Shown one piece after another: positions 1 to 64,000 of a stretch of 64,000 nt of DNA (positions within the stretch are counted from its first letter, which is position 1; every line of letters begins with the position of its first letter). The notes beneath the pieces were generated by a model, which saw nothing but the letters and a program-made list of their open reading frames with translations, did not search any database and was not told where the DNA came from. Made by a program: the position numbers and the translations under genes. The DNA comes from Oscillospiraceae bacterium (lineage in GTDB: Bacteria > Bacillota > Clostridia > Oscillospirales > Ruminococcaceae), in the NCBI GenBank assembly GCA_016281125.1, contig JAEEIA010000098.1, positions 1 to 64,000 on the forward strand, in the 5' to 3' direction.

Positions 1-497
1 AGTACCTCGGCTTCATTCTGATCATCCGAAAACTCTATTTCGCAGCAATTCCCCTGATCGAGCTCACTGAGCGGAACATGCGCGATCTTTTTCAGCGCCT
101 CGTACAATGCATCCTTATGCCCTTTGCTGAATTCAACCATTCGAACCTGTGCGATCTGCTGGTCTCCGGCTGTGATCTGATAAGTGCGGTAATTCAGAAA
201 GCCCTCCGCTTTCCAGTTGAGCTCACTGACCATGAAATATCTTTCCCCTTTCAAAAAAGTAGCCTTGGGAGTGACTGCCAGTTCCTTGTCGTTGACTTTC
301 ACGATGAATTTCAATCCCAGTGAGATTTTCTGCCGGATGGATGCCGCTTCTTCATCATAAGGCGTCAGAAGAAGCAGTTGTAACCCGACAGTGCACTTGC
401 TTTTCACCCAGTACCGGACATTACCCTGTTCGTCCCACACCTCAACCGGCTTAAGGAACGGAAATACTTTTCTTTGATCAATATAATACAGTTTCAT
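1..497 (-). CDS. LURP-one-related / tubby-like protein (3' end outside window)
   Basis: The reading frame opens with MKLYYIDQRKVFPF and stays open to the window edge, so the C-terminus is missing. The beta-rich pattern (VEVWDEQGNVRYWVKSK, then KFIVKVNDKELAVTP and GERYFMVSELNWK) fits the LURP-one/tubby C-terminal family. These are small beta-barrel proteins, common in Firmicutes, with no settled function. The ATG is preceded by GGAGGC at 505-510 with a 7-nt gap, which fixes the start. About 165 codons are visible, close to the usual family length, so only a short tail should be missing. The family call rests on pattern recognition. Confidence 0.75.
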   Translation of the reverse strand, partial: MKLYYIDQRKVFPFLKPVEVWDEQGNVRYWVKSKCTVGLQLLLLTPYDEEAASIRQKISLGLKFIVKVNDKELAVTPKATFLKGERYFMVSELNWKAEGFLNYRTYQITAGDQQIAQVRMVEFSKGHKDALYEALKKIAHVPLSELDQGNCCEIEFSDDQNEAEV

Positions 498-592
498 TTT
501 GATTGCCTCCCTGAAATGTCGGCCTGCGCATCCGCTTTGATGTTTTTCGTACTGGTGGAAAAATGATTCGTGCGCTGTTCTGTGATATTCTC

Positions 593-621
593 AGTATACC
601 ATGTTTCGCTGAGAAATGCAA
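593..621 (-). promoter_or_regulatory. sigma-A promoter of the LURP-one gene
   Basis: On the minus strand TTGCAT (616-621) and TATACT (593-598) are separated by exactly 17 bp, upstream of the LURP-one gene. The rest of 498-802 holds no convincing gene or terminator. Confidence 0.7.
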
Positions 622-802
622 GGGCGATGAACATTTCGTTACACCCTTTCGAACACGCAGGGATGCAAGCCGTTCACTTCATTGACCTGCCACAATTAAG
701 CCGCGACCAAATTGAAAAAAGAAAAGCCGCCCACACTGATCTGCACCGCCGCATAGTTGAAAACTCCGCAAAAGTATAATGCATAACTTTCCGTATAATG
801 CT

Positions 803-1558
803 CTATACTTCTTTTTCAGTATTGTAAGTATATATGGGTACTGAATATAGACACTCAAATTTCGGACTACCCCTGATACGGTTTTCGGCAGGAATATCAT
901 CCGGGATAGGTTTCTTTCTGTACGGAGCGTAAACAATATTACTATTATAAAGCAGCCGCAACTTTCTTCGAATATGTCCGCGCTCAAACCGAACAATTTG
1001 ATAGTGATTGTCTGTATAGACGCGCCGATTCCCGTGAGAGCGGCGCTTCATTCGCACGATCAGCCCAGTATCGACCAGTTCCTGAATGGTCTGAATTACA
1101 GTTTCCCGCTTTATACCGGTCTGTGCTGCAATATCGTTGTAGCTGTTCCAGCAGTCGCGCCGCATCGGCGAATAGCTTTTGCAGAGAAACAGATATACAA
1201 ACATCTGACGGGGAACCAGCATCCCGAACACACGCCGCTCAACCATGAAATAGCCGGAAGCCGTCGGTTGCCGTGTGACCGCATAGCTGTATGTGCCTTT
1301 GTGGCCATTCGGTTTGGTGCTGCGCTCCAGCGGCAGGATCAGACCCCGTACAGTCAGCTCCGCAAGCACTTTGGCTACTGTCTGGACGGAACGGATTCCG
1401 CAGCATCGTCCGATGGTCGTCTGCTTAACTTTGATGATAGCCGCGCCTTCAACGGTCAGAGTGTCGCTTGGCAGACTGCTCAGATAGGCATAGACCGTCA
1501 ATTCTCTGGTGTTGAGACCGAGAGAGAAGATCTGATTGCTCAAACGAAACAGACTCAT
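803..1558 (-). CDS. double winged-helix protein, Rep/DnaD-like
   Basis: 251 aa with two helix-turn-helix regions. Residues ~15-95 (around LNTRELTVYAYLSSL and the 'TTIGRCCGIRSVQTVAKVL' helix) form the first, and ~125-185 (DIAAQTGIKRETVIQTIQEL) the second. This architecture is seen in plasmid/phage replication initiators and in DnaD-type proteins, and also in stand-alone regulators of Clostridia, so the function is open. The start has a strong GGGGG-type SD just upstream. The C-terminal ~50 residues are basic and not recognised. Upstream lie a terminator-like hairpin (1582-1615) and four phased direct repeats (1716-1768). These suggest that the protein binds its own leader or an origin-like site. 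Confidence 0.6.
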   Translation of the reverse strand: MSLFRLSNQIFSLGLNTRELTVYAYLSSLPSDTLTVEGAAIIKVKQTTIGRCCGIRSVQTVAKVLAELTVRGLILPLERSTKPNGHKGTYSYAVTRQPTASGYFMVERRVFGMLVPRQMFVYLFLCKSYSPMRRDCWNSYNDIAAQTGIKRETVIQTIQELVDTGLIVRMKRRSHGNRRVYTDNHYQIVRFERGHIRRKLRLLYNSNIVYAPYRKKPIPDDIPAENRIRGSPKFECLYSVPIYTYNTEKEV

Positions 1559-1581
1559 GGCATCCCCCTTTCATAGACGCA

Positions 1582-1615
1582 AAAAGCCCTGCGATCGTCT
1601 GAACGCAGGGCTTTT
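1582..1615 (-). terminator. hairpin in leader of the winged-helix gene
   Basis: A perfect 12-bp stem, AAAAGCCCTGCG (1582-1593) / CGCAGGGCTTTT (1604-1615), has a 10-nt loop. On the minus strand it ends in CTTTTTGCG. It sits about 25 bp upstream of the winged-helix start codon, so it could be an attenuator or a second stop for tRNA-Lys transcripts. Confidence 0.6.
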
Positions 1616-1715
1616 GAGTGAGATTATGCGATTTTATTGGCTTGAAAATCACAGAGGAAATAGTGTATGCTACTGCACTTCATTCCCCTTTGACATGGCG
1701 CAGGTGATATTCCTG

Positions 1716-1768
1716 CGTGTGATTTCGTGTGATTTTCGTGTGATTTCCGGCACAGTTTCGTGTGATTA
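1716..1768. repeat. four phased direct repeats CGTGTGATTT
   Basis: CGTGTGATT(T/A) occurs at 1716, 1726, 1737 and 1759, i.e. spacings of 10, 11 and 22 bp, all whole helical turns. An inverted half site GTCACACG follows at 1783-1790. The block lies between the tRNA-Lys terminator and the winged-helix gene. The arrangement resembles a multi-site operator or iterons. Confidence 0.7.
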
Positions 1769-1819
1769 TTTGCGGTTAAAATGTCACACGCGCAGTTCCA
1801 ACTGCATTTCGCCAAAAAT

Positions 1820-1864
1820 TAAAACCGCGTATTTGCGATCTTTTCAAGCAAACACGCGGCTTTA
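1820..1864 (-). terminator. terminator of tRNA-Lys
   Basis: On the minus strand the stem GCCGCGTGTTTGC / GCAAATACGCGGT is followed by TTTTAATTTTT. It starts right after the tRNA 3' end. Confidence 0.75.
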
Positions 1865-1871
1865 TTTTCAG

Positions 1872-1944
1872 TGAGAAATGAGGGGTTCGAACCCTCGACC
1901 CTCTCCTTAAAAGGGAGATGCTCTGCCAACTGAGCTAATTTCTC
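1872..1944 (-). tRNA. tRNA-Lys (anticodon UUU)
   Basis: The acceptor stem GAGAAAT (1944-1938) pairs with ATTTCTC (1879-1873). The D-arm (AGCTCAGTTGG), anticodon arm CTCCC-TTTTAAG-GGGAG with anticodon TTT, and T-arm GGGTTCGAACCC are all present. The gene is 73 nt including discriminator A. CCA is not encoded. Its own promoter and terminator flank it, so it is a single-gene transcript. Confidence 0.97.
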
Positions 1945-1959
1945 ATCTGCAACTTCATT

Positions 1960-1988
1960 ATTATACCATAGAAATGCAATTTTGTCAA
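1960..1988 (-). promoter_or_regulatory. strong promoter of tRNA-Lys
   Basis: Minus-strand TTGACA (1983-1988), 17-bp spacer, TATAAT (1960-1965): a perfect consensus sigma-A promoter just upstream of the tRNA. Confidence 0.9.
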
Positions 1989-1999
1989 GTACCGACGAA

Positions 2000-2054
2000 G
2001 AAAAAAGCGGCCGGAAAGGAAAGCGGCAAAAGCCGTTTTCCTTTTTCCGCTTTT
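2000..2054 (-). terminator. terminator after rplA
   Basis: A long imperfect stem, AAAAGCGG...CCGC/GCGG...CCGCTTTT, ends in TTTTTTCTTC on the minus strand, 12 bp after the rplA stop codon. It ends the rpmG-secE-nusG-rplK-rplA transcript. Confidence 0.85.
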
Positions 2055-2066
2055 AAGAATCAAAGA

Positions 2067-2762
2067 TTACACACCGAACTTCGTGGTGAGAACCGGAACG
2101 CCGATGCCCATGGTAGAAGCAACGGTCACAGAGCGCAGGTAGGTGCCCTTTGCTGCTGCCGGCTTTGCCTTCACGACTGCCTCAAGCAGGGTGTTGAAGT
2201 TCTCCTCGAGCTTCTCAGCGCCGAAGGAAACCTTGCCGATCGGGCAGTGAATGATGTTGGACTTGTCAAGACGATACTCAATCTTACCGGCCTTTGCCTC
2301 CTGAACTGCCTTTGCGACGTCAGGGGAAACCGTACCGGCCTTCGGGTTCGGCATGAGTCCGCGCGGGCCGAGAACCTTACCAAGACGGCCGACGACACCC
2401 ATCATGTCCGGAGAAGCGATGACGACATCGAACTCCATCCAGCCTTCCTTCTGAATCTTCTCAACGAGATCCAGACCGCCGACATAATCAGCGCCTGCTG
2501 CCTTAGCCGCCTCGTACTTATCCTCCTTGCAGAAGACGAGTGCGCGGACGGTCTTACCGGTGCCGTTCGGCAGAACGACAGCGCCGCGAACCTGCTGATC
2601 AGCGTGGCGGGAGTCAACGCCGAGGCGGATGTGAGCCTCAACGGTCTCGTCAAACTTTGCCTTTGCCAGCGAGCAGACGGTGCTCAGCGCATCGTTCGGC
2701 TCGTAGAGCTTTGTCTTATCAAGTGCCTTTGCACTGTCGACATATTTCTTACCGTGTTTCAT
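2067..2762 (-). CDS. rplA: 50S ribosomal protein L1
   Basis: 231 aa, the normal L1 length. It has the N-terminal [15 protein letters not shown], the central [20 protein letters not shown] segment with PNPKAGTV, and the C-terminal [14 protein letters not shown]. All are typical of bacterial L1. L1 binds 23S rRNA at the stalk near the E site and usually controls its own operon by binding mRNA. AAAGGAG precedes the ATG. It is the last gene of the operon here. A strong terminator follows and no rplJ/rplL is found, unlike the order in Bacillus. Confidence 0.98.
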
Positions 2763-2854
2763 TTATGAAAACTCCTTTATCATCAATCTGTGGTATGCCG
2801 GAATCAGAATCCGGCTTGACGGAAAAATCCTCCCACGGGGAGTGGTGTTCGCTC

Positions 2855-3280
2855 TCAGTCTGCAACAACGACGCCCATGGAGCGTGCGGTGCCTGCGATC
2901 ATGCTCATGGCTGCTTCGAGAGAAGCTGCGTTGAGGTCAGGCATTTTGGTTTCAGCGATCTTCTGGATCTGCTCCTTGGTGATGGTTGCGACCTTGTTCT
3001 TGTTCGGAACACCGGAAGCCTTCTCGATACCGCAAGCCTTCTTAATGAGGACTGCTGCGGGCGGAGTCTTCGTGATAAAGGTGAAGGAACGGTCTGCGTA
3101 AACGGTGATGATGACCGGGATGATCATGCCGGCATCGTTCTTGGTGCGCTCATTGAACTCCTTGCAGAAGCCCATGATGTTGACGCCGTGCTGACCGAGC
3201 GCCGGACCGACAGGCGGAGCAGGGGTTGCCTTGCCTGCGGCGATCTGAAGCTTAATAAAGCCAACTACTTTCTGTGCCAT
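2855..3280 (-). CDS. rplK: 50S ribosomal protein L11
   Basis: 141 aa, standard length. It has the hallmark N-terminal [23 protein letters not shown] with the proline-rich turn that binds thiopeptides and the GTPase centre. The C-terminal rRNA-binding domain ends in [17 protein letters not shown]11 forms the base of the L7/L12 stalk. The gene lies between nusG and rplA, the common bacterial order. The 90-bp gap to rplA carries a small GCCGGA/TCCGGC hairpin that may protect or modulate the message. Confidence 0.98.
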
Positions 3281-3386
3281 GGTAATTTTACCTCCAAATA
3301 ATGTGGTGTATGGCGGGATACCCGTATTTCATGGTATCTCTCCCACGACAGCGGCGGATCCGCTGTCTGAAAAAGGGGGACGCTTC

Positions 3387-3926
3387 TCAGTTGTCGCGCG
3401 CGACATCGGTCAGCGCGAACTGTGTCGGTGTTTCCTGACCGAACATCGAAACGAGCACCATGCATGTGCCTGCCTCAATGTCGATGCTCTGGACAACGCC
3501 GGTGAAGCCGTCCATTGCAGTGCCGACGATCCGGACCGGATCACCGACGCTGAGATTGATCTCAACGGTTTCGCCGAGATCGACGCCCATGGCCGCAATC
3601 TCGCTGGGTGTCAGCGGGATGGGCTGGTTGGGGTCTGCACCGAGGAAGCCCGTGACGCCGCGGATTGAGCGGATCAGGTAAGCGACCTCGTCATTGTGAA
3701 TCATCCGCACGAGCACATAGCCGGGAAAGATCTTTCTGGTGATCTCCTTTTCCTTGCCGTCTGTAATCTCGCGCACCTGCTCTGTCGGGATCTGCACCTC
3801 AAGGATTTTATCGGTGAGCTGCTGATTCTCCGCCTTCTTGACGATGTTCTGCGCAACCTTGTTTTCATAGCCGGAATAGGTATGAATCACATACCACTCT
3901 GGTTTCTGGGTATTATTCTCATTCAT
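3387..3926 (-). CDS. nusG: transcription elongation/termination factor NusG
   Basis: 179 aa. The NGN domain starts with PEWYVIHTYSGYENKVAQN, contains RKIFPGYVLVRM, and is followed by a C-terminal KOW domain (GDPVRIVGTAMDGFTGVVQSI). NusG binds RNA polymerase to control pausing and couples transcription to the ribosome through S10. It sits in the conserved secE-nusG-rplK order. The ~106-bp gap to rplK contains an 8-bp stem (3357-3377) without a U tract, so it is not an obvious terminator. Annotation is secure. Confidence 0.98.
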   Translation of the reverse strand: MNENNTQKPEWYVIHTYSGYENKVAQNIVKKAENQQLTDKILEVQIPTEQVREITDGKEKEITRKIFPGYVLVRMIHNDEVAYLIRSIRGVTGFLGADPNQPIPLTPSEIAAMGVDLGETVEINLSVGDPVRIVGTAMDGFTGVVQSIDIEAGTCMVLVSMFGQETPTQFALTDVARDN

Positions 3927-3970
3927 CGCAATTCCCTGCTTTCATCAAAATCTGCGCTGTCTGCACCGTC

Positions 3971-4231
3971 TTACTTCTTACCGCTGATTGCGAACTGGAA
4001 GAGCCAGAGAAAGCCCTTGTCCAGCACGAAGGTATAAGCGGCGAATGCGAGCATAGCAGCGAAAACGACGATGCTGTTGTTGATCACCGTTTTCTTGTCC
4101 GGCCAGACGACCTTTTTCAGTTCAAGCTTCAGATCCTTGAACCACTTGGAGATCCCGCCGCTATTCTTGGACGATTCCTTGCTTTTTGCTGCCTTCTTGT
4201 CCTCAGCAGCAAGCTCCTTGTCCTTCGCCAT
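3971..4231 (-). CDS. secE: preprotein translocase subunit SecE
   Basis: 86 aa. A lysine-rich cytoplasmic N-terminus is followed by the SecE signature WFKDLKLELKKVVWPDKKTV and a single membrane helix (NNSIVVFAAMLAFAAYTFVL), as in short Gram-positive SecE. SecE clamps SecY in the membrane channel that exports unfolded proteins. The ATG has AAGGAAC upstream. The position between rpmG and nusG supports the call. Confidence 0.97.
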   Translation of the reverse strand: MAKDKELAAEDKKAAKSKESSKNSGGISKWFKDLKLELKKVVWPDKKTVINNSIVVFAAMLAFAAYTFVLDKGFLWLFQFAISGKK

Positions 4232-4288
4232 AGGTTTGTTCCTTTCTGTTCCGGTCAGCGGACAGCTGCGGAACGACGGTCGGGATTC

Positions 4289-4438
4289 TTACTTGGTTTC
4301 CTTGTGCAGCGTATGCTTGTTGCAATGTCTGCAATGCTTCATCATTTCGATTCTGTCGGGGTCATTCTTCTTGTTCTTCTTAGAAACATAGTTTCTGTTC
4401 TTGCACTCTGTGCAAGCAAGTGTGATTTTTACGCGCAT
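4289..4438 (-). CDS. rpmG: 50S ribosomal protein L33
   Basis: 49 aa: starts [19 protein letters not shown] and ends [12 protein letters not shown]. Two Cys pairs (CTEC and CRHC) form the zinc ribbon of the C+ type L33. GGAGGTG lies 7 nt before the ATG. It is the first gene of the operon; the promoter is at 4603-4631. rpmG-secE-nusG is a standard bacterial arrangement. The gene is short but complete and unambiguous. Confidence 0.96.
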
Positions 4439-4462
4439 TGTCGGCACCTCCTGTTTGAAATT

Positions 4463-4499
4463 TTCCGCATGGCTTTACCCGCAGGGCAAAGCTGCGGAA
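4463..4499 (-). promoter_or_regulatory. hairpin in the rpmG operon leader
   Basis: TTCCGCA (4463-4469) pairs with TGCGGAA (4493-4499), enclosing GCTTT.CCC / GGG.AAAGC. It ends about 13 nt before the rpmG Shine-Dalgarno. No U tract follows, so it is a leader structure rather than a terminator. A second small stem lies at 4524-4539. Confidence 0.55.
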
Positions 4500-4602
4500 G
4501 AAAGTTTGCCTCCCTCTTTCCGGTGCATCCGCAGATGCAGAAGCATGATACATCTGCCGGTTTGCGGGCACAACAAAAGCGCCTCCGCAAAGAGGTAACA
4601 CC

Positions 4603-4631
4603 ATCATACCATATTATCGCAATTTTGTCAA
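4603..4631 (-). promoter_or_regulatory. promoter of rpmG-secE-nusG-rplKA operon
   Basis: Minus-strand TTGACA (4626-4631), 17-bp spacer, TATGAT (4603-4608). The leader to rpmG is roughly 160 nt. Confidence 0.88.
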
Positions 4632-4762
4632 GCATTTTTTGCCGCACCCGCAGGGATTTCCGATATTTTGGAGATTCTGCCGATTTCGGGCGGCGAACGC
4701 GATTCCTTTTTGTATCCGCTGAAAGGGACGCAATATCAATAGTACTGATCCTCGCCGATCTG

Positions 4763-5233
4763 CTACTCGATGCTGTTCCGGTCGACCGGCACCCTGCCGA
4801 TATGATAAACCAGCCAGGAGATGACCGGAACCGGCAGGCTGATGAACAGCGCTGTTTCCCCCTGATGCAGTCCGCCGAACAGAATCCCCGCAAAGAGGCA
4901 GACGCCGAAGGACACCGCCGCCGCAATCAGGCCGCGGCGCTTGGTTTCCGGTGTGAACAGATCCTTGACGACATACCGAAGCAGCAGCATGACCGCCCCG
5001 GAGAGCAGCGTACACGCAACGAGCACCACGCCCGTACCGACCGACGTGATGAACGAATTGCCGACGTCCGCGGCCAGCTCGGTCAGTGCGGTCAGATCCG
5101 TGCCGTCCACGATCATCTCCTGCGCCTTGAACCTGTTCGGGTTATCAAGAAGGCCGTGCGACATCAGCATCTGGACGAAGCTGAGAACGCCGAGCCCCCA
5201 TGCATAATGCTGAAATGCCTTGTCCTGCTTCAT
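4763..5233 (-). CDS. small integral membrane protein, unknown
   Basis: 156 aa, not recognised. About four hydrophobic helices can be seen: around residues 8-26, 58-88 (long, SVGTGVVLVACTLLSGAVML), 103-122 (LIAAAVSFGVCLFAGILFGG) and 128-146 (ALFISLPVPVISWLVYHIG). A non-hydrophobic loop lies between the first two. AAGGAAAG precedes the ATG. It lies upstream of the ribosomal operon on the same strand, but that operon has its own promoter. Nothing in the sequence points to a substrate. Confidence 0.7.
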   Translation of the reverse strand: MKQDKAFQHYAWGLGVLSFVQMLMSHGLLDNPNRFKAQEMIVDGTDLTALTELAADVGNSFITSVGTGVVLVACTLLSGAVMLLLRYVVKDLFTPETKRRGLIAAAVSFGVCLFAGILFGGLHQGETALFISLPVPVISWLVYHIGRVPVDRNSIE

Positions 5234-5293
5234 GATTCTTTCCTTTCTGTACGGTTCTCATTCTTAGGAAGCATATTTCCGAAAGATCAGAAT

Positions 5294-6253
5294 TCAGCTG
5301 TCCAGATTTTCAATCAGCGTCTTCATGTCCCTGCTGATTCGTTCATACGCATAGTAATGCACATAATGCCCGCAGTCAAGCTGAATCAATGTTCCGTCTG
5401 ATGAAGCATCGGCCATTGCCTGCATACCGCCAACCCAGAATGCACCGTTCGAGGGTTCATTGGAAACATACAGAATCATCGGAACGGTCGGCAGCGGTGC
5501 GGAGTTGCGTTCATCATTCAGGGCGATGATGCTTTCCATATCAGCCTCATTCCTTATCGTATCATTCACATTTTTGTGGCAGGCGATTTCTTTATAGATC
5601 GCACTTTCTTCTTCGGTAAGCATTCCCGATTCGTTGTAGTCAAACAGGCGGATGATCCCGACGGCTTTCATAAACCTTGCAAATCCATCCGCGAGCGCGT
5701 AGCCGACACCGGCTTCTTTCAGCTGATTGACGTCCATACAGTGCGGTGTACACATATCCAGCCCGACAATCGCCTCGACCTCATCAGGATATTCCTGCGC
5801 CCAGCGGGTCGCCTCATACCCAGAAAACGAGTGCGCGCACAGCACATACGGCGCTTCGATGCCGCATTTTCCGAGCGCCTCCCTGTCCTGACGGAGGATC
5901 GTGTCAATATCCCGTTTGCCGTCAACCAGATCACTGAAACCGTAGCCGAATTTTTCCACAACGACGATTTTGTAATCGCCGGAAAGTCTGCTGTAAAGCG
6001 GCTTGAAATCAAGGATCGGTGAAGCAGTCCCGTGGCCGGACAGAAACACAACGGTATGTTCACCCTCGCCCTCGGTGTAGATGCTCATGTTATGACCGTC
6101 TACCTCAACAAGCTGTCCGAGGGGCGTTTCGTACAGGGCTTTGTTCTTTCTGAGCATGATCTGATTGTATACCGTCATCACGATCAGAAATAACGCAATC
6201 AGTATCAGAAGTCCAAGCAAGCCCTTTCCGACAGCCTTGCATATTTTTTTCAT
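5294..6253 (-). CDS. membrane-anchored alpha/beta hydrolase
   Basis: 319 aa from the ATG at 6253 (GGGAAGGG upstream); a longer reading frame starts 26 codons earlier but lacks a site. One N-terminal membrane helix (~12-32) anchors an alpha/beta hydrolase fold. Visible are the HxT/HG oxyanion region VVFLSGHGTASP, the nucleophile elbow CAHSFSGYE (Ser), and a late LDCGHYVHYY with the likely catalytic His. The substrate is unknown; esterase or lipase-like activity is possible. A hydrolase with similar architecture occurs at 40476-41549. Confidence 0.85.
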   Translation of the reverse strand: MKKICKAVGKGLLGLLILIALFLIVMTVYNQIMLRKNKALYETPLGQLVEVDGHNMSIYTEGEGEHTVVFLSGHGTASPILDFKPLYSRLSGDYKIVVVEKFGYGFSDLVDGKRDIDTILRQDREALGKCGIEAPYVLCAHSFSGYEATRWAQEYPDEVEAIVGLDMCTPHCMDVNQLKEAGVGYALADGFARFMKAVGIIRLFDYNESGMLTEEESAIYKEIACHKNVNDTIRNEADMESIIALNDERNSAPLPTVPMILYVSNEPSNGAFWVGGMQAMADASSDGTLIQLDCGHYVHYYAYERISRDMKTLIENLDS

Positions 6254-6302
6254 ACAGGCCCTTCCCTTTCGATGGGATTCGTAATGATATATCGCATTCT
6301 GC

Positions 6303-7163
6303 TTATGCCTGCTGCGCCAGGGCGTCCGCAAGCTGAATCAGTGTTTCCTGCGAAAGCTGCTCAAAGCGGACGTTTGCGTCCTGTCCGCAGGCAGTGAGCG
6401 CCGCCGTCACCTGCTCCTTGGAAAGCCCGAGCCCGGAGGCCAACGCATTGACCGCAGTCTTTCTGCGCTGCGCAAAGCCCGCCTTAACCGTTTCCAGAAT
6501 GCGGTGCAGCTGCTCCTGTGTGCAGAGCGGCGTATCATACGGTGTGATGCGGATGACGGCAGAATCGACCTTCGGCGCGGGATAAAACGCATCCCGCGGG
6601 ACGCCGAACAGCTGCTCCGCATGACCGCGCAGCCGGACAGCTGCCGTGACGGCGCCTGCCTGTCTGCTGCCGATCTCTGCACAGAGCCGCTCCGCCGCCT
6701 CTTTCTGCACCATAACGGTAATGCTCCGGAATTTCGCGCCGGATTCCAGCAGGTGCATCAGAATCGGGGAAGTAATATAGTACGGCAGATTCGCGCAGAC
6801 CGCAACCTCACGGTCACCGAACTGCTCTTTCAGAAACGCCGCCGGATCCACCTTCATAATGTCCTGCCAGACAACAGAAACATGGGGAAAATCCGCAAGT
6901 GTTTCCTGCAAAACGGGCTGAAGTCTGCGGTCCAGCTCAACGGCGACGACCTGCTCGGAGCGCATGGCAAGCTGCTGCGTTAAAACGCCGAAGCCCGTGC
7001 CGATCTCCAGCACGCCGCATTCCCTTGACGGAATGCCGTATTCCGCGATTGCGGGACAGACCTCCGGATCAATCAGGAAATTCTGCCCAAGACCTTTTGA
7101 AAAAGAAAAATCATACCGCTTTGCCAGTGCGCGGATATACTGCATGTCGGTCAATTCCGGCAT
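6303..7163 (-). CDS. rsmA: 16S rRNA (adenine1518/1519-N6)-dimethyltransferase
   Basis: 286 aa. It contains KGLGQNFLID at the N-terminus, the SAM-binding VLEIGTGFGVLTQQL, the acidic VVAVELD that holds the SAM ribose, and the catalytic CANLPYYITSPI (NLPY). The C-terminal helical domain ends in the usual rRNA-binding region (FAQRRKTAVNAL). The enzyme dimethylates two adenines near the 3' end of 16S rRNA in late 30S assembly. The start at 7163 has GGGAGT upstream; the frame is open far upstream, but that part has no SD and is antisense to the deaminase. Confidence 0.97.
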   Translation of the reverse strand: MPELTDMQYIRALAKRYDFSFSKGLGQNFLIDPEVCPAIAEYGIPSRECGVLEIGTGFGVLTQQLAMRSEQVVAVELDRRLQPVLQETLADFPHVSVVWQDIMKVDPAAFLKEQFGDREVAVCANLPYYITSPILMHLLESGAKFRSITVMVQKEAAERLCAEIGSRQAGAVTAAVRLRGHAEQLFGVPRDAFYPAPKVDSAVIRITPYDTPLCTQEQLHRILETVKAGFAQRRKTAVNALASGLGLSKEQVTAALTACGQDANVRFEQLSQETLIQLADALAQQA

Positions 7164-7250
7164 ACGTGCCACTCCCTTCGGTTGTTTCTGCCTGCGGTTC
7201 CGCTGATCTACGGAAAAATCGGCATATGGATTCCCCGCTGAAAATATCGC

Positions 7251-7279
7251 TTGCAATTTCCTCTGTAATCTGCTATAAT
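7251..7279 (+). promoter_or_regulatory. promoter of the dCMP deaminase gene
   Basis: TTGCAA (7251-7256), 17 bp, TATAAT (7274-7279), with TGC just before the -10 (extended -10). Confidence 0.85.
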
Positions 7280-7346
7280 GAACTTGCCTGCTGCGCCGAA
7301 AGCCGTGCAGCAGACCACATATAACATGAAAAAAGGAGTGCGATCT

Positions 7347-7841
7347 ATGGAACGCAGAGATAAAACAAATTACTATCTGGATATTGCGGAGGCGGTTTCC
7401 GAGCGCAGCACCTGTCTGCGGCGGAAATTCGGTGCGATTGTCGTCAAGAATGACGAAATCATCTCCACAGGCTATAACGGCGCGCCGCGCGGCAGACAGA
7501 ACTGCACCGATCTGGATTTCTGTTACCGCGAGCGCATGGGCGTTCCGCGCGGTCAGCGCTATGAGCTTTGCCGCAGCGTCCATGCGGAGGCAAACGCGAT
7601 CATCAGCGCCAGCAGAGCGGATCTGCTCGGTGCAACGCTCTATCTTGCATGTCACGATGCGAAAACGGACAGGCTGGACGGCGCTGTGGAGCCCTGCTCC
7701 ATGTGCAAGCGCCTGATCCTGAACGCAGGCATTGCGCAGGTCGTGATCCGGCAGGACGAAAACGCGCATTTCACGATCGACACCACCGCGTGGATCACGG
7801 ACGACGATTCCCTTGCGGAGGATCTCAGCAAGGGTTACTGA
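7347..7841 (+). CDS. dCMP/cytidine deaminase family (ComEB-like)
   Basis: 164 aa. The zinc site is formed by SVHAEANAI (His and catalytic Glu) and PCSMCKRLI (two Cys), the cytidine/deoxycytidylate deaminase signature. SERSTCLRRKFGAIVVKND and STGYNGAPRG are typical of dCMP deaminase. It would convert dCMP to dUMP for dTTP synthesis. AAAGGAG lies at 7332-7338. The 3' end overlaps the convergent gene by 7 bp. In some Firmicutes this family is called ComEB, but there is no competence context here. Confidence 0.92.
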   Translation: MERRDKTNYYLDIAEAVSERSTCLRRKFGAIVVKNDEIISTGYNGAPRGRQNCTDLDFCYRERMGVPRGQRYELCRSVHAEANAIISASRADLLGATLYLACHDAKTDRLDGAVEPCSMCKRLILNAGIAQVVIRQDENAHFTIDTTAWITDDDSLAEDLSKGY

Positions 7842-8413
7842 CCGGCCTTTTCCGGATCCGCCGAAACCGAATAAATCATGGCATTGACGGTTGCATCCAG
7901 CTCCGCCGTCACATGCCGGAACAGCAGGAGATAAACCGTCCGCCGCACCTGAATCAGATGCAGGACGGTTTTTTCTTCGCTTTGCTCCAGTGTGACATTG
8001 ACCGTGCCGCGCCGGAGCTTTTTCTTTGCGGGCGGGTGTACCCAGTATGCTGTCAGGGTGGGAGAATGCCGCAGATAGCCGTATTCCAGCTTCGGCGTCA
8101 GAGAAGGCAGCAGCAGTTTGCGGAACGAAATCTGCAAATCTGCCGCAGTGACCTCTCTCAGCGGACGGCTGAACGGCATCCGCATGACGGTCATTTGCAG
8201 GCCGGATTTCTGTCCGGTAAACAGCAGCTGATCCTTCTCCCTGCTCTCCGCGTGGAAATCCGCAGGAAAAGACAGCGCCAGTGCGCCGTGAAAGCAGACG
8301 GCGCGCTTCGGAAGAATCACAACGGATTCTGTCCGCTTTCCCGGGAGCTGCTTTTTCAGCCAGTCGGCTGCACGCCGAAAGTACCCTGCAAGCCCGGATT
8401 TCTGATCTGCCAT
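7835..8413 (-). CDS. hypothetical protein, unknown
   Basis: 192 aa, no signal peptide or membrane helix. The N-terminus is basic and amphipathic (YFRRAADWLKKQLPGKR). The rest is beta-rich with several hydrophobic strands, ending in RTVYLLLFRHVTAELDATVNAMIYSV. It could be a small beta-sandwich or lipocalin-like fold, but I do not recognise the family. GGAGGC lies upstream of the ATG. It follows the VanY-like gene by ~70 bp on the same strand, so both may be one transcript, and it ends convergently against the dCMP deaminase. Confidence 0.65.
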   Translation of the reverse strand: MADQKSGLAGYFRRAADWLKKQLPGKRTESVVILPKRAVCFHGALALSFPADFHAESREKDQLLFTGQKSGLQMTVMRMPFSRPLREVTAADLQISFRKLLLPSLTPKLEYGYLRHSPTLTAYWVHPPAKKKLRRGTVNVTLEQSEEKTVLHLIQVRRTVYLLLFRHVTAELDATVNAMIYSVSADPEKAGQ

Positions 8414-8486
8414 GGCGGTTGCCTCCTTTCTGCCGGAAAAGCCGATATACGAAAGGAGGGCGCATACGCACCCCTCCTTATCATAT

Positions 8487-9566
8487 TCAGCCGACGATTG
8501 CGGTCACGATAAAGCCGTCGGAATTGTTGCCGGAAATCTCATAGGAGCCGCCTGTCGGCACCGGAATCTCCGGATCGCCGGTTGTTGTGCTGTCCACCGG
8601 AACATAATAGATGTGGTATTTCGTATTGTTCGTGGTGTGCTCCAGCACAGAACCGCTGAAGAAATTGTGTCTGGTTTTCAGCTGATCGAGATACTCCTCC
8701 AGACAGAGGTTTTTCTCGTTCATATACGACGCATGCGGCACGCCGACATAGCGGATTGCGGTATAGCCGCCGCGCTCGCCGGTGATTTCGGCCTTGTCAG
8801 ACGGATACCGCAGCACAAAACCGTAGCTCGCCATATGCTCAAAGAGCCACGAATACGGCGCGGTGTTGGAGATGTACTCGTAGCCGCCGTCATTGCGCTT
8901 GATATGCAGCTGAATATCCAGTGCTGTCGGGGAATCGGGATTGCTCTTTTCCTTTCCGGCTTCCAGATAGCCGTAATTGAACATGATCTCCTTGTTGTTC
9001 GTCGCACTGTAATACGATTTCATCAGCCGGTTGAACTGTGAAAGCGCCGTGCGGTTCAATGAGGTATGGCCGGGATAGGAGATTTCATAGGTATCCGGCT
9101 TATCCTCTGCAAAATACACCTGCTCCAGATCCAGTTCCTCCGCAGAGAGGTGGCTGGGATTATCCTTATTGACCAGCACCAGCGTACCGGCATTCATCGC
9201 GCTCAGCCGGACCGGTACCATCTGATACCCGGCCGGAAGCGTATACGTCGGCTCTGTGGTTGAGGAATCGGAAGCGGAATCGGAGTTTTCCGACGACAGC
9301 AGCGGATCAGACGGCTTCGGATCCGTGATGACGACAGGAACATTGACAAGGGATGCTTCTTCGGCGTTTGCAGGCGGCGGTGTTGTCTGCGGAGCAGCCT
9401 CACCGGTCTGTGCTGCGGTATCTGCATCGCTGCTTGCCGTAGTCAGCGGATCATCGTCATCCTTTGCGCAGCCCGATACACACGAGCCGAGGAGAAAGAT
9501 CAGAACGATCAGAACAATGACGGCAGCAGCAATACGGTCCCAGCGGACCCTGCGTTTGGTTGACAT
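8487..9566 (-). CDS. VanY/M15-like envelope protein, zinc site lost
   Basis: 359 aa. N-terminal membrane helix ~12-32 with a Cys-rich end (GSCVSGCAK), then a Ser/Thr/Pro/Asp-rich linker to ~105, then a domain with the layout of M15B D,D-carboxypeptidases. TALDIQLH aligns with the usual SxHxxGxAxD zinc motif, followed by YSWLFEHMASYGFVLRYP. At the position of the usual EPWHxRYVG it reads GGYTAIRYVG. The first zinc His and the WH pair are therefore absent while the scaffold is kept. It is probably a non-catalytic peptidoglycan-binding relative. It lies downstream of pspA, with a terminator between. Confidence 0.7.
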   Translation of the reverse strand: MSTKRRVRWDRIAAAVIVLIVLIFLLGSCVSGCAKDDDDPLTTASSDADTAAQTGEAAPQTTPPPANAEEASLVNVPVVITDPKPSDPLLSSENSDSASDSSTTEPTYTLPAGYQMVPVRLSAMNAGTLVLVNKDNPSHLSAEELDLEQVYFAEDKPDTYEISYPGHTSLNRTALSQFNRLMKSYYSATNNKEIMFNYGYLEAGKEKSNPDSPTALDIQLHIKRNDGGYEYISNTAPYSWLFEHMASYGFVLRYPSDKAEITGERGGYTAIRYVGVPHASYMNEKNLCLEEYLDQLKTRHNFFSGSVLEHTTNNTKYHIYYVPVDSTTTGDPEIPVPTGGSYEISGNNSDGFIVTAIVG

Positions 9567-9591
9567 TGGAGAATCTCTCCTTCCGTTCTGG

Positions 9592-9627
9592 AAAAAGGCA
9601 CAGCCTCACGGAGCGTGAGACTGTGCC
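9592..9627 (-). terminator. terminator after pspA
   Basis: Minus-strand stem GGCACAGTCTCACG / CGTGAGGCTGTGCC followed by TTTTT, between pspA and the VanY-like gene. Confidence 0.85.
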
Positions 9628-9666
9628 GCAAGTTTCAGATCATTTTGTTCGGTTCAGCTTCAGCGC

Positions 9667-10446
9667 TCAGATGCCGGGTGCCTCCATCGGCATTTCTGCC
9701 GGTGCGGAATCAGCCTCCAGTGCGCTGATCGCAGCTGCCAGCTCATCATTGACAGAGGACGTATCTGCGGCAGCAGGCGTCATGCCCATTTCGGCCATCA
9801 GACGCTCCAGCTCGGTATCAACCTTGGCATTGCGCTCCAGCTCCTCAAAGGTTGCAACCTCTTCGGGCTTGCCGTTGCCGAGGATCTCGCTGAATGCAGC
9901 AGCCTCTGCTTCCTTGCGGGTGATCTTCTCTTCCATCTTGGAGAGCTTATCGAAGGAGCTGTTGGTATCAATGCCGCTGAGCGACTGCGCGAGCTCCTTG
10001 GTGGTATCCGCCATCTGGGAACGTGCAATCAGCATTGCCTCGCGGGACTTTGCTTCCTGCATCTTGGATTTCAGCACCTCGACCTGAGAACGAATTGCCT
10101 CAGTCTGGTTCGAGATGGTTTCATACATTTCGCGGTAGTTGGTGACATCCTCATCCGCCTTGACCTTGCTGGCCAGCGCCTTCTTTGCCAGCTCCGCGTC
10201 GCCTGCCTTCAGGGCAGCCTTTGCGCGGGATTCCCAGCTTGCAGATACAGCACAGGCATTGCGGTACTGCTTTTCGACCATACGCTCGCTGGCGACTGCC
10301 TTTCCGAGTGCCTGCGTCGATTTGGTCAGCTCCTTCTGCATATCAAGGATGATCTGCTTGACGAGCTTTTCCGGATCCTCAGCCTTATCCAGCATATCAT
10401 TGATGTTGGCTTTCAGAATATCACTCAGTCTGGAGAAAATGCCCAT
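9667..10446 (-). CDS. pspA: PspA/IM30 (Vipp1) family membrane-stress protein
   Basis: 259 aa, nearly all alpha-helical coiled coil. It begins GIFSRLSDILKANINDMLDKAEDPEKL, the characteristic amphipathic helix of PspA/IM30, followed by long helices (QEAKSREAMLIARSQMADTT). The C-terminal ~25 residues are Ala/Pro-rich. The family belongs to the ESCRT-III superfamily. It forms rods or rings that bind damaged membranes and preserve the proton-motive force. A promoter is seen at 10519-10547. The gene diverges from a large zinc-ribbon membrane protein with which it may be co-regulated. Confidence 0.93.
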   Translation of the reverse strand: MGIFSRLSDILKANINDMLDKAEDPEKLVKQIILDMQKELTKSTQALGKAVASERMVEKQYRNACAVSASWESRAKAALKAGDAELAKKALASKVKADEDVTNYREMYETISNQTEAIRSQVEVLKSKMQEAKSREAMLIARSQMADTTKELAQSLSGIDTNSSFDKLSKMEEKITRKEAEAAAFSEILGNGKPEEVATFEELERNAKVDTELERLMAEMGMTPAAADTSSVNDELAAAISALEADSAPAEMPMEAPGI

Positions 10447-10518
10447 TTGATGTACCCTCCTGTTTCACATTTGAATTCAGTTAAACCGCAGCACAGGCTC
10501 GTGCTGCTGCTACCATAT

Positions 10519-10547
10519 ATTATAACAGAGTTTCTCCCGATTGTCAA
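10519..10547 (-). promoter_or_regulatory. promoter of pspA
   Basis: Minus-strand TTGACA (10542-10547), 17 bp, TATAAT (10519-10524); perfect consensus. Confidence 0.9.
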
Positions 10548-10606
10548 GTAGCTTTTGCAGGAAGTATGTGATTTGTGAATCCGGTCTGCGATATTCCGTG
10601 CTGCGG

Positions 10607-10635
10607 TTGCTTTTTCTTCTTTTGTGTGCTATAAT
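10607..10635 (+). promoter_or_regulatory. promoter of the zinc-ribbon membrane protein
   Basis: TTGCTT (10607-10612), 17 bp, TATAAT (10630-10635) with TGC before the -10. It lies back to back with the pspA promoter, about 60 bp apart. Confidence 0.85.
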
Positions 10636-10686
10636 AAAAAGCGGACGGATCATGCGTCCGCAGTCAGAAACAATGAGGTAACACAT

Positions 10687-13041
10687 ATGTACAGATGTCC
10701 AGAATGCGGCACAGAGTATACCGTCGTGCCGGAGGCCTGCGCAGTCTGCGGGCATGAAACGGAAGCATCCGAGCACATTGACCTGTTTGCCGCCGCGCAG
10801 GAGCAGGAGCGCCAGGCTGCTGCAATCCGGCGGGAACGGCAGGATGAATACCGCAGACAGCGGGAGGCAAAAGCTGCTGCTGCAAAAAATACAGCTGCAA
10901 AAAAAGCAGAAGAAAAAACGGACAGCACCCCCGCGGCGCACACCGCCGGGAACGGCGTTTCCTTTCCGGAGCTGGAAAACGCTTCCGCCTCTGAGAAAGC
11001 ACAGGCGCGCATCGTGCCCGGCGAAAGCGCAGCGTCCGGCAAATCCGCCGGCAGCGAAAAGCCCGGCATTCAGAACACCGGCATGAAGCTCGCAGCCGTC
11101 GGATGTGCGGCAGCACTCGCACTCGGCGGCGGTGTTTATGCATTTTCCCACGGAAAACCGCCCGGATTTCAGAAAAGCACGGTCGGCACATTTTATCTGA
11201 AAGGGACGGCGCTCTGGTTCCAGAACGGTCGGAATGCCAAAACCATCTGCCTGAATGACAAGGTCTTTTCGGATCTGAACGACAGTCAGCAATATCTGGC
11301 TGAGGGCTTTTCGGAACGTCTGGATGATCTGCTTTATGTGAGCCCGGACGGCAGCGAATTCTACTATCCGAAGGATGTCAGCTTTGAAGATTGCGAATGC
11401 ACGCTGATGCACTGCACCGCGAAGCATCCGGAGCAAGCAGAGGAGATCGCAACGCTGCGCCTGGATGAATCCGATTTCAATTATTCCGGTTTTGCCTACA
11501 CATACTCTGTAAACATGCCGAAAAAAACAAACTGCGATCCCCGGAAGATGAATCCGCCGTATCTGGTCAGCGGAGATGCAGTTTATTACCGGAATCCGGA
11601 CGGCGCGTTCTGCCGCACGCAGAACGGCAGCACAGAGGAGCTTGCGCCGTATGTGCAGCGCTTCTGGTCGCTGCCGGATTCTCCGGAGGTTTTCTACATC
11701 GCCATGTCAGATCTGGAGGAATACAAAAAGACCAGTTCATGGCTGAGCGGTCGGGACGGAGTCACCATTTTCCGCCCGGATTATGAATGTATGATCCCGT
11801 ACATGAACGCCACGCTCCTCGACGGCCCCCCCAGCGTCCAGATACATTCTGACGACTATTCGCTGTACTGCGCGGCGCCGGGTGAACAGCCGGAACAGCT
11901 GATCGACAAAATAGAGGACTGGTCGCCCATCCGGGAGGACTGTCCGCAGTATCTGTACTACACGCAATACAGTTCCGGTGAGGGCAATGAACACTCGGAA
12001 CTGATGCGGTACGACACGGAGAAGAAGGAAGCCGCAGAAATCGTCCGTGCGGAGCCGGACTGCCGCATCACAGTCACGAACTACTATCCGACCGGCGAAT
12101 GCTATTATATCCAAAGTACCATGTCACAGGCCTCCGTTGACGAATGGTACTCAGAAATGCAATCCCGGCAGTCCGATGTAATCAGCAGCGAATCCGATCA
12201 GATATATATGTATTCGATCATGCCGGACAAAATGGTGCTGTATTATATGGATGCGGCAGGCGGTGCCAAAGAACTTTCCTCCGGCCTGGCGATGTTCTCA
12301 TGGCAGGCAGCGGCGACGTGTCAGGACAAGCCGCTGATCTGCTTCAAGGAATACAAGTACGATGGACTCCACACGCGTGTCTGCCTGCGCGGAGAGGATG
12401 TTCCGGTGCAGTTTGACCATGAAAACCGGATCTATACCGATCCGGATTACCTCGATTTTTCCGTTGACGGATCGCTGCTGATCGGCGAATATCATGATTA
12501 CACCGCATATAACGGCAATCCAATGCAGAGCATCTTCCCGGTCAAAACGACCGCCGGACAAATCAGAGGCGTGGCACCGATCAATCTGAAACTGGTTTCC
12601 GATTCCACGGAGAATGCGCTGCTGATCTGCCTGGATCGGACAGATGCATCCTCGGAGCTGCTGCGCATCGTGGATCAGGAGCTGTATTCCGGGGATCAGA
12701 AGATCGCTTCGGGCATGCAGCACAGCGTCGTTATGCTGCAAAACAAATGCCATCAGGTCTGCTTCATTGCGGACGAAGTGGAACCGGGGCCGAACGACAG
12801 TGCCATGATCTCCATGAGCAAAGCATTCTGCGGCACGCTGATGCGCCGCGCAGACGGCAAGACGGAAAAAATCGCAGAGAACGTCACCGGTTTCATCCCG
12901 GCGGACAACAATCAGTTCCTGATCATCTGCGGCGAAAAAGGCAAGGACGGCATCATGAATTACCGCTGCGGTGATGTCTGGTATCAGGCAGATTCGGGCG
13001 TTTCTGCACTGATCGGCGTGCGTGAGATGCAGGAAAAGTAA
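10687..13041 (+). CDS. zinc-ribbon, single-pass membrane protein with large outer domain
   Basis: 784 aa from the ATG at 10687 (GAGGT at 10676-10680). Residues 1-25 form a zinc ribbon (CPECG...CAVCG). A charged Gln/Glu/Ala-rich coiled segment follows (~30-85), then a low-complexity region, then one membrane helix (~137-156, KLAAVGCAAALALGGGVYAF). About 620 residues follow with repeated YYM/YCAAPGE/LICFKE beta-strand patterns suggestive of a beta-propeller-like outer domain. The topology would place the zinc ribbon inside and the large domain outside. I do not recognise a specific function. Divergence from pspA suggests an envelope-stress role. Confidence 0.75.
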   Translation: MYRCPECGTEYTVVPEACAVCGHETEASEHIDLFAAAQEQERQAAAIRRERQDEYRRQREAKAAAAKNTAAKKAEEKTDSTPAAHTAGNGVSFPELENASASEKAQARIVPGESAASGKSAGSEKPGIQNTGMKLAAVGCAAALALGGGVYAFSHGKPPGFQKSTVGTFYLKGTALWFQNGRNAKTICLNDKVFSDLNDSQQYLAEGFSERLDDLLYVSPDGSEFYYPKDVSFEDCECTLMHCTAKHPEQAEEIATLRLDESDFNYSGFAYTYSVNMPKKTNCDPRKMNPPYLVSGDAVYYRNPDGAFCRTQNGSTEELAPYVQRFWSLPDSPEVFYIAMSDLEEYKKTSSWLSGRDGVTIFRPDYECMIPYMNATLLDGPPSVQIHSDDYSLYCAAPGEQPEQLIDKIEDWSPIREDCPQYLYYTQYSSGEGNEHSELMRYDTEKKEAAEIVRAEPDCRITVTNYYPTGECYYIQSTMSQASVDEWYSEMQSRQSDVISSESDQIYMYSIMPDKMVLYYMDAAGGAKELSSGLAMFSWQAAATCQDKPLICFKEYKYDGLHTRVCLRGEDVPVQFDHENRIYTDPDYLDFSVDGSLLIGEYHDYTAYNGNPMQSIFPVKTTAGQIRGVAPINLKLVSDSTENALLICLDRTDASSELLRIVDQELYSGDQKIASGMQHSVVMLQNKCHQVCFIADEVEPGPNDSAMISMSKAFCGTLMRRADGKTEKIAENVTGFIPADNNQFLIICGEKGKDGIMNYRCGDVWYQADSGVSALIGVREMQEK

Positions 13042-13086
13042 GCCCATTACGAATCATCGCATATCAATCCATTTCTCAACAAACTG

Positions 13087-13120
13087 AAAGCTGCACCGGA
13101 AATGTGCAGCTTTCTTTTTT
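13087..13120 (+). terminator. terminator after the zinc-ribbon gene
   Basis: AAAGCTGCAC (13087-13096) / GTGCAGCTTT (13104-13113), then CTTTTTT. On the other strand the stem is followed by the tail TCAGTTTGTTGAGAAA (13072-13087) seen at other terminators in the window. Confidence 0.88.
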
Positions 13121-13148
13121 CGCATACAAAAAATATTTTCCAAAACAG

Positions 13149-13180
13149 CTTGACATTGACGCAGTGTCAAGTGGTATAAT
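13149..13180 (+). promoter_or_regulatory. MerR-type promoter with internal operator
   Basis: TTGACA (13150-13155) and TATAAT (13175-13180) are 19 bp apart, the long spacer typical of MerR-activated promoters. A perfect dyad CTTGACA-N9-TGTCAAG (13149-13171) overlaps the -35 and spacer. The start codon comes within ~18 bp of the -10, so the leader is very short. Confidence 0.88.
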
Positions 13181-13197
13181 AAGAACGGGTGATCAAG

Positions 13198-13920
13198 ATG
13201 GACGAAACCAGGCACATCAGTGAAGTCTGCAAGGAACTGAACACAACCTCGCGGACAATCCGCTACTACGAACAGCTCGGTCTGGTCAGCACTGTGCGCG
13301 GCAGCCGGAACGCGCCGCGCAGGCTTGATGAACAAAATACCGCACAGCTGCGAAAAATTCTCTTTCTGCGGAAGATCGGACTGTCACTGGATGAGATTCA
13401 GGACATTGTTAAGAACGGGCTGGATGTCGCAGAACTGCTGCGAACCAAATCCGCGGAATTCAAGGCGGAAATCGCTGCGCTTCACAGCCGGATCCGGCTG
13501 CTGGAAAAGGTCACAAGCACAGCGGAAAAGGGCGGCGATATTTACGCTGTTGCGCTGGATGCATCCCCGGCGCAGGAGGATGCGGAGCACTGCCGGATTG
13601 CGGCGGAGTGTATCCGGCTTCTTCTGGAGCATCGCTTTTCGGAGATTCCTGCCTTTGTGGCGCCAAAGCTGCGGCCGGCTTTTTCAGAAGAGCTTCTCTC
13701 CATATCATGGCATGAATTTACCGAACCGTGCGGTGCATTCATAGAAACGGGCGCGCAGACCGTCGAAGGCAATCTTGTCAAAAATCATCTGTATTTTGAG
13801 AAAATGGGCGCTGTTATCACAATCGCCTTCGGAGAAGACGGCATCAAAGGAATCATGTCCAATTACCTGAAAGAAAAGGAGAATCCTCATGTTTCATCAA
13901 AGCGTACTGGAACGAATTGA
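13198..13920 (+). CDS. MerR-family transcriptional regulator
   Basis: 240 aa from ATG 13198; a GTG at 13189 in the same frame is an alternative, but GGGTGAT is better placed for the ATG. The MerR DNA-binding domain is clear: HISEVCKELNTTSRTIRYYEQLGLV, then ILFLRKIGLSLDEIQDIV. A dimer helix covers ~75-105. The C-terminal ~120 residues hold HEFTEPCGAF and a GNLVKNHLYFEKMGAVITIAF segment resembling a small ligand domain, ligand unknown. It has its own 19-bp-spacer promoter and overlaps the next gene by 32 bp, so the two are co-transcribed. Confidence 0.9.
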   Translation: MDETRHISEVCKELNTTSRTIRYYEQLGLVSTVRGSRNAPRRLDEQNTAQLRKILFLRKIGLSLDEIQDIVKNGLDVAELLRTKSAEFKAEIAALHSRIRLLEKVTSTAEKGGDIYAVALDASPAQEDAEHCRIAAECIRLLLEHRFSEIPAFVAPKLRPAFSEELLSISWHEFTEPCGAFIETGAQTVEGNLVKNHLYFEKMGAVITIAFGEDGIKGIMSNYLKEKENPHVSSKRTGTN

Positions 13921-14626
13921 CGTCATCGCGCACAGCGGCATCCGCATCGGCGGCGAAACGATCATCTATATTGATCCGGTGCAGATTTCCGGCGCGCCGC
14001 ATGACGCTGACCTGATCCTTTTTACGCATCCGCATACCGACCACTTTTCACCGCGGGATGCGAAAAAGCTGATGAAGGACAGCACCGTCATCGCGGCACC
14101 GAAAAGCATGGCCGCAATGATTCGTCTGACACTCCGGAAAAAGCCCGTGACGCTGCTGCCCGGTCAAAGCACAGAGCTCGCGGGAATCCCGGTCTGCGCC
14201 GTCGCGGCCTATAACAAGCGCAAGCCGAATCACCTGAAAGCGATGAAGTGGCTCGGTTATATCCTGACAATCAGCGAAACAGCGGTCTATGTATCCGGAG
14301 ATACCGACCTGACCGATGAATGCCGGGGTGTATCCTGCGATATCGCGCTGCTGCCGGTCGGCGGCTTCTATACGATGGATCCGGTGCAGGCAGCCGCGCT
14401 CGCAAATGCGATCACACCGCACACGGTCATTCCGGTTCATTACGGCAAGCTGCTCGGCGGTGCGGACGCTGCCGAACGGTTCCGCAGCGCGCTGAACCCG
14501 GGCATTCAGGCGGATATCCGGCCGTCTGCATACAGCAATATCATGATTTCGCAGTATGCAAGAGCGGCACTGCTGCTCATTCCGGCCGTTGTGCTTTTCT
14601 TCGTGCTGCGCAGTTTCCTTTGCTGA
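13889..14626 (+). CDS. UlaG-like metallo-beta-lactamase-fold hydrolase with C-terminal membrane helix
   Basis: 245 aa. The MBL motif THPHTDHFSP (HxHxDH) and VSGDTDLTDE supply metal ligands, and VIPVHYGKL a later His. This matches the UlaG/RomA-like subgroup, often Zn- or Mn-dependent phosphodiesterases or lactonases. The last ~20 residues (ALLLIPAVVLFFVLRSFLC) form a membrane helix, unusual for this fold, so the enzyme is probably tail-anchored. AAGGAG precedes the ATG, which lies inside the 3' end of the MerR gene; co-regulation by that MerR is likely. Confidence 0.88.
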   Translation: MFHQSVLERIDVIAHSGIRIGGETIIYIDPVQISGAPHDADLILFTHPHTDHFSPRDAKKLMKDSTVIAAPKSMAAMIRLTLRKKPVTLLPGQSTELAGIPVCAVAAYNKRKPNHLKAMKWLGYILTISETAVYVSGDTDLTDECRGVSCDIALLPVGGFYTMDPVQAAALANAITPHTVIPVHYGKLLGGADAAERFRSALNPGIQADIRPSAYSNIMISQYARAALLLIPAVVLFFVLRSFLC

Positions 14627-14654
14627 TGAAAGGAGTTTTCTGACGGATACAATC

Positions 14655-14699
14655 AGGGGACGCCCCCTGTCGCAGGGCGTCCCCTCAGTTTGTCAATCC
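14655..14699 (+). terminator. GC-rich hairpin with conserved tail
   Basis: AGGGGACGCCC (14655-14665) / GGGCGTCCCCT (14675-14685), then TCAGTTTGTCAATCC. It lies between the MBL gene and the converging serpin gene and can stop transcription from the MBL side. The tail recurs near other stems (see findings). Confidence 0.65.
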
Positions 14700-14718
14700 A
14701 TCGGAGATACCGCTATCA
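14696..14718. repeat. copy A of the ATCCATCGGAGATACC repeat
   Basis: ATCCATCGGAGATACCGCT ends ~15 bp from the serpin stop codon. It matches one arm of the element at 16934-17008. Confidence 0.75.
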
Positions 14719-14727
14719 ATCACCGCT

Positions 14728-16224
14728 TCACGCCGCCGGATTGTTGACGATGCCGACGAACAGGGGCATACCGGCGTCACTGACGATCTCAAACAGGAAC
14801 GGTCTGTCCAGCACAAATTCATACTGCTCTGTCGGTGCGCCTGTGCAGGTGAACTCCAGAACCGTAAGTGCTGCCGCCTTGCAGCCTGACTCGTCAATCA
14901 GCACGCGCGCATCCTGCTCGGCCTTGCTGAGATACACATTTTCCGCATCCGCTGCGTTCGCAGTCAGCGGCGAGAAATCCGCCTTGTCCGGTTCAAAAAT
15001 ATCCGTAATGCCGAGTGCTTTCAGCCCGTCCTCCAGATTCATGCCGGAGGACACATCAAACTTCGGCACGGTCATGTTTACAAACGCATACCGCTCATTT
15101 GCAGCGGCTTCCTGCTGCGACTGCGTCAGATATTCACAGACCTGCGCATCTGCGAGCAGTTCCTCCGGGGAAATGCCTTCTTCCGGCAGAATCAGCCGCA
15201 TCTGGCCGTTATGCTCCAGATCCAGCCCGACCGCCGTGAAATGCGCTCCGGAATAATACCCCGTTTCGTGATACGCAAACATGAAATCACAGCTGACATC
15301 GCCGTCCGGCGCATGGAATGTTCCTGCTTCGGTCAGCGTCCGGTCAAACTGACTGCTCCACTTTCCGCTGTAATTGACCGTTGACGCAATCATCAGCAGC
15401 ATCTCCGGATCCATTCTGATACCGTCCGTGTAATCCGCAAGCAGCCCGTCTGTCTGCTGATTCATCCATTCCTGCATCAGTTTGCTGTATGCATCGCGCT
15501 TCGGATCGCCGCTGAACACAGAGGCATAATACACCGATGCAAGCGTATCCAGCGTTTTCGAGCGGTAATCCGTCAGCTGATTTGTCCACAGTGAGGATGC
15601 CAGCACGCATTTTGCAAGCCCGTCGTCCGCATAATTCGCCTTCCAGACCGATTCTGCATGGGATCGCAGCGTTTCCAGATCCTTCTGCGCGAGAACTTCC
15701 AGAATCTGCTGACGCGTATTCCCGTCCGTGATTTCCGCAGACATGCCGAGCGCCATATACAGACTCAGCGGCGAATAAACACGGTTTTCAGATCCGGCAC
15801 CGTTCAGAAAGACCGGCGTGCTGTTTGCAAAGAATACGTCAAATCCCTCCTGATAGCCCTCCGGCTGATCCCGCAGCGCACTGCGCGCCGCCTGCCATGT
15901 TTCCAAAGCGGCACTGTATTCATCCCAGTTTTCGTCCGCAGGCGTCTCCGGATACTGCGGCATGTCCGGATAAGCCGCTTGGGCCAGCAGCATATCGGCA
16001 TACTGCGCCGAATAATCGTTTTTTCCCGATCCCGGGCTGCCGCCGGGCGTCCCGCGCTTCGGAATCAGAAACAGCCCGCCGATCACGGCTGCCGCACAGG
16101 CAGTGCCGATCACCGTCAGCATGATGCGCGGATGCTTTTTCGTTTTTTTGCCCGCTGTCAGCTCCGGCACGAGCGTTTCATCGGCTTCCCCGATCACATC
16201 CAGCAGAATATCCCTGTTTTTCAT
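14728..16224 (-). CDS. membrane-anchored serpin with anti-sigma-like N-terminus
   Basis: 498 aa from ATG 16224 (AGGAGGGG upstream), overlapping the sigma gene by ATGA. Residues 1-32 are cytoplasmic (KNRDILLDVIGEADETLVPEL), similar to short N-termini of ECF-linked membrane proteins. A membrane helix lies at ~34-55, a linker to ~125, then a full serpin fold. Visible are NRVYSPLSLYMALGM, MLLMIASTVNYSGKW, ITDIFEPDKADFSPL, and near the C-terminus a reactive loop with hinge ESGCKAAALT (from ~445) followed by DRPFLFEI and LFVGIVNNP. By counting from the hinge, the scissile residue is near the Thr before GAP. It would trap serine or cysteine proteases outside the cell. Confidence 0.92.
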   Translation of the reverse strand: MKNRDILLDVIGEADETLVPELTAGKKTKKHPRIMLTVIGTACAAAVIGGLFLIPKRGTPGGSPGSGKNDYSAQYADMLLAQAAYPDMPQYPETPADENWDEYSAALETWQAARSALRDQPEGYQEGFDVFFANSTPVFLNGAGSENRVYSPLSLYMALGMSAEITDGNTRQQILEVLAQKDLETLRSHAESVWKANYADDGLAKCVLASSLWTNQLTDYRSKTLDTLASVYYASVFSGDPKRDAYSKLMQEWMNQQTDGLLADYTDGIRMDPEMLLMIASTVNYSGKWSSQFDRTLTEAGTFHAPDGDVSCDFMFAYHETGYYSGAHFTAVGLDLEHNGQMRLILPEEGISPEELLADAQVCEYLTQSQQEAAANERYAFVNMTVPKFDVSSGMNLEDGLKALGITDIFEPDKADFSPLTANAADAENVYLSKAEQDARVLIDESGCKAAALTVLEFTCTGAPTEQYEFVLDRPFLFEIVSDAGMPLFVGIVNNPAA

Positions 16225-16772
16225 ACGCCGATCCCCTCCTGTTCCAGATATGCTTTCAGTCTGCTCCGCACTCTTTGCAGGAGCATTTTGACCGCGCCCT
16301 CTGACATGGCATACCGTTTCGCGACCTCGCTGACGGACATCATGTACCAGTACCGCAGCAGAAAAATCTCGCGGTTTTTCTCCGGCAGACTGCGCAGAAA
16401 CGTATCCAGCAGTTCCTTCAGCGCGAGCCTGTCCTCCACCGGGCTTTCCTCCCCGATGCATTCGCTCAGCTCGTCGAGGCAGAGCGCGGTCTGGCCGCTG
16501 CCGTATTTCTGCGCCTTGCCTTTGCGGAAACGGTCGATTGCAAGATTGCGCGTGATTCTGCCGAGGAACACCGCAAGCCGGTTCGGCTTTTCCGGCGGGA
16601 TGGTATCCCATGCACGCATCCACGTATCATTGACGCATTCCTCGGTATCCTGCACGGAATGCAGAATATTGCGGGCGACCGCCGTGCAGTACGCGCCGTA
16701 TTTGATCTGACTTTCCTTGATTGCAGCTTCATCTCTCTGCCAGAACAGCCTGATGATCTGTTGATCTTCCAT
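16221..16772 (-). CDS. ECF-type RNA polymerase sigma factor
   Basis: 183 aa from ATG 16772 with AAGGAGG upstream (a longer frame adds 8 residues without an SD). Sigma region 2 is around ILHSVQDTEECVNDTWMRAW and RITRNLAIDRFRKGK. Region 4 is around LPEKNREIFLLRYWYMMSV and the HTH MSEGAVKMLLQRVRSRL. Region 3 is missing, as in ECF sigmas. It is translationally coupled (ATGA) to the membrane serpin. An ECF-type promoter at 16803-16829 suggests autoregulation. Normally such a sigma is held at the membrane by its downstream partner. Confidence 0.95.
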   Translation of the reverse strand: MEDQQIIRLFWQRDEAAIKESQIKYGAYCTAVARNILHSVQDTEECVNDTWMRAWDTIPPEKPNRLAVFLGRITRNLAIDRFRKGKAQKYGSGQTALCLDELSECIGEESPVEDRLALKELLDTFLRSLPEKNREIFLLRYWYMMSVSEVAKRYAMSEGAVKMLLQRVRSRLKAYLEQEGIGV

Positions 16773-16802
16773 GATGCACCTCCTTGCCGCCTTCACCCTT
16801 AC

Positions 16803-16829
16803 AGACGAAAAACAGGGCGCGCAGGTAAC
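16803..16829 (-). promoter_or_regulatory. ECF-type promoter of the sigma-serpin operon
   Basis: Minus-strand GTTACC (16824-16829), 16 bp, CGTCT (16803-16807), matching the AAC/TACC...CGTC pattern of many ECF promoters. The predicted start is ~20 nt before the sigma SD. I saw no second copy of this pair in the window. Confidence 0.65.
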
Positions 16830-16891
16830 GGGTTCCGATGATTTTTTTGATTAAGATGCTCCGCATATTTTTCCGCATATAGCAGAAAACG

Positions 16892-16932
16892 GGCGCTTCC
16901 GGTGTTTGGAAGCGCCTCAGCTTGTCGATAAA
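16892..16932 (-). terminator. hairpin after the U32 gene, with conserved tail
   Basis: GGCGCTTCC (16892-16900) / GGAAGCGCC (16908-16916), followed on the minus strand by CGTTTTCTG. On the plus strand the tail TCAGCTTGTCGATAAA follows. Probably terminates the lexA-zapA-U32 message. Confidence 0.7.
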
Positions 16933-16933
16933 G

Positions 16934-17008
16934 CGGTATCTCCGATGGATTCATAATGGGACGGGGCTTGGGGACGGAGTCCCCATTTTTGATCCATCGG
17001 AGATACCG
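16934..17008. repeat. 75-bp element with 17-bp perfect inverted ends (copy B)
   Basis: CGGTATCTCCGATGGAT (16934-16950) and its exact complement at 16992-17008 flank a core containing CATAATGGGAC and the palindrome GGGGACGGAGTCCCC. It begins 11 bp after the U32 stop codon. Single arms recur at 14696, 34307 and, diverged, 36060. Part of the core recurs at 25519. No coding capacity. Confidence 0.85.
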
Positions 17009-17019
17009 TTTTCCAGTTC

Positions 17020-19092
17020 TCAGTCTGCCGCCCTGATGCCCCGGGTGAACCGGAGCGGCGGGAGTGCGGCAGTTCCGTGCAGATACGCGGAAAGCACTTC
17101 TTTGATGCGCGCCGCAGATTCGTCCGTCAGCAGCAGCAGACCGAATGCCGCATCCGCAAACCTCTGCGGCTGATCCGCAAGCCAGATCGGCGCCGCATTG
17201 AACAGCTCCGCATAATCCGGCTTTTCCGTGATGCGCGTGCAGTCGGTATACACCTCTGCCCCTTTGCGGTCTGTCAGCTGATGCCTGCATTTCGCACAGC
17301 CGACCTGCGCCTGCACGGGACAGTTCCGCGTCAGCATCAGCGGGAGCCGCCCGTAGATCATCCGTCCGAGCGGCAGCGCCCCGCAAGGCATCGCAGGCGC
17401 TTCCGGTGAGCAGAGCGCATCCGTCAGCCCCGCCTGCGCGTAAAACGCCGCCGCATGGGAATTCGTGATATGCAGCCCGAGGCCGCCGTGCAGCGTCATT
17501 CCAAGCTCTTTTCCAAGCTGCACATCTGCCGCGTGCTGGCACAGAATACGCGAAAACCCGCGTGCCTGCGCTTCTTTCAGCATATGCAGAACCGTGTCCT
17601 CATCGCAGTAAAACCGCGGCGGCACCAGAATGCATTTTGCAAGCGGAACCGGCTGTTCCCCTGCCGCATAGCGTTCCGCAAGCTGCAAGGGCAGCAGCAG
17701 CGCGTCAATCTCATCTGCAAAATCTGCCAGACCGGCAATCTGCTCCGTATTGCGAACCTGTACGCGGAATATCGCAGCACCGTGCTTTTTCTGCTGCTCC
17801 GGCAGCGAAAGCGGCGACTGTAACCGGTGCGCCGGCGTATTGGCACAAATCCGCGCCGCATCCGCCTGCTCCGCTGCATCTCTGCGCATCGCGTTCAGCG
17901 AGGCGGCAGGTAGCATCAGCCTGCCTTCGATTTCCGCAGTCACCTGCCCCGCCGTATACACGGTATCCCCGAGCCTGTCGAACTGCTTTTGCAGCATCGG
18001 CAGATCGGTCGGACGGTTCTGCGCAGTCTGCGGGACGTCCCCGGTGACGGTGACGCTGTGTCCGGCATCATCCGTGACGGTCAGTGCCGCGGGCGCATCC
18101 GGCGTCAGCGTAAAATGCGCATTCAGAACGGCGCATTTCCGCGGTTTCCGGTATTTTTCGCGCAGCTGCTGCAAGACGTCCTGCGCCGCCGTGACGTCCT
18201 CCTTCTGCCGCGTCCCGAACATCTCCTTCCGGATGCCGGTGAAGTAGCCGTCGGTAAAGCCGCTGCGGGAAAAGACCGCACGCAGCTCGTGCAGATCCGG
18301 CTGCTGACCGGAAAGCGCAGTGCGGCAGGCCGTCACGGCTGCGGCAACGTACTCCGGGCGCTTCATTCTGCCTTCGATTTTCAGAGAGGTCACGCCGAGC
18401 GCGGTGATCTCCGCAAGATGCGTGACCAGCGACATATCCTTGAGCGAGAGCGCACAGGCGTCCTTCCGGGCGGGGTCCGCCGTAAACGGCAGACGGCAGG
18501 GCTGTGCGCAGCAGCCGCGGTTCGCGCTCCGGCCGCCCATGGCTGCGGACATCCAGCACTGACCGGACACCGACATGCAGTGCGCACCGTGAACAAACGC
18601 CTCGACCTCCACGCCGCAGCGTTCTGCCTCTGCACAGACGGCAGCGAGCTGTTTTCCGGAGAGCTCCCGCGCCGCCACGATACGGCAAAAGCCCGCCTGC
18701 TTTGCAAATCTCACGCCGGCGGGCGAATGAATCGTCATTTGTGTGGATGCATGAAGCCGCAGTGTCGGGAGCCGCTGCGCGATGTACTTCGCCGCGCCGG
18801 GATCCTGCACGATGCAGCCGTCCGCGCCGATGTCCGCCGCCGTTTGCAGCAGCGCATCGAGCGCGGAAAGCTCCGTATCAAAAATCAGCGTATTGACCGC
18901 GAGATACAGCTTTGCGCCGTACAGATGACAACGCCGTGCTGCCTCCGCGAGCCCGTCTGAATCAAAATTTACCGCGTTGGCACGGGCAGAAAACTGCTCC
19001 GCACCGGCATAGACGGCATCCGCACCGCAGCGCAGCGCCGCTGTCAGCGCCTCCATGCTTCCGGCAGGCGCCAGCAGTTCGATCCTGCTCAT
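17020..19092 (-). CDS. U32 family peptidase-like protein with DUF3656-type C-terminus
   Basis: 690 aa. It starts MSRIELLAPAGSMEALTAALRCGADAVYAG, the U32 TIM-barrel opening. The family signature region EAFVHGAHCMSVSGQCWMS is followed by the Cys cluster NRGCCAQPCRLPF. A long C-terminal extension ends with another Cys-rich patch (RNCPVQAQVGCAKCRHQL). Characterised relatives (RlhA, TrhP) take part in RNA hydroxylation rather than proteolysis and may carry an iron-sulfur cluster; the exact role here is inferred. The start overlaps the zapA stop (ATGA), so it is co-translated in the lexA-zapA-U32 group. Confidence 0.9.
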   Translation of the reverse strand: MSRIELLAPAGSMEALTAALRCGADAVYAGAEQFSARANAVNFDSDGLAEAARRCHLYGAKLYLAVNTLIFDTELSALDALLQTAADIGADGCIVQDPGAAKYIAQRLPTLRLHASTQMTIHSPAGVRFAKQAGFCRIVAARELSGKQLAAVCAEAERCGVEVEAFVHGAHCMSVSGQCWMSAAMGGRSANRGCCAQPCRLPFTADPARKDACALSLKDMSLVTHLAEITALGVTSLKIEGRMKRPEYVAAAVTACRTALSGQQPDLHELRAVFSRSGFTDGYFTGIRKEMFGTRQKEDVTAAQDVLQQLREKYRKPRKCAVLNAHFTLTPDAPAALTVTDDAGHSVTVTGDVPQTAQNRPTDLPMLQKQFDRLGDTVYTAGQVTAEIEGRLMLPAASLNAMRRDAAEQADAARICANTPAHRLQSPLSLPEQQKKHGAAIFRVQVRNTEQIAGLADFADEIDALLLPLQLAERYAAGEQPVPLAKCILVPPRFYCDEDTVLHMLKEAQARGFSRILCQHAADVQLGKELGMTLHGGLGLHITNSHAAAFYAQAGLTDALCSPEAPAMPCGALPLGRMIYGRLPLMLTRNCPVQAQVGCAKCRHQLTDRKGAEVYTDCTRITEKPDYAELFNAAPIWLADQPQRFADAAFGLLLLTDESAARIKEVLSAYLHGTAALPPLRFTRGIRAAD

Positions 19093-19550
19093 GCCTCCGG
19101 CTGTGTCAGAGAGAGCTGTTCCTCCGCGGGCGCATCCGCCGCATCGGTCTGTCCGGATGCCTGCTCCGGTTTCTTTTCGCCGCTCCGGATGCTCTCGCTC
19201 AGGGATTTCAGCTTGTTGAGGTTTTCCAGCTGCTCAATCTTTGCCTTCAGGACGTCGATTTCCCGCAGCGCGGCGTCACGCTCCAGACGCGCCTTTCCGG
19301 CCTCGTCCACATACTCCTTGACCTGCGAGCGGATCACCTCGACGCTGTTGTTGGCCTTGGTCAGCTCGTCCATCGTGGACAGCGCAACCATCATGACCGC
19401 GGAATGCGCGGAAACACGCGGATTGTTCTCCGTAATATCGGAGATGCGCTTCTCCAGATTCTTGGCCAGCTGATAAACGTAGCTCGGCGCGTCCTCTGTC
19501 TGCAATGCATATTCCTTACCGCAAAGCACAACCTTCACTCTCTGTTTCAT
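19089..19550 (-). CDS. zapA: cell division protein ZapA
   Basis: 153 aa from ATG 19550 (AAAGGAAG). The N-terminal globular domain (KQRVKVVLCGKEYALQTED...YVYQLAKNLEKRI) is followed by a long coiled coil (~60-125) with SAVMMVALSTMDELTKANN. The C-terminus is disordered and acidic. ZapA bundles FtsZ filaments at the division site. The tail is longer than in typical ~90-aa ZapA but similar to clostridial forms. It overlaps the U32 gene by 4 bp and lies ~20 bp after lexA. Confidence 0.9.
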   Translation of the reverse strand: MKQRVKVVLCGKEYALQTEDAPSYVYQLAKNLEKRISDITENNPRVSAHSAVMMVALSTMDELTKANNSVEVIRSQVKEYVDEAGKARLERDAALREIDVLKAKIEQLENLNKLKSLSESIRSGEKKPEQASGQTDAADAPAEEQLSLTQPEA

Positions 19551-19572
19551 AGTCTGTTCTTCCTTTCTTTTC

Positions 19573-20157
19573 TCACTCAAAGTAACGCATCAGCGCGACG
19601 ACCTTCCCGAGTACCGCCGCTTCCTTCACATAAATCGGCTCCATTGTGTCATTCTCCGGCTGGAGCCTGTATCCGCCGTTTTCTCTGTAAAACCGCTTGA
19701 CTGTCGCTTCGTCGTCATGCACCATGACCACGGCGATCTCACCGTTTTCGACGGTGCTGCACTGCTCGACGATGACGATGTCGCCGTCCAGAATGCCCGC
19801 CTTGATCATGCTCTCGCCGCGGATTTTCAGTGCAAACAGCTCGCCGGTAAAATGCCGGTCAGGGATATAGCTCAGATAGTCCTCGATATTTTCAATCGCC
19901 GTAATCGGCATACCGGCGGTGACCGTACCGATCAGCGGGACATTCCGCGCACTGCTGCCGTGCAGGCGGATGGCGCGGTTCTGATTGTCCATTTTGTCAA
20001 GCATTCCCTCATCCACGAGCAGATTGATATAGCGGTGGACGGTCGATGTGGAACGGATGTCCAGCGCGGCACAGATCTCGCGCACGGTCGGCGCATAGCC
20101 GTCATCAATGCGCTCGCGGATATAGCGGTAGATCATCTGCGCCTTTTCATTCAGCAT
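19573..20157 (-). CDS. lexA: LexA repressor
   Basis: 194 aa. N-terminal winged helix: YIRERIDDGYAPTVREICAALDIRSTSTVHRYI. The cleavage site is the Ala-Gly in TVTAGMPITA. The catalytic Ser is in KIRGESMIKAGI and the Lys in EATVKRFYRE, together giving RecA-stimulated self-cleavage. It controls the SOS response. No obvious GAAC-N4-GTTC-like box is seen in the short gap before it, so expression may come from an upstream promoter. It sits between murC and zapA. Confidence 0.96.
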   Translation of the reverse strand: MLNEKAQMIYRYIRERIDDGYAPTVREICAALDIRSTSTVHRYINLLVDEGMLDKMDNQNRAIRLHGSSARNVPLIGTVTAGMPITAIENIEDYLSYIPDRHFTGELFALKIRGESMIKAGILDGDIVIVEQCSTVENGEIAVVMVHDDEATVKRFYRENGGYRLQPENDTMEPIYVKEAAVLGKVVALMRYFE

Positions 20158-20184
20158 GATGTTTCCCTCCTTCTCAGCGGCAGA

Positions 20185-21600
20185 TCACTGCATGGCTTTC
20201 AGGGTATCTGCAATCTGCTTGGACAGCTTGTTGACGTCGCCGCAGCCGAGCGTGATGATGAGGTCACCGGGCTGTGCAATCTTGCAGATAGCCTCGCAGA
20301 CGTCATCAAAGTTCTGATATTTCCGCGCATCGGTCTGCGGGACGGTTTCGTCCTGCGGGAACCAGATGCAGTCCGGAATCTTCTCCGCCAGCATTCTGGT
20401 AAAGATGCCGAGCGTATTTTCCTCTCTGCCGCCCATGATGTCGGTCAGCGCGACAACATCGGCAATTTCCAGCGCTTCCGCAAATTCATCGAGCAGCCGC
20501 GCCGTCCGGGTGTAGGTGAACGGCTGATGCACCGCAATCACGCGCTTGTAGGGCATGGCCTTTGCCGCACGGAGCGTCGCTGCAATCTCCGCAGGATGAT
20601 GCCCGTAGTCATCCGCGACCGTGATGCCGCCGACCTGTGCGTGAATATCGAAGCGGCGCTTTGCACCGTGGAATTCCCGCAGGCCAGCCTCACACTGTGC
20701 AAAATTCAGTCCGACGAGATGCGCTGCCGCAATCGCTGCCAGCGCATTGAGGACATTGTGCTCGCCGGGCACAGTCAGCACCGCCGTGCCGAGCAGCGTG
20801 CCGTCATGCCATACGCTGAATTCGGTCGTCTGCTCCGGCGTGTGGACAATGTCCGAAGCGCGCCACTCGCAGTCTGCACCCTTGCCGAAGCGGATCATCG
20901 TCTTGCCGGTGACCTTTGCCATCGCCTCGCAGGAATTGGCATCGTCGCCGTTATACAGCACATATCTGCTGGATTTCTGCGCAAACTTCGTGAATGAGGC
21001 TTTCAGGTTCTCCATGGTCTTGAAATATTCCATGTGATCCGCGTCAATGTTCAGAATCACCGCAATATCCGGGGAAAGATGCAGGAACGTATCCACATAC
21101 TCGCAGGCCTCGCAGACGAACACATCGCTGCTGCCTGCTCTGCCGCTGCCGCCGATTGCGGGCAGCTTTCCGCCGATGACCGCGGAGAGGTCAATGCCGG
21201 CGGTGAACAGAATCTGTGCCAGCATGGAGGAGGTCGTGGTTTTGCCGTGCGTGCCTGCAAGGCAGACTGCCTCGCTGTACCATTCGGAAACCAGCCCCAG
21301 CAGCTCACTGCGCTCCATCATCGCAACGCCGCTCTGCTCTGCCGCGGCGCGCTCGGGATTCGTTTTCGCAATGGCCGCGGAATACACAACCAGATCCGCG
21401 CCCTCGATGTTCTCCGCGCGCTGTCCCATCTGCACCGGAATGCCCAGTGCGCGCACGGCCGCCAGCGTATCGGTTTCGTTGTTGTCGGAGCCGCTGAGCG
21501 TGTAGCCCTTTGCATGCAGCACCTGTGCCAGCGGATACATGCCGCTGCCTCCGATTCCGATCATGTGGATATGCTGCCTGCCTTCGAGAATTGAACTCAT
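20185..21600 (-). CDS. murC: UDP-N-acetylmuramate--L-alanine ligase
   Basis: 471 aa from ATG 21600 with GAAAGGA upstream. The N-terminal Rossmann part has HMIGIGGSGMYPLAQVL. The ATP loop is AGTHGKTTTSSMLAQI, the Mur-ligase central domain includes CEYVDTFLHLSPDIAVILNID, and the C-terminus has DDYGHHPAEIAATL. MurC adds L-Ala to UDP-MurNAc, the first peptide step of peptidoglycan synthesis, in the cytoplasm. It is followed closely by lexA. All key motifs are intact. Confidence 0.97.
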   Translation of the reverse strand: MSSILEGRQHIHMIGIGGSGMYPLAQVLHAKGYTLSGSDNNETDTLAAVRALGIPVQMGQRAENIEGADLVVYSAAIAKTNPERAAAEQSGVAMMERSELLGLVSEWYSEAVCLAGTHGKTTTSSMLAQILFTAGIDLSAVIGGKLPAIGGSGRAGSSDVFVCEACEYVDTFLHLSPDIAVILNIDADHMEYFKTMENLKASFTKFAQKSSRYVLYNGDDANSCEAMAKVTGKTMIRFGKGADCEWRASDIVHTPEQTTEFSVWHDGTLLGTAVLTVPGEHNVLNALAAIAAAHLVGLNFAQCEAGLREFHGAKRRFDIHAQVGGITVADDYGHHPAEIAATLRAAKAMPYKRVIAVHQPFTYTRTARLLDEFAEALEIADVVALTDIMGGREENTLGIFTRMLAEKIPDCIWFPQDETVPQTDARKYQNFDDVCEAICKIAQPGDLIITLGCGDVNKLSKQIADTLKAMQ

Positions 21601-21864
21601 GATAAAAAGATCCTTTCCGGCGCGATCCCTGTTTTGCCGCACCAATGTGCAGTTTTTTAATGCGGATTGCGCAAATTCTTAAGATTATCAGCGATAAAAC
21701 CGCAGATATTGCATTTTATATTATTTATTAACATGAAACATTCACAGAATCAACACAATTCCATGCTATGATATACGCAACAGGCGCAAATCATCCTGCA
21801 ATGCGCCTATGCTTTCGGGCAACTATGTTCGACATTCCCTTATGCAGAAAGGAAGGAACTCCCC

Positions 21865-22224
21865 ATGGAAATTACTGATCTGAAAATCCGCAAAATGATG
21901 ACTGACGGAAGACTCCGCGCCATCGTATCCATCACACTGGATCAGATGCTTGCTGTTCATGACATCAAGGTCGTGCAGGGTGAAACACGCTTATTCGTCG
22001 CAATGCCCAGCCGGAAGGACGAGGGCGGCATTTTCCGCGATATCGTGCATCCGATCTCCGCGCAGGCAAGACAGTATCTGGAGAACCAGATTCTCGAAGC
22101 CTATCAGGAGCAGCTTGCACTGATGCAGGCTGAGGCGGAGGCCGCAGCAACAGAGTATTCTGCCGCACCGGCCGCAGCCGAAGCGGTACCGGCCGAACCC
22201 GCTGCCCCCGCAGCTGCGTTATAA
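21865..22224 (+). CDS. spoVG: SpoVG, septation regulator / RNA-binding protein
   Basis: 119 aa. It begins MEITDLKIRKMMTDGRLRAIVSITLD, and MPSRKDEGGIFRDIVHPI is the core of the SpoVG fold. The C-terminal ~35 residues are Ala/Glu/Pro-rich. SpoVG binds nucleic acid and affects septation, sporulation or virulence genes depending on species. It does not prove sporulation. GAAAGGAAGG precedes the ATG. An extended -10 (TGCTATGAT, ~21764-21772) and a leader stem AGGCGCA/TGCGCCT (21782-21808) lie upstream. It diverges from murC. Confidence 0.95.
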   Translation: MEITDLKIRKMMTDGRLRAIVSITLDQMLAVHDIKVVQGETRLFVAMPSRKDEGGIFRDIVHPISAQARQYLENQILEAYQEQLALMQAEAEAAATEYSAAPAAAEAVPAEPAAPAAAL

Positions 22225-22246
22225 GATCGCTGATACGGATTTCCGG

Positions 22247-22283
22247 ACTTTCCGGCGTGAGCAATCGCGCCGGAAAGTTTTTT
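22247..22283 (+). terminator. terminator after spoVG
   Basis: ACTTTCCGGCG (22247-22257) / CGCCGGAAAGT (22268-22278) followed by TTTTT; 23 bp after the stop codon. Confidence 0.92.
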
Positions 22284-22303
22284 ATTGCCCGTGAACGGTT
22301 CTG

Positions 22304-22882
22304 TCAGCGGACGGCGTCATCCTGCTGAAGCAGCATCGCGGTTTTCAGCAGCGCGATCTGCGTTTTGGCATCGCGGATTTCGCCGCGCATCACCATGGCA
22401 ACCGCTTCTGCAAGCGGGAGCTGCACCACGTCCAGAAATTCGTCCGGATCCAGATGCTGCCCCGCCCCCTGCCGGATATTCCGCGCAAGATACATGTGAA
22501 TGATCTCCGTGTCGTAGGCGGGCGTCGGATAGAGCTGCCCGAGGGATTCCAGTGCATCCGCAGACGCCCCTGCCTCCTCGGAGAGCTCGCGCTCCGCGCA
22601 GCCCATCGGATCCTCGCCGTATTCCAGCTTGCCCGCCGGGATTTCCAGCGTCGTTTCCAGATACGGATAACGGAACTGCCGCACCATGATGACCTGCTTA
22701 TCAGCCGTCAGCGGCACAACGCACGCGCCGCCGGGATGATGCACAACCTCGCGGAACGCCTCCCCGCCGTTTTCCATGCGGACGGTGTCCCGCGTGACGT
22801 GCAGGATTCTGCCGTTATAGATTTCCTCCGACGAGAGCATCTCCTCCCGGAGATGCGGTGTCAGGTTGGATTCAGCTGTCAT
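22304..22882 (-). CDS. NUDIX hydrolase, ADP-ribose pyrophosphatase type
   Basis: 192 aa from ATG 22882 (CCGGAGGC upstream). The Nudix box is GKLEYGEDPMGCAERELSEEAG (G-x5-E-x7-REx2EE-x-G form, with the metal-binding Glu residues). The N-terminal strand VVHHPGGACVVPLTADKQVIMVRQFRYPY is typical of ADP-ribose pyrophosphatases. It would split ADP-ribose to AMP and ribose-5-phosphate. Its start overlaps the end of the YfhO gene by 11 bp, so the two are co-transcribed. Confidence 0.93.
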   Translation of the reverse strand: MTAESNLTPHLREEMLSSEEIYNGRILHVTRDTVRMENGGEAFREVVHHPGGACVVPLTADKQVIMVRQFRYPYLETTLEIPAGKLEYGEDPMGCAERELSEEAGASADALESLGQLYPTPAYDTEIIHMYLARNIRQGAGQHLDPDEFLDVVQLPLAEAVAMVMRGEIRDAKTQIALLKTAMLLQQDDAVR

Positions 22883-25391
22883 GCTTTTCAGCCTCCGGTT
22901 GTTTTTTCTTTCGCCTGTATGCCGGTCTGCCGTGCTGCTTGGTTGCGGCATGCTCGGTATAGACCGTGTGCTCAAACATCATGTCTGTGCCGGCATAATC
23001 ATAAGAATGCTTCTGCCTGGGATACTTCGGTCTGCTGCCGCGCTCCGCAATCAGCCGCCAGAGCAGATAGAGCAGCAGTGCGCCCAGTCCGCAGACGGAC
23101 ACAGCGGCGCCCTCTTTCAGCCCCGGTGTGCGGTAACGGAACGTGATGGCGTTGTCGCCCTTTTCGCAGCGCACAGCCATCAGACCGTTGCTGACGCGCT
23201 CAGCAGGCACCGCTTTGCCGTTGACCTCGGCTGTCCAGCCGCTCTCCCACGGAACGCTGAAAAAGACCATCTGCGGCTTTTCCAGGCTGATTGCCGCACG
23301 GAACCCGTAGGAATCATATTCAAAGGAGGAGCAGGTCTGCTCCGCACGCGCCTGACAGTAAGCCGGATACTCTGCCGCGCTCATGCTGCTGACGTCCGGT
23401 GCGGACAGCTCCGTGAGAATATCGCCGTACTGTTCGATCTGCTCGTCTGAGAGCACCAGCGCCTTGAGCAGCACCTTTTCGCCGGTCATCTTGCTGATTG
23501 TATCAAAATCGTTCTGCCGGATATAGGAATCATATGCAATGCCCATCGGGATATAGGCTTCGTTTTCATAGATATAGAAGCCGTTTTCCTTTTTCAGGTA
23601 TCTGAACCCGGGCATTTCATCCAGCGTGAAGCTGTAATCCGTATCATTGTCATCCTTGACCTTGTCAAAATAATATTTGACGCTGAACAGTGCCCGCAGC
23701 GCATAATGCTTCGGCTCCGCGCGGGATGCGACGTCCCGCTGGATATCCAGTGCATCGTAAAAGTCCATGAGCGAGGTCGGCACGATGCTGTGGAAGCAGC
23801 GCATATTGGAATAGCCCCAGAACATCGGATAATTGTCGTAATCCTGCGAAATATCCACGCGGGCAAACTGATGCTCCGGCATCTCCAGCGAAATCTTGCT
23901 GCCGCCGTTGATTGCGGTATCGACAAAGGCCGTCGGAACAGAACTGAGCTCCAGACCGAAATAGACCATACTGACCGTGGAGCACAGGCAGGAGAACACC
24001 GTCATGCAGATCGCCGGGCGGTAAAATCTGCGTGTCCGCGAACGGTACCGGATCGTCAGCGCGGCAAGGTACAGCAGAATCGCGCAGACCGCAGCAGTCA
24101 GCCACAGATACCACGGATATTTTGCGAGCTGGAACCAGACGACTTCGCCCTCCTCCTTGCTCGGGAGCAGAGAGATCAGTGCAAAGCCCAGCAGGAACAG
24201 GAAGCAGACGGTCAGGCCGCCGCGCCATCTGATCTTCGGGTTGTCCAGCGCATAGGCCGTCATCATCGCCATAATGAGAATCGGCATATAGAACCAGCGC
24301 GCATAATACGAGCCGTTCAGCATATAAAATGCGGAATTGAGAATCGGAACGAATGCACAGACCGTGCATATCGCCGTGAGTCTTGTTGCCCAGTGCTTTC
24401 GCTTCTGGGACATGAACGACAGCACACCTGCCATAGAGAACATCGGCAGATAGCCGCCGATCGACGCCCATTTTCCGTAATCGGAGCGGAACAGATTCGG
24501 TCTTGCCGGCAGATCCGGCAGCATGAAGAAGCTCTGGATGATGCGCAGAACGCGCGTGCGGTCGTTGTAAGCGACCATATCCAGCCCCCAGAGAAAGCTC
24601 TTGATCCGGTAATTGTCGATGATCGCCAGTGCCGCGGGCAGCAGCATAAAGCACGCCATGAGCACGCCGATGACCGCCTCCAGCGCAATGCTGAAAAACT
24701 TGCGCAGATCCGCATGGAAATCCTCTGCGGGACAGCGCAGGATAAAGTACAGGATCACAAACACGGCCTGTCCCGTGAAGAAGTAATAATTCAGGATACC
24801 CATGAATGCAACCGTCAGCGCAAAGACGCCGCGGCGGTTCTCATTGACGCGCTGCTCCATCGTAATCAGCAGCAGCGGGAAAAATGCGGTCACATCCTGA
24901 AAATGATTGAAGAAGATGTTATAGATCTGAAAGCCGGAAAAGCTGTACAGCAGCGCGCCGATCAGCGAGGCCTGCTTGCTGCGGACAAACCGCCGGATAT
25001 AGGCATAGGCCGTCAGCGCCGCGACCGCGTGCTTTAAGGCCAGCAGATAGGGGATCATGTACAGCGTCCATTCCTGCGGGAACGGGACGGTCAGCCAGAA
25101 AAACGGACTGCCCAGCAGATAGAACGAATAGGAACCGATGAAATTGGCGCCGAGGTCGGTCAGCCAGTTCCAGCCGAAATTGCCGTGCTGCACCGCATCA
25201 TGCGCGATGTAGTAAAACGGAAGCTGCTGGGAGTTGAAATCGCCGTAATAGATGAAATATCCCTTTGTGAAGATCATGACCGGCACCAGCACCAGCAGCA
25301 TCATGCCGAAGCTGAGCAGAAAAACGGAAAGATACGGCTCGCGCCGTTCCGTCAGCGGTCTTTGCGGCATTCTGCCGCGCGTTCGACCCAT
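22872..25391 (-). CDS. YfhO family multi-pass membrane protein
   Basis: 839 aa. About a dozen N-terminal membrane helices begin SVFLLSFGMMLLVLVPVMIF, and the family motif YYGDFNSQQLPFYY is followed by NFGWNWLTDLGANFIGSYSFYL. A large extracytoplasmic region (residues ~510-770) is followed by a last helix (AVSVCGLGALLLYLLWRL) and a short charged tail. YfhO proteins are GT-C-like and are linked to lipoteichoic acid or lipid-carrier glycosylation in Bacillus. AGGAGGTG and a strong promoter (25433-25461) precede it. The NUDIX gene follows. Confidence 0.92.
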   Translation of the reverse strand: MGRTRGRMPQRPLTERREPYLSVFLLSFGMMLLVLVPVMIFTKGYFIYYGDFNSQQLPFYYIAHDAVQHGNFGWNWLTDLGANFIGSYSFYLLGSPFFWLTVPFPQEWTLYMIPYLLALKHAVAALTAYAYIRRFVRSKQASLIGALLYSFSGFQIYNIFFNHFQDVTAFFPLLLITMEQRVNENRRGVFALTVAFMGILNYYFFTGQAVFVILYFILRCPAEDFHADLRKFFSIALEAVIGVLMACFMLLPAALAIIDNYRIKSFLWGLDMVAYNDRTRVLRIIQSFFMLPDLPARPNLFRSDYGKWASIGGYLPMFSMAGVLSFMSQKRKHWATRLTAICTVCAFVPILNSAFYMLNGSYYARWFYMPILIMAMMTAYALDNPKIRWRGGLTVCFLFLLGFALISLLPSKEEGEVVWFQLAKYPWYLWLTAAVCAILLYLAALTIRYRSRTRRFYRPAICMTVFSCLCSTVSMVYFGLELSSVPTAFVDTAINGGSKISLEMPEHQFARVDISQDYDNYPMFWGYSNMRCFHSIVPTSLMDFYDALDIQRDVASRAEPKHYALRALFSVKYYFDKVKDDNDTDYSFTLDEMPGFRYLKKENGFYIYENEAYIPMGIAYDSYIRQNDFDTISKMTGEKVLLKALVLSDEQIEQYGDILTELSAPDVSSMSAAEYPAYCQARAEQTCSSFEYDSYGFRAAISLEKPQMVFFSVPWESGWTAEVNGKAVPAERVSNGLMAVRCEKGDNAITFRYRTPGLKEGAAVSVCGLGALLLYLLWRLIAERGSRPKYPRQKHSYDYAGTDMMFEHTVYTEHAATKQHGRPAYRRKKKQPEAEKHDS

Positions 25392-25432
25392 TCGGGCACA
25401 CCTCCTCAGAGCAGAAAATACGTTCGCCTATT

Positions 25433-25461
25433 ATTATAGCACAATTATTCGGAAAATGCAA
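25433..25461 (-). promoter_or_regulatory. promoter of yfhO-nudix
   Basis: Minus-strand TTGCAT (25456-25461), 17 bp, TATAAT (25433-25438), with TGC before the -10. Confidence 0.85.
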
Positions 25462-25518
25462 TGGATTTCAGGACGAAAAAGCGCGGGAATTGCTGCCTGA
25501 TCTCATAAAGTGCCTCCG

Positions 25519-25592
25519 GCGGATTCGAAATGGGGACTCCGTCCCCAAACCTCTGCTTAAGGGACATAGTCCCTTAAGAATCCCATTTTGAT
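25519..25592. repeat. palindromic repeat block (copy D)
   Basis: AAATGGGGACTCCGTCCCC here also occurs, with one more A, in copy B read on the minus strand. It is followed by the palindrome TTAAGGGACATAGTCCCTTAA and ATCCCATTTTGATG. No gene is seen between 25392 and 25772. Confidence 0.75.
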
Positions 25593-25624
25593 GAAAACGA
25601 TATATTTACATTCATTTTCTTATC

Positions 25625-25680
25625 GCGGGATTCCAAAGGGATTTATCCCTTTGGCGGGGATTGGTGCGGAGCCCCTCAAC
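25625..25680. repeat. second repeat family, copy 1
   Basis: CGGGATTCCAAAGGGA-N5-TCCCTTTGGC, then GG..TTGG..CGGAGCCC. A second copy is at 36012-36060. The inner stem CCAAAGGGA/TCCCTTTGG is 9 bp. Confidence 0.75.
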
Positions 25681-25772
25681 ACATTCAAAAACCTATCGTA
25701 TTTGCGTGTTTTTCAAGAACAGAATTTCAAAAAAGTGAACCGATGGGGAACTTTTTGGGGTAGAGAGGGTGC

Positions 25773-26774
25773 TCAACCCCTCAACAAGTTATTGAAGAAT
25801 CCGTTGATCCGTTCGTCTACCTGTTTGCGTTCAGCAGAGAAGGTGTGTTGGTAAACTGACTTCAAAACACCGTTGCTTGCCCATCCGCCGCGTTCCATTG
25901 CGTATTTGTCGGGAATGCCGAGCATCAGCATGACACTCGCGTTCAAATGCCGCAGCTGGTGAAACGTGAGATTGTATCCGTTTGCTTTAGTCAGTTTCTT
26001 CAGCTGCTTTGTAATGAAGCGGTAATCCTGCGGAACAATGAAGTCTTCATTACTGCGGTTCGGAACTGCATTGATCAGCGACTGGATGTAAGCCGGAACA
26101 ACAAGCCGTCGAGTAGAGTTGTAGGTCTTGTTCACATCGCGCACAACATCCTTGCCGACGAGAAACAGCTTGCTTCTCTGAATCGTCAGTACGCCGTCCT
26201 TAATATCGCCGAACTGCAAGCCGCGCACTTCGCTGATTCTCAGACTGAGCCACATTGCCAGCAGACACGGCAGCTCAATCTCTGTACCGCGGATCATCTG
26301 AATGACCTGTTCTGCGGTCGGCAGCTCTTTGATGTTCGGAACTTTCGGCGGCAGCGTGACATTGAAATCCGGGCGAACGCCGTACATCTTCAATGCTGCT
26401 ACAATCAGATTCTTTGCTCCAGCAATCGACTTCCGGCTTCTGGTCACCGCATCCTCATTGATCGCTCTCTGCAATGTGAAGCTGTCAACATCCATGATGC
26501 TCTGGAGCCGCGTCTTGAGAATGTTCTCATAACCGTAGACCGTGGACGGCGACAGCACATTCTTCTTACTGTCAATGTAGTCCCGTACTGCCTGTGCGAC
26601 TGTGAATCTGCTCTTAGCCAGCTGCATATTCTGGATGAACTTCGCAGCGAGCATCTCAGCCTGCCAGCGTGTCGGTGCTGTGATCGACTTCTTCTCCTTT
26701 TTACCTTCCTTGTTGATGCCGAGGTAGATCTGAACCCTCCAGTTGCCGGAGGACATCTGTTTTGCATTTGCCAT
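25773..26774 (-). CDS. tyrosine recombinase (phage/ICE-type integrase)
   Basis: 333 aa. N-terminal arm-type domain (NWRVQIYLGINKEGKKEKKSI), core-binding SAM-like domain (~55-150), then the catalytic domain. Arg in LSLRISEVRG, Lys likely in QRSKLFLVG, HxxR in LTFHQLRHLNAS, Trp in ERGGWAS and the nucleophile Tyr in VYQHTF are all present. The protein looks intact. No cargo genes of a complete element lie beside it, so it is either a remnant or a very small element. The upstream region carries inverted repeats over its promoter. Confidence 0.93.
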   Translation of the reverse strand: MANAKQMSSGNWRVQIYLGINKEGKKEKKSITAPTRWQAEMLAAKFIQNMQLAKSRFTVAQAVRDYIDSKKNVLSPSTVYGYENILKTRLQSIMDVDSFTLQRAINEDAVTRSRKSIAGAKNLIVAALKMYGVRPDFNVTLPPKVPNIKELPTAEQVIQMIRGTEIELPCLLAMWLSLRISEVRGLQFGDIKDGVLTIQRSKLFLVGKDVVRDVNKTYNSTRRLVVPAYIQSLINAVPNRSNEDFIVPQDYRFITKQLKKLTKANGYNLTFHQLRHLNASVMLMLGIPDKYAMERGGWASNGVLKSVYQHTFSAERKQVDERINGFFNNLLRG

Positions 26775-26793
26775 AGTATACTCCTTTTCTCAA

Positions 26794-26848
26794 GGCATAC
26801 ACTATAACCCTCACGATATAGTATACACCATCTCCGCGAAAAAGTAAA
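26794..26848 (-). promoter_or_regulatory. integrase promoter with inverted repeats
   Basis: Minus-strand TTTACT (26843-26848), 17 bp, TATACT (26820-26825). The -10 lies in an imperfect dyad, GTGTATACTATA / TATAGTGTATGC (26796-26829). A related GTATACTAT sequence overlaps the start codon at 26772-26780. Confidence 0.7.
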
Positions 26849-26861
26849 GTACTATAAAGGG

Positions 26862-27205
26862 TTACACGCCGACAAACATCAAAAACTTATGATCTTCACT
26901 TGCATCGCTCTGCTGTTCATGCAATACGAATTCCTCCTTTCGTCATTCAAAAGCCTTCTCGTCATCATTCGCATTCATCTACTTGTCAACACACCTCCTG
27001 TTCATCTGGCTGCCGGACTGCGATCATGCTGCATCAAGGAATCGCTCTCCGCTTCGATCATCATCGTTCGATTCTGAAACACAGCAGATGCAAAGCCGAA
27101 ATCAGGTTTATCAAAAAGGGTATCGGGAATGTTCCCGTTTGCGGAGCATAAATCAAAAGCAGCGTAAAAAAATTTTTCAAGTGCTGCTGTACCGGAAATC
27201 GTCAA
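26862..27205 (-). other. string of tiny overlapping ORFs upstream of integrase
   Basis: A 67-codon frame (27002-27205, TTG start, no SD) is followed by several very short frames joined by ATGA or TGATG overlaps. The last is a 20-codon frame, TTG 26924 to stop 26862, with AAAGGAGG 8 nt before it. I recognise none. They could be a decayed excisionase-like gene, leader peptides, or chance. Confidence 0.35.
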
Positions 27206-27291
27206 GTGTCAATGCACTTGCCCAATCCGTTTCGCCTTGCGGGACGGTCTGTTCTGATGAGCCGAAACGGCTTGTCGGAACAGATATTGGG
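27203..27291. other. nested stem-loop structure in non-coding DNA
   Basis: CAAGTG/CACTTG (27203-27220) is followed by an outer stem CCCAAT (27221-27226) / ATTGGG (27286-27291). This encloses two stems: CCGTTTCGC-CTT-GCGGGACGG (27227-27247, with two G-U pairs) and TCTGTTC/GAACAGA (27248-27284), which contains GCCG-AAA-CGGC. CCGTTTCG could also pair with CGAAACGG as an alternative fold. Another stem, TGCGAT.GATCTC / GAGATC..ATCGCA, lies near 27461-27497. The remainder of 26775-27800 has no solid gene. Confidence 0.6.
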
Positions 27292-27650
27292 TAGCACCTA
27301 TCTAAAAGGGCACTTTTTTCGCGGTTTCACTTGATTTTCACATCGGTGTTTGCAGGAAAAATGAGAACTGTCTTTCATTTTTTGAAACAGTCTTTGTGAT
27401 TCGATGTAAAAAAGCACGATAACATAGTGCTTCATTATACATTGATTAACAGTGTGAAGGGTGCGATCGATCTCATTGAAAAGGAGATCACATCGCAACA
27501 AATTAGCGTATGTAAACCGAATGGAAATGATCAAGCGATTTTCTTTTTCAAAGAGTTCGATCTCAACCGAAAAGCCTTTTCATAATTATGAACAGTTGTT
27601 CTCTTCTACGTTATATCAAACATCCGTTCTGATGTCAAGAGGCATAAAGA

Positions 27651-27680
27651 AGGGTGTGCATGTTTCTGCACACCCTTTTT
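27651..27680 (+). terminator. terminator-like hairpin
   Basis: AGGGTGTGCA (27651-27660) / TGCACACCCT (27667-27676), then TTTT. No clear gene ends before it on the plus strand; it could terminate an RNA made from the structured region. Confidence 0.75.
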
Positions 27681-27806
27681 CTGCTCCTATTCTTTTTCAT
27701 GAAATAGGAAATAAGTATGTGATAGAACTGTGAAAGGCCTTCTGAAAGAACAGCATCATCCTAAATATTTTTGAAGGATAAGGCTCAAAACAATACATTC
27801 AGAAAC

Positions 27807-28018
27807 TTATTGATACTCTAAACCCAATATCAGTATTGCACGCCCGTTTTCGGTCATGCGATACTGACTTGGGTGCTTCGCTGCATCCTTGGGAGTTTCC
27901 CAAACCCTTACACATTGTTCAAACATCTCTTTGCAATCAGCTTCTCTGCCTTGAACAATCCGAATACAGCAACCCGGTGAAGCGCTTCCGTCCACTTATC
28001 AATACAATATGCACTCAT
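27807..28018 (-). pseudogene. possible broken small ORF after degV
   Basis: A 36-codon frame starts by ATGA overlap with the degV stop (MSAYCIDKWTEALHRVAVFG...). The region continues in another frame as a protein-like stretch (CVRVWETPKDAAKHPSQYRM, end 27807; its own start would be GTG 27995). The two halves look like one gene split by a frameshift, but I do not recognise the family. It may also be two chance frames. Confidence 0.3.
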
Positions 28019-28860
28019 CGGCGCAAAAACAGCACCCCAAGTGTATTCGGACCGCAATGCGTTGTGACCGTTGCACCTGCTGTGGTTTCAATGATCTCCT
28101 GCACATTCGGCGCAATCATATGTATTGTGTTCTGTACCGAAGCCAGCAGTTCCCCGGAGCAGGCAGTATGTGTAATAAAGATTCTTCTAAGATCAATGTC
28201 ATTCCTGTCAAGCAGTTTATCACGGACATACTGCTGGATCACATTCTCAAAGGAGCCGCGGTATTTTTTTTTCGGAACCATAACGCCATTTTGCACCTCG
28301 ATACACGGTTTCAGATGCAACAGATTTGCGCCGAATTTTGACAGCGCAGAACAACGGCCGCCTTTGTAGAGATAATCAAGGCTGTTTATGATAAAACTTG
28401 CCTCAACCCGTTCTGTCATGTCCGTACAAACTTTAGCGATCTCGGCTGCTGAACAGCCCTGCGCAGCCATTTCCGCAGCTTGCATCACCAGAAAGCCCTG
28501 ACCGGTTGAGAGATTCTGAGAGTCAACAACAAAGCAGTTTTCAAATGATTCAGCCGCCTGTACTGCATTGTGGTGGGTGCTTGAAAATCCGGAACCGATG
28601 TTGATATGAACGATCTGGTATCCCTGCTGATGCCATTTCTCAAATTCATCTCTATAATCTGCGATGTTGACGGCACTGGTTTTCGGGAGCGTACCGGTTC
28701 TTTCAACAAAGTCATAGATGTCCTCTGGCGAGGTATCAACACCGTCGCGCTTGAAAACATCATCATAACTGACATACAGCGGCATGATGCCAATATCGTA
28801 TTTTTTGATGAGCTCCGGCGACAGATCGCAGGTACTGTCTGATAGAACTTTCACTTTCAT
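28015..28860 (-). CDS. DegV family fatty-acid-binding protein
   Basis: 281 aa. Opens MKVKVLSDSTCDLSPELIKKYDIGIMPLYV, the DegV signature. TSAVNIADY and GSGFSSTHHNAVQAAE form the lipid-head pocket. It ends with HTACSGELL and HCGPNTLGVLFL. Related FakB proteins hold a fatty acid and present it to the FakA kinase for phosphorylation, feeding exogenous fatty acids into phospholipids. No fakA is nearby. The ATG overlaps a small upstream membrane ORF by ATGA. Confidence 0.94.
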   Translation of the reverse strand: MKVKVLSDSTCDLSPELIKKYDIGIMPLYVSYDDVFKRDGVDTSPEDIYDFVERTGTLPKTSAVNIADYRDEFEKWHQQGYQIVHINIGSGFSSTHHNAVQAAESFENCFVVDSQNLSTGQGFLVMQAAEMAAQGCSAAEIAKVCTDMTERVEASFIINSLDYLYKGGRCSALSKFGANLLHLKPCIEVQNGVMVPKKKYRGSFENVIQQYVRDKLLDRNDIDLRRIFITHTACSGELLASVQNTIHMIAPNVQEIIETTAGATVTTHCGPNTLGVLFLRR

Positions 28861-29036
28861 TTGTTTCTGTTCCCTTCTGTTTTTTGTTCATTTTCCTGAG
28901 AGATAATATAAATGTAATAATACCCGTACAAAATACAGGCATTGATCACGGCAAGCAGACAAACCAGAATCATGATATTTGCGAGAATCAGCGGCATCTG
29001 CGGAAACAGGATCAGGAGTGCCACGCAAAGAAACAT
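28857..29036 (-). CDS. small two-helix membrane protein upstream of degV
   Basis: 59 aa. Hydrophobic from residue 2 to ~46 (FLCVALLILFPQMPLILANI then MILVCLLAVINACILYGYYY), with a polar tail QENEQKTEGNRNK. The stop overlaps the degV start (ATGA), supporting real translation. The ATG at 29036 has no good SD and the frame is closed just upstream by a stop, so the 5' part may have been lost in a deletion. Function unknown. Confidence 0.5.
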   Translation of the reverse strand: MFLCVALLILFPQMPLILANIMILVCLLAVINACILYGYYYIYIISQENEQKTEGNRNK

Positions 29037-29042
29037 CGTAAT

Positions 29043-29216
29043 ATGATCATCGTGCGGCTGGAGGAGTTAAAAAGCCAGATACGGTCTTTCAAGGATCAGC
29101 AAAAGGAAAGTCTGCGTTTTATTCTGGCGCTGCGTTCATCTGCAAATATCCGGGAGCATTTGCAGCGCAATAAGGAGAAGCTGAACGCAATCGGCATCAG
29201 CCGCGCAAAGAAATAA
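29043..29216 (+). CDS. short ORF, likely gene fragment
   Basis: 57 aa, charged and helical (RLEELKSQIRSFKDQQKESL...NKEKLNAIGISRAKK). No SD precedes the ATG. It abuts head to head the minus-strand small membrane ORF (gap 6 bp), as if two truncated genes were joined. It may be the tail of a lost gene; not recognised. Confidence 0.3.
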   Translation: MIIVRLEELKSQIRSFKDQQKESLRFILALRSSANIREHLQRNKEKLNAIGISRAKK

Positions 29217-29260
29217 AAGAGACCGTCAGCGGTATTTTCGGGGCTGTTCATTGAGGAAGA

Positions 29261-29289
29261 TTGACTTTTTCAGTGCAATACGGTATAAT
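29261..29289 (+). promoter_or_regulatory. promoter of the CDF transporter
   Basis: TTGACT (29261-29266), 17 bp, TATAAT (29284-29289). The ~55-nt leader holds no clear riboswitch. Confidence 0.87.
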
Positions 29290-29351
29290 AAAAAACAAGG
29301 GGCAAATACCTGCGCCCGAATCCTGAGTGTTATAAATGGAGAAGTCCGTCT

Positions 29352-30506
29352 ATGGGAAATCATGAAGCTGAATCGCAGGCATCACCGACAAATGATACCG
29401 CACGGGAGAAAATCATCGTCAGAACCAGTATCATCGGCATCATTGCAAATGTGTTTCTCGCAGCGTTCAAGGCTGTGATCGGTCTGATGACACACTCGAT
29501 CGCCATTGTTCTGGATGCTGTCAACAACATCTCCGACGCGGGAAGTTCGCTGATCACAATCATCGGAACAAAGCTCGCCGGACGCGAGCCGGACAAAAAG
29601 CATCCGTTCGGCTACGGACGAATCGAATATCTGAGCGCAATGGTGATTTCGGTCATTGTTCTGTATGCGGGTATTACTTCGTTCGTGGAATCCGTCAAGA
29701 AGATCATCTCGCCTTCAACGCCGGAGTATTCGGTCGCCTCACTGGTGATTGTCGGCGTTGCGGTCGTTGTGAAGATCGTTCTCGGCAGATATGTCAAGTC
29801 CGTGGGCGAAAAGGTCAATTCGGATTCCCTTGTCAATTCGGGCGCGGATGCAACGCTCGATTCGGTCATTTCCGCATCGACGCTTGTTGCGGCGATTATC
29901 TTTATGCTGACCGGCTTATCGCTGGAAGCATGGCTCGGTGCGGTCATATCGCTTGTGATTATCAGATCGGGCTTTGAGATGCTGAAAGACACAATCTCGC
30001 AGATCCTCGGCGAACGCAATGACCCCGATCTTGCAAAGAGCATCAAGGAAACCGTGACCGGGTTCGAGGGCGTTCAGGGTGCATATGACCTTGTACTGAA
30101 CAATTACGGTCCGGACGCATGGAACGGCTCTGTGCATATTGAAGTGCCCGATACCTATTCTGCCGACAGGATTGACCGGCTCATCCGTGAAATCCAGATG
30201 AGTGTATACAGCAGGCACAAGGTGCTTCTCACTGCGGTCGGTGTCTATTCGGTCAACACGAAGGATGATGAAGCAAGGGCCGTCGAGCAGCGGGTGCGGG
30301 AAATCGTCTTTTCGCATGAACATGTTTTGCAGATGCACGGCTTTTATCTGACAAAAGAAACAAACACGATTCGCTTTGATGTGGTCATCAGCTTCGAAGC
30401 GCCTGACCGCAAAGCCGTGTTTCAGCAGCTTACAGCCGATGTGCAGAAGGAATACCCGGAGCACCGGCTTCAGATCGCTTTGGATACGGATTTTTCAGAA
30501 GCATAA
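29352..30506 (+). CDS. cation diffusion facilitator metal exporter
   Basis: 384 aa. Six membrane helices in the first ~220 residues. The helix-2 metal site is LDAVNNISDAGSS (the D...NN..D form rather than HxxxD) and the helix-5 site SGADATLDSVIS. KHPFGYGRIEYL lies between helices 2 and 3. A long C-terminal cytoplasmic part has two related metal/dimer domains (QGAYDLVLNNYGPDAWNGSV, then HGFYLTKETNTIRF), longer than in FieF. It likely exports Mn, Zn or Fe in exchange for protons. GGAGAAG precedes the ATG. It sits next to the peroxide-type operon, so a redox-metal link is possible. Confidence 0.92.
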   Translation: MGNHEAESQASPTNDTAREKIIVRTSIIGIIANVFLAAFKAVIGLMTHSIAIVLDAVNNISDAGSSLITIIGTKLAGREPDKKHPFGYGRIEYLSAMVISVIVLYAGITSFVESVKKIISPSTPEYSVASLVIVGVAVVVKIVLGRYVKSVGEKVNSDSLVNSGADATLDSVISASTLVAAIIFMLTGLSLEAWLGAVISLVIIRSGFEMLKDTISQILGERNDPDLAKSIKETVTGFEGVQGAYDLVLNNYGPDAWNGSVHIEVPDTYSADRIDRLIREIQMSVYSRHKVLLTAVGVYSVNTKDDEARAVEQRVREIVFSHEHVLQMHGFYLTKETNTIRFDVVISFEAPDRKAVFQQLTADVQKEYPEHRLQIALDTDFSEA

Positions 30507-30513
30507 CAAATAC

Positions 30514-30550
30514 AAAATGGCAAGGGGGAAATGAACCCCTTGTCATTTTT
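30514..30550 (+). terminator. terminator after the CDF gene
   Basis: AAAATGGCAAGGGG / CCCCTTGTCATTTTT stem with a U-rich end on the plus strand. Confidence 0.88.
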
Positions 30551-30572
30551 GTCTTTTTATTGTGCATTCAGA

Positions 30573-30719
30573 TCAGCTTCGCTTATTCTTGCACCAGAAA
30601 TGCCACTTTGGTGCAGGAGGCATCGGTTCATGTTTCAAGAGCGCCTTGATGACGCGGCTGTGCGTAAAGCAGCAGCAGACGATCACTGCACAAATGATGA
30701 TCGGAATAATCCATTTCAT
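30573..30719 (-). CDS. 48-aa Cys-rich membrane peptide after radical SAM gene
   Basis: 48 aa with GGAGG 6 nt before the ATG. One membrane helix with clustered cysteines (IIPIIICAVIVCCCF), then a basic segment and the aromatic/proline tail HEPMPPAPKWHFWC. It starts 16 bp after the radical SAM stop codon and is the last gene of the operon, facing the CDF gene. It could be a membrane partner or a substrate of the radical SAM enzyme; neither is shown. Not recognised as a known family. Confidence 0.65.
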   Translation of the reverse strand: MKWIIPIIICAVIVCCCFTHSRVIKALLKHEPMPPAPKWHFWCKNKRS

Positions 30720-30735
30720 GACATTTTCCTCCTTT

Positions 30736-31827
30736 TTAAGCGTTCATAAGCTGTTCGACCAGCTCACGTTTCTCGTAGAGGATGCATCCGCCGTCATGGT
30801 CTTCCAGCAGATAGCCTTCGTCTCTCAGCTTCTGAAACAGCGGCGAATTCATTGCGTCTTTCAGAGAGCTGTCCCGCACATTGATGTCAGAATACGGCGA
30901 AAACGGACACGGTTCTGCGCCGCCGTGCGAATTGATATGGAAAAAACCTCTGCCCGCGGCAACACAGCCGCCGGAGCTTTTCTCATCGCCGGGGAAGGAG
31001 ATGTAAACCATTTCGAGATGCGTTTCCCGCAGCTTTGTGATCTCGTTTTGCAGATACTCGCGCTCGGTATCTGTCGGTGCAAGCTCCCTGCTCTCCGGCG
31101 TCACAGGGACGTACTCGACAAATATGACTACTTTGCAGCCGCGTTCCGAAAGGCTGTCCAAAAACGCCTGTGAGGTCACTTCCTTGTAATTCCGCGTTGT
31201 GACCGTTACGGAGGCACCGAATATCAGCCCGCGCTTTTGGATCTCGTCCATATTGGCAATCAGCCTGTCGTAAATACCTATGCCGCGCCGTTCATCTGTC
31301 AATTCGCGGCTGCCCTCAATGCTCATGACCGGGATCAGATTGCGGCATTTCTCGAACAGATCCAGATATTTTTCGTCCAGATATGTGCCGTTCGTAAAAA
31401 TCGGGAACAGGATATTCTGCTTTTTGCCCGCCGCTTCGATCACGCCGCGCCGCACCATCGGTTCGCCGCCTGCGAGCAGAATAAAGCTGATGCCCAGCTC
31501 CTCCGCTTCATCGAATACCGCCTGCCACTCTGCATCAGTCAACTGCCGGACGGGTTCGGCATCGACCGTTGCGTGATTGCACCGGGAATAACAGCCTGCA
31601 CAGTGCAGATTGCATTTGCTTGTGATGCTTGCAATCAGGAACGGCGGGATATGCTCGCCGCTGTCCTCTGCCTTCCGGCGCTTTTTTGATGCGATACGGC
31701 TGGCGGCGGCGAATTTCAGCATAAACGCGCTTTCCTTCGGATTTTTCAGCGTGGCTTTGATTGCTTCGGATACGATGCCTTCCACGCCCTCGATGAGGTA
31801 GTTTTGCAGATCGAAATTCTCAGACAT
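30736..31827 (-). CDS. radical SAM / SPASM-type protein
   Basis: 363 aa. The first ~50 residues are helical. The Fe-S/SAM motif is CNLHCAGCYSRC (CxxxCxxC). Further radical SAM elements: FILLAGGEPMVR, FTNGTYLD, VMSIEGSRELTD and GASVTVTT. The C-terminal Cys cluster (SGGCVAAGRGFFHINSHGGA, EPCPFSPYSD and GGCILYEKRE) fits an extra Fe-S (SPASM/Twitch) domain, as in peptide-modifying enzymes. The substrate is unknown. It lies 4 bp after the glutathione peroxidase gene and is followed by the 48-aa Cys-rich peptide. Confidence 0.9.
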   Translation of the reverse strand: MSENFDLQNYLIEGVEGIVSEAIKATLKNPKESAFMLKFAAASRIASKKRRKAEDSGEHIPPFLIASITSKCNLHCAGCYSRCNHATVDAEPVRQLTDAEWQAVFDEAEELGISFILLAGGEPMVRRGVIEAAGKKQNILFPIFTNGTYLDEKYLDLFEKCRNLIPVMSIEGSRELTDERRGIGIYDRLIANMDEIQKRGLIFGASVTVTTRNYKEVTSQAFLDSLSERGCKVVIFVEYVPVTPESRELAPTDTEREYLQNEITKLRETHLEMVYISFPGDEKSSGGCVAAGRGFFHINSHGGAEPCPFSPYSDINVRDSSLKDAMNSPLFQKLRDEGYLLEDHDGGCILYEKRELVEQLMNA

Positions 31828-31831
31828 CGTA

Positions 31832-32380
31832 TCACCTCAGCAATTCTTCAACAGCCTTTCTGACATCATTCATATCGGCAGTCGGTTCAAATCTTGCAAG
31901 CACCGTGCCGTCCCGGCAAATCAGAAACTTCGTGAAATTCCATTTGATATATGCTTTCTCTCCGAATTGTTTGTTGTTCATATCCGCAAACTTGTTCAGT
32001 GCCGCATTTTTCAGACCCTTGCCGAAGCCTGCAAACGGCTTTTCCGCTGCCAGAAATGCAAACAGCGGTTCTGCATGTTCGCCGTTCACATCAATCTTTG
32101 CAAACTGCGGGAATTCTGTGCCGAATTTCATTTTGCAGAAGGACTGAATCTCATCGGCACTGCCCGGCGCCTGATTGGCAAACTGATTGCACGGAAAATC
32201 GAGAATCTCAAAACCCTTGTTCCGCAGATCACGGTACATCGCTTCGAGCGGATCATAATGCGGCGTAAAGCCGCAGCCCGTTGCCGTGTTGACAATCAGC
32301 AGCACCTTGCCCTGATAATCACGCAGGCTGACATCCTCGCCGGTTCTGCCTTTGACGGTGAAATCATAAACGGTTTTCAT
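31832..32380 (-). CDS. glutathione/thiol peroxidase
   Basis: 182 aa from ATG 32380 (AAAGGAGAA). The peroxidatic Cys is in NTATGCGFTPHYDPLE. Gln (FPCNQFANQ), Trp (IKWNFTKFL) and Asn complete the active site. Cys-type, with no selenocysteine. Such proteins usually reduce lipid or organic peroxides using thioredoxin. It is preceded by an OhrR-like MarR gene (4-bp gap) and followed closely by the radical SAM gene. Regulation by organic peroxides is inferred. Confidence 0.93.
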   Translation of the reverse strand: MKTVYDFTVKGRTGEDVSLRDYQGKVLLIVNTATGCGFTPHYDPLEAMYRDLRNKGFEILDFPCNQFANQAPGSADEIQSFCKMKFGTEFPQFAKIDVNGEHAEPLFAFLAAEKPFAGFGKGLKNAALNKFADMNNKQFGEKAYIKWNFTKFLICRDGTVLARFEPTADMNDVRKAVEELLR

Positions 32381-32384
32381 CTTC

Positions 32385-32840
32385 TCATTCTCCTTTCGCA
32401 TCAGCGGTCTGATTTTCCAGCAGTTCGTTCAGCAGATCACGCAGCAGCAGTGCTTTTTCGGGTGCGATATTCACGCAGCTTCCGACCAGCAGCGGAATGT
32501 CTTTCGCTTTGAGTTGCAGTTCCCTGCCCTTGTCGGTCAGCATAATGATAAACGAGCGCTCATCGGCAGTGCTCTGCTGCTTTATAATGTATCCCTGATC
32601 ACGGAGCTTTTTGAGGATCGGGGAGAGCGTGCCGCTGTCAAGCATCAGGCGTTTGCAGATTTCTCCGACGGTCAGCCCGTCCTTCTCCCACAGCACCAGA
32701 AACAGAATATACTGTGTATATGTCAGCCCGAGCGGTTTCAGATACGGCGTGTAGAGCGATGTAATCACCCTGGACGCAGCATAAACCGGAAAACAAAGCT
32801 GATTGCTGAGCTTCATTGCTTCATGATAATCATATTCCAT
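32385..32840 (-). CDS. MarR-family regulator, OhrR-like
   Basis: 151 aa. N-terminal NQLCFPVYAASRVITSLY matches the OhrR region where a single Cys (here ~16) senses organic hydroperoxides. The winged HTH is at WEKDGLTVGEICKRLMLDSGTLSPILKKL, with wing TADERSFIIMLTDKG. AGAGGAG precedes the ATG. A dyad CAATTATATTG overlaps its own -10, so it probably represses the operon. It diverges from an alpha/beta hydrolase gene. Confidence 0.9.
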   Translation of the reverse strand: MEYDYHEAMKLSNQLCFPVYAASRVITSLYTPYLKPLGLTYTQYILFLVLWEKDGLTVGEICKRLMLDSGTLSPILKKLRDQGYIIKQQSTADERSFIIMLTDKGRELQLKAKDIPLLVGSCVNIAPEKALLLRDLLNELLENQTADAKGE

Positions 32841-32869
32841 ACAATAACTCCTCTTTACTGTCTCTTGCT

Positions 32870-32905
32870 CAATTATATTGTATCAAATATAAATAGATTT
32901 GTCAA
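32870..32905 (-). promoter_or_regulatory. promoter and operator of marR-gpx-rSAM operon
   Basis: Minus-strand TTGACA (32900-32905), 17 bp, TACAAT (32877-32882). CAATTATATTG (32870-32880) is a dyad over the -10, similar in style to OhrR boxes. Confidence 0.78.
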
Positions 32906-32947
32906 GCGGTTCACATTATTTTATTTTGTAAATAAATGTGAAGTACC

Positions 32948-32976
32948 TTGTCATTTCTGAGGCATTGGAGTATAAT
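32948..32976 (+). promoter_or_regulatory. promoter of the divergent hydrolase
   Basis: TTGTCA (32948-32953), 17 bp, TATAAT (32971-32976). Confidence 0.82.
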
Positions 32977-33008
32977 AGGAATAAATAAAACACAATATGA
33001 GGTGAAAT

Positions 33009-33788
33009 ATGAAATTCTATGAATACGGAGATCACTCAAAACCGCTGATTATTATGCTGACCGGCTCATTCTGCCCGGCCAAAGCATTGAAATATCTGTA
33101 TGAGCCTTTATCCGGTGATTTTCATATCATCATCCCTGAATACAACGGGCATTACAAAGGCAGCAAGCCCTTCACCACAAGGCAGAATGAAGCGCATGAA
33201 ATTGTCTGCTGCCTGAAAAAGAGAAGCATCAAAACAGTCTCACTCATTTACGGGCAGTCAATGGGCTCGGAAATCGGCATTGAATTGATGCATCAGCTTT
33301 TGCGCAGTCAGATCAGTGTGCGGCATGCGCTGTTTGACGGCGCACCGTGCATTCGCCTATCGCGGCCTTATAAAGCATTCATGTATTTCAAATTCAGAAC
33401 GATGATTAACATGATGCGGACAAAATCTGTTGACGAAGTATTGCAATGGAAATTCCTGAAAAAATTTGTCAACGGAGATACAGAGGCAGTGCGCCCGATG
33501 CTGGAATCGCTCATTTCGGTTGCGCCCTATCTGACGAAAGAAACGATTCATAACGAGAATGAATGCTGCTATACATTCGATTTTCCTAGATTTTCGGCTC
33601 AGGTTCAATCCGGAATGCATTTTCTGTACGGGGACAGTGAAAAAGCGTATAAAACCTGCCATGCGCTTGTAAGGAAGGCATATCCCCATGCCCGAATGAC
33701 GGTCTTCAAAGGCGAGGCACATTTGACTTACTCCGCAAAGCATACGGAGAAATACATCGCGCTGATTAAAAATGAAATGAAAAGATGA
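33009..33788 (+). CDS. alpha/beta hydrolase
   Basis: 259 aa, cytoplasmic. Nucleophile elbow YGQSMGSEIGI (Ser), an IPEYNGHYKG segment after strand 4, an acidic residue likely in LYGDSEKAY, and His in FKGEAHLTYSAKH. GAGGTGAA precedes the ATG. It is AT-richer than the window average. It shares a 168-bp divergent promoter region with the OhrR-like gene, so it may respond to the same signal. Substrate unknown. Confidence 0.85.
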   Translation: MKFYEYGDHSKPLIIMLTGSFCPAKALKYLYEPLSGDFHIIIPEYNGHYKGSKPFTTRQNEAHEIVCCLKKRSIKTVSLIYGQSMGSEIGIELMHQLLRSQISVRHALFDGAPCIRLSRPYKAFMYFKFRTMINMMRTKSVDEVLQWKFLKKFVNGDTEAVRPMLESLISVAPYLTKETIHNENECCYTFDFPRFSAQVQSGMHFLYGDSEKAYKTCHALVRKAYPHARMTVFKGEAHLTYSAKHTEKYIALIKNEMKR

Positions 33789-34306
33789 CCGAGGCGGTTA
33801 TCCTTTATCAGAATATAGCTGAATAACGATGAATCATTCAGATATCACGCCATAGTTAAATGGTTAATATAACTCAGAATTATTCTGCGTTGTTCATTGG
33901 TTCATGTCTAAGCATTTCGATTCCATTTGTTTGAAAGATACGCCCGTCAAATACTTTTTTGACGGGCGTGTTCTGATATATTCGCTTGATCATAGATTGT
34001 TCCAAAAGGTTTTGTGTCATTTTCAAACATAAGAAATAATCACGCTGTGATTACTTATGAACAACATATGTTCAAGGAAATGTCAAATATTCAGCGCATG
34101 AAGAATAGGAAAGAAGAACATCATTCAGAAATGGTGCTTTGAAAAGTACGTATTTACGTGTAAACTGCGCCTGCAAAATGATTCATAATACCGAAATTTT
34201 CTTCCGGAATCGGAAGCGTTTTGCAGTAAAAACCTTGGAAATCTTTAGCGCCTGCTTGAAATCCACACATCTAGGTCGATTCTGCATTTTGAGTTGTAGA
34301 GGGGCA
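33789..34306. other. AT-rich intergenic region with two hairpins, no gene
   Basis: ACGCCCGTCAAA/TTTGACGGGCGT (33940-33969) is a 12-bp stem, possibly the terminator of the hydrolase gene though far away. CATAAG-AATCAC / GTGATT-CTTATG (34028-34059) is a second stem. GAACA..ATGTTC follows at about 34060. I see no gene. Confidence 0.55.
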
Positions 34307-34345
34307 GCGTCCCATTATGAATCCATCGGAGATACCTCTTTATCA
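34307..34345. repeat. copy C of the ATCCATCGGAGATACC repeat
   Basis: CGTCCCATTATGAATCCATC then GGAGATACCTCTTTATC. Matches copy B (minus strand) over ~35 bp and ends ~7 bp from the tatD stop codon. Confidence 0.82.
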
Positions 34346-34351
34346 GCACGC

Positions 34352-35125
34352 TTACAGCCCGAAAAACCGCGCCGTATTCTCCCTGATCTGCGCGGTCAGC
34401 TCCGCTTCGCCGGTTTTCATGTACTTGGCAAGCTCCGCCGCAACATACCGGATATTCTGCGGAACATTGACATTTCCGAGTCCCCTGACGTTCTTCGGCG
34501 TCAGATAGGGCGCATCCGTTTCGATCATAACGCGGTCATGCGGAATCAGCTTCACGGCCTCCCGCAGCGCACCGCCGCGGCGGTCGTCACAGATCCAGCC
34601 CGTGATGCCGATATAAAAGCCCATGTCCAGATAGGCTTTCAGCGTTTCCGCATCGCCGGTGAAGCAATGCACAACCGACCGTCTGCACTGCTCCGGATGC
34701 TTCTTCATCCGCGCAATGAAATCCTTTGCGGCGGCGCGCTCATGCAGAAAAAGCGGTTTTCCGAGTTCCTCCGCAAGTCTGATATGCCGGTCAAAGCAGC
34801 GCAGCTGATTCTCCCGCGTTGAAAACATGCGGTCATAATCCAGTCCGCACTCCCCCACCGCGACAATCTTCGGATTGCCCGAAACGATTTCGCGGATGCG
34901 TTCAAAGCCCTCAGGCCTTGCGCAGTCGGCGCTGTGCGGGTGAATCCCGCAGGTGCCGTAACAGTCATGCGTCTGCACATAGCTGTTCACGGCTTCGTTT
35001 TCTTTCATATCCGAGCCGGTCAGAATGCAGGATACCCCTGCTGCCGCCGCATCCGCAATGATGCGGTCGGGTTCGCGGAACTGCCTGCAAAACAGATTCA
35101 GCCCGATGTCGTAATATTGGATCAT
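34352..35125 (-). CDS. tatD: TatD family metal-dependent DNase
   Basis: 257 aa. YDIGLNLFCRQF replaces the usual DxHxH, as in the TATDN1-like branch. GIHPHSAD, VAVGECGLDYDR (Glu), KPLFLHERAA (His), VVHCFTGDAET (His) and IETDAPYLTPK (Asp) supply the other metal ligands. TatD enzymes are 3'-5' exonucleases or endonucleases of the amidohydrolase superfamily, used in DNA repair or turnover. The gene ends at a repeat copy. It stands alone, with an AT-rich regulator upstream. Confidence 0.93.
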   Translation of the reverse strand: MIQYYDIGLNLFCRQFREPDRIIADAAAAGVSCILTGSDMKENEAVNSYVQTHDCYGTCGIHPHSADCARPEGFERIREIVSGNPKIVAVGECGLDYDRMFSTRENQLRCFDRHIRLAEELGKPLFLHERAAAKDFIARMKKHPEQCRRSVVHCFTGDAETLKAYLDMGFYIGITGWICDDRRGGALREAVKLIPHDRVMIETDAPYLTPKNVRGLGNVNVPQNIRYVAAELAKYMKTGEAELTAQIRENTARFFGL

Positions 35126-35164
35126 ATTATTTTTTCTCTTTCAAAAATAATTCTACAAGGAGTA

Positions 35165-35893
35165 TCAGTTCTTTCTTTTTAGGCTTATCTCCACTGGATT
35201 TCCTTCATTTCCTATATAAATACATTGTCGAACATATATACTGAGCGAATCAACGGGTTCGTCTGCATCAATCAGCAGCTGATACGGGCTAAATGCTGAA
35301 AACAACTCAATATCTTGCATGAAATCTGCATATTGTCCGCATAGAATATATTTAAGATTTGCATTTTTCCCGCTCATAAAGCATATCCACTTCTCACCAT
35401 ACTGAGAAGGCTCTGCCTTATCCACAATAAAACCGTCTTCTAAAAAGCCAAGTTTCGAGATAAACGCTTCAATTTTTTCCGCTTCATACTTTGTAGCAAA
35501 TCTGTATTTTTCGTCAAATCCTGTAATTTGCATTTTTATTTTTTCAAATGCTTCATCAAGTTTCTTTTCATCCCGCGTTTGCTTCATAAAAAGAAGTTCA
35601 GCATACGCCTGAACAAGCTCTTGATTATCACGGGACAAACAGCCAAGAACCTTATTCAGTCCTTCTGAATGATTATTAATGCCAATAAGATAATCAATGG
35701 AGCACTCAAAGAAAATTGAGAGTTTTATCAACGATTCAACATTTGGCATTGAGTCCCACGCATCCCATTTTGAAATTGTTGAAAGAGAAATGCCTGTTTT
35801 TTTGCTAACTGTTTCGGCATTTACATCTGATGCTCTGCAAAGAGCCCAAAATCTAGACATGAAATTGTCCCATTGCTCCCAAAAATTTGCCAT
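35165..35893 (-). CDS. XRE-type HTH regulator, AT-rich
   Basis: 242 aa from ATG 35893 with AAAGGAGAG. Helix-turn-helix at ~20-75: RASDVNAETVSKKTGISLSTISKWDAWDSMPNVESLIKLS, followed by CSIDYLIGI. The C-terminal ~150 residues are helical, then beta, and unrecognised. Codon use is clearly AT-richer than its neighbours, which points to recent transfer. It lies between a repeat copy (36012-36085) and tatD. It may be a solitary regulator left from a mobile element. Confidence 0.8.
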   Translation of the reverse strand: MANFWEQWDNFMSRFWALCRASDVNAETVSKKTGISLSTISKWDAWDSMPNVESLIKLSIFFECSIDYLIGINNHSEGLNKVLGCLSRDNQELVQAYAELLFMKQTRDEKKLDEAFEKIKMQITGFDEKYRFATKYEAEKIEAFISKLGFLEDGFIVDKAEPSQYGEKWICFMSGKNANLKYILCGQYADFMQDIELFSAFSPYQLLIDADEPVDSLSIYVRQCIYIGNEGNPVEISLKRKN

Positions 35894-36011
35894 ATTATCT
35901 CTCCTTTCGTTTTCATATATACGATGCATTATTCAGGTTCTCACGTTTTCAAAAAAAAGTATCCGCTGCGGCAGACGACGGGAGCTCCGTTCCTCACCCC
36001 AAACTATTATT

Positions 36012-36085
36012 TCGGGATTCCAAAGGGACAAGTCCCTTTGGCAGGTTTGGGCGGAGCCCATTATAGATCATCGCGCAGCGATACC
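36012..36085. repeat. second repeat family copy 2, fused to a diverged copy F
   Basis: CGGGATTCCAAAGGGA-N5-TCCCTTTGGCAGG, then TTGGGCGGAGCCCATTATAG and GATCATCGCGCAGCGATACC, which resembles the ATCCATCGGAGATACC arm. It ends right at the hemZ stop codon. Confidence 0.75.
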
Positions 36086-36086
36086 T

Positions 36087-37535
36087 CTATCCGAGCAATG
36101 CCCGCAGCTGCCGTTCCTTCTCCTGCATCAGCTCGTCAAACCGCGCAAGATAGTCATAGGGATACTTGCACTCGGTCAGGCGCTCAATGCCGCGCTTTCC
36201 GCCGAGCACCTTGGTGGACGCGCCCGCCCCGATGCCCAAAATCGTCTGCGAGTCGTCCATCATCATCACATTATACGGGCTTTCAAAGCCCGGCTTTGCA
36301 TAGCCGACGTTCTCAAGATTCGCCGCCATATTCTTCTGCCGGTAGAGATAATACGGGCGGTATCCCGCAGCGGTCAGCGTTTTGTACGCATAATCGACCA
36401 TTTCACTGACGGCCTCCGCATCCGGCATCGCAAGGCTCTGGTAGAAGTCTGCCGCCTTTTTCAGCGCCAGACAGTGTACGGTAATGCTCTCCGGATCCAG
36501 TTCGACCGCACGGTCAATGCTCTCACGGAAGCCATGCACCGTATCGGCAGGCAGTCCCGCAATAAAATCCATGTTGATGTTATCGAAGCCCATCTCCCGC
36601 GCCAACAGGAATTTATCAACAGCATCCTGCGCGGTGTGCGGACGTCCCGCCGCTTTCAGCACATGATCCTGAAAGCTCTGCGGATTGACCGAGATACGCG
36701 TCACGCCGAACTGCCGCAGATACGAAAGATTCTCCCGCGTGATCGTGTCCGGGCGCCCGGCTTCGACAGTGAACTCCCGGATCGGCCGGCCGGTCACAAA
36801 ATTGCTGTGCAGCCAGTCCAGCGGCTGATACAGGTCGATCGAGGTCGGTGTGCCGCCGCCGATATAGATGCTGTCAACGGTCAGCCCGAACTCCCCGACA
36901 ATATCGCTGACAAGCCGCTGCTCCACCGCAATGCATTTGTAATATTCCGGGATCAGTCTGCCCATCTGCGCAACGGAATTGCTGACGAACGAGCAGTATT
37001 TGCAGCGCGTCGGGCAGAACGGGACTGACAGATAGATTCCGACGCCGTTCTTCGGCGCGGCATTGAGAATCGGCTGCTGTACCGCGAGAATATCGGCGGC
37101 AAGCTGCGTTTTCTCCTCCGACACATGCCAGATATTCCGGAAATCGTCCATTGCCTGTGCAAGACTGCCGGTGCGCGCCGCGAATTTCCGCAGCAGATTC
37201 ACCGGCCGGATGCCCGTCAGCATACCCCATGCGGGATGCAGACCGGTCACTTCGCAGAGCTGCGGATACAGCAGCCCGGAAATTTCCCGGTCAAGAAGAT
37301 TGTTCGGAATATCCGCAGGCAGCATTTTTTCGCCGCTGCGTTCCTGTCCGCTGAGCCGGATGCGGCAGATCAGACGCTGCGCATCGCCCTCCGGCAGCAG
37401 CACCGCAGAGAAATATTCCTCCTCCGCGGGCGGCTGCGGCTCTGCTGAAAACGCAAATTTTTCCGCCGGACGGAACAGCTTGAGCAGCGCTTCCATCTCA
37501 TAGGTGCGGCTGTGTCCGTATGTATGAATAACCAA
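36087..37535 (-). CDS. hemZ: coproporphyrinogen III dehydrogenase HemZ-type radical SAM
   Basis: 482 aa; start is TTG at 37535 with GGAGGG 9-14 nt upstream. A ~150-residue N-terminal region precedes the radical SAM core: YLSVPFCPTRCKYCSF (CxxxCxxC), IYIGGGTPTSID, FTVEAGRPDTI and NMDFIAGLPADT. HemN-like C-terminal elements include YYLYRQKNMAANLENVGYAK. HemZ proteins decarboxylate coproporphyrinogen without oxygen, or serve as HemW-like chaperones; no other heme genes are near, so the exact role is open. Stop codon adjoins a repeat. Confidence 0.92.
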   Translation of the reverse strand: MVIHTYGHSRTYEMEALLKLFRPAEKFAFSAEPQPPAEEEYFSAVLLPEGDAQRLICRIRLSGQERSGEKMLPADIPNNLLDREISGLLYPQLCEVTGLHPAWGMLTGIRPVNLLRKFAARTGSLAQAMDDFRNIWHVSEEKTQLAADILAVQQPILNAAPKNGVGIYLSVPFCPTRCKYCSFVSNSVAQMGRLIPEYYKCIAVEQRLVSDIVGEFGLTVDSIYIGGGTPTSIDLYQPLDWLHSNFVTGRPIREFTVEAGRPDTITRENLSYLRQFGVTRISVNPQSFQDHVLKAAGRPHTAQDAVDKFLLAREMGFDNINMDFIAGLPADTVHGFRESIDRAVELDPESITVHCLALKKAADFYQSLAMPDAEAVSEMVDYAYKTLTAAGYRPYYLYRQKNMAANLENVGYAKPGFESPYNVMMMDDSQTILGIGAGASTKVLGGKRGIERLTECKYPYDYLARFDELMQEKERQLRALLG

Positions 37536-37567
37536 GGCAGTCCGCCCTCCGTTCTTTCTGGTATCGT

Positions 37568-38134
37568 TTACAGGCTCCCGTCCGGGGCTGTTTCTTCGCC
37601 GGTTACACCGCTGCGCCAGTCCTGCGCTTTCGCCAGAAGCGTCCGGATCATATCGCTTTTCATCGCCGTATATGTATTCCTGTCCGCGGCAAACTGTTCC
37701 GCAAGCGTTTTCTTCCGCGCGGCATACGCCTGTGCATCCGCCGGATGACAGTTCAGATAATCCCGCAGATCAATATACTGCCGCCACAGCTCGGACTGAT
37801 ACAGCACCACATGAATATGATGCGTTCTGATCTCGCCTTCGCCGCACACATAGAGATACTGCTCCGGATAATCCTGCCCGCGGAACAGAAAGCCGTTCTC
37901 CGCAAGCACGGGATTCCGCGCAAGGATTGCCTGAAAATCTGCCGCGCCGACAACCAGATCTATGATCGGCTTGGCGCAAATGCCGCTGATTGCCGTGCTC
38001 CCGATATGCTGCACATCCACCGCAGCGTCCCGGAGAATCTCCCGCAGCCTGTCAATGCTCTGCTGCGCAATCATCTCCCATTCCGTGCTGTGCGGTTCCA
38101 GCGCAACGGTTCCGCGCCGCAGTCCGAGTCCCAT
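37568..38134 (-). CDS. GrpB family nucleotidyltransferase-like protein
   Basis: 188 aa. The family core is VDVQHIGSTAISGICAKPIIDLVVG (GS...K..IDL), similar to the nucleotidyltransferase fold. Then DYPEQYLYVCGEGEIRTHHIHVVLY and LWRQYIDLRDYL. GrpB/UPF0157 proteins have no firm biochemical role. AAAGAGG precedes the ATG. It follows a pseudogene and precedes hemZ on the same strand, with no visible terminator between. Confidence 0.9.
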   Translation of the reverse strand: MGLGLRRGTVALEPHSTEWEMIAQQSIDRLREILRDAAVDVQHIGSTAISGICAKPIIDLVVGAADFQAILARNPVLAENGFLFRGQDYPEQYLYVCGEGEIRTHHIHVVLYQSELWRQYIDLRDYLNCHPADAQAYAARKKTLAEQFAADRNTYTAMKSDMIRTLLAKAQDWRSGVTGEETAPDGSL

Positions 38135-38201
38135 ATGTACGCCTCTTTCTCATATCCGCCTGAGCGACTGTTCCATATAACCGCATGGAAACGGGAAAAA
38201 G

Positions 38202-38502
38202 TCAAGCTTCTTCATGCTGATTTTCCGGCAGCACGCAAAGGCTGCCCAGCTCACATGCATCCGCATCCGGCAGTATATTTATATTATAGTACCCGACCGG
38301 TTCCTACGCCTCGAAAAATCCGAACACCGGGCGGTGCTGCTCCTGCATAAAAATACAGCAGTCTGGCTTCATCGGTCGCAAATGCGGTAAATCGCGGCGC
38401 GTTTTCGGGCGTAAAGCCGAACGTGTCGGCAACCGTCTGAAAGCTGCGCCGGATCACCTGTACGCATGCCGGTATGTCTTTTTCGGTGATTGCTCTGATT
38501 AT
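38202..38502 (-). pseudogene. decayed GNAT acetyltransferase
   Basis: Starting at an ATA codon in place of ATG (~38502), one frame reads IRAITEKDIPACVQVIRRSF and TVADTFGFTPENAPRFTAF, typical GNAT N-terminus. After TDEARLLYF the match moves to another frame: QEQHRPVFGFFEA, an in-frame TAG, then VGYYNINI and CELGSLCVLPENQH, where the sequence stops short of the acetyl-CoA-binding loop. So there is a lost start, a frameshift, an internal stop and a truncation. Family recognition is from the conserved order of motifs. Confidence 0.8.
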
Positions 38503-38542
38503 ACAGAATCATCCTTTGCGCAATGCCCGGGCGTCATGCGCA

Positions 38543-38788
38543 TCACCGCCGTTTTCCGGCAGAGAACACGGCCGCCCCGATCAGCGACAGCACACACGCC
38601 GCCGATAGCACAACGCCCGCAGGTGAGCGGAGCGTCATCCGGAGCATAAAAAGCACCGTCGGCCAACCGGCTCCGCCGATGATTCCGATGCCCTGCCCCG
38701 GACGCACCCGAAGCAGCGTCAGAACGCCCAGCAGAATCAAGCAGAGCAGGCAGACGGCGATGCATAGAATCCGATATTTTCTGTTCAT
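38543..38788 (-). CDS. small membrane protein with OadB-like motif
   Basis: 81 aa. Helices at ~7-27 and ~58-76 flank GIGIIGGAGWPTVLFM. This resembles GIIGGADGPT, a conserved segment of the beta subunit of sodium-pumping decarboxylases. The full subunit is ~370-430 aa, so this is either a truncated relative or one of the short stand-alone proteins with this motif. The key Asp of the motif is replaced (GW for DG). AAAGGAAA precedes the ATG. Confidence 0.6.
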   Translation of the reverse strand: MNRKYRILCIAVCLLCLILLGVLTLLRVRPGQGIGIIGGAGWPTVLFMLRMTLRSPAGVVLSAACVLSLIGAAVFSAGKRR

Positions 38789-38822
38789 GCTGATATTTCC
38801 TTTGTCAGCGGCGCATCTCCGC

Positions 38823-39467
38823 TCACAGCTTGTGCGGAATCAGATAATGCCCGAAGGTGCGCTCATGCTCCAGCGTGGTGTCCGCATAATGGCCGCAGTA
38901 GACGGTACAGTCGCCCTCGATTGCGCCGAGCCTTGCAAGCGACGCGCGCATATCGCGGATGTTGCCGCCCTGAAAATCCACTCTGCCGACGCCGTCGCGG
39001 AACAGCGTGTCGCCGGAAAAGAGGATATCCGCATGTTTGAAGCAGCAGCTCCCGGGAGAGTGCCCCGGCGTATGCAGCACCGTAAAGGTCAGCTCCTCCG
39101 AGAATTTCAGCTCATCACCTTCTTCAAAGGTACGGATCATGCTCTCATCCGGGCAGCGGTAATCCGCGCCGTAGCCGAGATGCACCGCAAGGGAATACTC
39201 CGCGGAGATCACCATGGGCTTGTCCAGCGTGTGAACATACAGCGGAATGCCGGTTTCCTCCATGATCTCTGCGGACGCGCCGAAGTGGTCAAAATGTGCG
39301 TGCGTCAGCAGAATTGCAAGCGGGTTCAGTTCCTTCTGCCGGATGACGTCCAGAAGATAGGACGCCTCCGCGCCCGGATCAATGATAACCGCATCTTTGC
39401 TGTCATCAGCGACAAGAAAACAGTTGGCTTCCAGGTCACCGACCGGTAATTTTGTGATATTCAGCAT
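38823..39467 (-). CDS. MBL-fold hydrolase, glyoxalase II-like
   Basis: 214 aa. LLTHAHFDHFG supplies the HxHxDH metal site. LHTPGHSPGS and LFSGDTLFRDGVGR follow, and CGHYADTTLEHER the last His region. The N-terminal LPVGDLEANCFLVAD is typical of the short YcbL/glyoxalase-II-like subgroup. It may hydrolyse S-lactoylglutathione-like or other thioesters; the real substrate in this thiol background is unknown. AAGGAG precedes the ATG. It follows the double GNAT gene by 12 bp. Confidence 0.9.
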   Translation of the reverse strand: MLNITKLPVGDLEANCFLVADDSKDAVIIDPGAEASYLLDVIRQKELNPLAILLTHAHFDHFGASAEIMEETGIPLYVHTLDKPMVISAEYSLAVHLGYGADYRCPDESMIRTFEEGDELKFSEELTFTVLHTPGHSPGSCCFKHADILFSGDTLFRDGVGRVDFQGGNIRDMRASLARLGAIEGDCTVYCGHYADTTLEHERTFGHYLIPHKL

Positions 39468-39479
39468 TGTGATTTCTCC

Positions 39480-40457
39480 TTATTCGGTATCTTCACGGCG
39501 GATGACCATATTGCATCTGCCCCACGATTCATTCTGAAAGCGGAACGCATCCGGCGTCAGGGCGCGCTCCGTAAAGCCCGCCTTCCGGTAGCATTTCTTT
39601 GCGGCGGGATTCTCCGCAAAGACCATGAGCTGCACAGCATCCGCATCGGTATGTGCAAAAATATCCTGCACGGCAGCGCGGAGCATTTTCGTCCCGACGC
39701 CCTGCCCGCGCAGTGCGGGATCGACAATCACGAATTTCAGCATGATTTCACCCTGATGCGGCTGACCGGGACGGCAGAAAAAGCCGACCTCCCTGCCGGT
39801 TTCGTCCTCTGCGATATACGGCAGATCGCCCCACTGTTCGCGGATTGACCGCAGGGCATCCGCAAAGCCGTCCGCATCCGGCGGATACGGAAAGCGGTCT
39901 GCGCACCACATGGCATGCGTCCGGCGGTCCGTGCTCCACTGCCGGAGCAAAGCAAAATCGCGCGCATCTGCATACGGACGGATGATCAGTTCCTGCTGAT
40001 TTTTCAGCGGGCGCATCATGAACACATCCGCACGCACGCTCCCGTGATACGGTGCGGTATCCGTGAAGCCCGCTTTCCGGTACAGCCGAAGCGCTTTCGT
40101 GCTTGTGGAATGCGAATCGAGATACATATTCCGGAAGCCTGCCTGCTCTGCAAATTGCAGCGCGGTTTCCAGCAGCATGCGCCCGTATCCCTTCCCGTGA
40201 TATTTCTCATGCAGATACAGCGATTTCAATTCGCAGTCCTGCGCATTCAGCGCCCGGACGGCGACCGTCCCGATGATCTGCGCCGCATCGAACATGCACC
40301 AGAACGCCGCAAAGCTGTCTGCGATATGCAAATAAAAGCTGTGTCTGCCGGAAAGTTCAAGCGCTCTGCCGGATTCCGGCAGGCACTGTTCCAGGAAACG
40401 GAGCAGCTGCGGTTCAAATTCTGCCCGGTACGAGACCGGGGTGAAGGACAGTTCCAT
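39480..40457 (-). CDS. tandem GNAT acetyltransferase
   Basis: 325 aa made of two GNAT domains. The first (~1-155) has KSLYLHEKYHGKGYGRMLLETAL (acetyl-CoA loop QxxGxG/A form). The second (~160-325) has FVIVDPALRGQGVGTKMLRAAV and EKNPAAKKCYRKAGF-like ends. The two halves share the LYRKAGFT/CYRKAGFT motif, so they arose by duplication or fusion. Substrate unknown. It is spaced closely with the MBL gene downstream and the alpha/beta hydrolase upstream, so these form one likely operon. Confidence 0.9.
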   Translation of the reverse strand: MELSFTPVSYRAEFEPQLLRFLEQCLPESGRALELSGRHSFYLHIADSFAAFWCMFDAAQIIGTVAVRALNAQDCELKSLYLHEKYHGKGYGRMLLETALQFAEQAGFRNMYLDSHSTSTKALRLYRKAGFTDTAPYHGSVRADVFMMRPLKNQQELIIRPYADARDFALLRQWSTDRRTHAMWCADRFPYPPDADGFADALRSIREQWGDLPYIAEDETGREVGFFCRPGQPHQGEIMLKFVIVDPALRGQGVGTKMLRAAVQDIFAHTDADAVQLMVFAENPAAKKCYRKAGFTERALTPDAFRFQNESWGRCNMVIRREDTE

Positions 40458-40475
40458 TCTGTATTCCTCACGCTT

Positions 40476-41549
40476 TCAGCCGATATGTTCGTCATAAAAC
40501 GCCAGAAATCCGTCAAACAGTTCCGGATCGAGGTCGTGCGTCAGCTTTTCCCGGTCAAGATGCTCGCGGATATATGCCGCCTTCTCATTTTGAAAGCGCT
40601 CGGCATTTTCCGCATCATAAATGTCGTAATCCAGCGTTTCCGCCCAACGGTTCATGTCTGCGTAGAATTCTCGGAGATAGCCGGTTTGACTGAATATAAA
40701 ATTGTGTCCCCTGTTCTCAAAGCGCTGGAACACAAACCGCGGATCGTTTTTGTATTTCTCATAATACAGATCATAGCCGTACCGGATCGGCACGACGCCG
40801 TCATCGGCACTGTGTACGACCATGACGGCCGCATCGGAGGCCGCAAAGCCGTCCATGGCGGTTTTTGCCGCATATTTGCCGTAATGCAGACGCTCATGAA
40901 GCCGGATAAACGGCATCATGGTATAGATCACGCTGCCGGCCTGATCCAGACCGCCCGCTTCAAACAGATCGGACGAGCGGTTGCAGCCGCAGCACTCGAT
41001 CACCGCTTTGACCTCCGGATGAAAGTTCAGCACGGCACATACGCTGTATCCGCCCCAGCTGTGCCCGAACAGTGCGACGGGCAGTTCCGGGAACCGGCTC
41101 TCCGCATAGGAAATCGCATGGTCAAGGTCAGCGGCGCCCTGCGGGATTGCGCCGACACCGTCGCCCTCGCTTTTGTCATTGCCCGTTGCATCGTATGCGA
41201 ATACATAATATCCGTGATGCACAAAATAATCTGCGCAGTCCATATACGAATTCTGTCCGGCGCCGAGCCCGTGCGCGATAACGATGATGCCGCGCGGATC
41301 ACTGTCTGCGCTGTACAGATAGCCTGCCAACTTCTGTCCCTTGTCAGAGGTGAATTCGCACGGCTCGCACTGCAAGCCTTCAAAGTCCTCAACATGCAGC
41401 ATCAGCGGCTCATAGCTGGAAAAACGCTTGTTGAAGTTCTCGTTGTAAATGCTGACCGACAATATCGCCCAGCCGACAACGAGCAGCAGAATCAGGCAGA
41501 GCAGAATGATCAGAATGATTTTCTTTTTGGATTTGGCTTTTTTCATCAT
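40476..41549 (-). CDS. membrane-anchored alpha/beta hydrolase
   Basis: 357 aa. A Lys-rich start followed by a membrane helix (~10-32), then a serine hydrolase. Oxyanion region IVIAHGLGAGQNSY, nucleophile elbow ALFGHSWGGYSV (Ser), acid in VHSADDGVVPI, and His in FENRGHNFIF. The order and spacing match bacterial acyl-peptide or esterase-like enzymes. The catalytic domain would be outside the membrane. Similar in plan to the hydrolase at 5294-6253. CAGGAG precedes ATG-ATG. Confidence 0.87.
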   Translation of the reverse strand: MMKKAKSKKKIILIILLCLILLLVVGWAILSVSIYNENFNKRFSSYEPLMLHVEDFEGLQCEPCEFTSDKGQKLAGYLYSADSDPRGIIVIAHGLGAGQNSYMDCADYFVHHGYYVFAYDATGNDKSEGDGVGAIPQGAADLDHAISYAESRFPELPVALFGHSWGGYSVCAVLNFHPEVKAVIECCGCNRSSDLFEAGGLDQAGSVIYTMMPFIRLHERLHYGKYAAKTAMDGFAASDAAVMVVHSADDGVVPIRYGYDLYYEKYKNDPRFVFQRFENRGHNFIFSQTGYLREFYADMNRWAETLDYDIYDAENAERFQNEKAAYIREHLDREKLTHDLDPELFDGFLAFYDEHIG

Positions 41550-41601
41550 GTTTGACTCCTGTTGTCAACGGCAGTCTTACAGCGCTCTGTCCGCTGCCGC
41601 C

Positions 41602-43812
41602 TTAATATGCCGCACGTTCTGCGGAGAGAACGTCGCGGACGGTGCGCAGACGGTTCAGCAGCGTATCGAGCTGCTCCAGCGAGCTGACCGCGACCGTCGC
41701 ATTCAGCATCGCATTGCCGTCCTTGAGCATATGAAAATTGAAGTTCGACACCGGCAGATGCGCCTCGCCGATCACCTGCGTGATGTCGTTCAGCAGGTTC
41801 AGACGGTTCAGGCACAGCACCTCGATATTCGCCTTCAGCTCCGCGGCGGGCGCATCGGACGCCCACTGCGCAGAAACCCAGCGGCTCATCTCCGCGGGAT
41901 CGTTCTTTTGCAGCGCCTCCTGATATTTCCGGCACTGCTGCTTGTGAATCGTGATGCCGTGTCCCATCGTCGTGAAGCCGACGATCTTCTCCCCTTGCAG
42001 CGGCGAACAGCACCGCGCCAGCTTGACCTCCAGATTGTCAATACCGTCAATGATGATGCCGGTGCCGCCTCTGGTCGGCTTGCGAAGCTCCGGGAGCTGT
42101 TCGCCGGGAACCTGCTGCTCCGTCGGGGCAAACCGTTTGAGATAATACTCCCGGATGCGCGGCATCAGCTTGGTCAGCGACAGGCCGCCGTAGCCGACCG
42201 CCGCATAGAAATCGTCGAGCGTTTCACAGTTCGGCTGCCGCAGATCCTCCCGGACGATGCTTTCCAGCTGCTCCGCCGTGATCGGAATACGCATCCGCTT
42301 GCACTCGTGCTCAATGCTCGTGCGGCCGGTCAGGATATTCTCCGGACGGCGCTCCCGCTTGAACCAGGAGCGGATTTTCGCGCGCGCCTCATTCGTCTTG
42401 ACAATGTCGAGCCAGTTGCGGTTCGGCCCCTTGTTCGGATCCTTGCTCGTGAGGATCTCGCAGATTTCGCCGGTGTTGAGCTGATAGGTCAGCGGGACAA
42501 TCTTGCCGTCCACCTTGGCGCCGGTCGTCCTGTGGCCGATCTGCGTGTGAATGTGATAGGCAAAGTCAATGACCGTCGAGCCGACCGGCAGCGAAATCGA
42601 ATCGCCCTTCGGCGTCATGACGACGACGTCCTCCGGCGCAATATCGTTCTTGATCGTTGCGACAAGCTCCTCGGGATCATCACTCGCCTGCTGGGTTTCC
42701 AGCACCTGCCGGATCCACGCAATCCGCGAATCCATGACGGTTTTGCCCTGAATGCTCTCCTTGTATTTCCAGTGCGCCGCGACGCCGTATTCCGCATTGG
42801 CATGCATTTCCCATGTGCGGATCTGCACCTCAAACGGGATGCCCTCCTTGCCGAGCACGGAGGTGTGCAGTGACTGATAGCCGTTCGGCTTCGGGTTTGC
42901 GATATAGTCCTTGAAGCGGTTCGGAATCGGCCGGAACATGTCGTGAATCAGGCCGAGCACGCTGTAACATTCGTTATCGGTCGTGACAATCACACGCACC
43001 GCGTATTTGTCATAGATCTCGTCAATGGATTTGTGGTGCATATAGACCTTTTTGTAGATGCCGTATATGCTCTTGACGCGGCCGTCGATCTGCGGCGGGG
43101 TGACAAAATCCTGCGACCGGAAGCGCTCTGCAATCCGCTGCTTGATGCTCTCGATGAACGCCTCGCGCTCCTCTTTCTTGTTATCGAGCAGGCTTTCGAT
43201 TTCCGCATAGGCATACGGATCCAGATAATAGAACGAGAGATCCTCAAGCTCCTCCTGCACGGATGTGATGCCGAGCCGGTGCGCAATCGGCGCATAGACG
43301 TTCATGGTTTCAAACGCCGTGTTGTGCTGCTTGTGAACCGGGCGGTACTGCAAGGTGCGCATATTGTGCAGGCGGTCAGCCAGCTTGATGATCATGACGC
43401 GGATATCCTGCGACATCGCCAGCAGAATCTTCATGACGTTCTCCGCCTGCTGCTGCTCCTTGGAGAAGGTCGGCACCTTGGCCAGCTTGGTGACGCCGTC
43501 CACGAGCATGGCAACGTCATGCCCGAAGCGCTTCTGCACATCCTCTCTGGTCGCGGCGGTATCCTCCACAACGTCGTGCAGCAGCGCGGCGCAGAGCGTG
43601 TCGGTGTCCATGCCGAGCTCCAGCAGGATATACGCAACCGCAACCGGATGCACAATATACGGCTCTCCGGATGAGCGCACCTGCCCCTCATGACACTGCG
43701 CGGCGTATTCATAGGCCGCAATCAGCTTGCTGATATCGTACTGCCGGTCGTCTGTCAGGATTTTTGCGATTATCATGTCAATCGAATAGATTTCTTCATG
43801 AAATTCCGGCAT
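41602..43812 (-). CDS. relA: bifunctional (p)ppGpp synthetase/hydrolase
   Basis: 736 aa. N-terminal HD hydrolase domain: QVRSSGEPYIVHPVAVAYIL and CAALLHDVVEDTAATRED (HD pair). Synthetase domain: KSIYGIYKKVYMHHKS and FKDYIANPKPNGYQSLHTSV. TGS domain: VVMTPKGDSISLPVGSTVIDFAYHIH. Helical/zinc-finger region, then a C-terminal ACT domain (NIEVLCLNRLNLLNDITQVI). It makes and breaks (p)ppGpp for the stringent response. GAAAGGAG precedes the ATG. Both active sites look intact. Confidence 0.96.
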   Translation of the reverse strand: MPEFHEEIYSIDMIIAKILTDDRQYDISKLIAAYEYAAQCHEGQVRSSGEPYIVHPVAVAYILLELGMDTDTLCAALLHDVVEDTAATREDVQKRFGHDVAMLVDGVTKLAKVPTFSKEQQQAENVMKILLAMSQDIRVMIIKLADRLHNMRTLQYRPVHKQHNTAFETMNVYAPIAHRLGITSVQEELEDLSFYYLDPYAYAEIESLLDNKKEEREAFIESIKQRIAERFRSQDFVTPPQIDGRVKSIYGIYKKVYMHHKSIDEIYDKYAVRVIVTTDNECYSVLGLIHDMFRPIPNRFKDYIANPKPNGYQSLHTSVLGKEGIPFEVQIRTWEMHANAEYGVAAHWKYKESIQGKTVMDSRIAWIRQVLETQQASDDPEELVATIKNDIAPEDVVVMTPKGDSISLPVGSTVIDFAYHIHTQIGHRTTGAKVDGKIVPLTYQLNTGEICEILTSKDPNKGPNRNWLDIVKTNEARAKIRSWFKRERRPENILTGRTSIEHECKRMRIPITAEQLESIVREDLRQPNCETLDDFYAAVGYGGLSLTKLMPRIREYYLKRFAPTEQQVPGEQLPELRKPTRGGTGIIIDGIDNLEVKLARCCSPLQGEKIVGFTTMGHGITIHKQQCRKYQEALQKNDPAEMSRWVSAQWASDAPAAELKANIEVLCLNRLNLLNDITQVIGEAHLPVSNFNFHMLKDGNAMLNATVAVSSLEQLDTLLNRLRTVRDVLSAERAAY

Positions 43813-43862
43813 AAGATCATCTCCTTTCAGTTGCGGTCGTTTTCTATACAGCGGAACAGATC

Positions 43863-44186
43863 CTACAAGATGATTTCAGACTGATAATACCGTTCCTGAA
43901 ACCGGATCTGCTCCATAATATCTTCTTTCGTGAACGTCATGTCCTCCGGACACACAATCCACTTTTCCTCCACATCGTCATGCCGGTGCACAACGGCAAT
44001 CAGCCTGCCCGTAAACTGCTTTACAGGCACATCCACGCCCAGGATATAGGCATCCTGTTCCTCACCGTCCGGGGCAATGATGCCTTCGATATACCCGTAA
44101 TTCACCGGATAATACAGATCCGGATACGCAGGATGATAACTGCCCAGCGGTCTGTCAACCGTTACCGTTACAATATCGCCAATCAT
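43863..44186 (-). CDS. inorganic pyrophosphatase-like protein
   Basis: 107 aa. VTVDRPLGSYHPAYPDLYYPVNYGYIEG then DGEEQDAYILGVDVPV resemble the core of family I pyrophosphatases (PVNYGY, and the Asp-rich D..E..DAY). The protein is much shorter than the ~175-aa enzyme. Such short forms are common in Firmicutes; activity is not proven. Start overlaps the phzF stop (ATGA), so it is the last of the recJ-phzF-PPase set. Confidence 0.8.
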   Translation of the reverse strand: MIGDIVTVTVDRPLGSYHPAYPDLYYPVNYGYIEGIIAPDGEEQDAYILGVDVPVKQFTGRLIAVVHRHDDVEEKWIVCPEDMTFTKEDIMEQIRFQERYYQSEIIL

Positions 44187-44983
44187 ATAGTACCTCTCTC
44201 GACGTTCATATCCGACAGAATCTCCGACTCTGCAAAGAGCACGGCGGTTCCGGCGATTCTGACGCGGTCACCGCAGATGCTCACATACAGCACGCCGCCG
44301 CGGGCAGATGCCTGATATGCGGTCAATTCCGTTTTGCCGAGCCGCTTTGCCCAGTACGGTGCAATCAGGCAGTGCGACGAGCCGGTCACCGGGTCCTCCG
44401 GAATCTTCATTTTCGGTGCAAATACGCGGGAAACGCAGTCGTACTGTGTACCCCTTGCCGTCACGGCAATGCAGAGCCCGTCCAGCTGCATCAGCTTTTC
44501 GGGATCGGGTGTCAGCGCGCGGACGGCCTCCTCGGAATCCAGCACCAGCATGAGGTCACGCGCCTGAAACGCCTGCACCGGCTGCACGCCGATCGCGTCA
44601 GTCATCTCCGGCGTAACCGGAATCTCTCTGAGCGGATACGCGGGAAAATCCATTTCGATGCGGCTGCCTTCAAACTGAACAGTCAGCTCCCCGTGCATTG
44701 TCCGGAACCGGAGTGATTCTGCATCCGGGCGGTAAAACCGGTGCAGCACATATGCGGTACCGAGCGTCGCGTGTCCGCAGAAGTCGATCTCACCGCCCGG
44801 CGTAAACCAGCGCAGGCGGTACGCATCCCGTTCCGGAACCGCAAAGGCCGTTTCTGAAAAATTGTTCTCGACCGCAATCTTCTGCATCAGATCATCGGGC
44901 AGCGGGGCGTCCGTCACACAGACGGCTGCGGGATTGCCCGAAAACACATGCTCCGCAAACGCATCGACAATATACTGCTTCAT
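44183..44983 (-). CDS. PhzF family isomerase/epimerase-like protein
   Basis: 266 aa. N-terminal QYIVDAFAEHVFSGNPAAVC with NNFSETAFAVP (catalytic Glu) and the ITPGGEIDFCGHATLGTAYV-like WFTPGGEIDFCGHATLG. C-terminal half repeats the diaminopimelate-epimerase-like fold and has DPVTGSSHCLIAPYW. PhzF enzymes isomerise small acids, but most genomic members have unknown substrates. ATGA overlaps at both ends with recJ and the pyrophosphatase-like gene. There is no phenazine cluster here. Confidence 0.92.
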   Translation of the reverse strand: MKQYIVDAFAEHVFSGNPAAVCVTDAPLPDDLMQKIAVENNFSETAFAVPERDAYRLRWFTPGGEIDFCGHATLGTAYVLHRFYRPDAESLRFRTMHGELTVQFEGSRIEMDFPAYPLREIPVTPEMTDAIGVQPVQAFQARDLMLVLDSEEAVRALTPDPEKLMQLDGLCIAVTARGTQYDCVSRVFAPKMKIPEDPVTGSSHCLIAPYWAKRLGKTELTAYQASARGGVLYVSICGDRVRIAGTAVLFAESEILSDMNVERGTI

Positions 44984-47025
44984 GATGCGCTCTCCCGTGC
45001 AAGCGTCAGAATCTTCCGGTACGCCTCCGATTCGTTCAGCTCCCGTTTTTGTGTGACGGGAAGCCGGGACAGCGTTTCCGTCACCGGGTCATAGCGCAGC
45101 AGGTTCAGCTCGCTGAAAATATCCGCAATCATGCGGGCGCGGCAGCGGTTCATGCCCTTGCTCTGCATCAGGCGGCAGATCTGCGAAACCGTGAGCGGCA
45201 TCCGCTGTACCAGCTGATACACCGATACCAGATCCTGCCGGCGCGGACACATCCGCTGATAATACGCAGGCGCCGGAAGCGGTTCTCCGCGGCGGTAGGC
45301 GTCATAGGCCGACTGTGCGGCAATCGCCTGCTCCTGCTCTTTTGCAGAGCTGCGCCAATCCTCCGCACGCAGCGTGAGGGACGGTCTGCCCTGGTATTCC
45401 TTGACATCCGCGGCAATCAGAAAGTCCAGCACTTCGCCGCTGCGGATGCCGGTTTCCTCCGGCTTCATCCGGAACAGCAGCACCTCGCACTGCGCCGTTC
45501 CCTTGCGCAGCCGCAGCTTGGTATGCGCACCGCCGGACAGCGGCACAATCTCCGCGACCGTCATGCCGGGCAGCACAAACAGCGGATTCGGGTTTCCCGC
45601 GCCGAACGGTTCCATAATCCGCAGACCCGCGACGTTTTCAGGCGTCAGTGCCTGCGGTTCCAGCGCGCGCTCCGCATGAACGGTCATCACCGGCATGACG
45701 GGATTATGCACCGCCGCATACGACCGGATGCCCTGCATAAAGGCATCCTTATTCTCCGGCAGGACGGTAAAGCCGCCCGCGCCGGGATGCCCGCCGTAGC
45801 GCACCAGATGCGCCTCGCAGGCTTTCAGGCATTCAAAAACGGAGAAGTCCCCGAAGCTCCGGGCAGAGCCGCGGTAGCCGTCCTCCTCCTGCGACATCAG
45901 GAAACAGGGCTTGCCGAAGCGCTCCATAAGCCGCGCCGCAACAATGCCGATGACCCCGTGATGCCAGTTTTCTCCGGCAAAGACCAGCACACGCTCCGAA
46001 AGTGTTTCCGGCTGCTGCCGGATTACGTCCAGAATCTCGTCCGTGATTTCCTGCTCGGTCTTTTTCCGGTCGTTATTGAGCGAATGAATCTGCGCGGCAA
46101 GCAGCTGTGCCTCATCGGGATCGTCCGTCAGGAACAGTCTGGCGGCAATCGAAGCCGACGCAAAGCGTCCCGCCGCATTGATCCGCGGAATCAGCTGAAA
46201 GGCCGCGTTCTGTGCGGAAATGACCGTGCCCTCCTCAATCCCGCAGACCGCCATGAGCGAAATCAGTCCCATGCGCTCGGTGTTGGCAAGATATTGCAGG
46301 CCACGCTGCACAATAAAGCGGTTTTCGCCGTCCAGCGGCATGACGTCCGCGATGGTTGCAAGCGCAGCCAGGTCGCCGAACTGTTCGAGCGCCGGTTCCC
46401 AGTCGCCGCCGTCCAGCGCGGCAATCAGTTTCAGCACCACAACGGCGCCGCAGATCGTTTTATACGGAGAGGGGCAGTCTGCGCGGAACGGATCGACCAC
46501 TGCGACCGCCTCTGGCAGCGTATCGCCCGGGCGGTGGTGGTCGGTGATAACCAGATCCATGCCGAGAGATTTAATGTACTGCGCCTCCTCAATCGCGGAG
46601 ATGCCGTTATCGACCGTGACAATCAGGGAAACGCCGTCCTCATGCAGCTGTTTCAGGCTTTCGCAGCGCATTCCGTAGCCCTCGCGGCGCGTCGGGATAT
46701 ACCATGTGACGTCCGCGCCCGCGCACAGCAGCCAGTCCGTCAGCATGACCGTCGCGGTCACGCCGTCGCAGTCGTAGTCGCCGTATACGCAAATCCGTTC
46801 GCCGCCGTCCACCGCCGCCAGAATCCGTTCGGCCGCGCGTTCCATGTCCGCGAGCAGAAACGGATCCGAAAGACCGGTTACGTCCAGCAGACTGCCGGCT
46901 GCCTCCAGCGATTCAATCCCGCGTGAAACCAGCACCTCCGCACAGAGCTGCGTGATTCCGCCCTGCTGCCGGAGCATGGCCGCTTTTTTTGCATCCGGTT
47001 CCCCGATTTCCCAACGTTTCAGCAA
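44980..47025 (-). CDS. recJ: single-stranded-DNA-specific exonuclease RecJ
   Basis: 681 aa; the start is TTG at 47025 with GGAGGTG upstream. DHH domain: CVYGDYDCDGVTATVML (DYD-D), then VTVDNGISA, VITDHHRPGD (DHH). DHHA1 domain: RYGGHPGAGGFTV. An OB domain and a C-terminal helical part follow. RecJ degrades 5' ends of single-stranded DNA in repair. The last ~110 residues (RMPLTVSQICRLMQSKGMNR) add an HTH-like region seen in Firmicutes RecJ. A promoter with strong elements lies at 47078-47106. Confidence 0.96.
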   Translation of the reverse strand: MLKRWEIGEPDAKKAAMLRQQGGITQLCAEVLVSRGIESLEAAGSLLDVTGLSDPFLLADMERAAERILAAVDGGERICVYGDYDCDGVTATVMLTDWLLCAGADVTWYIPTRREGYGMRCESLKQLHEDGVSLIVTVDNGISAIEEAQYIKSLGMDLVITDHHRPGDTLPEAVAVVDPFRADCPSPYKTICGAVVVLKLIAALDGGDWEPALEQFGDLAALATIADVMPLDGENRFIVQRGLQYLANTERMGLISLMAVCGIEEGTVISAQNAAFQLIPRINAAGRFASASIAARLFLTDDPDEAQLLAAQIHSLNNDRKKTEQEITDEILDVIRQQPETLSERVLVFAGENWHHGVIGIVAARLMERFGKPCFLMSQEEDGYRGSARSFGDFSVFECLKACEAHLVRYGGHPGAGGFTVLPENKDAFMQGIRSYAAVHNPVMPVMTVHAERALEPQALTPENVAGLRIMEPFGAGNPNPLFVLPGMTVAEIVPLSGGAHTKLRLRKGTAQCEVLLFRMKPEETGIRSGEVLDFLIAADVKEYQGRPSLTLRAEDWRSSAKEQEQAIAAQSAYDAYRRGEPLPAPAYYQRMCPRRQDLVSVYQLVQRMPLTVSQICRLMQSKGMNRCRARMIADIFSELNLLRYDPVTETLSRLPVTQKRELNESEAYRKILTLARESAS

Positions 47026-47043
47026 ATTCTGACACCTCCGCTG

Positions 47044-47058
47044 AGGGTATACTACCCT
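47044..47058. promoter_or_regulatory. palindrome AGGGTA-TAC-TACCCT before recJ
   Basis: A perfect 6-bp dyad with a 3-bp centre lies between the recJ -10 and its SD. It could be an operator or a weak leader stem; no regulator is known. Confidence 0.4.
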
Positions 47059-47077
47059 ATGATTATCCTATTCTAAC

Positions 47078-47106
47078 AGTATACCATTTTTATGAAAAAA
47101 AAGCAA
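47078..47106 (-). promoter_or_regulatory. promoter of recJ operon
   Basis: Minus-strand TTGCTT (47101-47106), 17 bp, TATACT (47078-47083). Confidence 0.8.
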
Positions 47107-47131
47107 GCCCCTCGGCAGCACAGAGAGCTGC

Positions 47132-47173
47132 AAAGGAAAACGTCCGTGCAGAGGGATAATCCCTGCACGGACG
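47132..47173 (-). terminator. terminator after the Wzz-like gene
   Basis: CGTCCGTGCAGAGGG (47141-47155) / TCCCTGCACGGACG (47160-47173), followed on the minus strand by TTTTCCTTT. Confidence 0.9.
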
Positions 47174-47189
47174 CTGTTTTCACTGCCGG

Positions 47190-48743
47190 TTATTTTTTCT
47201 TTTTCTTCTTGTCCTCAGCATCGGCGGATTCTTCCTTTTCGGCTTCCTCCGCAACGCTGCTTTCTGCTGTGTCCTCGGTGACAATGCCCAGTGCGGCATT
47301 GCGCTTCGCGGTTTCAGCCTTCAGAGCCTCGGCAAATGCAGTAATCAGGTATGCAACGAACAGCAGCGCTTCCAGACCGAAGGCCGGGATGATCGCCTTG
47401 GAGATGCCGCTCGTGACCGTCGTTGTGATGTCCGCAGTTGCCGGAACAAGCACCTTGAAGGAGTTTGCAAGCGAAACATTCTGGTAATAGTCATCAGCGG
47501 TATCGTTGACGGACTGCACCAGTGCCTTGATCTTCTTGTCCACGCTGGCCAGATCCTTCTCGATCTTCTTAATCTTGTCGGTGGAGCCGATGGTTGTCTT
47601 GCGGAGGGTTGCAAGGCGCTCCTTGTAGTAGTTGATCTGCTGCTTGGTTTCGGACAGATCGTTCTGTGCGGTGATCTTGCGGTTGATCAGCTTGTCGTAC
47701 TCGTCAGAAGAAATCGTGGACTCGGTATTTGCAACACTGTCGCTGAAAATGATGACCTGATCCTTCTCATAGCTGTCAAACGCATTGTTGACGGCTTCGA
47801 GGGTATCCTCATCGGTTTTCTGCTGGAGCTCCAGATTCTCGATCCGGTACTCATAGTAAGCCTGGAGGCGGTCCTTATCCTTGGTGATGTTGTTGAGGTT
47901 CAGGTAAGAGGAAATCAGATCCAGATCCAGATCCTTGATTGCGGAGATATTGGTCTTGAGGTCCGCGAAGGTCAGACCGGTGACAGTCGAACGGAACCGC
48001 GAGGTATCGTCCGAAGCAAGGCTGGATACATAACGGCTCAGGGAGTTGAGGGAGGAGCGGAACATATCCACAGCCTCCGCATAGTCGTACTCTGTGTAAT
48101 CGACGGTGTTGAGCACATTGCCCAGCGCCTCGTTATAGCCGTACTGTTCAAAATAGTACTGGCGGTAGGAATCAAGGATCGCGTTCAGCAGCTGCACAGC
48201 CTCGGAACGGGTGACCTTTGCATCCTTATAGTTGAAGATGATCTTGAACTGCGTCGGGTGCCAGGAGAGGTCGAGCATCGCATTTGCGGCAGACATCTGG
48301 CCGGTGGTCGCAGTGTCAAGGATGTTGCGGTAGGTTGTCAGGCGGTCGTACACGTTTTCCGGCACGATGCCCTCAATCGTAATGTCGCGGCGGACAACGT
48401 CCAGCAGATCCGGCTCCATATTGCAGGCCTGGAGTGCGCGGTCAATCACCAGCGGGTTCTTCATGTTGTTGGCGTTGAACACGGAGCCGTCCGGGTTCTT
48501 GCCCTTATCAATGCCGTTGTGCGAGAAGCTGACGAGCGCGCGCACCGGCGTGGAGGATGTCGTACTGAAAAAGATGCTGACGCCGGAAACAAGTCCGCCG
48601 ATGATGACAGACGTCATGAACCACACAGCGAAGTATTTTTTCAGCTTCCGGAAAATTGCGGCTAAGGAAACAACGACCTCTTCCTTCCGTTCCTCCTCGT
48701 TTTTCACAATCAGATTTACATTTTTCGTATCCTGATCTGCCAT
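47190..48743 (-). CDS. chain-length determinant (Wzz-like) membrane protein
   Basis: 517 aa from ATG 48743 (GGAGGA). Membrane helix 1 at ~36-56 (FAVWFMTSVIIGGLVSGVSIF), then a ~380-residue outer domain with long coiled coil (DRLQAYYEYRIENLELQQKT...KIKKIEKDLASVDKKIKAL), a second membrane helix near ~455-475 (IIPAFGLEALLFVAYLITAF), and a Lys/Glu-rich tail ending KKKKKK. This two-helix plan matches polysaccharide co-polymerases that set chain length. It may act with the polysaccharide cluster at 55-64 kb. Promoter at 48805-48833. Confidence 0.75.
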   Translation of the reverse strand: MADQDTKNVNLIVKNEEERKEEVVVSLAAIFRKLKKYFAVWFMTSVIIGGLVSGVSIFFSTTSSTPVRALVSFSHNGIDKGKNPDGSVFNANNMKNPLVIDRALQACNMEPDLLDVVRRDITIEGIVPENVYDRLTTYRNILDTATTGQMSAANAMLDLSWHPTQFKIIFNYKDAKVTRSEAVQLLNAILDSYRQYYFEQYGYNEALGNVLNTVDYTEYDYAEAVDMFRSSLNSLSRYVSSLASDDTSRFRSTVTGLTFADLKTNISAIKDLDLDLISSYLNLNNITKDKDRLQAYYEYRIENLELQQKTDEDTLEAVNNAFDSYEKDQVIIFSDSVANTESTISSDEYDKLINRKITAQNDLSETKQQINYYKERLATLRKTTIGSTDKIKKIEKDLASVDKKIKALVQSVNDTADDYYQNVSLANSFKVLVPATADITTTVTSGISKAIIPAFGLEALLFVAYLITAFAEALKAETAKRNAALGIVTEDTAESSVAEEAEKEESADAEDKKKKKK

Positions 48744-48804
48744 TTGGGGATCCTCCGTTTCAATGAACTTCACTGCCCGGAAAAAACGGGCATGTACAAA
48801 AGAT

Positions 48805-48833
48805 AGTATATCATAATTCGCAGGATGTTGCAA
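48805..48833 (-). promoter_or_regulatory. promoter of the Wzz-like gene
   Basis: Minus-strand TTGCAA (48828-48833), 17 bp, TATACT (48805-48810). Confidence 0.8.
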
Positions 48834-48988
48834 GAAGAAATATTTTCCGCTATGAAATTTCTACCTTTTGCACAATTCCGGTATGGCTGCCGCGGAGATA
48901 TCAGCTGTTTTACAGAATCCGCCGCCGGAAAGCGCCGGAAGCGCGTCCGGAACGCCGTACAGGTTTTGTCATTTTTTCTGCTTTTCGC

Positions 48989-49017
48989 TTGACATACGGA
49001 CGAAAATATGGTATGAT
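48989..49017 (+). promoter_or_regulatory. promoter of the 291-aa unknown gene
   Basis: TTGACA (48989-48994), 17 bp, TATGAT (49012-49017). It diverges from the Wzz-like promoter; the space between (48834-48988) shows nothing else. Confidence 0.86.
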
Positions 49018-49085
49018 ATACTAAATAAGAATTTGCTCCCGCAGAGAGATACAGGGAAGCAGCGAATATGCAGGGAGGCTGAACA

Positions 49086-49961
49086 ATGTATATCAAGGAT
49101 GAAGTCAAGCATCAGGAGCTGAAGGCAAAAGGACAGGAGCTTGAGCAGCTGCTCCAGAGCACGGAGCATTCTGAACAGGATAAGCAGCAAAAGCTCATGG
49201 AATATCTGAATCTGCTGAATGCGGAGCGCGCATCCGATCTCGGCGTCATTTTTACCGAACGGATGCTGGAGCGCGTCGCAGCCGCCTTTGAGGCGCATCC
49301 GACTGCGGATCTTGCCGTCGATCAGCTGTATACCTGCCTGCTTTTGCAGCAGTTCCATTCCATGCAGTTTGATCCGTGGCGGTCGCATCCCGCGATTGAA
49401 AACTGCCGCCCCGCCCTGACAATGCTGGAAGCAGAAGGCCGCTGGTCAGACTGCCTGCGCTACTGCCAGGACACCGCCAACACCTATGCGGAGGCGCATT
49501 TCTGGCCGGAGGCGCTGGACTACGCACAGCACGCGCACAGGAGCGTCCGCGAGCTGCTCCGGAACGGCGTCAAGGTACTGGAAAACGGCGAGCTGATTGA
49601 CATGGAGGACAGCGTGTTCTCGATTCTGACCTGCGCGCTGAATACCGCAGGCGGCGTGTCGCCGGAGCTGGAATCCATGCTCCAGGAGGATCTCGGCGCG
49701 GAGCACTATGCAGAGGTGCTCTCCGAGGTGCAGGAAGCCAAGGACGAGGAGCCGGTCTGCGACCCCGTGGAGCTGACACCGGAGTATCTTGCAATCCGCT
49801 TTGAGCTGGAGGAGAAGATTGATGACGCGCTGGAGCACGAGCGCGGTTATTACGATTACTGCAAGGAATACTGGATGGCCAAGCGCATGATTCTGCGCAG
49901 CGATTACGGCATTCGCTGGCGTTCGCCTGCCGCGCTGAACCCGAACGAGGAGTTCCACTGA
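49086..49961 (+). CDS. hypothetical helical protein, unknown
   Basis: 291 aa, soluble, almost entirely alpha-helical. The N-terminal coiled coil (QELKAKGQELEQLLQSTEH) is followed by helix pairs with TPR-like features (WSDCLRYCQDTANTYAEAHFWPEALDYAQHAH) and an acidic region ~225-245. GGGAGGC precedes the ATG; a strong promoter and terminator frame it as a single gene. I do not recognise a family. It may be a scaffold or regulator, but there is no direct evidence. Confidence 0.75.
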   Translation: MYIKDEVKHQELKAKGQELEQLLQSTEHSEQDKQQKLMEYLNLLNAERASDLGVIFTERMLERVAAAFEAHPTADLAVDQLYTCLLLQQFHSMQFDPWRSHPAIENCRPALTMLEAEGRWSDCLRYCQDTANTYAEAHFWPEALDYAQHAHRSVRELLRNGVKVLENGELIDMEDSVFSILTCALNTAGGVSPELESMLQEDLGAEHYAEVLSEVQEAKDEEPVCDPVELTPEYLAIRFELEEKIDDALEHERGYYDYCKEYWMAKRMILRSDYGIRWRSPAALNPNEEFH

Positions 49962-50024
49962 GCCGAAGTTTGCACATTCGTATGATGCGTATTTCTCAGG
50001 CATGCGTTTCTGTAATATCGTTTC

Positions 50025-50059
50025 AAAACTGCATTTCCCGCCCGGGAGATGCAGTTTTT
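50025..50059 (+). terminator. terminator after the 291-aa gene
   Basis: AAAACTGCAT-TTCCCG / CGGGAG-ATGCAGTTTTT stem with a T run on the plus strand. Confidence 0.88.
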
Positions 50060-50166
50060 CCGTATCGGCTGCGGCGGCTCAACACTGCATTGCGTTTTCC
50101 GCGCAAACCCGTTGATTGTCTTTCTGCATCCGCAGCCTGAACGTATAAAAATCTACGGAGCGTGGA

Positions 50167-50195
50167 TTGACAAAAACACTCCTTTCGGTTATCAT
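50167..50195 (+). promoter_or_regulatory. promoter of the first XRE/zinc gene
   Basis: TTGACA (50167-50172), 17 bp, TATCAT (50190-50195). Confidence 0.78.
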
Positions 50196-50247
50196 GAATG
50201 CAGAGGCTTTCGCAGAAGCAAAGCCGATCAAACTCAGAGGTGATCAT

Positions 50248-50844
50248 ATGGATCAGATCAAAACAGGATTGCTGATCAGACAGCTGCGCACGCAGATGCA
50301 GCTGACGCAGAAGCAGCTCGCAGAGCGCATCCATGTCAGCGACAAGGCGGTATCCAAGTGGGAACGCGGAAACGGCTGCCCGGATATTTCGCTGCTTGAC
50401 GCACTGGCGGATGTATTCAGTACGGACATCCGCGTGCTGCTCGCGGGAGATCTCGGCAAACAGGAAAGCGGGAGGGGCAATATGAAAAAGATGCAGTTTT
50501 ATGTGTGCAGGGAATGCGGCAATATCATTGCGGCGGCATCCGGTGCGGACGTCACCTGCTGCGGCAGCAGACTGACCGCGGCAGAGCCGAAGAAAGCCGC
50601 CCCGGAAGAGCAGCTGCAAATTGAGGATATCGGCGGCGAGTGGTATATCACCGCAGACCACCCGATGACGAAATCACATTATATTTCGTTTGCGGCGTTT
50701 ATCACCGACAGCACCGTCATGCTTTTCCGGCAGTATCCGGAATGGGATTTTCAGGTCACGCTGCCGGTCATCCGCGCCGGACGGCTCGTCTGGTACTGCA
50801 CGGAATGCGGCTTCTTTTATCAGGATATCCGTCCGCGCAGATAA
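50248..50844 (+). CDS. XRE regulator fused to desulfoferrodoxin-like zinc/iron domain
   Basis: 198 aa from ATG 50248 (GAGGTGATC). HTH at ~8-65: LTQKQLAERIHVSDKAVSKWERGNGCPDISLLDALADVF. The C-terminal part starts with a Cys ribbon (VCRECGNIIAAASGADVTCCG) as in desulforedoxin, then a beta domain with EWYITADHPMTKSHYISF and EWDFQ. His residues match some of those that bind iron in desulfoferrodoxin, and WYCTECGFF adds another Cys pair. This is a known architecture: DNA-binding plus redox metal domain. Probably a redox-responsive regulator. Confidence 0.85.
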   Translation: MDQIKTGLLIRQLRTQMQLTQKQLAERIHVSDKAVSKWERGNGCPDISLLDALADVFSTDIRVLLAGDLGKQESGRGNMKKMQFYVCRECGNIIAAASGADVTCCGSRLTAAEPKKAAPEEQLQIEDIGGEWYITADHPMTKSHYISFAAFITDSTVMLFRQYPEWDFQVTLPVIRAGRLVWYCTECGFFYQDIRPRR

Positions 50845-50861
50845 GCGCAACAGCGGGTTGC

Positions 50862-50890
50862 TTGCATTTCCCGTGCAGGCGTGCTATAAT
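50862..50890 (+). promoter_or_regulatory. promoter of the second XRE/zinc gene
   Basis: TTGCAT (50862-50867), 17 bp, TATAAT (50885-50890) with TGC before the -10. Confidence 0.84.
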
Positions 50891-50908
50891 GTGCATGAGG
50901 TGATGAAC

Positions 50909-51349
50909 ATGACAACCCAGGAAGTTTTACTGGAATTGCGGACGAAGCACGGTCTTTCCCAGGAACAGCTGGCGGAAAAGCTCTTTGTGACGCGGCAGGC
51001 AGTTTCCCGCTGGGAAACCGGCGAAACCGTTCCGAACACGGAAACGCTCAAGCTGCTCTCCAAAGAATTCGACGTGTCAATCAACACGCTGCTCGGTGCG
51101 CCGAGAAAGCTGATCTGCCAGTGCTGCGGCATGCCGCTCGAGGATGCCTCCATGAGCAAAGAGCCGGACGGCACATTCAATGAGTCATACTGCAAATGGT
51201 GCTATGCAGACGGCAAATTTGCGTATGCGAGCATGGAGGCGCTGACAGATTTTCTCTCGCAGCACATGGCCAGTGACAGCTTCACGCCGGATCAGGTGCG
51301 TGCCTATCTGTCGCAGCTGCTCCCGACGCTGGAGCACTGGAAATCGTAA
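50909..51349 (+). CDS. XRE regulator with C-terminal zinc ribbon
   Basis: 146 aa from ATG 50909 (GAGGTGAT at 50897-50904; an ATG at 50903 is too close to it). HTH ~5-60: GLSQEQLAEKLFVTRQAVSRWETGETVPNTETLKLLSKEF. After a short linker, CQCCGMPLEDASM...NESYCKWCYADGKF forms a zinc ribbon of the type often fused to XRE proteins. It ends LSQLLPTLEHWKS. It follows the first XRE/zinc gene by 64 bp with its own promoter. The target genes are unknown. Confidence 0.87.
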   Translation: MTTQEVLLELRTKHGLSQEQLAEKLFVTRQAVSRWETGETVPNTETLKLLSKEFDVSINTLLGAPRKLICQCCGMPLEDASMSKEPDGTFNESYCKWCYADGKFAYASMEALTDFLSQHMASDSFTPDQVRAYLSQLLPTLEHWKS

Positions 51350-51371
51350 ATCCGCAGAAAGCAGAAAAAAG

Positions 51372-51413
51372 ACTGAGGCGCTGATTGTTCCGTCAGCGCC
51401 TCAGTTGTTTTTT
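51372..51413 (+). terminator. terminator after the second XRE gene
   Basis: ACTGAGGCGCTGA (51372-51384) / TCAGCGCCTCAGT (51393-51405), then TGTTTTTT. Confidence 0.92.
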
Positions 51414-51595
51414 CAGGATTTCGCAGATGGTATATTCTCATGCGAATATTACTCCACGGATATCTTATCGTGCCGCATTTATGTATATGTCAGTCATCTT
51501 TTCCGGTGCGTCCGGCTCCGGAGCACACTTTCGGACGCAAAGTTGTTCGTTTGATTTTTCAATCGCATCGAAAACCGAAGGATATTGCTTTTCCG

Positions 51596-51624
51596 TTGCT
51601 TTTTCCGGGAGAGTGTGCTATAAT
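51596..51624 (+). promoter_or_regulatory. promoter of the NSS transporter
   Basis: TTGCTT (51596-51601), 17 bp, TATAAT (51619-51624) with TGC before the -10. Nothing else is seen between 51414 and 51595. Confidence 0.84.
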
Positions 51625-51682
51625 AAGGGCAGTCATTCTATTATCGTATCAGGAGAGCGGCGGTTCTCCGGAAGGAGAAGAT

Positions 51683-53065
51683 ATGAAAGAAAAACGGAAT
51701 TCCTTTTCCAGCTCGCTGGGATTTGTCCTTGCAGCCGCAGGCAGCGCGGTCGGACTGGGCAACATCTGGCGCTTCCCGTATCTCGCAGCCAAGGACGGCG
51801 GCGGACTCTTTCTGCTGGTGTACATCATCCTTGCGCTGACCTTCGGCTTCACGATGATCGTCAGCGAGGTTGCAATCGGCAGAAAAACAAAGCAGAGCGC
51901 GCTGACGGCCTACGGCAGACTGCACCGTCCCTCACGCTGGCTCGGCGGCCTCGCAAGCCTGATTCCGTTCCTGATTCTGCCGTATTACTGCGTCATCGGC
52001 GGATGGGTGCTGAAATACGCCATTGCATTTTTAACCGGCAGCGGAACTGCGGCCGCCGGGGCGGGCTATTTCACCGGCTTTATCACGAGCACAACCGAAC
52101 CGGTCGTGCTGGATCTGGTCTTTCTTGCCGCAACGGCATTTATCATTTTCCGGGGTGTCAACAAGGGCATCGAGGCAATCTCAAAGGTGCTGATGCCCGT
52201 GCTGCTGCTGTTCGTGATCGGCATTGCGGTGTTCTCGCTGACGATCCGCGCACATGAGGGACGCTCGGCGCTCCAGGGGCTGAAGGTGTATCTCGTCCCG
52301 AATCTGACCGGAATGCATCTCAAAGATGTCATGTCGGTTGTGATTGATGCGATGGGGCAGCTGTTTTACAGCATCAGCGTCGCCATGGGCATCATGGTCA
52401 CCTACGGCTCCTACTTCCGGGACGATCACAATCTGATGAAATCCGTCAACCAGATCGAATTCTTTGATACGCTGGTCGCATTTCTGGCAGGCGTGATGAT
52501 CATTCCGGCGGTGTTCGTGTTCCTCGGAGAGGAGGGAATGCGTTCCTCCGGCCCCGGCCTGATGTTTGAGGCGCTGCCGAGGGTCTTTGCGGAAATGGGC
52601 TCCATCGGCAATGCGGTCGGCTGCATGTTCTTTGTCATGGTGCTGCTGGCCGCGCTGACAAGCGCGATGTCGCTGATGGAAGCGGTTGTCGCAAGCCTGA
52701 TCGACGCATTCGGCTGGACGCGCAGCAGGGCAACGGTCTTTGAAGCTGCGGTCGCTGCGGCAATGGGTGCCGTCATCTGTTTCGGATATAATTTCCTGTA
52801 TTTCGAGGCTGTGCTCCCGAACGGTTCCAAAGCGCAGATTCTGGATATTCTCGACTACCTGAGCAACAACATTCTGATGCCGTTGCTGGCAATCGGAACC
52901 TGCATCCTGATCGGCTGGATCATCAAGCCGAAAACGGTCATTGACGAGGTCACGAAAAACGGCGAGCGCTTCGGCCGCCGGGGGCTGTATGTGGTAATGA
53001 TCCGGTTCATTGCGCCGGTGCTGCTGTTCGTGCTCCTGCTCGGCTCCGTGGGCGTGTTCAAGTGA
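51683..53065 (+). CDS. NSS family sodium-dependent amino acid transporter
   Basis: 460 aa from ATG 51683 (GGAAGGAG). Helix 1 has the LeuT-fold signature AAAGSAVGLGNIWRFPYLAAKDGGG with the unwound sodium site, followed by 10-11 further helices; the helix-6/7 area reads LFYSISVAMGIMVTYGSYF. It imports amino acids or related amines with sodium. The ligand cannot be read directly. It stands alone between two terminators. Confidence 0.94.
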   Translation: MKEKRNSFSSSLGFVLAAAGSAVGLGNIWRFPYLAAKDGGGLFLLVYIILALTFGFTMIVSEVAIGRKTKQSALTAYGRLHRPSRWLGGLASLIPFLILPYYCVIGGWVLKYAIAFLTGSGTAAAGAGYFTGFITSTTEPVVLDLVFLAATAFIIFRGVNKGIEAISKVLMPVLLLFVIGIAVFSLTIRAHEGRSALQGLKVYLVPNLTGMHLKDVMSVVIDAMGQLFYSISVAMGIMVTYGSYFRDDHNLMKSVNQIEFFDTLVAFLAGVMIIPAVFVFLGEEGMRSSGPGLMFEALPRVFAEMGSIGNAVGCMFFVMVLLAALTSAMSLMEAVVASLIDAFGWTRSRATVFEAAVAAAMGAVICFGYNFLYFEAVLPNGSKAQILDILDYLSNNILMPLLAIGTCILIGWIIKPKTVIDEVTKNGERFGRRGLYVVMIRFIAPVLLFVLLLGSVGVFK

Positions 53066-53106
53066 CTGCGCTGCCCCAGGTGGATTGATCCCTTTCTCAA
53101 CAAACT

Positions 53107-53140
53107 GATGCCCTCAGATCACTCTGAGGGCATCATTCGT
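53107..53140. terminator. bidirectional terminator
   Basis: GATGCCCTCAGA (53107-53118) / TCTGAGGGCATC (53123-53134), then ATTCGTTTTA on the plus strand. It separates the convergent NSS and araD genes. The reverse strand carries the tail TCAGTTTGTTGAGAAA (53093-53108). Confidence 0.85.
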
Positions 53141-53194
53141 TTTATGGGTAAAACCGCGCAATTCGGTCCATCGGCACAGGCGGAACCGTCCGCC

Positions 53195-53893
53195 TTATTT
53201 GCTTTGGCCGTAATAGGCATTCGGGCCGTGCTTGCGCATGTAATGCTTATCGAGGATATACTGCGGCATCTCCGCCTGCGGATTCAGCAGCAGTGTTTTC
53301 AGCGTCATCTCCGCAACGGTATCCAGCACAACAGCGTGATACACTGATGCAGCCGGATCCTTGCCCCAGGTGAACGGCCCGTGGTTCCGGACAACAATGC
53401 CCGGCACCGCCAGCGGCGAAATTCCGCGCTGATCCAGCGTTTCCGCGATGACCTTTCCGGTGTTCAGCTCATAGTCCGCCTCAACCTCTGCCTGCGTCAG
53501 CGAGCGGGTACACGGCACAGCGCCGTAGAAATAATCCGCATGCGTCGTTCCGAGCGCGGGAATATCCAGTCCCGCCTGTGCAAATGCAACCGCATTCACC
53601 GAATGCGTATGCGTGATGCCGCCGATTTCCGGATAGCGGCGGTACAGCTCCAGATGCGTTTTCGTATCCGAGGACGGATTCCATTTGCCCTCGGCGGTTT
53701 TGCCGCTCTCCAGATCCACAACGACCATATCCTCCGGCTTCATGCCGTCATAATCCACACCGGACGGCTTGATCACGACAAGTCCCTTTTCGCGGTCGAT
53801 GCCGCTGACATTGCCCCAGGTATAGATGACAACGCCTCTTGCGGCCAGCTCCAGATTGGCTGCGCACACAGCCGCCTTCAATGCTTCCAGCAT
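53195..53893 (-). CDS. araD: L-ribulose-5-phosphate 4-epimerase
   Basis: 232 aa. [25 protein letters not shown] (substrate loop), [33 protein letters not shown] (zinc HTH), the third zinc His in [13 protein letters not shown], and [15 protein letters not shown] at the end. These match class II aldolase/AraD. It converts L-ribulose-5-P to D-xylulose-5-P. No araA or araB is nearby, so the sugar source is unclear. GGGGG precedes the ATG. It follows the nucleotidyltransferase gene by ~30 bp. Confidence 0.93.
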
Positions 53894-53925
53894 ATCAGAA
53901 CCCCCTTAGATCATTGGCAGATCCG

Positions 53926-55044
53926 TTACTGCTTCCCGGATCTGAGCAGCAGCTTCAATTCTTTTGTCAGCTTTTCCCTGCTGTGCAGCAGTCCGCGGAT
54001 CGGGCGCCAGATCCACAGCACGGGAATCAGCCATTTGTGGCGGTAAAAGAACGGATCGAACGTTCGGATCTGGTTCATCGACGGAAAAACGCGCCGGAAC
54101 AGATACCGCAGCTTGGAGCCGTCCTTTTCCTGAAGCTGATTTTCAACCCGATGCTCCTGCGTGCCGTACACGCCGGAGGTGATGAAATAATCAAGTGCCT
54201 GTTCCTCGGCGTCAGTCAGCGGTTCGCCGAAGAACAGCTTATCCGACAGCGTGCAGCTCTGCTGCACAAACGACGAAATACCGAGCTTTTCGATCTCCCG
54301 CGCGACATAATCCTGATCCAGGCTGTCCCCGAATCTGCGCTGCATGATCTCAATGTCGATCAGGGAGCGCACCCCGGTGCCGCCGAGCGTGTAATGCTCG
54401 TATTCATGTGCCAGAACGTAAATATAAAAATCCTCGTCACGGAAATGATATCCGTATGCACTGTCGCTGTCGCGGATCAGCTTTTCTTTGACATCCGCAT
54501 AGTAATGATGCAGCTTCTCTGCCAGCACGATGTCAAACAGCTCCCGGTGCATTTCAAAATTGCTGACCGGCTCCTTGTGATAGGTATCGTCATGGCCGGT
54601 GCCGTAATGGACGCAGGTGAACCCCAGCTCCTCCATAATCTCCCGGATGCGCGGCCCTGCCGTATCATCGCAGAGAATGTCATTGTCGGACATCTGCCGC
54701 ATTCCGAGCTTCGGATACCAGTCCTTCATGACCGCGCCCTTCAGCGGCATATACCAGATTCCCGCTGCCTCCAGACGTACCAGTACCTTTTTCCGGTCGG
54801 CATCCATCAGGATATTCTTGCAGACCGATTTTTCCTTGGCCTCTGCAAAGGCCGCATCGCGGATCCCCGCAGATTCCAGTGCATACGCAACACAGGCCGT
54901 CAGCAGATGCTGCTGGCAGATCTCAAACAGCGCAGGCAGATTCAGCTGTGCTGTCAGCGCCGCATCGGGTGTTGTCCCGTTCAGCGCGCAGACTGTCAGC
55001 GCAATCATGTCCGCTGCATGTTTCCTGTATTCCTTGATCTCCAC
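53926..55044 (-). CDS. uncharacterised nucleotidyltransferase family protein
   Basis: 372 aa; the start is GTG 55044 (GAAGGAG upstream). MPLKGAVMKDWYPKLGMRQMSDNDILC contains the nucleotidyltransferase-like DxD core found in the family of capsule/lipid-cluster nucleotidyltransferases (PF14907-like). The rest is helical (EYEHYTLGGTGVRSLIDIEIM), ending with a basic amphipathic C-terminus (RPIRGLLHSREKLTKELKLLL). The substrate is unknown. It lies at the downstream end of the sugar/polysaccharide cluster after galE. Confidence 0.82.
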   Translation of the reverse strand: MEIKEYRKHAADMIALTVCALNGTTPDAALTAQLNLPALFEICQQHLLTACVAYALESAGIRDAAFAEAKEKSVCKNILMDADRKKVLVRLEAAGIWYMPLKGAVMKDWYPKLGMRQMSDNDILCDDTAGPRIREIMEELGFTCVHYGTGHDDTYHKEPVSNFEMHRELFDIVLAEKLHHYYADVKEKLIRDSDSAYGYHFRDEDFYIYVLAHEYEHYTLGGTGVRSLIDIEIMQRRFGDSLDQDYVAREIEKLGISSFVQQSCTLSDKLFFGEPLTDAEEQALDYFITSGVYGTQEHRVENQLQEKDGSKLRYLFRRVFPSMNQIRTFDPFFYRHKWLIPVLWIWRPIRGLLHSREKLTKELKLLLRSGKQ

Positions 55045-55099
55045 CTTTTTCTCCTTCTAAGCGTACCCGCCTTCCGGCGCACGCATTGATGTTCTGCGC

Positions 55100-56125
55100 T
55101 CAGTCAGGATTGCGGTAGCCGTCCGGATTCTGCTTCTGCCAGTTCCATGCGTCCCTGCACATATCCTCCAGCGTCTTTTCCGTTTTCCAGTCCAGCAGCG
55201 CAGCTGCCTTGTCCGCATTCGCATAGAATTCCGGCAGATCGCCCGCGCGTCTGTCACCGTACACATGTGCGACCTTGACGCCGTTGACGCGCTCAAAGGT
55301 ATTCACAATGTCGTTGACGCTGTACGGCGTTCCGGTGCCGAGGTTAAAGACCTCCGTGCCGCTGTGTCCGAGCACATACGCCACCGCCTTGACATGCCCC
55401 TTGGCCAGATCGACCACATGGATGTAATCGCGCATACATGTGCCGTCTTTGGTCGGGTAGTCATTGCCGAAGATCGTCAGAAATTCCCGCTTGCCGACCG
55501 CCACCTGTGTCACATAGGGCATCAGGTTGTTCGGGATGCCGAGCGGATCCTCACCGATCCGTCCGGAGGGGTGCGCGCCGATCGGGTTGAAATACCGCAG
55601 CAGAATGACGGAGAGCATCGGATCCGCCTTGGCGGCGTCCTCAAAGATCTGCTCCATCATGGCCTTTGTCCAGCCGTAGGGATTCGTGCAGACCCCGCGC
55701 TGCATGGTTTCCAGATACGGCACGGGATTTTCCTCGCCGTAAACCGTTGCGCTGGAGGAAAAGATGATATTTCTGACGCCTGCCTCCTGCATGGTTTCCA
55801 GCAATGAAAGCGTCGTATCAATGTTGTTCCGGTAATATTTCAGCGGCTTTGCCACGGATTCCCCGACCGCTTTCAGGCCGGCAAAATGGATCACCGCGTC
55901 AATGCTGTTCTCCCGGAAGATCTGTGCCAGCTTTGCGTTATCGCGGATATCCGCCTCGTAGAGCTTCACAGGCTTGCCGGTAATCTCCTCCACCCTGCGG
56001 ATGGATTCCGGCGAGCTGTTTGAAAAATTATCAGCCGCTACCACGTCATAGCCTGCATTCAGCAGCTCAACAGCCGTATGCGAGCCGATATATCCTGCAC
56101 CGCCTGCAAGCAGGATCGTTGCCAT
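55100..56125 (-). CDS. galE: UDP-glucose 4-epimerase
   Basis: 341 aa. TILLAGGAGYIGSHTAVELL (NAD loop GxxGxxG), FSSSATVYGEENPVPYLE (Ser/Thr) and NPYGWTKAMMEQIF (YxxxK). Standard GalE length and motifs. It interconverts UDP-glucose and UDP-galactose, and may also accept the N-acetyl forms. GAGGTG precedes the ATG. It follows the NahK-like kinase, suggesting a role in making UDP-Gal or UDP-GalNAc for surface sugars. Confidence 0.95.
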   Translation of the reverse strand: MATILLAGGAGYIGSHTAVELLNAGYDVVAADNFSNSSPESIRRVEEITGKPVKLYEADIRDNAKLAQIFRENSIDAVIHFAGLKAVGESVAKPLKYYRNNIDTTLSLLETMQEAGVRNIIFSSSATVYGEENPVPYLETMQRGVCTNPYGWTKAMMEQIFEDAAKADPMLSVILLRYFNPIGAHPSGRIGEDPLGIPNNLMPYVTQVAVGKREFLTIFGNDYPTKDGTCMRDYIHVVDLAKGHVKAVAYVLGHSGTEVFNLGTGTPYSVNDIVNTFERVNGVKVAHVYGDRRAGDLPEFYANADKAAALLDWKTEKTLEDMCRDAWNWQKQNPDGYRNPD

Positions 56126-56151
56126 AAAAACACCTCAGTTTCTGTATTGCC

Positions 56152-57249
56152 TCACTGCACCGCGGCTTCCTTTGCGGTTTCCTGCACAATCCATTTCAGC
56201 TCTTCCTTTTTCCGCAGGATGTCCTGCGCGAGCGCAAGCTGACATCTTGTGCGGACGAGATTATGCTGCGGATAATGCGTCTTGAAATACTTGTCGCCGG
56301 TGATGTAGTCATCCAGGAAGCGTGCAGAAAGCTCCACCGTGATCGAAAAGGCGGCCAGCACGAGCGAATCCAGCTCCTGCTGGGTCAGGCTGCTGCCGAC
56401 CTCTCCGATATAGCCCTTGCAGAATGCGCGGAACTTCGCGGTATCGAAATACACGCGGTTGACGTCCGGCTCATCCTCGGCAGCGGTATTCGCAATGAAC
56501 CGCACCGCATCGCCGAAATCGTACATCGCCATGCCCGGCATGACCGTGTCAAGGTCAATCACGACAATCGGCATTTTGGTCATGCGGTCAAACAGCACAT
56601 TGTTCGACTTGGTATCATTATGCGTCACTCGGACCGGAAACTCGCCGTTCGCATACCGGACAGAGAGTTCTCCGGCTTTCAGGCGCACGGAGGAGAGATA
56701 TTCCACCTCCGGCATGACCTCCTTCACGCGGCCGCAGGGGTCCTGCGCCACATGCTCAAACAGCGTATCCAGACGCTTTTTGGTGTTATGGAAGTCCGGA
56801 ATGGTTTCGTAGAGCTGCGCGCCGTCGAAATCGGACAGCTGATTCTGAAAGTGCCCGAACGCCTCACCGGTTGCCGCAATGACCGCAAGGTCATCACAGG
56901 TGTCGAAGGTGATCGAATCCACCCAGTTCATCACGCGCCAGAAGGATTCACCCTCGCCGAGCACGTAGTTCCTGCCGTCCGCAGTATGGTGAAAATGCAG
57001 CGTGCGCTCATTCGGATACTTGTTGCGGATATAGGACGTCACAAGATCAATATTCCGCATAATCTTCACCGGATCGCTGAACACGACCGTGTTCACACGC
57101 TGGAAGATATATGCCTTCGTGCTGCCGTCCTCATGGCGGTAGGTCACACGGTAGGTCGTATTGATATTGCCGTTCGTAATCGTATCATAGGAATACAGCT
57201 CGCCCGGGAGCCGGAATTGCTTTCCGATAATTCTGATCGTATCAAACAT
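56152..57249 (-). CDS. APH-fold sugar kinase, NahK-like
   Basis: 365 aa. VRVTHNDTKSNNVLFDRMTK holds the catalytic Asp (HNDxxxxN), and VVIDLDTVMPGMAMYDFGD the metal Asp. ITNGNINTTYRVTYRHEDGS is the ATP-binding start. This combination is typical of N-acetylhexosamine 1-kinases and related small kinases. It would phosphorylate a hexosamine at C1 for nucleotide-sugar synthesis. Four bases separate it from the glmS stop; galE follows. Exact sugar not certain. Confidence 0.85.
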   Translation of the reverse strand: MFDTIRIIGKQFRLPGELYSYDTITNGNINTTYRVTYRHEDGSTKAYIFQRVNTVVFSDPVKIMRNIDLVTSYIRNKYPNERTLHFHHTADGRNYVLGEGESFWRVMNWVDSITFDTCDDLAVIAATGEAFGHFQNQLSDFDGAQLYETIPDFHNTKKRLDTLFEHVAQDPCGRVKEVMPEVEYLSSVRLKAGELSVRYANGEFPVRVTHNDTKSNNVLFDRMTKMPIVVIDLDTVMPGMAMYDFGDAVRFIANTAAEDEPDVNRVYFDTAKFRAFCKGYIGEVGSSLTQQELDSLVLAAFSITVELSARFLDDYITGDKYFKTHYPQHNLVRTRCQLALAQDILRKKEELKWIVQETAKEAAVQ

Positions 57250-57253
57250 GCTC

Positions 57254-59092
57254 TTACTCCACCGTCACGGATTTTGCCAGGTTGCGCGGCTTGTCTACGT
57301 CGTAGCCCTTGCCGATTGACACGTAGTAGCTCAGCAGCTGGAGCGGGATGACAGACAGGCTGCCCGCAAACAGCGGCTCGATCTTCGGGACATAGCAGGT
57401 GAATTCCGCCGTATCCTCCAGGAAATAATTGCCTGCGGTCGTCACGGCCATCAGCTTGGCGCCGCGGCTCTTGACCTCGACCATGTTGCTGACCGTCTTT
57501 TCAATCAGTCTGTCCTGCGTCACCACACTGATGACGATGGTGCCGTTTTCAATCAGGCTGATCGGGCCGTGCTTTAATTCGCCCGCTGCATATGCCTCGG
57601 AATGAATATAGCTGATTTCCTTGAGCTTGAGGCTGCCCTCCATGCCGATGGCGTAGTCGATGCCACGGCCGATGAAGAACGAATCCGCCACATTGACCAG
57701 CTTGTTGGAGTACCACTGAATGCGCTCCTTATCCTCCAGAATCCGCTCGACCTTTTCCGGGATCGTGTTGATCTCGGCAAGCAGCTCATCATAGCGCTCG
57801 TCGGCGATTTCGCCGCGCGCCTTTGCAAACTGGAGCGCGAGCAGATAGCCTGCCACCAGCTGCGTGCTGTATGCCTTTGTCGTGGCGACGGAAATCTCCG
57901 GGCCTGCCAGCGTATAGAACACATTATCCGCCTCACGCGCAATCGACGAGCCGACCACGTTCACGATGCCGAGCGTCTTGACGCCGCTCTCCTTGGACAT
58001 TCTCAGTGCAGCCAGCGTATCCGCAGTTTCACCGGACTGGCTGATGACGATGACCAGGCTCTTGCCGCGCAGCTTCATATCGCGGTAACGGAACTCCGAT
58101 GCGAGCTCCACGCGCACCTGGAGTGAGGTCAGCGACTCAATCACGTATTGCAGATCGACGCCGACATGATATGCGGAACCGCAGGCAACGATATACACCT
58201 GCTCCAGCTCTGCAATTTCCTCATCCGTCAGGCTGACGGTATCAAAATGCACGAGCCCGTCCGTGACGACGGAATTGATCGTGTCGCGGATGACCTTCGG
58301 CTGCTCGTGAATCTCTTTCAGCATGAAGTGCTCGTAGCCGCCCTTTTCCGCGGACTCTGCATCCCACTTGATTTCGGTCAGCTTCTTGTCGATCACCTCG
58401 CTGTCGATGTTGAAGAACGTGACAGCGCCCTTTTCGAGTTTGGCAATCTCCATATTGCCGATGTAGTAGACATTTCTGGTATACTTGAGAATCGCCGGAA
58501 CGTCGGAGGCGACATAGGTTTCGCCGTCCGCAATGCCGATGATCATCGGGCTGTCCTTGCGGGCGCAGTAGATCTCGCCCGGGTAATCCTTGAACATCAC
58601 GCAGAGCGCATACGAACCGCGGATCCGCACCATGGCACGCGCAATCGCCTCAATCGGCAGCGGTGCATACTTCTTGTAGTAGTAATCGACCAGCTTCACC
58701 GCGACCTCGGTATCGGTCTGCGAATGAAAGGAATAGCCGTTCTTGATGAGCTTTTCACGCAGCTCCTGATAATTCTCGATGATGCCGTTGTGGACGGCGA
58801 TCACATTGCCGTCATCGCTTGCATGGGGATGCGCGTTCACCGCAGAGGGCTCGCCGTGCGTCGCCCAGCGGGTGTGTCCGATGCCGCAGCATCCCTTGAC
58901 TGCCTGGCCGTTGTTGGTCATCTCGGCCAGCACGCGCAGCTTGCCCTTTTCCTTGATGACCTCGGTTTCATTCTCTCCGTCACGGACAGCAATGCCCGCA
59001 GAGTCATAGCCGCGGTATTCGAGCTTCGACAGGCCGTCCAGAAGGATCGGCGCCGCCTGCCTGTTTCCTGTAAATCCGACGATTCCGCACAT
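57254..59092 (-). CDS. glmS: glutamine--fructose-6-phosphate aminotransferase
   Basis: 612 aa. The N-terminal Cys2 nucleophile is in MCGIVGFTGNRQAAPILLDG. GIGHTRWATHGEPSAVNAHPH and the YRGYDSAGIAV segment belong to the glutaminase half. Two SIS domains have VISQSGETADTLAALR and YSTQLVAGYLLALQ. It ends DKPRNLAKSVTVE. It makes glucosamine-6-P, the entry to amino sugars for wall and capsule. Complete and standard. GGAAAGGA precedes the ATG. No glmS ribozyme is visible in the ~110 bp upstream. Confidence 0.96.
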   Translation of the reverse strand: MCGIVGFTGNRQAAPILLDGLSKLEYRGYDSAGIAVRDGENETEVIKEKGKLRVLAEMTNNGQAVKGCCGIGHTRWATHGEPSAVNAHPHASDDGNVIAVHNGIIENYQELREKLIKNGYSFHSQTDTEVAVKLVDYYYKKYAPLPIEAIARAMVRIRGSYALCVMFKDYPGEIYCARKDSPMIIGIADGETYVASDVPAILKYTRNVYYIGNMEIAKLEKGAVTFFNIDSEVIDKKLTEIKWDAESAEKGGYEHFMLKEIHEQPKVIRDTINSVVTDGLVHFDTVSLTDEEIAELEQVYIVACGSAYHVGVDLQYVIESLTSLQVRVELASEFRYRDMKLRGKSLVIVISQSGETADTLAALRMSKESGVKTLGIVNVVGSSIAREADNVFYTLAGPEISVATTKAYSTQLVAGYLLALQFAKARGEIADERYDELLAEINTIPEKVERILEDKERIQWYSNKLVNVADSFFIGRGIDYAIGMEGSLKLKEISYIHSEAYAAGELKHGPISLIENGTIVISVVTQDRLIEKTVSNMVEVKSRGAKLMAVTTAGNYFLEDTAEFTCYVPKIEPLFAGSLSVIPLQLLSYYVSIGKGYDVDKPRNLAKSVTVE

Positions 59093-59204
59093 AATCTAGT
59101 CCTTTCCAGTTCTTTCAGTCATGAACATTGTTTTATGAGCCTTACTTCTGTTCCGGCGCCGCAGGGCGTTCCCTGCGGGTGTCCCGCCGGTCATGGTCTT
59201 TCCG

Positions 59205-60257
59205 TCAGGAAACCTCGTGCAGAATCCGGATGACATGCTGTACGCCCTCCTGCACGGTAAAGCTGCCCTTCCAGCCGAGTGCTTCCAGCTTATCCGCACA
59301 GAGCACCTGCTTGGCAATCGGGGAAAGCTCCGCCTTCTGGACTGCATCGGGATCTGCAAACACCAGTCTGACGCCGGTTTCATCTGCGATGGTCTGCGCC
59401 AGACCGGCCACAGTCGTGCGCGAAACGGGATTGGCAATGTTGTACGCCTCTCCGCTTTCGCCCGCCGTCAGTACCGAGAGAATCGCCGATGCGGAATCCG
59501 TCAGATAGGTATAGGAACGCATCTGGCTGCCGGCACTCGTCAGCACGATATCCTCTCCGGCAAGTGCCTGATTGATAAACTGCACATTGGCGCGGTTATC
59601 CGCCTTGGTGGCATTTGCGCCGAAGGTATGGCTCGGGCGGACGATGACGGTTTCCAGCCCGAACTGCTTGGTATACGACACGCAGAGTGTTTCTGCGCAG
59701 CGCTTGCTGTTGGGGTAGCAGGAGCGCGGCGAGGTCGGATCGACATATCCGCCGTAGCTCTCAGCAAAGGAATCGAGACTCAGGTCGCCCTGCCCGTACA
59801 CCTCACCGGAGGAGATATACAGCAGCCGCTTCGCGCCGTGATCCCTGCCGTAATCCAGCAGATATTTTGTGCCCTGAATATTGCTCATGATCGTGCCGAC
59901 CGGATCGCTGTTGAACGCGGCCGGGAACGCATTGCTCGCCGCATGGATGATATAATCCACGGGAAAATCAAAATCCGGCAGGTCATTGACGTTGTGCTCC
60001 ACGAAGATGAGCTGCTCTGTTCTGACGCCTGCAAACCGGGCTTCCATCCGTTCCCGGCTCAGGTCAATCGCATAGACCGTAATGCCTGCATTCTCCGTGC
60101 GGTTCATCTCCAGCAGCATATCCGTCATGAACGAGCCGATCAGGCCGGATGCGCCGGTGATCATCACGGAGCTGTGATGCAGCTGCTCGCGGCTGACCGT
60201 CTGCATAACGGCCTGCTTCAGATCCTCACGGAATGTTTTGCTGTCATAAAAATCCAT
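59205..60257 (-). CDS. NAD-dependent SDR epimerase/dehydratase
   Basis: 350 aa from ATG 60257 (GAAGGA 9 nt upstream; a TTG at 60266 is possible but overlaps the SD). VMITGASGLIGSFM (NAD loop), YISSGEVYGQ and CYPNSKRCAETLC (YxxxK, with Tyr and Lys). It resembles extended SDRs acting on nucleotide sugars such as UDP-glucuronate decarboxylase or dTDP-sugar enzymes. It is grouped with Ugd and the cytidylyltransferase, so the substrate is probably a nucleotide sugar of this cluster. Confidence 0.85.
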   Translation of the reverse strand: MDFYDSKTFREDLKQAVMQTVSREQLHHSSVMITGASGLIGSFMTDMLLEMNRTENAGITVYAIDLSRERMEARFAGVRTEQLIFVEHNVNDLPDFDFPVDYIIHAASNAFPAAFNSDPVGTIMSNIQGTKYLLDYGRDHGAKRLLYISSGEVYGQGDLSLDSFAESYGGYVDPTSPRSCYPNSKRCAETLCVSYTKQFGLETVIVRPSHTFGANATKADNRANVQFINQALAGEDIVLTSAGSQMRSYTYLTDSASAILSVLTAGESGEAYNIANPVSRTTVAGLAQTIADETGVRLVFADPDAVQKAELSPIAKQVLCADKLEALGWKGSFTVQEGVQHVIRILHEVS

Positions 60258-60262
60258 ATCAC

Positions 60263-60976
60263 TCAATCCTTCAGCCAGTCAGAACGCTTTGCTTTCAGCA
60301 ACGCCTTGAAAATATCAATATCCTCCACCGTCGTCAGCTTGATGTTCTTCTCCGAGCCTGCGGAGAAGTACACCTGATGTCCCATCTCGATCATCAGCGT
60401 GCAGGACGCGACCGAATTGGTAATGCCTGCCTCCAGCGCTCTTCTGTGCAGGTCGCAGATGCTGCCGATCGTGAAGCCCTGCGGCGTCTGCGTGCGCTTT
60501 AAGTTGTCGCGCGGATAGCTGCCGGTCGAAACGATGCCGTCCTGCGTCTGCATCATGGCCTCTGCACACGGAATGACCGTGATCGCATTGCCGTACTTCT
60601 TGGTCTTGCTGATGCAGTCGGAGATAATCTCTGCGGACACCATCGGGCGGATCGCGTCATGGATCAGCACAATGTCATCCGGCGCGTAATGCTTTTCCAT
60701 CTCGTATACGCCACTGCGGATCGAATCCTGGCCGTTCTTGCCGCCCGGAATCACATATTTCAGCTTGCTAATATTGAACTGCTTGGCATATGCCCAGAGC
60801 ACCTGCTCCCAGCCCTCAATGCAGACGACTGCGATGGCGTCGATCTCCGGGTGATTCTGGAACGCCTCCAGCGTATAGACAATGACCGGGCGCTCATACA
60901 CCGTGATAAACTGCTTCGGGATATCCTGCCCCATTCTCTGGCCGGAGCCGCCGGCGATAATGACTGCAATATTCAT
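60263..60976 (-). CDS. IspD/TarI-type cytidylyltransferase
   Basis: 237 aa from ATG 60976 (TTGGAGGAG). N-terminal IAVIIAGGSGQRMGQDIPKQFI (nucleotide loop GGxGxRM). VLIHDAIRPMVSAEII and NLKRTQTPQGFTI are family motifs. It moves CMP onto a phospho-alcohol. IspD makes isoprenoid precursors, and TarI-type enzymes make CDP-ribitol or similar for surface polymers. The setting in a capsule cluster favours the second role, but this is inferred. Confidence 0.85.
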   Translation of the reverse strand: MNIAVIIAGGSGQRMGQDIPKQFITVYERPVIVYTLEAFQNHPEIDAIAVVCIEGWEQVLWAYAKQFNISKLKYVIPGGKNGQDSIRSGVYEMEKHYAPDDIVLIHDAIRPMVSAEIISDCISKTKKYGNAITVIPCAEAMMQTQDGIVSTGSYPRDNLKRTQTPQGFTIGSICDLHRRALEAGITNSVASCTLMIEMGHQVYFSAGSEKNIKLTTVEDIDIFKALLKAKRSDWLKD

Positions 60977-61020
60977 GTTTTCTCCTCCAATGGTATCGGA
61001 TCGGGCTTTTTCACCGGAAA

Positions 61021-62253
61021 TCAATCTCTCCGGAACAGATCTCTTGTATAGACCTTATCCTGCACATCGTCGAGGCAGGCATCGTAACGGTTTGCAATGA
61101 TCGAATCCGAGCGGCGCTTGAACTCCGCAAGGTCATTGACGATCAGGCTGCCGAAGAAGGTCGTGCCGTCCTCCAGCGTCGGCTCGTAAATGATGATCTG
61201 CGCACCCTTCGCCTTGACGCGCTTCATCACGCCCTGAATCGAGCTCTGGCGGAAATTATCGGAGTTGGACTTCATGGTCAGGCGGTATACGCCGATTGTG
61301 ACCTGCTTCTCCGCGCTGCTGTCATAGGTTGCATTGTATGCGTAATAGCCGGCCTTTTTCAGCACTCTGTCCGCGATGAAATCCTTGCGCGTCGCATTCG
61401 ACTGCACAATCGCGCGGATCAGCTCCTCCGGCACATCCGCATAGTTTGCCAGCAGCTGCTTGGTATCCTTCGGCAGGCAGTACCCGCCGTAGCCGAAGGA
61501 CGGATTATTGTAATGGCTGCCGATGCGCGGATCCAGGCAGACGCCCTCGATAATCCGCTGCGTATCCAGTCCCTTCATCTCCGCATAGGTATCCAGCTCA
61601 TTGAAATAGCTGACGCGCAGTGCAAGATAGGTATTGGCAAACAGCTTGACGGCCTCCGCCTCGGTGAAGCCCATGAACAGCGTCGGGATATCCTCCTTGA
61701 GCGCGCCCTGCTGAAGCAGCTCTGCAAAGGTTTTTGCCGCCTGCACAAGCCGCTCGTCCTCCGGATCCGTGCCGACGATGATGCGGCTCGGATAGAGATT
61801 ATCGTACAGAGCCTTTGATTCCCGCAGAAATTCCGGGCTGAACAGGATATTCTTGCTGCCGGTCTTTTCACGGATCGACTGCGTATAGCCGACCGGAATC
61901 GTGGATTTGATCACCATAATCGCATCCGGATTATACTGCATGACAAGGCTGATTACCGCTTCGACAGCAGAGGTATCAAAAAAGTTCTTCTGGCTGTCGT
62001 AATTCGTCGGTGCGGCAATCACAACAAACGCCGCATCACGGTATGCAGCTTCTGCATCCAGCGTTGCGGTCAGATCCAGATCCTTTTCAGCAAGATATTT
62101 CTCAATATACTCATCCTGGATCGGAGATTTGCGCTGATTGATCAGCGCGACCTTTTCCGGAATAATGTCCACCGCTGTGACCGTGTTGTGCTGCGCGAGC
62201 AGCGTTGCGATCGAAAGCCCGACATATCCGGTTCCTGCAACTGCGATTTTCAT
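61021..62253 (-). CDS. ugd: UDP-glucose/UDP-sugar 6-dehydrogenase
   Basis: 410 aa from ATG 62253 (AAAGGAGAG). [20 protein letters not shown] (NAD loop), [46 protein letters not shown] (Glu), and [17 protein letters not shown] with the catalytic Cys. It oxidises UDP-glucose to UDP-glucuronate, an acidic capsule precursor. It lies between wzx and the cytidylyltransferase. Residues are complete. Confidence 0.95.
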
Positions 62254-62325
62254 GTTCGGTTCTCTCCTTTTCATAGATCGGTATTGTTCATGTCCCCGCT
62301 CTGCGGACGGAGCAGCGGCACAGAT

Positions 62326-63786
62326 TCAGAAGCGATAGCGAATCCGCAGCATTTTCAGCGCCTCATTCACAAGCACCGGCTGACGGATGACCTTGACCAT
62401 ATAGAAGCAGGCCAGCGCGCAGTAGACAATCACGCCGGTCACAACCTGAATGATCAGCGTCGGCAGCGGCGAAAGCTGAAGCATCTCAACCGCCTTGACA
62501 CAGAAGAACATCACCAGACCGATGACCGTAAAGGCCGTGCCGTTGATCAGATAGGTTTTCAGCGGAATGGCCTTTCTGCACAATCCGAACTGAAGAACCG
62601 CGACGGTCACCTCAGCCGCAATCGTGCCGATGATCGCGCCGACGCCCTGCATGGACGGAATCAGTAAAAAGTCCAGAATCAGGTTGACGACCGCACCGGC
62701 TGTCAGCGAGAAAATGAAGATTTTGTCCTTTCCGGTCGGGATGATATACTGTGTCCGCAGTGCGCCCGCCCATCCCTTGAACAGGATCGTCGGACTGAGC
62801 AGCAGCATGTATAAGCCGCAGCGGACATATTCGTCGCCGTAGAACCACGGCGCAAACACCTGGGATACACCAGCAAGTCCGAAGGTCATCGCGCCTGCCA
62901 TGCACATGGCAAACATCATGACATGACCCATCAGCACCTGCGCGTGCTCGGTTTCCTTCTTGGCAAAGATGCTGGACATGCGCGGCATCACGACATTGTC
63001 CAGTGCGAGAATCAGCGTCGCCGGGATCGTGACAATGCGCTCGGCGTAGGTATAGAAGCCGACCTCCTCATTCGGGCTGAAATGTCCCAGCAGCAGCTTG
63101 TCCATGATATTGTACAGGCTGACCGCAAGCACCGGCCAGAACAGCACCAGGTTCGGTTTGATATGCTGTTTGATGCCTGCCCAGTCCGGCTTGACAAATC
63201 TGACGTTTTTCAGCGCATACGGCCAGACCACAATCGCAGACAGCACAAAGCTGACGGACAGGATCGCCGTATAAACGGGAAGATCTGACTTATCGTGAAC
63301 GAAAATAAACACACAGGCCAGATTCAGAAGCCGCACAATCGTGCTGCGAATTGTCGTCAGCTTGAACTGCTCCATGCCGTAGCAGAACCAGTTGATTTCA
63401 ATGATACCCGAGAACACATAAAAGCCCTGGAGAATGTAGATGAGCTTGTTCTCGCTCTCAAAGAACACGCAGAACAGCACATAGCTCGCAAACACGAAAA
63501 TCGAGGTGATGAGCTGGAAAATATAGATCTCCCAGAAGGTCTTGCTGCGCGCCTCCTTATCATCCCGGATGCGCGCAATGGAGCGGTTGCCGTAATTGTT
63601 GACGCCCAGCAGCGTGAACAGATAAAAGTAGTTCGCGGCCGCATGTGTCTTGGAATACACGCCCGCGAGATTGGCGCCGAGTCTTCTGGAGATATACGGT
63701 GCCGTAATCAGCGGGAGCAGCATGGTCAGCAGCTGATAAGCGAAGCTGTATATAAAATTCTTCTTTATGCCTGATTGTTTTGCCAA
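62326..63786 (-). CDS. oligosaccharide-unit flippase (Wzx/MATE-like)
   Basis: 486 aa; start is TTG 63786 with GGAGGA 8 nt upstream. About 12-14 membrane helices. It starts KKNFIYSFAYQLLTMLLPLITAPYISRRLGANLAGVYS, the usual Wzx opening, and GVNNYGNRSIARIRDDKEARSKTFW follows. It would flip the lipid-linked repeat unit across the membrane. Together with the Wzz-like protein at 47-49 kb it suggests a Wzx/Wzy-type pathway; no Wzy polymerase is in this window. Confidence 0.93.
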   Translation of the reverse strand: MAKQSGIKKNFIYSFAYQLLTMLLPLITAPYISRRLGANLAGVYSKTHAAANYFYLFTLLGVNNYGNRSIARIRDDKEARSKTFWEIYIFQLITSIFVFASYVLFCVFFESENKLIYILQGFYVFSGIIEINWFCYGMEQFKLTTIRSTIVRLLNLACVFIFVHDKSDLPVYTAILSVSFVLSAIVVWPYALKNVRFVKPDWAGIKQHIKPNLVLFWPVLAVSLYNIMDKLLLGHFSPNEEVGFYTYAERIVTIPATLILALDNVVMPRMSSIFAKKETEHAQVLMGHVMMFAMCMAGAMTFGLAGVSQVFAPWFYGDEYVRCGLYMLLLSPTILFKGWAGALRTQYIIPTGKDKIFIFSLTAGAVVNLILDFLLIPSMQGVGAIIGTIAAEVTVAVLQFGLCRKAIPLKTYLINGTAFTVIGLVMFFCVKAVEMLQLSPLPTLIIQVVTGVIVYCALACFYMVKVIRQPVLVNEALKMLRIRYRF

Positions 63787-63820
63787 ACTGATTCCTCCAC
63801 CTTAATCAGAATGTCCGTTC

Positions 63821-64000
63821 TCAGAAGCGAAGATTCCACAGCTCACCGAGCTTCAGATCCGCCTCATACGGAATAATCGGCTCAAAGCCGCTGCCGTTGG
63901 TGAAGGTCATTTCACCAAAATAGATCGTGCCGTTGACGTTGTAGAAATCCACGCGCACATGATGGAATCCCTGACACAGAACCGTTGCCAGCTCGATCAT
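63821..64000 (-). CDS. TupA-like ATP-grasp protein, C-terminal part only
   Basis: 59 codons are visible before the stop at 63821: HHVRVDFYNVNGTIYFGEMT then FTNGSGFEPIIPYEADLKLGE. This matches the C-terminal part of TupA-like ATP-grasp proteins common in polysaccharide clusters. The 5' part is beyond the window edge. It lies upstream of the flippase in the same direction. Confidence 0.7.
   Translation of the reverse strand: MIELATVLCQGFHHVRVDFYNVNGTIYFGEMTFTNGSGFEPIIPYEADLKLGELWNLRF

What the first reader, a model, noticed from the sequence alone, without database searches (positions are those of the whole stretch)
14728..16829. ECF sigma factor coupled to a membrane-anchored serpin: possible protease-sensing system
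The sequence shows ECF sigma and serpin genes sharing an ATGA overlap, with an ECF-like promoter (GTTACC-N16-CGTCT) before the sigma gene. The serpin carries a short cytoplasmic N-terminus and one membrane helix, in the place where ECF operons usually encode an anti-sigma factor. Known: serpins change shape irreversibly when a protease cuts their loop, and gut Firmicutes carry secreted serpins. Inference: cleavage outside could pass a signal across the membrane and release the sigma factor, so inhibitor and sensor are one molecule. I know of no described example.
Basis: partly seen in the sequence, partly recalled or inferred. Interest (0 to 1): 0.78.

Follow-up and report, generated by a model that had tools for sequence, protein, structure and literature searches.

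The report
Membrane serpin doubling as anti-sigma factor
A gut-type bacterium carries a protease-trapping protein (serpin) whose inner tail looks like the brake on a gene switch made by its neighbour gene, so that an attacking protease could turn on the making of more inhibitor; the same gene pair recurs in many related bacteria.

Summary
An ECF sigma gene (16221-16772, -) overlaps by ATGA a gene for a 498-aa protein: about 33 cytoplasmic residues, one membrane helix, a serpin domain (residues 144-496). The pair recurs. All 30 close ECF genes in this genome are followed by a gene with a similar N-terminus plus one helix; only the window one carries a serpin. In a GTDB scan, 57 of the best 80 relatives have an ECF gene directly in front, overlapping the serpin gene (50 by -4). 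Over 51 pairs the N-terminus varies with the sigma factor (partial r 0.80) and hardly with its own serpin (0.10). The promoter GTTACY-N16-CGTC is kept in 5 of 5 members of this sigma clade. All 35 linked serpins keep a largely canonical hinge, with departures at P14 and P9. Best reading: the serpin is the membrane regulator (probably anti-sigma) of its ECF factor, protease trap and sensor in one, autoregulated. RsiV of Bacillus subtilis is the precedent (anti-sigma, lysozyme receptor and inhibitor). Sigma binding, inhibition and protease response are untested. The full-text searches made showed no description of a serpin in this role.

The parts
16221..16772 (-). ECF sigma factor gene, 183 aa (regions 2 and 4)
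   Evidence: 30 matches with E below 1e-30 in own genome (itself included)
14728..16224 (-). gene for membrane-anchored serpin, 498 aa, overlapping the sigma gene by ATGA
16126..16224 (-). cytoplasmic N-terminus (residues 1-33), the supposed sigma-binding (anti-sigma) segment
   Evidence: similar N-terminus in 29 other own ECF partners, by eye; ranks above all controls with their profile, though weakly (E 0.51); co-varies with ECF
16063..16119 (-). single membrane helix (19-residue maximum at residues 36-54), basic residues on its N side
   Evidence: hydropathy
15796..16062 (-). linker (variable between relatives) and conserved pre-serpin segment AxYPxMxxYP...W (residues 55-143)
   Evidence: alignment; predicted ordered from about residue 71
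14737..15795 (-). serpin domain (residues 144-496)
   Evidence: Pfam E 1e-60; nearest solved structure tengpin
14797..14892 (-). hinge and reactive-centre loop, E445 (P17) to F476, ESGCKAAALTVLEFTCTGAPTEQYEFVLDRPF
   Evidence: invariant residues
16803..16829 (-). ECF-type promoter GTTACC-N16-CGTCT, supposed autoregulatory site
   Evidence: conserved in 5 of 5 members of the ECF clade; genome counts
16779..16785 (-). ribosome-binding-like AAGGAGG before the sigma gene
   Evidence: sequence

Best explanation
The two genes form an autoregulated sigma/regulator pair. The serpin protein is a single-pass membrane protein: its about 33 N-terminal residues hold the ECF sigma factor at the membrane (anti-sigma role, inferred), and its serpin domain faces outside as a suicide bait for serine proteases. 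This, or cleavage of the now exposed flexible linker, starts stepwise proteolysis of the membrane stub; the N-terminus is destroyed and the sigma factor is freed. The freed sigma factor transcribes its own operon from the GTTACC-N16-CGTCT promoter and so makes more serpin, until fresh uncut serpin binds the sigma factor again. Shown here by sequence: pair, overlap, topology by hydropathy, conservation, promoter conservation, hinge conservation, co-variation of N-terminus with sigma. Inferred: sigma binding, inhibition of a protease, cleavage-driven release, identity of the protease.
For: Own genome: all 30 ECF genes of this group (E below 1e-30) are followed by a gene starting with a MKxxDLLxAIGxIDExxIEEA-like stretch (judged by eye, some loosely) and one hydrophobic helix; 29 of 30 have a start codon at -4, one at -14 (the script preferred a start at -4). 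Pfam of the 29 other partners at E up to 0.01: PASTA in 3, sub-threshold matches in 2 (dockerin, MNHE), none in 24, no serpin. Other genera: 14 of the 29 loci fetched hold an ECF-joined serpin; 24 of 30 (3 repeats, so 21 new); 57 of 80 in a GTDB scan, all 57 overlapping. Linked serpins sit in one supported group (100/100) that also holds nine rows labelled unlinked. N-terminus tracks sigma: r 0.87; partial r given serpin 0.80 (0 of 2000 permutations as high); N-terminus with serpin given sigma 0.10 (51 pairs). Promoter kept in 5 of 5 of the clade, 0 of 32 outside it, with no sign of a wide regulon by exact match. Hinge: E at P17 and G at P15 in 35 of 35, A or G at P12 and A or S at P10 in 35 of 35, T at P8 in 34 of 35. 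A serpin of the same group has a different ECF type and a different N-terminus before its helix (L177). In the window's own genus another ECF type sits with its own anti-sigma-like gene upstream of lipoprotein-type serpins in 17 of 20 regions chosen. Precedent: RsiV (PMC5014341, passages).
Against: No binding, inhibition or response data. The window's own N-terminus scores poorly against the profile of its paralogues (E 0.51, above all 17 unlinked serpins and all 483 window open frames, but not significant alone). No known anti-sigma domain was found in it by Pfam, and the structure model has low confidence there (residues 1-70). P14 is C, V, L or I and P9 is Y, F, L or M in 35 of 35, unlike the T/S and small residue recalled for classical inhibitory serpins. 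The co-variation could partly be hitch-hiking, since the N-terminus is encoded next to the sigma gene; the membrane helix also co-varies, more weakly (partial r 0.31, also 0 of 2000). In 23 of 80 GTDB loci no ECF gene directly precedes the serpin gene (3 of them near a contig end; in 5 of the 23 an ECF gene follows downstream). In the window's genus only this genome has the fused form (1 of 30; 26 of 30 have some serpin match). The five promoter-bearing sigma factors are close relatives, so part of the site's conservation may be common descent, though the spacers differ.
Confidence: 0.6

Rival explanations
1. Effector only: the N-terminus is an anti-sigma segment, but the signal is a different envelope stress acting on the membrane-near part; the serpin is cargo that the freed sigma factor helps to make and place at the surface, and its cutting is not the signal.
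For: 24 of the 29 other partners have outer domains without any Pfam match and 3 have PASTA, so the scaffold serves other cues. Separate ECF - anti-sigma-like - serpin operons in the genus show that a serpin can be placed near an ECF gene without being the fused partner.
Against: A plain target need not be fused to the sigma partner. The fused form recurs widely (57 of 80), and a serpin of this group also sits behind another ECF type (L177).
Confidence: 0.25
3. The N-terminus is not an anti-sigma segment but a mere membrane anchor or a positive co-factor; the gene pair is co-transcribed for other reasons.
For: No Pfam anti-sigma domain; the segment is short, about 33 residues; the window's own profile match is weak.
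Against: Serpins of the same group with lipoprotein-like or other anchors mostly lack an ECF gene in front. The N-terminus tracks sigma far better than it tracks the serpin. A similar motif stands in all other own ECF partners.
Confidence: 0.08

Closest known systems
SigV/RsiV of Bacillus subtilis (lysozyme)
   Same: Membrane partner of an ECF sigma factor whose ectodomain binds and inhibits the attacking enzyme; autoregulated operon that makes more inhibitor until the enzyme is sequestered (PMC5014341, passages)
   Different: Ectodomain is not a serpin (Pfam finds only a serpin above cut-off here); enzyme is a muramidase, not a protease; signal-peptidase cleavage is shown there and untested here
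Anti-sigma factors with sensory ectodomains in clostridia (RsgI of Clostridium thermocellum, carbohydrate modules)
   Same: Membrane regulator of an alternative sigma factor with a sensory extracellular domain (passages)
   Different: RsgI belongs to SigI, not to an ECF factor (recalled), and senses polysaccharides; no serpin
Tengpin and other bacterial group T serpins (siropins, miropin, B. longum serpin)
   Same: Nearest solved serpin by sequence (4e-33) and by fold; tengpin's N-terminal tail stabilises the native state (PMC8233489, passage)
   Different: The word 'sigma' does not occur in that paper; no coupling to a sigma factor in the passages seen
Bifidobacterium serpin under a two-component system (SerRK)
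   Same: Serpin production under a dedicated signalling system (recalled; PMC7822027 seen only as a search listing holding the terms)
   Different: Sensor and serpin are separate proteins there (recalled); here they would be one
Membrane-anchored bacterial serpins (Clotm-serpin 3; class noted by Spence et al. 2021)
   Same: Serpin tied to the membrane (passages)
   Different: No sigma partner mentioned in the passages seen; 'sigma' occurs in neither paper

Membership tests
Serpin (Pfam PF00079) | Serpin fold over its full length | tested here: met
   Residues 144-496 match profile 19-370 of 370, E 1e-60; Foldseek tengpin E 6e-28
Inhibitory serpin | Hinge with E at P17, G at P15 and small residues at P12-P10 (rule recalled) | tested here: met
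   Window ESGCKAAALT; E and G in 35 of 35 linked serpins, A or G at P12 and A or S at P10 in 35 of 35; P11 is A in 25, else V, S or T
Inhibitory serpin | T or S at P14 and a small residue at P9 (rule recalled) | tested here: not met
   C, V, L or I at P14 and Y, F, L or M at P9 in 35 of 35; most unlinked relatives in the same table share this
Inhibitory serpin | Covalent complex with, and inhibition of, a serine protease | not testable with these tools
   needs purified protein
ECF sigma factor | Sigma regions 2 and 4 in a short protein | tested here: met
   183 aa; Sigma70_r2 3.7e-11, Sigma70_r4_2 1.9e-12; TIGR02937 above cut-off
Membrane anti-sigma factor of an ECF factor | Gene co-located with and overlapping the ECF gene, N-terminus inside, one helix | tested here: met
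   (topology by hydropathy and positive residues only)
Membrane anti-sigma factor of an ECF factor | Known anti-sigma domain in the N-terminus | tested here: not met
   no Pfam family over residues 1-70 at E up to 10, within HMMER's filters
Membrane anti-sigma factor of an ECF factor | N-terminus binds and silences the sigma factor | not testable with these tools
   only indirect: co-variation
RsiV | RsiV-type lysozyme-binding ectodomain | tested here: not met
   Pfam finds only the serpin above cut-off
Cellulosomal serpin | Dockerin module | tested here: not met
   no dockerin match in the protein at E up to 10

The most novel reading that the evidence does not exclude
A serpin's one-way change of shape serves as a single-use transcription switch: each membrane serpin is at once trap, sensor and brake on its own sigma factor, so a cell counts protease hits and replaces just the inhibitor it lost. 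The design would be widespread in gut clostridia and rebuilt more than once with different ECF types.
Probability: 0.35. Interest if true: 0.9.

Novelty: new variant of a known kind. Interest (0 to 1): 0.74.

Why it matters
If true, gut bacteria of this order would have a receptor that reads serine proteases of host or neighbours directly and answers by replacing the inhibitor. That would give serpins, known as inhibitors, a role as receptors in bacterial gene control; show that the RsiV design (inhibitor, receptor and anti-sigma in one) is a recurring solution; and make the question of what membrane serpins of gut bacteria are for directly testable with one promoter reporter and one loop mutant.

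Tried and rejected
One search read minus-strand loci in the wrong orientation and is superseded. A scan of genome contigs with the single window protein found no relative; with the alignment 419 places, of which the best 80 were kept. Viral contigs gave none. The idea that the serpin was a chance neighbour was dropped. The idea that the pair belongs to the window genome's own ECF expansion was dropped: 28 of the other 29 own ECFs form one group (99/94) and the window ECF groups with those of other genera (100/96). The idea that the 16-base repeats around the pair mark it as a mobile cassette was not kept: the repeat has 150 copies in the genome. A second own-genome hit of the exact promoter motif (G000:C24) lies inside a long open frame and was taken as chance; the two other extra hits (L179, L186) were not examined. 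A rigid shape relay through the membrane was rejected for linker variation. The structure model gives no help on the N-terminus (pLDDT below 50). Rows dropped: one search started from 57 linked GTDB pairs, left out 2 with a sigma sequence under 150 residues, added the window (56) and cut to 51 by similarity; linker length was measured in 39 of 51, and the maximum of 416 there is a motif mismatch. One search dropped 5 of 70 rows that did not match the serpin domain. One search left out three rows (L111 and L115, repeats of serpin loci L123 and L132, and L117). In one search the start used for L131 was five codons late. In one search the loop pattern matched 35 of 35 linked rows but only 23 of the 35 other rows, some of which are not serpins.

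Full report
WHAT IS THERE. On the minus strand, 16221-16772 encodes a 183-residue ECF sigma factor and 14728-16224 a 498-residue protein; the genes share ATGA. The second protein has about 33 N-terminal residues rich in charge, one strong hydrophobic helix (19-residue maximum at 36-54), a linker with a conserved pre-serpin segment, and a serpin domain at 144-496 (Pfam E 1e-60). The next long open frame downstream that I take for a gene (13889-14626) is on the other strand, so the operon probably has two genes.

THE PAIR BELONGS TO A FAMILY OF PAIRS. Searching the window's genome with the sigma protein gives 36 matches; 30 (the window one included) have E below 1e-30. Each of these 30 is followed by a gene whose protein starts with a short stretch resembling MKxxDLLxAIGxIDExxIEEA (judged by eye, in some only loosely) and then has one hydrophobic helix; 29 of 30 have a start codon at -4 and one at -14 (in which the script preferred a start at -4; one search is superseded). 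Three of the six weaker sigma matches were also looked at; their neighbours do not show the motif. The outer parts of the 29 others, at E up to 0.01: three with PASTA, two with sub-threshold matches (dockerin, MNHE), 24 without any Pfam match. So the genome holds a set of sigma/partner pairs with different outer domains, and the window pair is the one with a serpin. A profile made from the first 26 residues of the 29 other partners ranks the window protein and 14 linked serpins of other genera above all 17 unlinked serpins and all 483 window open frames, but the window's own E-value is only 0.51.

THE SERPIN PAIR RECURS. Among 396 genomes of the same family, 62 have a match at E up to 1e-30; of 29 loci fetched beyond the window's own (L119-L147), 14 hold a serpin joined to an ECF gene, 12 with the -4 overlap, one -8, one -23. 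Among 394 genomes of the order, 61 match the alignment profile at E up to 1e-80, in 38 of 169 genera (not all of these are ECF-linked). Of 30 loci fetched there, 24 have the ECF gene joined (19 at -4; 3 of the 24 repeat known ones), L167 has a same-type ECF about 250 bases upstream, L177 has an ECF of another type, and 4 have none in the stretch read. In named GTDB genomes 419 places encode relatives; of the best 80, 57 have the ECF gene directly in front, all overlapping (50 at -4, 5 at -8, one -14, one -23), 20 have none in front and 3 lie near a contig end. In 5 of these 23 an ECF gene follows the serpin gene instead, and 16 of the 23 have a lipobox-like stretch near the N-terminus by a loose pattern. 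In the window's own genus the fused form occurs in 1 of 30 genomes, while 26 of 30 have some serpin match; a 55-residue match to the N-terminus alone was seen in one other and not followed.

EVOLUTION. In a tree of 58 sigma factors the window one groups with those of L119, L120 and L122, all serpin-linked (100/96), then with L102 (100/99), whose partner is cut by the end of the available DNA after 80 residues, so its outer domain is unknown. The other own sigma factors, 28 of 29, form a separate set (99/94). Serpin-linked sigma factors are spread over several groups; supported sisters L103, L105, L107 and L112 show no serpin in the stretch held. This fits exchange of outer domains and arrival of the window pair from another genus (inference). 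In a tree of 65 serpin domains the 35 linked ones sit in one group (100/100) together with nine labelled unlinked, several of them sisters of linked ones (rooted at the midpoint for drawing only). Two of those nine do have an ECF gene: L167, distant but same type and with the motif, and L177, of another type, 15 bases ahead, with another N-terminus. Thus the coupling seems to have been made more than once (inference).

CO-VARIATION. On 51 non-redundant pairs the pairwise distances of the N-terminal segment follow those of the sigma factor (r 0.87) more than those of the serpin on the same chain (0.56); sigma and serpin give 0.60. Given serpin distance the N-terminus/sigma correlation is 0.80 (0 of 2000 permutations as high); given sigma distance the N-terminus/serpin correlation is 0.10. 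Caveat: the N-terminus is encoded beside the sigma gene, so joint inheritance of one block is not excluded; the helix also co-varies, less (0.31, also 0 of 2000).

PROMOTER. GTTACY-N16-CGTC begins 57-88 bases before the start codon in WIN, L119, L120, L122 and L102, with different spacers, and the strict pattern (spacing 14-19 allowed) is in none of the 32 other upstream regions; about 1.1 of 37 would be expected in shuffles. Over the five whole genomes the pattern extended by T occurs 8 times, five at the sigma gene, against 39 for the reversed control. That speaks for autoregulation and against a large set of exact-match targets; degenerate targets are not excluded. Other groups have other promoter forms; many show a GTGAAAGG-like stretch just after it, by eye.

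LOOP AND FOLD. All 35 linked serpins keep E at P17, G at P15, A or G at P12 and A or S at P10; 34 of 35 have T at P8; P14 is C, V, L or I and P9 is Y, F, L or M, as in most unlinked relatives of the same table. The numbering is mine by comparison with the recalled consensus. The window loop has small residues near the likely cut, which would suit elastase- or subtilisin-like enzymes (inference). The best structure model has mean pLDDT 73 (the other four 40 to 66), mostly 70-90 in the serpin part and below 50 in residues 1-70 and 458-469; nearest solved folds are tengpin and other serpins. In tengpin an N-terminal tail stabilises the native state (PMC8233489, passage), so the conserved pre-serpin segment could couple serpin state to linker exposure; this is speculation, and the segment is also present in unlinked relatives.

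A SECOND ARRANGEMENT. In the window's genus another ECF type lies upstream of its own anti-sigma-like gene (N-terminus MRxTNEEFxAEV plus helix) and then lipoprotein-type serpins. It was found in 17 of 20 regions that I chose from the serpin hits of 18 genomes (own genome at C7:44993-42179 included); the exceptions are L199, L202 (only 754 bases held) and L204, the last with a window-type ECF. In 5 of 6 such regions read frame by frame a further lipoprotein-like gene lies between. Serpins near ECF genes therefore recur in this group by more than one route.

COMPARISON WITH WHAT IS KNOWN. It works most like SigV/RsiV, where the anti-sigma factor binds and inhibits lysozyme and the operon makes more of it until the lysozyme is sequestered (PMC5014341, passages). 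It is not RsiV by family. Full-text searches for serpin with anti-sigma and ECF (one paper, unrelated, passages read), serpin with sigma factor and Ruminococcus (four papers; passages of two read), and protease inhibitor with anti-sigma factor, sensor domain, ECF and serine protease (one, unrelated by the start of its abstract) gave no description. The library holds open-licence papers only, and the ECF classification paper I asked for was not held. Other papers seen in passages: PMC8999054, PMC8233489, PMC6718151, PMC5127057.

VERDICT. Observation confirmed; interpretation partly supported and strengthened in its central point; mechanism untested. Odds are as first written; the mended counts did not require a change.

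Noticed in passing
14696-14711 (-), 16935-16950 (+), 16992-17007 (-), 34321-34336 (-): A dispersed 16-base repeat GGTATCTCCGATGGAT, partly as hairpins, flanks the pair; 150 copies with at most one mismatch in the genome, 0 for the reversed control.
   Followed up: partly
L203, L080 (own genome C7:44993-42179) and L187-L206: ECF of another type, anti-sigma-like membrane protein, often a lipoprotein, and lipoprotein-type serpin form a conserved arrangement in the window's genus, 17 of 20 regions chosen.
   Followed up: yes
L177:868-2988: A serpin of the same group sits behind a different ECF type with a different N-terminus and helix: an apparent independent coupling.
   Followed up: partly
own genome, 29 loci (L069-L096): Large set of ECF/partner pairs with mostly unrecognised outer domains, three with PASTA: an unexplored sensor repertoire.
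   Followed up: partly
upstream of ECF genes in many loci: A GTGAAAGG-like stretch follows the -10 element in many of these ECF operons, in several genera, by eye; function unknown.
   Followed up: no
G014:C21:952-1110: In another genome of the genus a 55-residue match (47%) to the serpin's N-terminus lies in a 219-aa frame that was not reported as a serpin.
   Followed up: no
own genome C7:66784-76894 (L097): Cluster of six serpin genes far from the window serpin in the tree.
   Followed up: no
L131, L238, L239, L255, L256, L273: Serpin gene followed downstream by an ECF gene; in L131 a second, ECF-joined serpin follows.
   Followed up: partly
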